Shown piece by piece: positions 1-22,087 of a DNA stretch of 22,087 bases; the stretch's first letter is position 1; each line of letters opens with the position of its first letter. The notes beneath the pieces are model-generated. The model saw only the letters and a list, made by a program, of their open reading frames with translations, was not told the origin of the DNA and ran no database searches. The stretch is from positions 1 through 22,087 of the IMG/VR virus record IMGVR_UViG_3300020202_000581; one strand, written 5' to 3'. The position numbers were made by a program, and so were the translations under genes. This stretch comes from a virus.

Positions 1-75
1 GGTTTGGCTAGGTCGCAATTTTCGCATGATTTGGGTTTTGAACTCCGGGGTTGTACTCGTCTAAGTCGTTACGGT

Positions 76-663
76 GTGGCCACTAAAGAAAAGCATCCGG
101 GACGGGGCTGGTTCACGCGGTCTGAAATGGCCGCATTCCTGAACGTCACCGAGAGTGGTTTCGATAAAGACTGGCGACGCCATGCCGAGCCCGATGGGAT
201 CAAAAAAGTTGGCCGCTCCGTCTTCATTCACGCGCGCACGCTCATCGACGGTTGGCACGCCGCGAAGCTCGACACGCGAAAGAATCTCGCGGCTCCTGCG
301 CCGAGCGATTCCGATCCGCTCATGTCCGGCCCGGCGACGCCCCAGCTCGAGCGATATCGCCGGCTCAAGGCGGACGATATCGAAATGGACCTCGAAGAGC
401 GGCGCAAATCCCATGTTCGCCTCGCTGATCTCACTCCTGGTCTCTCTCGCCTGGCTGCCACTCTCCGCCGCGGCAATGAGCAGGTCCGGCGCAAGTTTGG
501 AAACGAGCCGGCCGACCTTCTTGAGGAATCCCTTGCCGAGTTTGAGCGCGACCTTCCCCGGCTCTTCGCCGGTCGCTCAAGCGACGATGGAGAATCCGGC
601 ACTGACGGCGCTGCGCCAGATGGCCAGCCAGATCAGAACGCCGAAGCTCCGGTCGATGCTTGA
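76..663 (+). CDS. terminase small subunit (Nu1-like winged helix)
   Basis: Probable small terminase subunit, which recognises the packaging site on phage DNA and recruits the large subunit. From the GTG start chosen here it is 195 aa. An N-terminal winged-helix segment follows the start: GWFTRSEMAAFLNVTESGF, then basic residues and a KKVGRSVFIHA wing, the pattern of Nu1-type DNA-packaging proteins. The middle is helical and charged, with an ERYRRLKADDIEMDLEERR stretch, and the C-terminus is acidic and Gly/Ala-rich. The frame stays open to the left edge of the window, so the protein could begin further upstream (TTG at 4 or outside). ATG at 127 would cut into the winged helix and is unlikely. 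No clear ribosome binding site precedes GTG 76. Its position directly before the large terminase supports the call. Function is inferred from fold pattern and synteny. Confidence 0.72.
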   Translation: MATKEKHPGRGWFTRSEMAAFLNVTESGFDKDWRRHAEPDGIKKVGRSVFIHARTLIDGWHAAKLDTRKNLAAPAPSDSDPLMSGPATPQLERYRRLKADDIEMDLEERRKSHVRLADLTPGLSRLAATLRRGNEQVRRKFGNEPADLLEESLAEFERDLPRLFAGRSSDDGESGTDGAAPDGQPDQNAEAPVDA

Positions 664-2596
664 GTTCGCCGAGCAGGAGATCGTCATACCGGACGGCCAG
701 TACGAGGGGCGGCGATACTCGACGCATCGCCAGCCGATCGATCGGCTCTGGTTCAACGAGCTCGACGCCGGAAGCTGGATCCGTGTGAACATGACGGGCC
801 CAACCCAGAGCGGAAAGACGCTCAAGGGCTACGTCATCCCGACGCTCTATCACCTGTTCGAAGTCGGGGAGAAGGTCCTGATCGGCCTGCCTACGCTGGA
901 AATGGCCGAGGATAAGTGGACCGAAGACCTATACCCGGCGATCTCGGCCTCGCGTTACGCCAAATACCTGCCCAGCAGCGGGCGCGGCAGTCGCGGCGGG
1001 CGAATTACCCGGGTCCAATTTGAGAACGGCGCCACCTTGCGCTTCATGTCTGGCGGCGGCCGGGATAAGAAGCGGGCCGGATACACGACCAGAATCGTTG
1101 CCGTCACGGAGACGGACGGCATGGATGAAGCCGGGGGCGGCTCGCGCGAGACGGACAAGATCAGCCAGTTCGAAGCCCGGTCCGATCAGTGGGGCAGCAA
1201 GCGAAAGCTCTACATGGAATGCACCGTCTCGATCGCCAAGGGGCGAACGTGGCGGGAGTATCAGCAAGGCAGCGCGAGCCGGATCGTCGTTCCCTGTCCG
1301 CACTGTGGGCAATGGATCACTCCGGAGCGGGAGCACTTCGTAGGATGGAAGGCGGACACACTTCTCGCGGCTCAGAAGGCCGCCGCGTTCGTTTGTAGTG
1401 CCTGCGGTGGAACCATCAACGACGAGCAGCGGTCAGAAGCCAACGCTGTAGCCAGACTCCTTCACCGCGGACAGAGCATCGGCGCCGATGGAGCGATCAT
1501 CGGAGAGAAGCCTGAAACGGATACGCTCGGCTTTCGATACAACGCCTTTAACAACCTGTTCTGGACGATCGCCGACATTGCGGCGCGCGAATGGAGAGCG
1601 GCGCGGCGGGCCGAAGATGAAGAAGACGACTCCCTGGCCGAAAAGGAAATGCGTCAGTTCGTCTGGGCTCTGCCCTACGACCCGCCGGTTGAGGAGATGC
1701 AGGGGCTTGAGGCCAAGTCACTGCTGAAGCGGGTGCGATCGGGATCCGAAAAGGGGACCATATCGGCCATTGGCGAACACGTCGTCCTGGCCATCGACTG
1801 CGGAAAGTATTACTGCCATTGGCTCTTATTGGAGGCGACCGCAACGGGGCAGTTCCACGTTCCGGATTACGGCACGATGGAAGTTCCCAGCGCCCGTCTT
1901 GGCGTCGAAAAGGCCCTGATGGCCACTCTGCGGGAGTTCCGGGACACGATCCTGGCCGGCTGGAAGCATGAGAACCGCGTTGAAATGCGGCTTCCCGATG
2001 AGGTCTGGATCGATGCGCGGTTCCTCACCGAAGTCGTCAAAGCCTTCTGTCGGGAGTCGGACGAGATGCAGGGCGTCCGATTTCGCCCTCTCTTTGGCCG
2101 CGGCGAAACCCAGGGCCGCGTTGAACCTTACTCACGCCCGCGCGCGGTCAACGATCGCGTCCGCTACATCGGCGAGGGATATCACCTTGAACGCATCCCG
2201 CGCGAGCGGGTGAAGAAGATCGAGCACAATAGCGATCAGTGGAAATCCCGGGTCCACGAACGGTTGGCGTGCCCGGTTACTGCCGACGGCGCCATTACTT
2301 TTTATGACTCCGCCGAGCCCAAAGAACACCTTGGACTGGTCAAGCATCTCCTGGCCGAGAAGCAGACTAGGGAATTCGTCCCCGGCCGCGGTGATGTGAT
2401 TCGATGGTTCAAGGTTCGCCAGCACAATCACTGGCTCGACACCCTTGCCTATGCCTCTGCCGCCGCCCATTACTGCGGCGCCCGCGTCGTTGAAACCGAT
2501 CCCCGCCGTCCCTCCGAAGGAAAGCCTGCCCCGACAGGTTGGTTTGCCGCGCGGAAGAAAAATGAGCCTCACCCTGATCCGATGCGAAGGTCCTGA
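587..2596 (+). CDS. terminase large subunit (GpA family)
   Basis: ATP-driven packaging motor and nuclease that fills the prohead through the portal. About 669 aa, the usual length for the lambda gpA class. The ATPase domain shows a Walker A (GPTQSGKT, residues 71-78) and a Walker-B-like strand ending in acid residues (IVAVTETD, about 170-177). Two CxxC pairs (CPHC about 237-240, CSAC about 270-273) form a zinc knuckle seen in GpA relatives. The C-terminal half has nuclease-like acidic strands (VVLAIDCGKYYCHW, EVWIDARF) and a terminal HNHWLDTLAYA segment. ATG 587 overlaps the small subunit by 77 bp; ATG 656, overlapping by only 8 bp, is the main alternative and would still keep the conserved core (MLEFAEQEIV onward). 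The frame is open further left, but that part is only the shadow of the small-subunit gene. Confidence 0.93.
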   Translation: MENPALTALRQMASQIRTPKLRSMLEFAEQEIVIPDGQYEGRRYSTHRQPIDRLWFNELDAGSWIRVNMTGPTQSGKTLKGYVIPTLYHLFEVGEKVLIGLPTLEMAEDKWTEDLYPAISASRYAKYLPSSGRGSRGGRITRVQFENGATLRFMSGGGRDKKRAGYTTRIVAVTETDGMDEAGGGSRETDKISQFEARSDQWGSKRKLYMECTVSIAKGRTWREYQQGSASRIVVPCPHCGQWITPEREHFVGWKADTLLAAQKAAAFVCSACGGTINDEQRSEANAVARLLHRGQSIGADGAIIGEKPETDTLGFRYNAFNNLFWTIADIAAREWRAARRAEDEEDDSLAEKEMRQFVWALPYDPPVEEMQGLEAKSLLKRVRSGSEKGTISAIGEHVVLAIDCGKYYCHWLLLEATATGQFHVPDYGTMEVPSARLGVEKALMATLREFRDTILAGWKHENRVEMRLPDEVWIDARFLTEVVKAFCRESDEMQGVRFRPLFGRGETQGRVEPYSRPRAVNDRVRYIGEGYHLERIPRERVKKIEHNSDQWKSRVHERLACPVTADGAITFYDSAEPKEHLGLVKHLLAEKQTREFVPGRGDVIRWFKVRQHNHWLDTLAYASAAAHYCGARVVETDPRRPSEGKPAPTGWFAARKKNEPHPDPMRRS

Positions 2597-2765
2597 GTGT
2601 CCAAAGTGCGGCTGCAACGAATCCGCTCTGCTGAAGACCGGGACCCGATGGGGTCAGCCGATCGAGAGGCGGCGATGCGGTCATTGCAGTTTCACATGGA
2701 ATGCAACCCTCCCGCGAGCGAATGAACCCACCCAGCGCCAGACCCGGCGCGATCGAGACGAATGA
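2562..2765 (+). CDS. small zinc-ribbon protein
   Basis: A 67-aa protein with two CxxC knuckles (CPKC near residue 13 and CGHC near residue 39) and an aromatic pair (FTW) after the second, giving a compact zinc ribbon followed by a charged tail. Small zinc-ribbon proteins occur beside terminases in other phages, but their role is not known to me; DNA or RNA binding is an inference. ATG 2562 is preceded by a purine-rich GCGGAAGAAAA and overlaps the end of the terminase gene by 35 bp. The stop overlaps the next start (ATGA at 2762), so the gene sits in a translationally coupled chain. A longer reading from further upstream would only translate the terminase gene in the wrong frame, so I reject it. 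Confidence 0.7.
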   Translation: MSLTLIRCEGPECPKCGCNESALLKTGTRWGQPIERRRCGHCSFTWNATLPRANEPTQRQTRRDRDE

Positions 2766-3028
2766 GCGTTTCTGACATCAATAGCAAAATCTCCGAGGCC
2801 ATCTCAGCCCAGGAGAGCGGCGATTACGCGACGGCGATCATCAAGCTTCGCTCGGCGCAAATGCTGATGGCGGGCATGCCTGACGCCGGAAGCGACGGTG
2901 AGCAGCTTCGATGGGACCGCGCGGCCATTGATCGGATGCTGTCCGAGCTCCAGCGCCAGCAGTCGGCCAGCGGGGGATTGAGGTTTACGAAGATCAAATT
3001 CAAACGCGCCTCCTCGTGTGACGAGTAA
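2762..3028 (+). CDS. small gpW-like head-joining candidate
   Basis: An 88-aa helical protein lying exactly between the large terminase and the portal, the slot held by gpW in lambda. The N-terminal half is an amphipathic helix pair (SDINSKISEAISAQESGDY), the middle is Gly/Asp-rich, and the C-terminal third (DRAAIDRMLSELQRQQ then a basic GGLRFTKIKFKR) resembles in layout the short head-completion proteins that end in a basic beta hairpin. I cannot show homology by eye. It begins in a 4-bp ATGA overlap with the zinc-ribbon gene and ends 2 bp before the portal start, so it is certainly part of the same operon. The assignment as head-tail joining protein rests mainly on position and size. Confidence 0.62.
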   Translation: MSVSDINSKISEAISAQESGDYATAIIKLRSAQMLMAGMPDAGSDGEQLRWDRAAIDRMLSELQRQQSASGGLRFTKIKFKRASSCDE

Positions 3029-3030
3029 CC

Positions 3031-4533
3031 ATGCTCGGACTCTTTAAGAAATCCGTCGAAAAAGTGAAGGGCTGGTTTGGCGAGCGCCGGGAGGATGCCC
3101 CGGAAGCGCCCGGCAACCTCACGCTCCGCCGCTGGGATTCGGCTGAGACGACGCGGCTCAATAGCGCCCACTGGAGTCGTCCGATCGGCCAATCGGTCAA
3201 CGCCGATCTGGTTTCCGATCTCGAGACCATCCGCACCCGCGCCGCCTACGAGGTGGCCAACAACGAAGACCTCGAAGGCGTCATCAACACCTTTGCCACC
3301 GATATCGGCGGCTGCAACGGTCCGAAACTTCAGATTCGAAGCGATAACAAGCCCTTCAATGAGGGGCTTGAGTACGCTTGGCGGAAGTTTTGGAAGAAGC
3401 CTGACATCCGCGGCATGCTCGGCGGCGTCGATTACATTCAGCTTTGGGTCCGAAACCTCTTCCTTAATGGGGAATTCGTCATTCAGAAGGTCATGGACCG
3501 CACCGCCAAGGGTCCGATTGCATTGCGATGGAAGGGAATTGCCCCACGCCGCCTGGCCACTCCGCCTCAGTTCATCGGCGATGCAGACGTCATCATGGGT
3601 GTCCGGCAGACGCCCGAGGGGAAGCCAGTCGAATATTTCATCTCCGACCCTCTTCGGATGGGCGCCTTCTTCGTCGACACCAGCAAATACACCGCAGTCC
3701 CCGCCAAGGACCTGATGCATCGCTTCCTCGTGATCGAAGAGGACCAGGCCCGCGGCGTCCCCTGGCTGGCCGTTAACCTCCAGTCGATCGCGGACGTGCG
3801 CAGCTACGACGCCGCTGTCCTCAAGGCGGCCAAGAATGCCGCGCGGATGGCCGTCTGGCTCTCAACCAACCATCCCGACGCGAATTACATGGAGTTGAAC
3901 GAGACGACGGAGATCGAAGACGACATGATCGGGACCCTGCCTCCCGGCTGGCAGCCTACCCAGCTTGACCCAAAACAACCGGCGATCAATTACGTGGATT
4001 ATCGCTCGGAACGTCAGCGCGGCCTCGGGCGCCCGCGCAACATGCCGCTGATGATGGTTAGGCTCGATTCCTCGAAGCACAATTACAGCTCTGCCCGGTT
4101 TGATTCCCAGATTTACGTCCGAGGTTGCAGTGTCTTTCGCGGCTGGCTTGATCGCGGCGTTCTCACGGATTCGGTGGAGGACGTGAAGCGAGAAGTAGAG
4201 CTTTACGCCGCGGCGAATCCCCGATGGAAATATGCCTCCGCCTTCCGCAATCCTCCCGAAGAGTACGAGTGCGTCTGGACTTGGCCGGGCTTCCCCGCCG
4301 TGGACAAATACAAGGAGTCGCTCGCCCGCGACATGAACCTGCGCAATGGGACTGAAGCCCTCTCCGATGCTCTGGCCGAAGACGGTCGCGATATCGAAAC
4401 CCACGCCGCCGTCCGCAAACGCGACAACGAGATCCTCGCGGCGTCCGGCCTGCCCCCGGTTCCCGTCGAAGGTCCAGAGGATCCGGCAGAAGACCCCGAC
4501 GGCGACGAGAAGACAGCCACGAAAGCGAGTTAA
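3031..4533 (+). CDS. portal protein (lambda family)
   Basis: Dodecameric portal at the unique head vertex, through which DNA enters and leaves and on which the neck assembles. At 500 aa it is within the usual range of lambda-family (gpB-like) portals. Supporting segments are an N-terminal basic helix (LFKKSVEKVKGWF), the RLNSAHWSRPIGQSVNADL region followed by TRAAYEVANNEDLEGVINTF, typical of this family, a LFLNGEFVIQKV strand, and a C-terminal DMNLRNGTEALSDALAEDGRD segment followed by an acidic Pro-rich tail. The order terminase, small joiner, portal, protease/capsid is the lambda-like head module. The ATG follows the previous stop by 2 bp with only a weak GACGAG upstream, so expression probably depends on coupling. 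Confidence 0.92.
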   Translation: MLGLFKKSVEKVKGWFGERREDAPEAPGNLTLRRWDSAETTRLNSAHWSRPIGQSVNADLVSDLETIRTRAAYEVANNEDLEGVINTFATDIGGCNGPKLQIRSDNKPFNEGLEYAWRKFWKKPDIRGMLGGVDYIQLWVRNLFLNGEFVIQKVMDRTAKGPIALRWKGIAPRRLATPPQFIGDADVIMGVRQTPEGKPVEYFISDPLRMGAFFVDTSKYTAVPAKDLMHRFLVIEEDQARGVPWLAVNLQSIADVRSYDAAVLKAAKNAARMAVWLSTNHPDANYMELNETTEIEDDMIGTLPPGWQPTQLDPKQPAINYVDYRSERQRGLGRPRNMPLMMVRLDSSKHNYSSARFDSQIYVRGCSVFRGWLDRGVLTDSVEDVKREVELYAAANPRWKYASAFRNPPEEYECVWTWPGFPAVDKYKESLARDMNLRNGTEALSDALAEDGRDIETHAAVRKRDNEILAASGLPPVPVEGPEDPAEDPDGDEKTATKAS

Positions 4534-4536
4534 GCC

Positions 4537-6807
4537 ATGATCGAGAAACTCACCACCCGAAGCGACCCCGAGCAACAGATGCGGGACCTGATCAGCCGGA
4601 CGCTGACCCTCCGCGCCGATTCCATTGACGAATCAACCCGCTCCATTGAAGCCGTGATGGCGACGGAAAACCCGGTTGCCGTCTTCGATTGGGAGCGATG
4701 GGAGGTCATCGACGAAGTTCTCAGGATGGACGGGGCGGGCATTCCTGAACAATCGCCGCTCCTCGAGAACCATCGCCGCTATTCCACGGACGACGTTCTG
4801 GGAAGCGTCCGAAACATCCGCCGCGAGGGCGATCAACTCATCGGCCGGATGTATTTCGACGACGAAGACCCGAAGGCGATCAGAGTCTGGAACAAGGTGA
4901 AGAAACGCCACATCCGAGATGTTTCCATCGGATACCGCACCACGGCTTTTGAAGATATCCCCCCCAATACACGCAAGTCCGTCGGCGGCCGCGATTATGC
5001 CTCGGGTTCCCGACGGCTTCGCATCACCACTGGATTTGAAATTCGAGAGCTTAGCGTCACTCCGATCGGAGCTGACCCCAAAGCAAAAACCAGGCGAGAG
5101 GTCGTTCCTCCGCCGCAGTTGCCGGCTGACGTCGGCAGGAGCGTTTTTATGAATCCTCAATTGAGGACGTTTCTGGAGTCGCTCGGCCTGCGGACCGACG
5201 CCAGCGAAACAAGTGCGCAGGAATTCCTGAACCGGCTCACCGGCGATCAGCGGCAGCGTGCCGACGCGATCGCGGCCGGTACGCTGCAACTTGCCGACGC
5301 CATGCGGGCGGAGATTGCTGCGGCCCGAACCACAACCCCGGCTCCCGCGCCAGAACCGGCTCGCGCGACTCCTGCGGCCCCGTCCGCTCCCGCGCCCATC
5401 GATCCGGAAACGGTTCGCGCCGAAGGGGCGAGAGCCGAACGCCAGCGCATCGCCCGCGTGGGCGAGCTGGGCGAAACCGCCGACGCCCCGGCCGAGCTTC
5501 GCCAGCGGGCGATCGCCGAAGGGTGGGATGAGCAGCGAGCCGCCGTGGAGTTCCTGAATCACACCCGATCCAGCCGAACCCCCGCAGTCGGCTCTGATGC
5601 CCCTGCCGGCATCGTGCGCAATCACGAGCGCGATTGCACCCAGCGCAGCCTCGGCCTCGCTCTGGCCATGCGTTCCGGCGTGGACGTGGAGAAGTGGGCG
5701 AAGCGCGGCAAGGTGCAGGGCTGGGAAAACCTCGCCCAGCGTGCCGACCGCTACAGCGACATGAGCTTGATCGACATCTGTCGCGAAGCTCTCCGCATGG
5801 ACAACCGGGAAATCCCGGTGACGCGCGACGAGACGATTCGCTCGGCAGTGTCGGGCGGATCGCTCACCAAAATTTTCACCGATTCGGTCAATGCCATGCT
5901 CCTCCAGGCTTACGAGGAAGAGCCGGATACGACCGTTTGGGTTGAGGAAGGCGAAGTCGCCGACTTCAAGACCAACACCGACATCCGATTCGCTGGCAAC
6001 GCCGCCCTGAAGAAGGTCGGACGCGGCCAGACTGCGGACCATGCGGCCTCGGAAGATTCGGCCGAGACTTACAAGGCTGCCCGCTACGCGAGGCAATTCG
6101 TCGTGGACGAGCAGGACATCATCGACGACAGCATGAATGCCCTCTCGCGGATGCCCCAAGAGATGGGTCAGGCCGCGCGACGCCTTCGCCCCGACCTCGT
6201 TTATGCGATGATCCTGGCGAATCCGACGATGGCCGACACCGGCGCCGTCTTCAACAGCACGGCCCTGACCACGGCCGGCGGCCACGCGAACAGCTTCAAT
6301 GACGCCGCGACTGCGGTCGGCGGCCCTCTGGCGGCTGGAACGCTCCAGCTTCTCATCACGAAGATGCGCCAGCAGTATCGCGGCTCTGGCCGCAACAAGG
6401 TCCCGCTGAATATCGTCCCCCAGTTCCTGATCGTTCCCCCTGAACTGGAGTTCACGGCGAAGATCCTTGTCCGGTCGGCCGAGCGCGTCGTTTCGAGCAG
6501 CGATGGCACGTTCAACCCGCTCCAGGGCATCGTGCAGCCGATCGTCGAGACTCGTCTCGGCACCATCGGCGTCACCGACCCCGACAGCGGAACCGCCTAC
6601 ACGGGCCTGGCAACCAACTACTGGCTCGCCGCCCGCAAGGGTCTTCACGCAAAGGTCGTGTATCGTCGCGGAACCAATCGAGCACCGCAGGTCCGAAGCT
6701 TCACGCTTCAGCAGGGCCAGTGGGGCATCGGCTGGGACATCAACCATGATATCGGCGCGAAGTTCATCGACTTCCGCGGCATCTCGTATGCCAAGGGCGC
6801 GGCGTAA
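4537..6807 (+). CDS. prohead protease - major capsid protein fusion
   Basis: One 756-aa frame carries both the maturation protease and the shell protein. Residues 1-190 are an HK97-type (S78) prohead protease: LLENHRRYSTDD holds the probable catalytic His79 and RHIRDVSIGYRTT the Ser130. Residues 205-300 look like a scaffold or delta region with an Ala/Pro-rich stretch (TTTPAPAPEPARATPAAP) and a charged coiled segment. From about 350 onward the protein reads as a major capsid protein, with an E-loop-like part (VWVEEGEVADFKTNTDIRF) and a Mu gpT-like core (FVVDEQDIIDDSMNAL, RRLRPDLVYAMILANPTM). Self-cleavage around residues 200-380 would be expected to free the shell protein. Fusions of this kind are known in other tailed phages. 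There is no internal stop or obvious second start. The gene begins 3 bp after the portal stop. Confidence 0.9.
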   Translation: MIEKLTTRSDPEQQMRDLISRTLTLRADSIDESTRSIEAVMATENPVAVFDWERWEVIDEVLRMDGAGIPEQSPLLENHRRYSTDDVLGSVRNIRREGDQLIGRMYFDDEDPKAIRVWNKVKKRHIRDVSIGYRTTAFEDIPPNTRKSVGGRDYASGSRRLRITTGFEIRELSVTPIGADPKAKTRREVVPPPQLPADVGRSVFMNPQLRTFLESLGLRTDASETSAQEFLNRLTGDQRQRADAIAAGTLQLADAMRAEIAAARTTTPAPAPEPARATPAAPSAPAPIDPETVRAEGARAERQRIARVGELGETADAPAELRQRAIAEGWDEQRAAVEFLNHTRSSRTPAVGSDAPAGIVRNHERDCTQRSLGLALAMRSGVDVEKWAKRGKVQGWENLAQRADRYSDMSLIDICREALRMDNREIPVTRDETIRSAVSGGSLTKIFTDSVNAMLLQAYEEEPDTTVWVEEGEVADFKTNTDIRFAGNAALKKVGRGQTADHAASEDSAETYKAARYARQFVVDEQDIIDDSMNALSRMPQEMGQAARRLRPDLVYAMILANPTMADTGAVFNSTALTTAGGHANSFNDAATAVGGPLAAGTLQLLITKMRQQYRGSGRNKVPLNIVPQFLIVPPELEFTAKILVRSAERVVSSSDGTFNPLQGIVQPIVETRLGTIGVTDPDSGTAYTGLATNYWLAARKGLHAKVVYRRGTNRAPQVRSFTLQQGQWGIGWDINHDIGAKFIDFRGISYAKGAA

Positions 6808-6896
6808 TTGCCGATCCCTTGAACGCGGCGGCCTGACGTCGCCGGCTCATCCACCCACCATCACGCTTTCCATTACATCGAATTGAAACTCTTGAA

Positions 6897-6921
6897 GCGG
6901 CGGAGATTACCGCCGCAGGAG
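6897..6921 (+). promoter_or_regulatory. hairpin abutting the decoration-gene Shine-Dalgarno
   Basis: In the 123-bp gap after the capsid gene, a perfect 7-bp GC stem (GCGGCGG at 6897-6903, CCGCCGC at 6910-6916, 6-nt loop) ends exactly where an AGGAG Shine-Dalgarno begins (6917-6921), 9 nt before ATG 6931. No U-run follows, so it is not an intrinsic terminator. It could hold the ribosome site open, protect the mRNA 5' end after processing, or mask the site. A second, weaker stem (GGCGGC/GTCGCC) lies near 6822-6842. I see no convincing promoter in the gap. Confidence 0.5.
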
Positions 6922-6930
6922 TAAGTCCGT

Positions 6931-7908
6931 ATGCCCGCAGAAGCCACTTACATCAATGAAGACTGCTTTGCGACGCGAGTCGCGGCGGTCGCCCTCGCCG
7001 CTGGCGAGGTTATCCAAGACTTCGACGGACAGGCCGGCTATGTCGCTGGCCTGAACGCCGTCGCGGTCGGCGACACCTATTCGCTTCAGAAGCGAGGCGT
7101 CGTTGAACTGCCGAAGACGGCCAGCATCAACCTTCTGGCCGGTGGCCGGGCCTACTGGGTCCGGTCCACGTCGAAGGTCGATTTCAAATGGTCGGCCGGC
7201 GCCTTCTACATTGGAACGGTCTACAAGGATTCCTTGGCGGCCGCGACGACGGTCGAAGTGCAGCTCAATCGCCAGCAGGCCAACACCATCGAGTGGGGCA
7301 AGGGCGGCTGGGAGTGCGTCACCGTGCTTACCGCAGGCACCGTGATTCCGAATCTCGGCACCGGTCTTTCGGGCACCGATCCTGGCGGCGGAAGCACCCG
7401 CTTTACGTTCTCGGCCACTGCCGAAGCGCAGAAGGTCGATGCCCTCTCGCGCGCGTCGATCCCGGTCGCTGACGGCGCAATCCTTGAAGCAAGGTTGGCC
7501 GTTTTCGACATCGGGGACAACGCGGCTCTCGATATCAACATCGGCCTGGCGAACGACACCCACGCCACCAACGCCGACACGATTGCGGAGAGCGTTTTCT
7601 TCCATCTGGACGGAACCTCTCTCCTGATCAATGCGGAGTCGGATGACGGAACGACCGAAGTTGCCGCGACTTCCACGACTGTCTCCTGCGTGGACAACAC
7701 CTATTTCGAGGTCTGGATCGACGCGCGCAACCCAGCCGACATCCAGCTGTACATCAACGGCGTGAACGTGCTGCCCAACAGCACATTCGTACTCACCGCC
7801 GCCACGGGTCCGATGAAGGCTCTTTTCCACATGGAGAAGACCGCGGACGACACGCTGGCCGATGTGCGGGTCGAGTTCATCAACGTCCGGTCTACCGACC
7901 TGGCGTAA
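6931..7908 (+). CDS. DUF2190-like capsid decoration protein with extra beta domain
   Basis: Residues 1-115 look like the DUF2190 decoration/cement fold that binds the outside of the capsid: Ala-rich start, VALAAGEVIQDFDGQAGYVAG, then VGDTYSLQKRGVVELPKTAS and a final YIGTVYKDSLAAATTVEVQL. After a Gly-rich hinge (GTGLSGTDPGGGS) residues 125-325 form a second, all-beta domain of about 200 aa (LEARLAVFDIGDNAALDINI, FEVWIDARNPADIQLYINGV) reminiscent of concanavalin-like or laminin-G-like jelly rolls. The usual DUF2190 protein is only about 100-120 aa, so the second half is an addition, probably displayed on the virion surface. ATG 6931 has a good AGGAG. The position right after the capsid gene fits a decoration protein. 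The carbohydrate-binding suggestion for the C-terminal half is inference from strand pattern only. Confidence 0.78.
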   Translation: MPAEATYINEDCFATRVAAVALAAGEVIQDFDGQAGYVAGLNAVAVGDTYSLQKRGVVELPKTASINLLAGGRAYWVRSTSKVDFKWSAGAFYIGTVYKDSLAAATTVEVQLNRQQANTIEWGKGGWECVTVLTAGTVIPNLGTGLSGTDPGGGSTRFTFSATAEAQKVDALSRASIPVADGAILEARLAVFDIGDNAALDINIGLANDTHATNADTIAESVFFHLDGTSLLINAESDDGTTEVAATSTTVSCVDNTYFEVWIDARNPADIQLYINGVNVLPNSTFVLTAATGPMKALFHMEKTADDTLADVRVEFINVRSTDLA

Positions 7909-7930
7909 TCCGATCACTCTTGATCATCAG

Positions 7931-7962
7931 GCCACGCCGTTCGAAAGAGCGGCGCGGCTTTT
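7931..7962 (+). terminator. terminator-like hairpin after the decoration gene
   Basis: GCCACGCCG (7931-7939) can pair with CGGCGCGGC (7950-7958) with one A-C mismatch, leaving a 10-nt loop, and is followed by TTTT (7959-7962). It lies in the 59-bp gap between the decoration gene and the next start (7968). The short T tract and the mismatch suggest a leaky terminator or attenuator rather than a full stop, because neck and tail genes downstream have no obvious promoter of their own. Confidence 0.5.
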
Positions 7963-7967
7963 CAATC

Positions 7968-8345
7968 ATGGGATTCAAGGAAGATTTTGCGGCGGCGGGC
8001 GTCGGGCCGATGCTTGAATACCACGGCGACGCCACTGTCATCCAGACCAAGCCATCCGGAGCCACCAAAAGCTTCACAGCCATTGCGAAGGATCAGGGCA
8101 ATCAAGAGCCCGACGAAGAGGATGGCCGGATCGTCGTGAGGCGCAAGACTCTCAAATTTTCATCCTCCGATTCGGATGGCTCAGCCACCGTCGGCGTCGG
8201 CGATACGTTCAAGATCAACAGCGTTGAGGGGTGGGGCTTCGAGCATTTCTTGAAGCAGGACGAAAACGGCTGGCACGTGATCTCCGTGAAACTCAACGCT
8301 CCCCTCACCAAATCCCGCCGCGATCGCGATTTCCGCGGCGTCTGA
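7968..8345 (+). CDS. head-tail joining / stopper candidate
   Basis: A 125-aa protein: MGFKEDFAAAGVGPMLEYHG, then alternating beta-type segments (DATVIQTK, SFTAIAKD, IVVRRKTLKFSS, TVGVGDTFKINSVEG) and a final strand pair. A short N-terminal helix followed by a small beta barrel of about 120 residues, located between capsid and tail genes, fits gpFII or stopper-type connectors that cap the portal ring. I cannot claim sequence homology. ATG 7968 is chosen because the upstream in-frame codons (from TTG 7920) translate the terminator-like hairpin. The stop is 3 bp before the next gene. Confidence 0.6.
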   Translation: MGFKEDFAAAGVGPMLEYHGDATVIQTKPSGATKSFTAIAKDQGNQEPDEEDGRIVVRRKTLKFSSSDSDGSATVGVGDTFKINSVEGWGFEHFLKQDENGWHVISVKLNAPLTKSRRDRDFRGV

Positions 8346-8348
8346 TCC

Positions 8349-8846
8349 ATGGCCCTCCTCACCGGTCCAATGTCGAATCTCCGGGCCCTGATCGCCAATT
8401 GTGCGGCGTGGCAGGAGTGGACGGAAACCGCCAGCGCCGATGAGGCCGCCGAGCGAATCCATTACATCGCTCCAACTGATCCCGAGGGTCGCGCGTACAC
8501 CCGCGACGAAATCAAACGCCCTTATATCGTGATCGACATCGGGCCCGGCTGGTCCCTGGAGAGGATCGGCAGCGGCGCTGCCAACTATCGAAACGCCGGC
8601 CGCCTGCGGTTCCGGCTCGAGGATGAGGCCGAGCCGGACGTCGGGGAATCCGTGAGTGAATTAACCTTCGTCGAATCACTGGAAGCCCTTTTGGAACAGA
8701 TGGCCACGAAGGATGAGGGTTTGGGATATCTGGTCCCGACCCGAATGGACATGCCCCAGGAAATCCGCCGCTCAAGCCACGCCTCCCGCGCGTCTGAGGG
8801 GGACTATTTCATGGCGGAAGTGTTCGTCGAATGGAGAGGTACCTGA
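8349..8846 (+). CDS. neck / tail-terminator candidate
   Basis: 165-aa protein of mixed helix and strand: an N-terminal helical part (SNLRALIANCAAWQEWTET), a strand-rich middle (RPYIVIDIG, GRLRFRLEDEA), a helix (ELTFVESLEALLEQMAT) and a closing strand (GDYFMAEVFVEWRGT). The order of strands around one long central helix and the length resemble tail-terminator or minor-tail proteins that end the tail tube and bind the neck. Placement between the stopper candidate and the gp10/Z-like gene supports this. The stop overlaps the next start (TGATG at 8844-8848). The function is inferred from position. Confidence 0.6.
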   Translation: MALLTGPMSNLRALIANCAAWQEWTETASADEAAERIHYIAPTDPEGRAYTRDEIKRPYIVIDIGPGWSLERIGSGAANYRNAGRLRFRLEDEAEPDVGESVSELTFVESLEALLEQMATKDEGLGYLVPTRMDMPQEIRRSSHASRASEGDYFMAEVFVEWRGT

Positions 8847-9427
8847 TGAAGTTCACCGGTGCCGTTCACATTCTCGACGGTGCGGAATACTTCGGGAAGC
8901 AGGTCAGCGAGGCCAACAAGTTCGCGCTGGGCGAGGCCGTCAAGACCTGGTGGCGCGTCTTCATGCCGGAGCATTTCGAGGTGGAGGCCACGGTCAAGTA
9001 TGGCTATCAGCCGCGCAAAGGCGACAACGAACCGCCGACTGTTCTAAAGCGGGTTTACAAGAACCAATACGACAAGGTCGGCACGATGCGGATGGTCCGC
9101 AACAACGCCTATTCGTGGAAAAAGCGGCGAAAATTCAAACACAACAGGCCCCTCGTCTTTACAGGCAAGTCGTATCAGATGGCCCGATCGCAGATCACCG
9201 TCCGCACGGGCAAGCGAAAGTCGGGGGAGATCTTTGCGCGGGGGGCGATGCCTGTTCCCCATTACTTTTACAAATACCGCAAAGACCTCAACCAGCCCGA
9301 CAAGTACGCCGAGCTCACCAAAACCACGCCAGCCGAAGTAGGGGTTTTGACTCAGGAAGTGAATCGCCAGATCGGGATTTACCTTCGCCGGATGCCTCCA
9401 AAGAAAACAACCATTCGCGTCGCGTGA
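8846..9427 (+). CDS. tail-completion protein candidate (gpZ/HK97 gp10-like position)
   Basis: 193-aa, strongly basic protein. The N-terminus (MKFTGAVHILDGAEYFGKQV, then KFALGEAVKTWWRVFMPEHF) has the usual start of minor tail proteins that coat or complete the tail end. The centre is Lys/Arg/Tyr-rich (KKRRKFKHNRPLVFTGKSYQM), and a PVPHYFYKYRK stretch precedes a helical end. ATG 8846 overlaps the previous stop as TGATG and has a GGAGAGG at 8833-8839, so it is preferred to ATG 8831. Genes of this size and basic character normally sit between neck and tail tube. Family assignment is tentative. Confidence 0.58.
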   Translation: MKFTGAVHILDGAEYFGKQVSEANKFALGEAVKTWWRVFMPEHFEVEATVKYGYQPRKGDNEPPTVLKRVYKNQYDKVGTMRMVRNNAYSWKKRRKFKHNRPLVFTGKSYQMARSQITVRTGKRKSGEIFARGAMPVPHYFYKYRKDLNQPDKYAELTKTTPAEVGVLTQEVNRQIGIYLRRMPPKKTTIRVA

Positions 9428-9451
9428 CCGCGCGGCGGCAGGAGATCACCT

Positions 9452-10372
9452 ATGTCCGTTTCCAATACCTTCAAGCTGCACGCGATCGTGACGCCCGATG
9501 CGCAGATCAACCAAGTGACTGCCCGACGGATCGACCCCGGCATTCAGCGCATGCTCGTTGGCGGCAACGGCGTTTTGACGGCGCAGATGATCGTCCGCAT
9601 GAGCCAGCGGCCACTGATGTCGATCACGACGACGGCGGTGAAGCGCGTGCTCGACATGATCAGCATGAAGGGCAAGGCGTACACGGCTGCGGCGTGCAAT
9701 ATGTACTTCGGGAAGAAGGATGCCGGCGGGGCGCTCGTGGCCGGGGCAAATCACCTTCAACTGGACTTCAACCGAAGCCTCTGGATTCCTCGGACGCTGC
9801 GGGCGTCGCAGGATGGGCCGGCCGAAATCGACGTGGACATTTACGCAATTTCCGCCAATGGCACCGCTTCTCCCCTGACCGTCACCAACAGCGTCTCCCT
9901 TCCCTCGCTCACGGCGGCGGATCAGCTCTTTACGCTGGGCCCAGCCAAGTTCAACGGCGGGTCGCTGATCGGGACGTTGCGGGAATTGTCGCTGAACTTC
10001 GGGATCTCGGAACGGCTCATCTCCGGAAGCGGCGAGGAGTGGCCGACCTTTGGCAGCATCGACAAATACCAACCCTCCGTCCGCCTCTCCTGTTACGACC
10101 TCACCCAGCTTGCCTCCCCTCTCACTGTGGGCGGCCTGGCCGTCAGTTCAGCGACGAAGGCTTTCCTCCGCGCCAAGTCGCAGGAGGGCGGCAACGTCGC
10201 CGATGCGACGACTTCGCACCTCTCTTGGACGATGACCACGCTCGGCACGATCGACCCTGGCATGATCGACGAGAGCGACGACGGCGAGAGCATGCTTAAT
10301 ATCGACTGGACGGCCGGCGATGACGGGACCAACGACCCGCTCATCTACGGTAGCGCAGTAGCGATCTCGTAA
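9452..10372 (+). CDS. major tail tube protein candidate
   Basis: 306-aa beta-rich protein with long stretches of alternating residues (TFKLHAIVTPDAQINQVTA, NHLQLDFNRSLWIPRTLRA, EIDVDIYAISANGTASPLTV, LIGTLRELSLNFGISERLI) and acidic, Gly-rich loops, ending in LIYGSAVAIS. Such composition, together with a strong AGGAGA ribosome site (9440-9445, 6 nt before ATG) and position upstream of the assembly chaperone and tape measure, points to the protein that stacks in hexameric rings to make the tail tube. Tube proteins are usually 150-300 aa, so this one is at the long end and may carry an extra surface domain. There is a 34-bp gap to the next gene with no hairpin. Confidence 0.68.
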   Translation: MSVSNTFKLHAIVTPDAQINQVTARRIDPGIQRMLVGGNGVLTAQMIVRMSQRPLMSITTTAVKRVLDMISMKGKAYTAAACNMYFGKKDAGGALVAGANHLQLDFNRSLWIPRTLRASQDGPAEIDVDIYAISANGTASPLTVTNSVSLPSLTAADQLFTLGPAKFNGGSLIGTLRELSLNFGISERLISGSGEEWPTFGSIDKYQPSVRLSCYDLTQLASPLTVGGLAVSSATKAFLRAKSQEGGNVADATTSHLSWTMTTLGTIDPGMIDESDDGESMLNIDWTAGDDGTNDPLIYGSAVAIS

Positions 10373-10406
10373 TCGACCCTCCCCCGACCTCATTTAAGGA
10401 CTGACC

Positions 10407-10604
10407 ATGAAAACGCAGTATGTCGCCGCGCGCGAGCTCGGCATCGACGGGAAGATCATCAAGAAGGGTGAGCCGCTGATCACGGCGGAGACGCCTGAAG
10501 GCATTCCGGCGGAACGAGCGATTAACGCGATCGCTCGGGGGTTCGCCGTTCCCCAGGCTGAAACACCGGTGATCGAGACGTCCGCGGAAGGGGCTGGCGA
10601 GTAA
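10407..10604 (+). CDS. small protein between tail tube and assembly chaperone
   Basis: 65 aa, preceded by a clear TAAGGA (10395-10400). It has a VAARELGIDGKIIKKGEPL segment, which recalls short phage proteins with an initial strand, the IxGKxxxxGE turn, and a helix (AERAINAIARGFA). The acidic tail ends AEGAGE. The stop overlaps the start of the chaperone gene (TAATG at 10602-10606). I do not recognise a defined function; a small tail or head-decorating accessory is possible. It is almost certainly expressed because of its ribosome site and coupling. Confidence 0.6.
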   Translation: MKTQYVAARELGIDGKIIKKGEPLITAETPEGIPAERAINAIARGFAVPQAETPVIETSAEGAGE

Positions 10605-11293
10605 TGTTTCTATACTTCATCCCCGGCGCCTCCGGCCAGCTTCCCCCCGAAAAGGCAAAGGAAGTCGGCATCGGCTATGCCCTGACCGGTAAGGGGGTCA
10701 TCCCTGGTCAGTGCGGCCGCGGTCCAGACGGCGGCCCCGGCATCCTCTGCGCCATTGAAGGCGCTCCCCACCCCAACCCGATCTATGCCCCCGCCGACCA
10801 GACTTGGGTAAAGGGGCCGGGCGGAAAGTATTGGGCGGGCTTCAACAATGCTCAGCGGCCGACGCCGGACCTGCTCGCGCGCGATAAGTTCATCGCTGGT
10901 GACAAGGTGAAGCTTCGGGACGGGCATGAATGGACCATTCCGATTGCCCGATCTTTCGTTCGCGGCTCGGCTCTCCCGCAGGAGCTTTCGCTGGGGGAGG
11001 ACGGCCGGACGTGGGAACTCAAGACCCTCCCGGAGTACGTCAGCCTCTGTGCGGATGCGGAGAAGGTCTGGGAAGGCTTCGGCGCAGTGGCGGCCGGCGG
11101 AAAATTCGAGATCGATGATCAGGAGTTGATTCGCATCGCCGTTGACGCTTTGGGCGTGAACTACCGCGTCTCCGCCGTCGAAGTCTCCATGCTCCGCCTC
11201 CTCTCCACCGCGGAGATGTGGCTGATCCTTCGGGCAATGGTGGACTGGAACAGTGTAATCAAGGCCGCGGAGGCCGCCCAAAAAAAAGAGTGA
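10604..11293 (+). CDS. tail assembly chaperone, short form (gpG analogue)
   Basis: 229-aa protein in the slot of lambda gpG, between tail tube and tape measure. It binds the tape measure and recruits tube subunits during tail assembly and is not expected in the virion. The N-terminal half is Gly/Pro-rich (IPGQCGRGPDGGPG, VKGPGGKYWAGFN), and the C-terminal half is helical, with a segment typical of chaperones (KFEIDDQELIRIAVDALGVNY, then RLLSTAEMWLILRAMVDW). The frame ends GAG TGA directly after eight adenines, and a second open frame continues at -1, so this is the product of non-shifting ribosomes. Identification rests on the frameshift arrangement and order rather than on recognisable homology. 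Confidence 0.72.
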   Translation: MFLYFIPGASGQLPPEKAKEVGIGYALTGKGVIPGQCGRGPDGGPGILCAIEGAPHPNPIYAPADQTWVKGPGGKYWAGFNNAQRPTPDLLARDKFIAGDKVKLRDGHEWTIPIARSFVRGSALPQELSLGEDGRTWELKTLPEYVSLCADAEKVWEGFGAVAAGGKFEIDDQELIRIAVDALGVNYRVSAVEVSMLRLLSTAEMWLILRAMVDWNSVIKAAEAAQKKE

Positions 11294-11403
11294 CCGGGCG
11301 CTGGCTGACGTACGTCCGCTGGCGCAATGGCCAGCTTCCCGGTTATGTCCCGACGTTCGCTGATCTCCGCTGGCTCGCCGACGAATTGACTCCCACCCGC
11401 TGA
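10604..11403 (+). CDS. tail assembly chaperone, -1 frameshift form (gpGT analogue)
   Basis: Predicted 266-aa product made when ribosomes slip back one base on A AAA AAA at 11281-11287. Residues 1-228 come from the zero frame; 38 residues follow from the -1 frame (RVTGRWLTYVRWRNGQLPGY, ending LADELTPTR), read from 11287 to TGA 11401-11403. The extension is Trp/Arg-rich and has proper codon usage with no internal stop. It ends 4 bp before the tape measure ATG, as in lambda-like tails where the T part contacts the tape measure. The ratio of the two forms is normally critical for tail assembly. The extension has no convincing start of its own. Confidence 0.72.
11281..11342 (+). promoter_or_regulatory. 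programmed -1 ribosomal frameshift signal
   Basis: Slippery heptamer A AAA AAA (11281-11287, within an A8 run from 11280), followed by G. The zero-frame stop is two codons later (TGA 11291-11293). Six nt after the slippery site a two-part hairpin begins: CCGGG (11294-11298) with CCCGG (11338-11342) and GCTGGC (11300-11305) with GCCAGC (11330-11335), separated by a small internal loop (C against TT). The 24-nt apical loop itself contains the palindrome GACGTACGTC (11307-11316). Spacer length and stem strength are those of classic -1 stimulators. Confidence 0.75.
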
Positions 11404-11407
11404 ATCC

Positions 11408-12958
11408 ATGCCGCAAGTAACCTTTGAAATGAAGGCCGACGAGGCCCGCGTAGTGCAGGCGTTTTTGAACGTCCAGCGCGCGGAGGGGAAGGCCGTCGAA
11501 GGGTTCAAGGCGATCAAGAAAGAGGCCGACGCTGCGGACAAGGTCATGGCCAAGCTGGGGAGCACGGCGAAAAGCATGATGTCGGGGCTGCTGGCAAGCG
11601 CCGCCGCAGTCGTAGGCTTCCAGCAAATCCGACGCGAGATTGAAGCGATCATCCAGCTTCAGGAGCGGGCAGCGCGGCAACAAGTGACTGTCTCCGCCGC
11701 GAGGCAGGAAGTTATTCGCAATATGGTGGGATCGAGCGACGCCGCCATTCGTGGCGTTCTCAAGTCCTCCAGCGGCATTGCGGCCGAGACCAATGTCGGC
11801 GAGTCCACAATCCTCATGGCGATGGCGCAGGCCCTGTCGGCGTCAGGGGGCAATGCCGCCGTCTCCGTCAATGCGGTGCGAGGCGCGGCCAAGTTCCTCC
11901 CCGAGCGGCCCAACGACATCCCTGAATTCGCCGGCACGCTGCTGGACCTGCGCCGGGCGACGGGCTTTCAGGATGCCGAATCGAATCTCGGCCTACTCCA
12001 GTTCATCGGCGCCCAATCGCGCGTCACCGACCCCGGCAAGCTGGCGCGATCGGCGCCGGAAGCCCTGATCGGCGTGAAGGCGATGGGTGGCACGTTTCAG
12101 GAGGGCGCCGCCCTCTTCTCGGCCATTACGACCGGGTCGGCAGACGTCGAGGGCCGCAAAAGCGCGACGGCGACGATCTCGCTGGCCACGCAACTCCGTG
12201 ATTTCTTTCAGAAGCAGGGACGAAAGGGGACGACGGGGGAATTGATCTCGGCTTTGCAGGCGAATCCCGCAATGGGCCGCGCCTTCATGGACTCAGCATC
12301 CTTCGAGAAGCAAGCCCTCGGACCAATCGAACAGCTTCTGCTCAATCCATCCTCGGATATGGCGGCGTCCTATGCGCAATTCGAGAGGCAGATCCCCACA
12401 GATCCCGCCGTGTTGCGGAAGGTGACGACGGAATCCCTCCGACAGCGCGGCCTCGATCCTCTGGAGTTCGTCGCAGGGACGGAGCGAGCGTTCGGATCGG
12501 CGTCGGAGCGATTGTTGACTGGGGATCCGCTGGCCGGGCTTGGCGGCGTCACTCGTGGCGGACTGATGAAGGTGCTCGCCGATGGCGGGATGGGTGATCT
12601 GGCGGGGAAGTTTGCTGGGGTGGAGTTCGAGGCGAGAACTGGCGCGGGGAGCATGAAGGTGACGGACGCAGCAATCACCATGCTGCGACGGGAAGAGCAG
12701 GATCGGCGCACGCCTCGTTATGAGGAATCACCAGGACTCGGCGGTTTCGGAGGCGCTCCGTTCGCCGTCGATCCATCCAACGAAAGCATTCGCCAAGCCG
12801 ACATCATCCGCGACCTCATCGGCCAGCTGGAAAACACGAAGAAGCTCGCCGAGGCCGTCGAGAAGATGAACAACGCCGCGGCCGACCTGAAGACCGCCGC
12901 TGCCGCCCTCAGCAAGAAAGCCGTGGATCACAACAATCCTGCTCAGCGGGGACGATAA
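11408..12958 (+). CDS. tail tape measure protein (short)
   Basis: 516-aa, mostly helical protein rich in Ala, Gln, Glu and Lys that probably sets tail length. The N-terminus (MPQVTFEMKADEARVVQAFL, then a helix to residue 50) is typical of tape measures. A hydrophobic segment (MMSGLLASAAAVVGF, residues 57-71) could insert in the host membrane during DNA ejection. The C-terminus is a heptad-like helix (LENTKKLAEAVEKMNNAAADL). At about 0.15 nm per residue this would give a tail near 77 nm; this is an estimate from the general rule. No Shine-Dalgarno is visible before ATG 11408; the -1 frame product stops 4 bp upstream, so its translation may depend on frameshifting ribosomes. Its stop is directly followed by the next ATG. 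Confidence 0.82.
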   Translation: MPQVTFEMKADEARVVQAFLNVQRAEGKAVEGFKAIKKEADAADKVMAKLGSTAKSMMSGLLASAAAVVGFQQIRREIEAIIQLQERAARQQVTVSAARQEVIRNMVGSSDAAIRGVLKSSSGIAAETNVGESTILMAMAQALSASGGNAAVSVNAVRGAAKFLPERPNDIPEFAGTLLDLRRATGFQDAESNLGLLQFIGAQSRVTDPGKLARSAPEALIGVKAMGGTFQEGAALFSAITTGSADVEGRKSATATISLATQLRDFFQKQGRKGTTGELISALQANPAMGRAFMDSASFEKQALGPIEQLLLNPSSDMAASYAQFERQIPTDPAVLRKVTTESLRQRGLDPLEFVAGTERAFGSASERLLTGDPLAGLGGVTRGGLMKVLADGGMGDLAGKFAGVEFEARTGAGSMKVTDAAITMLRREEQDRRTPRYEESPGLGGFGGAPFAVDPSNESIRQADIIRDLIGQLENTKKLAEAVEKMNNAAADLKTAAAALSKKAVDHNNPAQRGR

Positions 12959-13360
12959 ATGGCCTCAAAGATTCGATCCCGCGACGGCACCGAGTTTGAG
13001 TTCATTGCACTAAGCGGCACGGTGCAGAAGCCCGGACCAGTACTCGAAGACTTAAGCCGGCCGGGCGTGAATGGTACGGCCCTCCGCGATCTCGGCATGA
13101 GGGGTCAACCGTTCGAATTGATTGGCTTCCGCGACTTCGACGACGCATTTGATGCGGATGAATTCTTTGCGGGCCTACAGGCAGCCGCCCGAGATACCGT
13201 CATTCTGACCGATGACTTCAACATGATTTACGGGTCGGTCGCACTGCTCTCCGTGATGCGGATTGACCAACGCAAGATCGCATCCGTCGTTGGCGGTCTT
13301 TCTCTCGCCCCCACTGTCCTAATGACCCTACGGATCATCGCTCAGGTTGTGCGGGTCTGA
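12959..13360 (+). CDS. small tail protein between tape measure and hub
   Basis: 133 aa, beta-rich. Notable segments are FEFIALSGTVQKPGPVLED, SRPGVNGTALRDLGMRGQPF and a helix-strand part (AFDADEFFAGLQAAARDTVI). The P-G-V-N-G turn followed by an R-G-x-P-F-x-L strand resembles what is seen in GpU-like or distal-tail-like proteins, but I cannot name the family with confidence. Its place between tape measure and hub is that of distal tail or tail-tip initiator proteins. ATG 12959 directly follows the stop of the tape measure (TAAATG) with GGGGA 5 nt before the stop. Confidence 0.65.
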   Translation: MASKIRSRDGTEFEFIALSGTVQKPGPVLEDLSRPGVNGTALRDLGMRGQPFELIGFRDFDDAFDADEFFAGLQAAARDTVILTDDFNMIYGSVALLSVMRIDQRKIASVVGGLSLAPTVLMTLRIIAQVVRV

Positions 13361-13363
13361 CGC

Positions 13364-15664
13364 ATGTCGGTAATTACCGGATTCATCTCGCCCTTTCCCC
13401 GGTACAGGGTTCTCCTGCGCGAGAATTGGGCGGACGAATGGCAAACGCCGAGCCAGCTATTCAACGTCTTTGATGACGTTCTCCAGCCCATCCGCGCAAC
13501 GCAAACGGTCGGTCCGTCGATCCCAACCGCGACCTTTCTCTGGCGGTGGGGGCGCATTAAGTGGGAGCGAAGCCCGGTCTATCTCGAATACGACATTCTA
13601 TCGGAAGTCGGCGCGTACGGCGTTCGGATTATGGATATGTTCGTGCGCATCGATGCGGCGACGGGCGACGAGGCGAACCCAACTTATAAGCCAATCTGGG
13701 TTGGAGTTTTTGGCGGCGACGAACGAGATATTCTTGGCGGACAGGCTGGCGATCACGGCGCGGGGAATCAAACGTTGACCGCCTACGGGCTCGAATATTT
13801 GCTGGATCGAACGGACATCGAATGCGCATGGTTTATGGAGGGCCTAGCGAAATCCGCTCGGATGAACGTTGTTCCGCCTTTCAATGAGCGCTATGTCAGA
13901 GGACTCCAGGAAGTCGGCAACCGCTCAATCAATCAGACATTCAGTACGGCATCCAACAAGCACCGGACCTACCTCTTTTCGGGAGACAATGAGGTATGGA
14001 GCGGACTTGACATCCTCAATTATCTGCTTGCGCATTATCAACCGAAGGGCGTCGATTTCCGTGTTGCACCCGTCGGAGAGGAAGAGACGGAGACCGGGCA
14101 GCATCAAGAGCTCGATAAGCTGACGCCCGCTAGATTCGATGTGGCTGGCGAGACAGTTCTCTCTGCGATCAATCGTCTTATCGACCGTCGGCAGGGGCTT
14201 GGCTGGACAATTCGATATATCGCCAGCGAAAACGGCGATGAGGACGAGGCGCGGATCCACGTGTTCTCAGTCATCGAAGAGGACGTCACTTTATTCGAGG
14301 ACAGCGGCGGGGAAGAAGAGGATGCAGACCCAGAGACGATACTGCCCGCGAATCTTGAACTCATTGAAACTTACTCCATCAGCGGCCTGTCGCCCGAGCA
14401 AGTCACGCAAATTAAATCGTCCACCATCCGCTATGAAAGAATTCATGTCATTGGCGAACCGATCCGCGTAATGTTTTCGCTCTGGGGCGCCAATGCGGGC
14501 ATAGCCTCAACAGAGCTCCCAAGCCAAACGCTCGACAAGGGATGGACATCCACAGAAGAGGCTGCGTATTTGGCGGGAGTCACTACAGGAACGCCGACCC
14601 AGGAAGATCACGACAACTACCGCGGAAGCGATACGTTCCGTCACGTTTTCACGACCTTCGTTCCCCATTCTTCTTTTGATTTTAAGCCGAAGGCGTGGCG
14701 CACAGCGACGGGACTATCGCCAAAGATGACCGCTGTTGCCATCTCGATTCAGGACGACGGTAAGATCGTTCCTGGCACCGCCTCTAAGATTCGTACTTGG
14801 CATCACGCCCGCGCCTTTGAAGACCATCTACTCATTCGGGGTCCTTCAGGAAGTGCGACGATAGGGGAATTGCTGCCGCCTTTGGCGCTAATCAAGACGC
14901 CGCGAGTAAAGAGCGGTGGGACGATTGGGTATGTCCACGTTGACAGGCTTGACGGCCCGGATGTCTCCCCCGCGCATGTGAGAATGCTTGATCGCAAGAT
15001 GGGCGTCGAGATTCATTTTTCTCCGAATCATCTGGCAGCCAAGAATCAATGGACGGGAACAATCGCAAGCTCCTCGTCCGGAGCTCCGCTTGAGTGGGAA
15101 TCTCTGATTCTCACGGTGGCAACAAAGCTCGATGAATGCCTCCGTTTCGTCGTGCAGGATGCCGCCCCGACGCCGCTTACGGACGAGGAGGCCCGCAATC
15201 GGCCGGACCCATTCCCAACTCTTACGATCCGCGTCTCCGGTGCCCATCTTTGGTGGATCTCGCCGGGCACCGTGAAGGGCGTCAACGCCGATGGAACGCT
15301 CAACTATTTCGACCCCGAAGCACTGGTTAAGGATTACTACGATGAGGAGACGGGAGAGGTGTCGGCAAGTCCGGGTTGCGTCATCCGAAACGATATCGAT
15401 CGCCTGAAGCGGATCGGCCGTTTTGCAAAGGCGTGGTATGCGCGGGACCGATCCGCCATGATCGTTCGTGTCCGCGAAATGCTGGTTGACGATGACCCCG
15501 AATCCCCGCTCAACCTTGCGCCCGGCAATCTGGTGGCGCAGTTCCAAAACGAAGTCCACCTCTATCAAGCCAACACCATCGTAACAGAGCGGGAGTGGGA
15601 TTTTCTCGCAGGGACGACCCAAATAACGACGGGCTATGTCGAGCTCGACTTTGTGAATAGGTGA
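13364..15664 (+). CDS. tail hub / tip protein
   Basis: 766-aa protein, the largest of the tail module, in the position of tail-tip hubs (gp27/J-like). The N-terminal 450 residues are beta-rich with conserved-looking turns (IKWERSPVYLEYDILSEVGA, YKPIWVGVFGGDERDILGG, LTAYGLEYLLDRTDIECAWF) in the style of hub proteins that describe a local coordinate (the W-x-G-V-x-x-G motif occurs in many). The middle has an acidic stretch (EDSGGEEEDADPE). The C-terminal part is mixed and ends in strands (DFLAGTTQITTGYVELDFV). Likely contacts the tape measure and carries the receptor-binding or cell-wall-opening parts. I cannot see a peptidase or lysozyme motif. Starts 3 bp after the preceding stop. Confidence 0.7.
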   Translation: MSVITGFISPFPRYRVLLRENWADEWQTPSQLFNVFDDVLQPIRATQTVGPSIPTATFLWRWGRIKWERSPVYLEYDILSEVGAYGVRIMDMFVRIDAATGDEANPTYKPIWVGVFGGDERDILGGQAGDHGAGNQTLTAYGLEYLLDRTDIECAWFMEGLAKSARMNVVPPFNERYVRGLQEVGNRSINQTFSTASNKHRTYLFSGDNEVWSGLDILNYLLAHYQPKGVDFRVAPVGEEETETGQHQELDKLTPARFDVAGETVLSAINRLIDRRQGLGWTIRYIASENGDEDEARIHVFSVIEEDVTLFEDSGGEEEDADPETILPANLELIETYSISGLSPEQVTQIKSSTIRYERIHVIGEPIRVMFSLWGANAGIASTELPSQTLDKGWTSTEEAAYLAGVTTGTPTQEDHDNYRGSDTFRHVFTTFVPHSSFDFKPKAWRTATGLSPKMTAVAISIQDDGKIVPGTASKIRTWHHARAFEDHLLIRGPSGSATIGELLPPLALIKTPRVKSGGTIGYVHVDRLDGPDVSPAHVRMLDRKMGVEIHFSPNHLAAKNQWTGTIASSSSGAPLEWESLILTVATKLDECLRFVVQDAAPTPLTDEEARNRPDPFPTLTIRVSGAHLWWISPGTVKGVNADGTLNYFDPEALVKDYYDEETGEVSASPGCVIRNDIDRLKRIGRFAKAWYARDRSAMIVRVREMLVDDDPESPLNLAPGNLVAQFQNEVHLYQANTIVTEREWDFLAGTTQITTGYVELDFVNR

Positions 15665-15667
15665 ACC

Positions 15668-16165
15668 ATGAGCTTGAGCGCTGACTTTACTGACGTCGTA
15701 AGCATCATCGACACCGGGAGCGTTTCTGGCGCCCTCGGAACAAACCGCGTGACCGTCGATCAGGATTACTCGAAAAGCTGGGCGGACGGGACCGGTGTTG
15801 ACCAAGTGAACAAGCGCTACTCGCGCGAGCATACGATCGCTGCCAGCGGTACGCTCAACCTCGATCTGGCTGGATCGCTCACTGACGAATATGGTGCAAC
15901 CGTCACGTTTGCCCGCGTGAAGAAGATCAAGATCGTTCTGACGACCACGGCGGCCAGCACGATCCAAGTTGGCGGCGGATCGAATCCGCTGGCCGCTCTT
16001 ACCAATGCCATCACTCTTCGCCCAGGTGGCAGGCTTGATCTTGAAGCGCCGGACGCCACGGGCTACGTCGTCACGGCGGGTACTGGAGACATCCTTCGCA
16101 TCGTTAATGACAGCGGCGCCGCCTCAGTGACGGTGAAGGTCATCATTCTCGGATGCGGAACCTAA
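15668..16165 (+). CDS. beta-rich tail-tip or fibre-associated protein
   Basis: 165-aa protein with the pattern W-x-D-G-T-G, then a Leu/Asp strand (GTLNLDLAGSLTDEYGATVT), FARVKKIKIVL, a PGGRLDLEAPDATGYVVTAG segment and a terminal strand set. I recognise this as a style of protein found near the tail genes of several siphophages (an axial beta-sandwich sharing the LDLAGxLxDxxG and PGGxLxLxAP motifs), whose job is not defined; a surface or receptor-contacting role is plausible. AGGTGA (15658-15663) precedes ATG 15668 and also contains the preceding stop. The stop overlaps the next start (TAATG). Confidence 0.68.
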   Translation: MSLSADFTDVVSIIDTGSVSGALGTNRVTVDQDYSKSWADGTGVDQVNKRYSREHTIAASGTLNLDLAGSLTDEYGATVTFARVKKIKIVLTTTAASTIQVGGGSNPLAALTNAITLRPGGRLDLEAPDATGYVVTAGTGDILRIVNDSGAASVTVKVIILGCGT

Positions 16166-16632
16166 TGGACCCGATCGTTCAAAGGCAGCTCGCCCAGATA
16201 TGGGAGGCAATTCAAGGGATGCGCCATGTCCGCGCGCGCAACGTCGATCGATTAGTTGGCCGCGGCGTCCTGTTCAAGATCATCAGCAATGCGACAAAAG
16301 GCGGGACGTACAACATCCGATTCGCGATTGTGAAGGCCACTGCTTTCGATCCTTCGGCTTCGGGGAATCTCGACGTGCCGGGGCTATTTGAGGCGCCGGC
16401 GAGCAATGAGGGATATGCGATCAACCCCGACGAGACGGGCGCAAGCACGCACACGCTGGCGGCGGATAAGTTTCATTTCGGCGTCATTTTCAAAATTTCG
16501 AGTGACCGCAAGCCCATAATTTGGAAGACAGGTGGAGGCGCCGGAATTCCTGATCCCACCGTCATCTACACCGTCTGGTCCGCCGTCACCGCGACAACGG
16601 GCGGCTGGGACTATTTGAGGGTTGCTCCATGA
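16165..16632 (+). CDS. hypothetical tail-tip associated protein
   Basis: 155 aa from ATG 16165, with a GCGGA 4-8 nt upstream; ATG 16153 is possible but lies in the previous gene. The first 25 residues form a helix (DPIVQRQLAQIWEAIQGM), perhaps a trimerisation or attachment helix; the remainder is beta-rich and Gly/Thr-rich (GGTYNIRFAIVKATAFDPSA, THTLAADKFHFGVIFKI, TGGWDYLRVAP). This N-helix plus beta layout is usual in tail tip or fibre-chaperone-like proteins. No named family is recognised. It overlaps the next gene by 4 bp (ATGA at 16629). Confidence 0.6.
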   Translation: MDPIVQRQLAQIWEAIQGMRHVRARNVDRLVGRGVLFKIISNATKGGTYNIRFAIVKATAFDPSASGNLDVPGLFEAPASNEGYAINPDETGASTHTLAADKFHFGVIFKISSDRKPIIWKTGGGAGIPDPTVIYTVWSAVTATTGGWDYLRVAP

Positions 16633-17825
16633 GCTGGTCTGGATGGCCTTGTGTTGCGGGTGAGAATCCCTGGGCTACCGGGAAGATCACCCAACTTGCC
16701 GACGCCACGCGAGAGCGTCTCAAGATTTTCAATGAGACCTCATCGCTCCCTGCGGTCAGCGACCATTTCTGGACGCTCGGCAGCGCAACGCGCATCACAT
16801 TCGGCGACGTTGCGGGAATGGCCGTCCCTGGCACGAATGTGTGGGTTCAGAGTCACGAACTCGACGGCACGCCGAGAGCCGCCAGCTACTACAACGGTGC
16901 CACCGACCTTGAATATTGGACGACTTCAAAGCTATGCGAAGCTGCTGGTTACGATCCTGCCGGAATCGAATGCGCGCGGCCGGCCGAATTCGAAAATCTG
17001 GCATCCGGCACCTTGTACGAAGGTGGATCAGCCACCGAAGGAATGTATGCACGATACATCGGCAGTGGCACACAGAAGGGTGATGTTCACCAGCGACTGA
17101 GCGGCGCATGGGTGTTGACGCCTAATCCACGAAGCCAGATACCGACGACCTTGACCTTCTTCCGGACAGCTCCTGACCCTGGAGATTACGTGTCGGCGCA
17201 TCTGCTAAACCAACTCAAGGCGATGATCTCGCTGTTGGTTTGGACGCACGCAAGATTCGACTGGTACAACCCGACCGGAACATTGAATCGCCGACTGGGT
17301 GACGGAGGAACCACAAACGTTGATTGGGCAGACGCAAAGGCGGATGCAGAGACAAGCTGGAACGCTGTAGGTAATCCATTCGAAGATCCCCCACCCGGAT
17401 TCCCAATGGGATTCTCTCAAGGCAATTATTCTGATCCTCCGTTCGATCCGCCAAACTGGAATGGGATCATCCACAGGCGGGCCTATTTCGCACGGATCAA
17501 CAGTATGCCGTCCACGCTGCTGCCGTGCGCGATCGATTTCTTTGGCTTCATCAGCCCAGGAAGCACCTTCCCTGGAGGCACATTCGATGCTCAGGGAAAC
17601 GGAGTCGTGCAAAACCTCAGCCTCTTCAACTCGCTGGCCGCCGCCACAGGATCAACAAGAACGTCATCCGCGACACTTGGCAGCGTCAACGACATCCCAG
17701 CATGGTGTGCCGAGCCAGGCCCGGGCGATCAAACTAACTCGCTCGGCTGGACCGCCTCTGAAGCCTTCCTGCAGAAAGTCGCCATTCTCCGATGGAACGT
17801 GAGCGGCGGACTCGTCTACGTTTGA
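16629..17825 (+). CDS. putative tail fibre / host-facing protein
   Basis: 398 aa, last gene of the structural operon, with GAGGG upstream and a 4-bp overlap with the preceding gene. The first part has a helix (KITQLADATRERLKIFNETS) and then a long region rich in Trp, Tyr, Asn, Gly, Pro and Ser (FGDVAGMAVPGTNVWVQSHE, FEDPPPGFPMGFSQGNYSD, SPGSTFPGGTFDAQGNG), the composition of exposed adhesins. The C-terminus ends in a strand (AILRWNVSGGLVYV). No enzyme motif is seen. Being last before the terminator and having aromatic, low-charge composition, it is the best candidate here for the host-recognition protein, but that is inferred. Confidence 0.58.
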   Translation: MSWSGWPCVAGENPWATGKITQLADATRERLKIFNETSSLPAVSDHFWTLGSATRITFGDVAGMAVPGTNVWVQSHELDGTPRAASYYNGATDLEYWTTSKLCEAAGYDPAGIECARPAEFENLASGTLYEGGSATEGMYARYIGSGTQKGDVHQRLSGAWVLTPNPRSQIPTTLTFFRTAPDPGDYVSAHLLNQLKAMISLLVWTHARFDWYNPTGTLNRRLGDGGTTNVDWADAKADAETSWNAVGNPFEDPPPGFPMGFSQGNYSDPPFDPPNWNGIIHRRAYFARINSMPSTLLPCAIDFFGFISPGSTFPGGTFDAQGNGVVQNLSLFNSLAAATGSTRTSSATLGSVNDIPAWCAEPGPGDQTNSLGWTASEAFLQKVAILRWNVSGGLVYV

Positions 17826-17853
17826 TCTGCGAGAATATCAGGGATGTGGAATG

Positions 17854-17879
17854 CCCCGGTTCAGCCGGGGTTTTTGTTT
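17854..17879 (+). terminator. intrinsic terminator of the structural operon
   Basis: Perfect 6-bp stem CCCCGG (17854-17859) / CCGGGG (17865-17870) with a 5-nt loop TTCAG, followed by TTTTTGTTT (17871-17879). It lies 28 bp after the stop of the last tail gene and before the convergent cargo genes. The minus-strand side has no T run, so it acts on plus-strand transcription only. Confidence 0.88.
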
Positions 17880-17889
17880 GCGCGGTCCG

Positions 17890-18702
17890 TCACTTATTTT
17901 CTATGAAGGCCGCATTCTCGTTGAATAGATCGAGCTTAACATCGTTGCTGTTGACGACCACCGGCTGAGCCCATCCCATCGCAAAAGACTCAGTCTCGAA
18001 AACAGCCACTACGCAATATCGACCGTTCGGTACATCTTTGAAGTTCCATCGCCCGTCGGCATCGGCTTGAACATCGATGATCTGGGCCGCAGTCATCGCT
18101 GCGCCAAATTCAGGTTTCCCTCCGTGCGCTGCCGCCAGCGATTTGAAGGCGAGGTCGGTTTGGCAAGGATTAGCCGCCTTGGCCTCCATTCTTTCAAGTA
18201 ACGCCAATCCACTTGCGAATTTGGACAGCAGTTCATTTGCTTCGTCCTGGTCGGCCTTCGTCCGAACACCGTGCTTCAGCATCGCTTCGACAACTGCAAT
18301 CCGGCTTCTGATGATGCCGTCCTGTTTCACGATGCACTGATCGAGGACGGGCTTCGATATGGTTGGGCGAAGCAAGTGAACGCGGAGGCCGCGAGCCAGA
18401 TCCGATGCGCCACTATTGCGAACCATCCACGCGCTGCCTCCAATAGTCCCAGTTGTTGGCGGCGGAGACATCGGGATTTTTCGAGCGAGCAGGACGGCGG
18501 CGATTAGGACCGATGCCGCGATCGCGGCGGTGGCAATTCTTTTCTTCGGCGCTCCTTGGCCATATTGAATGGCTGTGCTTGCGACAGCAGCAGGGGGCGC
18601 GGCCAAGGCGGGATAACATTTCTCGCAGACGACGTGGTCATTGTGGACGCACGGCGTCTCTAGATTCCCAATCTTGGCTCCGCAGTTTTCACACGTCTCC
18701 AC
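17890..18702 (-). CDS. membrane-anchored zinc-ribbon protein with beta-sandwich domain
   Basis: 270 aa from GTG 18702. The start is set by GGAGG (18709-18713) 6 nt upstream; a GTG at 18720 lies inside the preceding gene. The N-terminus has four cysteines in CxxC pairs (C4/C7 and C26/C29) with GAKIGNLETP between them, a zinc ribbon of the kind often seen in Planctomycetota membrane proteins. A Pro/Ala linker and one membrane helix (about 56-74, AIAASVLIAAVLLA) follow. Beyond it, GSAWMVRNSG and LRVHLLRP look like the first strands of a carboxypeptidase-regulatory-like beta sandwich whose last strands come 120 residues later (VQADADGRWNFKDVPNGRYC), with a helical insertion between. Probably anchored with the sensing domain outside and the ribbon in the cytoplasm. 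Function unknown. Coupled to the BRCT gene upstream. Confidence 0.78.
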   Translation of the reverse strand: METCENCGAKIGNLETPCVHNDHVVCEKCYPALAAPPAAVASTAIQYGQGAPKKRIATAAIAASVLIAAVLLARKIPMSPPPTTGTIGGSAWMVRNSGASDLARGLRVHLLRPTISKPVLDQCIVKQDGIIRSRIAVVEAMLKHGVRTKADQDEANELLSKFASGLALLERMEAKAANPCQTDLAFKSLAAAHGGKPEFGAAMTAAQIIDVQADADGRWNFKDVPNGRYCVVAVFETESFAMGWAQPVVVNSNDVKLDLFNENAAFIENK

Positions 18703-18713
18703 GGATAGCCTCC

Positions 18714-19628
18714 CTAGCACTCATATCCCAAATCCCGCGCCGCGTCCCAAAAATCGTATTCGTGAACGAGCAGCATCTTTCGCCCCTTCTTGCGCCACTC
18801 CATGGCCTGCTCAACCTTTCGGCCGTAGCACGAATAGGCCCAGCACGGATTGCCGTCAGCACCGATCACCAGGTAATCGACTTCTTGGCGGAGGTTGTCG
18901 GAGAACTCACCTCCGAGATGCGCAACGATTTCGGCGAGCTCCTTCCGCGTGCATTTCTCTGACGAACCGGTGAAACAAAAGAGCCGGCTGACGAACTCGA
19001 TGTCTGGGCACACCGCACAGAGCCCGGTGATTGGGGTTTCCCCCTCGTTCAACGGAACGGTCAGTGCTCTGACTGGTCCAACGTTGCAGAACTCCGAAAA
19101 GAACCGGATGAGAATCGCATGCTCTTTTGCGTCGATGAACTTGTCGGCGCGCATCCCGACCAGCAGGGAGTAAATCTCATCGAATGGCCAGCATCCCTTA
19201 AGGAAATCCTGCTCGGTCATCCATGCCGACAGCTTGTCGAGCTCGTCCATGCTGATGACGTGATCGGCGGCAATGCCTGCAAGGATTCCGTGAAGCGACT
19301 GCATCGCGCACGATGCGGCATCGTAGTACGGCTTCTCTACCGTCAGTTTTTCAGTCAGCCAGAGAATGTCGGCGAGTTCCTCCCCATCGAAGATTCCATC
19401 AGAAATCGCCGCCCTTAGTGTGGGGATGATCTCGTTGAAGGGATGTCTCTTCTCTAGATTCTCGTGCTCGCGAATCCAGCATCGCACCAGACTCATTTCG
19501 TCATCCGTGACGGTGCTGTCGGCGCCGATCCCCTTCAACACTCCATGGAGCGAGTTCATTGCCTTATCGAGCCGAGCCGGCCCCGTGAAATGAAAATACT
19601 CTTTCCGATCTGGATGCACCGTTCCCAC
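18714..19628 (-). CDS. tandem helical-repeat plus BRCT protein
   Basis: 304 aa. The C-terminal part (about 212-300) is a BRCT domain: LFCFTGSSEKCTRKELAEIV, HLGGEF, DYLVIGADGN and the closing WRKKGRKMLLVHEYDFWDA match ligase-type BRCT order. BRCT domains bind DNA ends, phosphopeptides or PAR. N-terminal residues 20-96 and 107-181 are two copies of one helical unit (AMNSLHGVLKGIGAD / AMQSLHGILAGIAAD, PFNEI / PFDEI, then acidic DxxxDxxE), recalling TerB-like helical domains. Starts at GTG 19628 with AAAGGTGG about 5 nt upstream; GTG 19619 is an alternative. The stop TAG (18714-18716) is next to the GGAGG of the zinc-ribbon gene, so the two are an operon. Phage-related BRCT proteins of this build exist, but I do not know a proven function. 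Confidence 0.84.
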   Translation of the reverse strand: MGTVHPDRKEYFHFTGPARLDKAMNSLHGVLKGIGADSTVTDDEMSLVRCWIREHENLEKRHPFNEIIPTLRAAISDGIFDGEELADILWLTEKLTVEKPYYDAASCAMQSLHGILAGIAADHVISMDELDKLSAWMTEQDFLKGCWPFDEIYSLLVGMRADKFIDAKEHAILIRFFSEFCNVGPVRALTVPLNEGETPITGLCAVCPDIEFVSRLFCFTGSSEKCTRKELAEIVAHLGGEFSDNLRQEVDYLVIGADGNPCWAYSCYGRKVEQAMEWRKKGRKMLLVHEYDFWDAARDLGYEC

Positions 19629-19767
19629 GTTCCCACCTTTCTTCTTCTCCCGCCTTCACTTACCGAAATGTTCACGACCCTCTAAACAAATCCCGCTCTC
19701 GACCCTCTTGACGTTAGCGAATTGTTAGGGCAGAGTAAGCTCATCAATTTCATAGGAGGCTTCAGCA
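19629..19767. promoter_or_regulatory. divergent control region between BRCT operon and metallopeptidase
   Basis: 139 bp with genes leaving in both directions. It holds a strong AGGAGG (19754-19759) 8 nt before ATG 19768 and, for the other strand, an AAAGGTGG before GTG 19628. A 9-bp direct repeat CGACCCTCT occurs at 19675-19683 and 19700-19708 (25 bp apart), a possible regulator site. TTGACG at 19708-19713 could be a -35, but I see no good -10 at the right distance. Promoters are therefore not assigned. Confidence 0.4.
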
Positions 19768-20337
19768 ATGAAGTTCCGTGTTGGACCGCACCTGTACCGC
19801 GTAAGGATTGCGCGGAAGTTATCCGATGGAGCGGGACCAGCATTCGGGCTCTGGGATTTCGAGAACCAAGCCATTTGGCTCGACGGCGAAATGCCTGTGC
19901 GTCGTCGATGGCACGTGCTACTGCACGAATTGAAGCATGCTTGGCGCCACGCGATGGGACGCCCCGACGATGACGAAGGGGACGCCAACCAGTCGGCCAG
20001 CTTTGCCGCCGACGTGCTTCGACAGTTGGCGAATCAGGGAGGAGAGATGGCGCTGATGCGTTTGACGGAGGATGGGGTTGTCGATCATACGGCCGTCGCG
20101 GAGGAGCCTGGTGAGCCTCGCGCGGCACAATGCCCAGCATGCAACGGGCTCTTGAACTTTCCGATTCGCACGGCCCCCGCGCAGTTTGACCCGAAGTGGA
20201 ATCGGCTGGTCGCGACCCGAGCGGCCGACTGCGATTATTGTTCGAGGATGGTTTCATGGACTGAGGCCGTGACGACGACGGGCATCCCTACTGGCGTCGT
20301 CCTTTCCGGCCCCCTTTTGTGCGCGTTGCCCGCATAG
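19768..20337 (+). CDS. ImmA/IrrE-like metallopeptidase with C-terminal zinc ribbon
   Basis: 189 aa. The HExxH motif HELKH (53-57) in WHVLLHELKHAWRHAMG, followed by an acidic run (DDDEGDANQSASF, with a likely third ligand around residues 69-72), is that of ImmA/IrrE peptidases. ImmA cleaves its partner phage repressor to induce the element; IrrE cleaves a stress repressor. An additional C-terminal zinc ribbon (CPAC at 122-125 and CDYC at 155-158) is not part of the minimal family. ATG 19768 has a full AGGAGG. The gene is convergent with, and overlaps by 50 bp, the 3' end of the helix-turn-helix repressor, strongly suggesting a peptidase-repressor pair, though the convergent layout differs from the usual co-directional immR-immA operon. 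Whether it cleaves that repressor is inference. Confidence 0.82.
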   Translation: MKFRVGPHLYRVRIARKLSDGAGPAFGLWDFENQAIWLDGEMPVRRRWHVLLHELKHAWRHAMGRPDDDEGDANQSASFAADVLRQLANQGGEMALMRLTEDGVVDHTAVAEEPGEPRAAQCPACNGLLNFPIRTAPAQFDPKWNRLVATRAADCDYCSRMVSWTEAVTTTGIPTGVVLSGPLLCALPA

Positions 20338-20710
20338 CGGCAATCGCCGGGTTGATTTTTCCGAGCGTGTCGATCAAGCGATCCCGGTCGATGCCAAACA
20401 CTTCGACGACCTGATTCAACGTTTCGATTTCGATGGGCGCTGGCAACGGATGGCCAGTGCTCTTTTTGTTTGCCTGAGCCTCCTCCTCCTGCTGCCACGC
20501 CAATTCGAAATCCGCCAGCGTTACGCCGAAGGCGCTGGCGTATTTCTCGCGGTCTTCGACGTTGGGAATAATCTTTCCATTGACGTGCCGAGAGACAGTC
20601 GGCCGAGAGAGACCCGTTTTCACCATCAGGTCTTTTACCCGTAGCCGCTTCATCTCCATAAATTTTTGCAACGTGTCAGAGATAGCGCCCACGCTCTGCA
20701 CGTAACTCAT
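20288..20710 (-). CDS. helix-turn-helix phage repressor (XRE-type)
   Basis: 140 aa from ATG 20710. The helix-turn-helix is in the N-terminal half: MKRLRVKDLMVKTGLSRPTV, then SRHVNGKIIPN, and AFGVTLADFE closes the domain, the usual five-helix XRE fold. The C-terminus is an acidic hinge (AWQQEEEAQANKKS) and a short helical tail ending in TRTKGGRKGRRQ; there is no LexA-type peptidase domain, consistent with removal by the neighbouring metallopeptidase. ATG 20743 in frame would add 11 residues, but these use AT-ending codons unlike the rest and would place the operator on the start codon, so I prefer 20710. The gene is divergent from the ribbon-helix-helix gene across two operator-like elements. 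It is likely the lysogeny repressor. Neither start has a clear ribosome site. Confidence 0.82.
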   Translation of the reverse strand: MSYVQSVGAISDTLQKFMEMKRLRVKDLMVKTGLSRPTVSRHVNGKIIPNVEDREKYASAFGVTLADFELAWQQEEEAQANKKSTGHPLPAPIEIETLNQVVEVFGIDRDRLIDTLGKINPAIAAMRATRTKGGRKGRRQ

Positions 20711-20742
20711 TTCTACATCAAGAACAAGAAGAGAGTCGCCCA

Positions 20743-20760
20743 TGATTCAGATTTGATTCA
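20743..20760. promoter_or_regulatory. operator-like element 1
   Basis: TGATTCAGATTTGATTCA: two copies of the 7-bp palindrome TGATTCA (TGA n TCA) whose starts are exactly 11 bp apart. Compare element 2, which differs at 2 of 18 positions. It lies 33 bp upstream of the repressor ATG (20710) and just upstream of the -35 of the rightward promoter, as expected of a site bound by the adjacent repressor. Confidence 0.68.
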
Positions 20761-20767
20761 CTTTTCC

Positions 20768-20795
20768 TTGACTTCTTGCCGATCTGAGTTATGAT
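20768..20795 (+). promoter_or_regulatory. sigma70-type promoter toward the ribbon-helix-helix gene
   Basis: TTGACT (20768-20773), 16-nt spacer, TATGAT (20790-20795): five of six matches to each consensus hexamer. It points right and is about 30 nt from ATG 20826. Element 1 lies directly upstream of the -35 and element 2 starts directly after the -10, so a bound repressor would cover it on both sides. No equally good leftward promoter is visible. Confidence 0.72.
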
Positions 20796-20813
20796 TGATT
20801 CAGTATTGATTCA
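20796..20813. promoter_or_regulatory. operator-like element 2
   Basis: TGATTCAGTATTGATTCA: second copy of the paired TGATTCA element with the same 11-bp offset, 53 bp from element 1, covering the expected start point of the rightward promoter. A degenerate copy, TGATTTCA, follows at 20827-20834 over the start of the next gene. Confidence 0.68.
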
Positions 20814-20825
20814 TTGGTGATACAC

Positions 20826-21011
20826 ATGATTTCAACCGTAACGATTCGCAACCCAGCCGTGATTGAAACCATCTGCGAGGCCGAGGCCGAAAAGGTTGGG
20901 CGCAATCCGACAGAGACATCCGAGAACCTCATCCAAAAGGGATGGGAAGCCATCAAGCGAGAGCGAGCCGCGCAACGTGACGCCAAGCCCCGTCGCACCC
21001 GCACGCACTAA
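20826..21011 (+). CDS. ribbon-helix-helix DNA-binding protein (Cro position)
   Basis: 61 aa. MISTVTIRNPAVIETICEAE matches the layout of VapB/PSK-type ribbon-helix-helix proteins: a short N-terminal strand (VTIRN), a helix (VIETICEAEAEKVG), a turn (RNPTETS), a second helix (ENLIQKGWEAIKRERA) and a basic tail (KPRRTRTH). It is the first gene of the rightward transcript and lies across the operators from the repressor, the place of Cro in lambdoid phages. The ribosome site is a modest GGTGAT 5 nt before ATG 20826; TTG 20814 is in frame but lies in the promoter region. No toxin gene of VapC size follows, so an early regulator is more likely than an antitoxin. Confidence 0.7.
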   Translation: MISTVTIRNPAVIETICEAEAEKVGRNPTETSENLIQKGWEAIKRERAAQRDAKPRRTRTH

Positions 21012-21038
21012 GCATGACGCACGAGCGGACGTTTGCAC

Positions 21039-21060
21039 ATTCCAAAGGGAATCATTTTTT
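21039..21060 (+). terminator. weak terminator-like hairpin
   Basis: ATTCC (21039-21043) and GGAAT (21048-21052) form a 5-bp stem with an AAAG loop, followed by CA and TTTTTT (21055-21060). The stem is short and AT-rich, so if it acts at all it would be partial. It is placed between the ribbon-helix-helix gene and the endonuclease gene. Confidence 0.35.
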
Positions 21061-21078
21061 GTAACGAGCGAGCGAACT

Positions 21079-21783
21079 ATGCCAATCCTGAAAACCTCAA
21101 ATGGATTCGAGGTGCTCTTGGATGAGCAGGACTACCCCGCGATGAGGCGATATTCGTGGTTCGCTTTCAAAACGACGAAGAGCGCCAGGACCATGTATGC
21201 AAATCGGGCGACCAAGAAGGATGGGGTTCCCGTCGCCTATTTCATGCATAGGGAGATCACTGGTGCTTTACGTGGCGAGGTGGTGGACCACATCAACGGG
21301 AACGGGCTCGACAATCGCCGGTCGAATCTTCGCATTTGCACCCAGGCAGAAAACCTTGCCAACCGAAGACCCCATATTGGTCGGCTGTTCTCGGGAATAG
21401 AGCTTGTGAACGATTTCAAGCCGCGCTTCAAAGTCAGCGTGGCAAGGACTGAAATTGGTCGATTCGCGACACTGGAAAAGGCCATCGAGGCTTGGAACGA
21501 CGCGGCCGCGGCTGAATGGGGCGAGTTCGCACGCCTGACGAGCATTACCTCTGATTTGTTCTTTGTCGCTCGCGTTGCACTGGTCAATGGTTTTGAAGCA
21601 AGGTCGTTTCAGCATCGCTCGGCCGCAGAATTTTGGGCCAAGCGTCAGGCAGTGAGGCGACCAGGGTCCACTGGCATCTGCGAAGTCGTCATGGCCAACG
21701 ACAACGGGGACGAAATGCCGGTCTTCCGGTTCGCCCGTAATGCAAAGGATCGGCGTGGCAGGCCAAAGACCATCGCGGCGTAG
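21079..21783 (+). CDS. HNH endonuclease with AP2-like domain
   Basis: 234 aa. The HNH domain shows YFMHREITG (His57), VDHINGNGLDNRRSNLR (Asp70, His71, Asn79, Asn83) and a following LANRR. An AP2-like DNA-binding domain follows (about 113-153: KPRFKVSV, IGRFATLEKAIEAWNDAAAA, EWGEFARLT). HNH-AP2 proteins are free-standing homing endonucleases common in tailed phages. The N-terminal 40 residues (MPILKTSNGFEVLLDEQDYP, then AMRRYSWFAF) match the usual N-terminal strand unit of these enzymes. The extra 80-residue C-terminus (ending RRGRPKTIAA) is not typical. An upstream reading from 20863 merely crosses the ribbon-helix-helix gene. The AACGAGCGAGCG before the start is a poor ribosome site. Confidence 0.85.
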   Translation: MPILKTSNGFEVLLDEQDYPAMRRYSWFAFKTTKSARTMYANRATKKDGVPVAYFMHREITGALRGEVVDHINGNGLDNRRSNLRICTQAENLANRRPHIGRLFSGIELVNDFKPRFKVSVARTEIGRFATLEKAIEAWNDAAAAEWGEFARLTSITSDLFFVARVALVNGFEARSFQHRSAAEFWAKRQAVRRPGSTGICEVVMANDNGDEMPVFRFARNAKDRRGRPKTIAA

Positions 21784-21833
21784 CGATTCGCGGGCGCGAT
21801 CTTTCTAACAAGCGGCCGGACACAGGAGAAGGA

Positions 21834-22087
21834 ATGCTTTACGAAATCAAATCGTGGTTCAGCGGGAGCGTGCTGTTCTCGCTCGAATGCGGAAGTCTCA
21901 AGCTTTGCGTCGAGGCGGCCGTGAAGGCCGACGCGGACCTCCGTGGCGCGGACCTCGGTGGCGCGAACCTCCGTGGCGCGAACCTCGGTGGCGCGAACCT
22001 CGGTGGCGCGAACCTCGGTGGCGCGAACCTCGGTGGCGCGAACCTCGGTGGCGCGAACCTCGGTGGCGCGGACCTCGGTGGCGCGAA
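21834..22087 (+). CDS. pentapeptide-repeat protein (5' part, cut by window edge)
   Basis: 84 complete codons are present and the frame is open at the right edge. An N-terminal strand part (MLYEIKSWFSGSVLFSLECG, then SLKLCVEAAVKADAD) precedes successive A-(D/N)-L-x-G pentapeptides. Such N-termini with pentapeptides are frequent in phage proteins. The repeats form a right-handed beta helix; MfpA/Qnr relatives mimic DNA and bind gyrase, but most family members have no known role. ATG 21834 has AGGAGAAGGA just upstream (21824-21833). It is probably co-transcribed with the endonuclease gene, 50 bp upstream. Confidence 0.8.
   Translation, partial: MLYEIKSWFSGSVLFSLECGSLKLCVEAAVKADADLRGADLGGANLRGANLGGANLGGANLGGANLGGANLGGANLGGADLGGA
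21933..22087 (+). repeat. 15-bp tandem repeats coding pentapeptides
   Basis: Ten complete 15-bp units of the form GCGxACCTCxGTGGC (x = A/G and C/G) run from 21933 to 22082, with a partial unit to the window end. Units differ at only two positions (GAC or AAC; CGT or GGT), and six consecutive units (21978-22067) are identical, so the DNA, not just the protein, is repeated. Copy number may vary between strains and may be collapsed or expanded in assembly. Confidence 0.9.

Follow-up and report, generated by a model that had tools for sequence, protein, structure and literature searches.

The locus described here lies on a virus record of 22,087 bases (IMGVR_UViG_3300020202_000581, positions 1 to 22,087; hereafter the window) and is probably a tail chaperone pair of the lambda type, in which a -1 shift on a run of adenines joins a reading frame G to a short frame T, the ribosome being the machine that shifts in the window. 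Most translation would end with G (229 aa), and in a minority of events the -1 shift on the A-run would give G-T, a product in which the 38 residues of T replace the last codon of G (GAG). On the model of lambda gpG and gpGT, the role of G would be to coat the tape measure protein, and that of T to recruit the tail tube subunit. The shift in the window would consist of tandem tRNA-Lys slippage on A_AAA_AAA, aided by the adjacent stop, a hairpin and perhaps an upstream GGAGG; in most relatives the polymerase would slip on a run of nine adenines (A9) and produce mRNAs with one extra A, which would then be read normally.

The junction of G and T in the window

The 3' end of G reads GCC CAA AAA AAA GAG TGA, and its stop codon (TGA, 11291-11293) is the second codon past the heptamer A_AAA_AAA, which conforms in frame to the slippery pattern X_XXY_YYZ (Table 1). 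The run of eight adenines (A8) is the sole A or T run of at least seven nucleotides in the 22 kb. T comprises codons 11287-11400 and a stop at 11401-11403, translates as RVTGRWLTYVRWRNGQLPGYVPTFADLRWLADELTPTR, and is separated by 4 nt from the ATG (11408) of the next open reading frame. The slippery site, the nearby stop, the 38-codon extension and the 4-nt gap are all located where the earlier note on this DNA had placed them.

Table 1. Features at and around the G/T junction, in positions of the window
Feature	Position	Strand	Remarks
G, tail assembly chaperone	10604..11293	+	229 aa, zero frame; profile homologues in 62 other loci; fold match
GGAGG, SD-like	11269..11273	+	7 nt ahead of the heptamer; weak candidate for a stimulator
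A8 run	11280..11287	+	heptamer A_AAA_AAA at 11281-11287, zero frame
T, -1 frame extension	11287..11403	+	38 codons and stop; motif RW..GQLPGYVPTFADL; leave-one-out T profile
GTG in the T frame	11290..11292	+	overlaps the G stop; rival separate start; missing in several relatives
Downstream RNA hairpin	11290..11346 (core 11294-11342)	+	RNAfold; z about -1.4 to -2.1; synonymous-null p 0.02-0.12
Probable tape measure protein	11408..12958	+	516 aa; iterated profile link to the ORF downstream of G elsewhere

Elsewhere in the window, the gene at 9452-10369 sits where a tail tube gene would, an identity that is putative. Prohead protease and major capsid protein are fused in one ORF at 4537-6807 (PHROG major head and protease protein, E 6e-85). 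The right end carries leftward genes (18714-20743, - strand), among them those for a 304-aa protein with a C-terminal end that appears BRCT-like by eye and for a 151-aa HTH-like regulator.

A family of G homologues with a conserved T domain

Scans against Pfam, NCBIfam and PHROG gave no useful match for G or for the tape measure candidate of the window, those against Pfam and PHROG gave none for T, and the neighbouring tail proteins of G likewise matched no Pfam, NCBIfam or PHROG family; the earlier note had held that the chaperone is not recognisable by sequence. Searches of phage records by tblastn with G and with the proteins of 9452-10369 and 13364-15661 found no match, and a scan of viral contigs with these three single proteins yielded no confirmed relatives. 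Because an alignment of seven G sequences was too diverged for a pattern scan, related loci were reached by way of the capsid-protease fusion, in viral contigs and in Planctomycetota genomes, and a G profile was applied to those loci and then to sampled Planctomycetota genomes. Further G homologues, 62 in number, were found in virus contigs and Planctomycetota genomes, mostly 25-40% identical; in an alignment of 18 sequences the identities to G of the window are 24-36%. With the window included and L032 omitted as identical to L031, 63 homologues are counted, and their junctions are complete in 59, those of L005, L028, L054 and L129 being cut by a contig end.

Of the 59 complete junctions, that of the window among them, 44 place T in the -1 frame after a slip-prone sequence. 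An A-run is present in 40 of these 44, with nine adenines in 32, ten in four (L006, L011, L088, L104) and eight in four (the window, L108, L114, L116), and never with seven. The remaining four have no A-run and use a canonical heptamer, G_GGA_AAA in L058 and L089 and G_GGA_AAC in L100 and L111. Runs of at least nine adenines number 36 in the 458 kb of loci (same strand), and every one of them is found at the G/T junction.

The earlier note had regarded relatives with a broken A-run or a closed -1 frame as decisive against the signal. Neither condition refutes it. In the relatives checked, a broken run is replaced by G_GGA_AAN or by a separate start, or T is missing, and the -1 frame is open across T in every A-run member except L120. 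The separate start is that of L014 and L016, which have neither A-run nor heptamer and in which T begins in a frame of its own at an ATG that shares bases with the G stop (TGATG; L014:10781-10783 and L016:14844-14846); in these close relatives, which have lost the slippery site, G and T seem to be two distinct proteins. L120 has eight adenines near the G stop and T in +1, i.e. one A short of the usual nine, and this relation is either a homopolymer error or a real variant, which could be served by polymerase slippage only. A recognisable T is absent within the searched stretch of 12 loci (L024, L056, L098, L106, L107, L109, L115, L118, L121, L122, L124, L126), all of which lack an A-run close to the 3' end of G; in L118 a TTTAAAA is followed by no T. 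Carrying T is therefore not universal among G homologues. Six of the T-less loci group together in the tree (94/87).

Where it is present, T is about 32-72 residues long and shares the motif RW..GL.P.Y.PT..DL. A T profile built without the window ranked the T of the window best of 548 frames with an E-value of 2e-14, the runner-up being at 0.1. Next to no credence is left by this conservation of the -1 frame, and by the occurrence of all 36 long A-runs at the junction, for the idea that the run, which encodes Lys-Lys, is a lysine-rich protein feature beside a frame open by chance; that idea is refuted. It is scarcely more credible that A8 results from a single-base mistake in assembly or sequencing and that G-T is really one ORF: homopolymers are error-prone, and the frame relation in L120 is off by one base, but the same -1 relation in 44 junctions, four of them without a long A-run, refutes an error for the family. 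T might also be a separate small protein started at the GTG of Table 1 and translationally coupled to the G stop (GTGA), as the overlap of this GTG with the TGA and the arrangement in L014 and L016 would allow. We consider this very unlikely. The T frame of L080 is without any start codon, so that T can be reached there by a change of frame only, and ATG, GTG and TTG are all missing between slip site and T motif in L021, L031 and L039; the T start codon that overlaps the G stop in L014 and L016 is not conserved. Furthermore, no Shine-Dalgarno (SD) sequence stands at proper spacing before the GTG, and conservation of the A-run would be without reason.

The identity of G was approached through its structure, which was predicted from an 18-row alignment (pLDDT 92.6, pTM 0.87). 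In BFVD the model has a single significant match, to a protein annotated as a tail assembly chaperone (E 2.4e-4, probability 1.00), with TM-scores of 0.32 (query) and 0.50 (target), and the other named chaperones in BFVD gave insignificant matches only. A fold search against the PDB found no significant match, and a second look found nothing above Z 2.6. Since the TM-scores are moderate, the fold match is support rather than proof. The ORF after T belongs, by iterated profile, to one homologous family in nearly all loci. The L021 member of this family hits PF10145 at 3e-6, which is below the curated threshold of that Pfam family, and a tape measure family of PHROG at 6e-6; the window's own protein gave no direct profile hit, and its identification as a tape measure protein is probable. 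About 500-600 nt lie between G and the start of the tape measure homologue in L097, L101, L102, L104, L105 and L106, enough for one additional gene of ~155-190 aa to fit between T and that homologue.

Conservation of T, the family of the next gene, the A-run and the fold predicted for G together strongly support a lambda G/GT-like chaperone with a -1 extension, and thereby bear out the arrangement that the earlier note had proposed. The G homologues make up a new sequence family within a known kind of system, the lambda-type G/GT chaperones.

Ribosome or RNA polymerase

The ribosomal requirement for A_AAA_AAA is met by seven, eight or nine adenines, depending on where in the codon the run starts, and codon phase is invisible to RNA polymerase. 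Run length in the family is nearly the same in all three codon phases (means of 8.8, 9.0 and 9.1), and members with more adenines ahead of the two lysine codons have fewer behind them (r = -0.79). In a permutation that treats members as independent, though the loci are related, none of 100,000 rounds gave so little spread of run length across codon phases. Shared ancestry is unlikely to account for all of this constancy, because the identities of G to the window are low (24-36%, as given above) and the branches of the tree are long. For Baranov et al. (2005, PMC1088944) a conserved run of nine adenines among homologues speaks for transcriptional slippage, slippage at nine adenines is efficient in vivo (PMC5009743), and in some bacteria A8 runs are slippage-prone too (PMC1088944).

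The hairpin, which the earlier note had counted as part of the signal, is indeed predicted by RNAfold as a two-part fold that begins 6 nt past the heptamer, with pairs of CCGGG (11294-11298) with 11338-11342 and of GCUGGCU (11300-11306) with 11329-11335 and a possible outward extension, but it is not conserved in the A9/A10 relatives. Even in the window it is only marginally better than chance: 9 of 200 dinucleotide shuffles were equally good (z -2.1), and p was 0.02-0.12 against synonymous-codon recoding of T. A conserved downstream hairpin was looked for across the family and not found, the A9/A10 members (n=36) being at background level (mean z70 of -0.54; control -0.23). The four G_GGA_AAN members have a mean z of -3.2 (p 0.002 versus A9/A10), and the hairpin of L100 is very strong (z -4 to -6). 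The hairpins of the window and L100 involve one shared stretch but pair different 5' arms, and are therefore not counted as covariation. The 10-bp palindrome GACGTACGTC in the hairpin loop (11307-11316), to which the earlier note ascribed a possible extra fold or dimer, is present but unremarkable, given that the window contains 31 such palindromes where about 22 are expected; as a special feature it was rejected. The hairpin is thus the weakest part of the signal and the A-run the most interesting. Upstream of the slip site, SD-like 5-mers occur in 15 of the 44 members, with 8.3 +/- 2.1 expected from codon shuffling. This enrichment is modest and part of it could come from codon content; it counts against a purely transcriptional view.

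The near-constant A9 whatever the codon phase, together with the missing hairpin, makes RNA-polymerase slippage the more likely mode in the A9/A10 relatives, i.e. in most of the family, and the strong hairpins of the G_GGA_AAN members point to ribosomal slippage. The claim of the earlier note that the A-run is a ribosomal slip signal is favoured for the window, whereas in most relatives the run points to RNA polymerase. On the tree, the G_GGA_AAN members need four separate label changes, at least two of them forced by well-supported branches, which suggests repeated switching between slip classes on a tree whose deep forks are poorly resolved and with a G_GGA_AAN class of four.

The main rival for the window itself is slippage of the polymerase on A8, by which a minority of mRNAs with nine adenines would fuse G and T without any slip of the ribosome; the fusion protein would be identical to the ribosomal -1 product, with the peptide AQKKRVTGRW at the joint in both cases. 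We regard this as possible, if on the unlikely side. It draws on the A9 runs of the relatives and their independence of codon phase (fewer than 1 in 100,000 permutations), on the A9/A10 members without a downstream hairpin, on the reading of conserved A9 as its mark (PMC1088944), and on L120, whose T in +1 could be reached by the polymerase (or results from a homopolymer error) and not by -1 ribosomal slippage. Against it stands the A8 of the window, which is generally below the efficient threshold, as do the hairpin and the SD-like GGAGG. Moreover, the best-supported sister of the window in the tree, L100 (99/93), has G_GGA_AAC and no A-run, and must therefore shift on the ribosome. From the length of the run, the hairpin at 6 nt, the upstream GGAGG and this sister, ribosomal -1 frameshifting is most likely in the window; slippage of the polymerase would be its chief rival or make a contribution. 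Several points weigh against the explanation as a whole, namely the marginal hairpin of the window with its pairs unlike those of L100, the fixed run length in the family, the slippage-prone A8 runs of some bacteria, the 12 loci without T, and the failure of Pfam, NCBIfam and PHROG to recognise G and of Pfam and PHROG to recognise T.

Known systems and the biology of the family

The slip site of lambda is G_GGA_AAG, and four relatives of the window come close to it with G_GGA_AA[A/C]. The tail assembly chaperones gpG/gpGT of lambda and their relatives have been reviewed (PMC5009743, which cites Xu, Hendrix and Duda 2004), and the gene order in lambda is G/GT/H (PMC5009743). The family of the window likewise has its chaperone just before the tape measure gene, a slip site near the end of G that leads into a -1 frame extension, and a T that stops at the start of the tape measure gene. 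It differs in having no detectable sequence similarity to catalogued chaperone families, a short T and, in most members, an A-run without hairpin.

Among cellular genes, dnaX of E. coli uses a ribosomal frameshift at A_AAA_AAG with an upstream SD and a downstream stem-loop (PMC5009743), and the window has a comparable Lys-Lys slippery site, a downstream hairpin and an SD-like GGAGG upstream; in dnaX, however, the shift yields a shorter product at about 50%, while in the window it would extend the protein. Transcriptional slippage at nine adenines is known from dnaX of Thermus thermophilus and from IS elements (PMC1088944, PMC5009743), to which the family is similar in its A9 of conserved length and in the lack of a conserved RNA structure, and from which the window differs in having eight adenines. 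The two dnaX genes provide a precedent for homologous genes that use either machine. In the open-access literature we found no report of transcriptional slippage in phage tail chaperones.

These comparisons supply functional names for an uncatalogued cassette of G, T and tape measure genes in phages and prophages of Planctomycetota, for which Pfam, NCBIfam and PHROG have no matching model. For this phage family as a whole, we see an evenly balanced case for a G/G-T ratio that would be set mainly by polymerase slippage on A9, in which lineages would have switched repeatedly to and from a ribosomal G_GGA_AAN with hairpin and the window would stand in between. If A9 does act on RNA polymerase, a ratio that controls the length of phage tails would be set at transcription, and with homologues in which the ribosome does this work the family would, like dnaX, amount to a natural experiment on how a protein ratio persists through a change of the machine that sets it.
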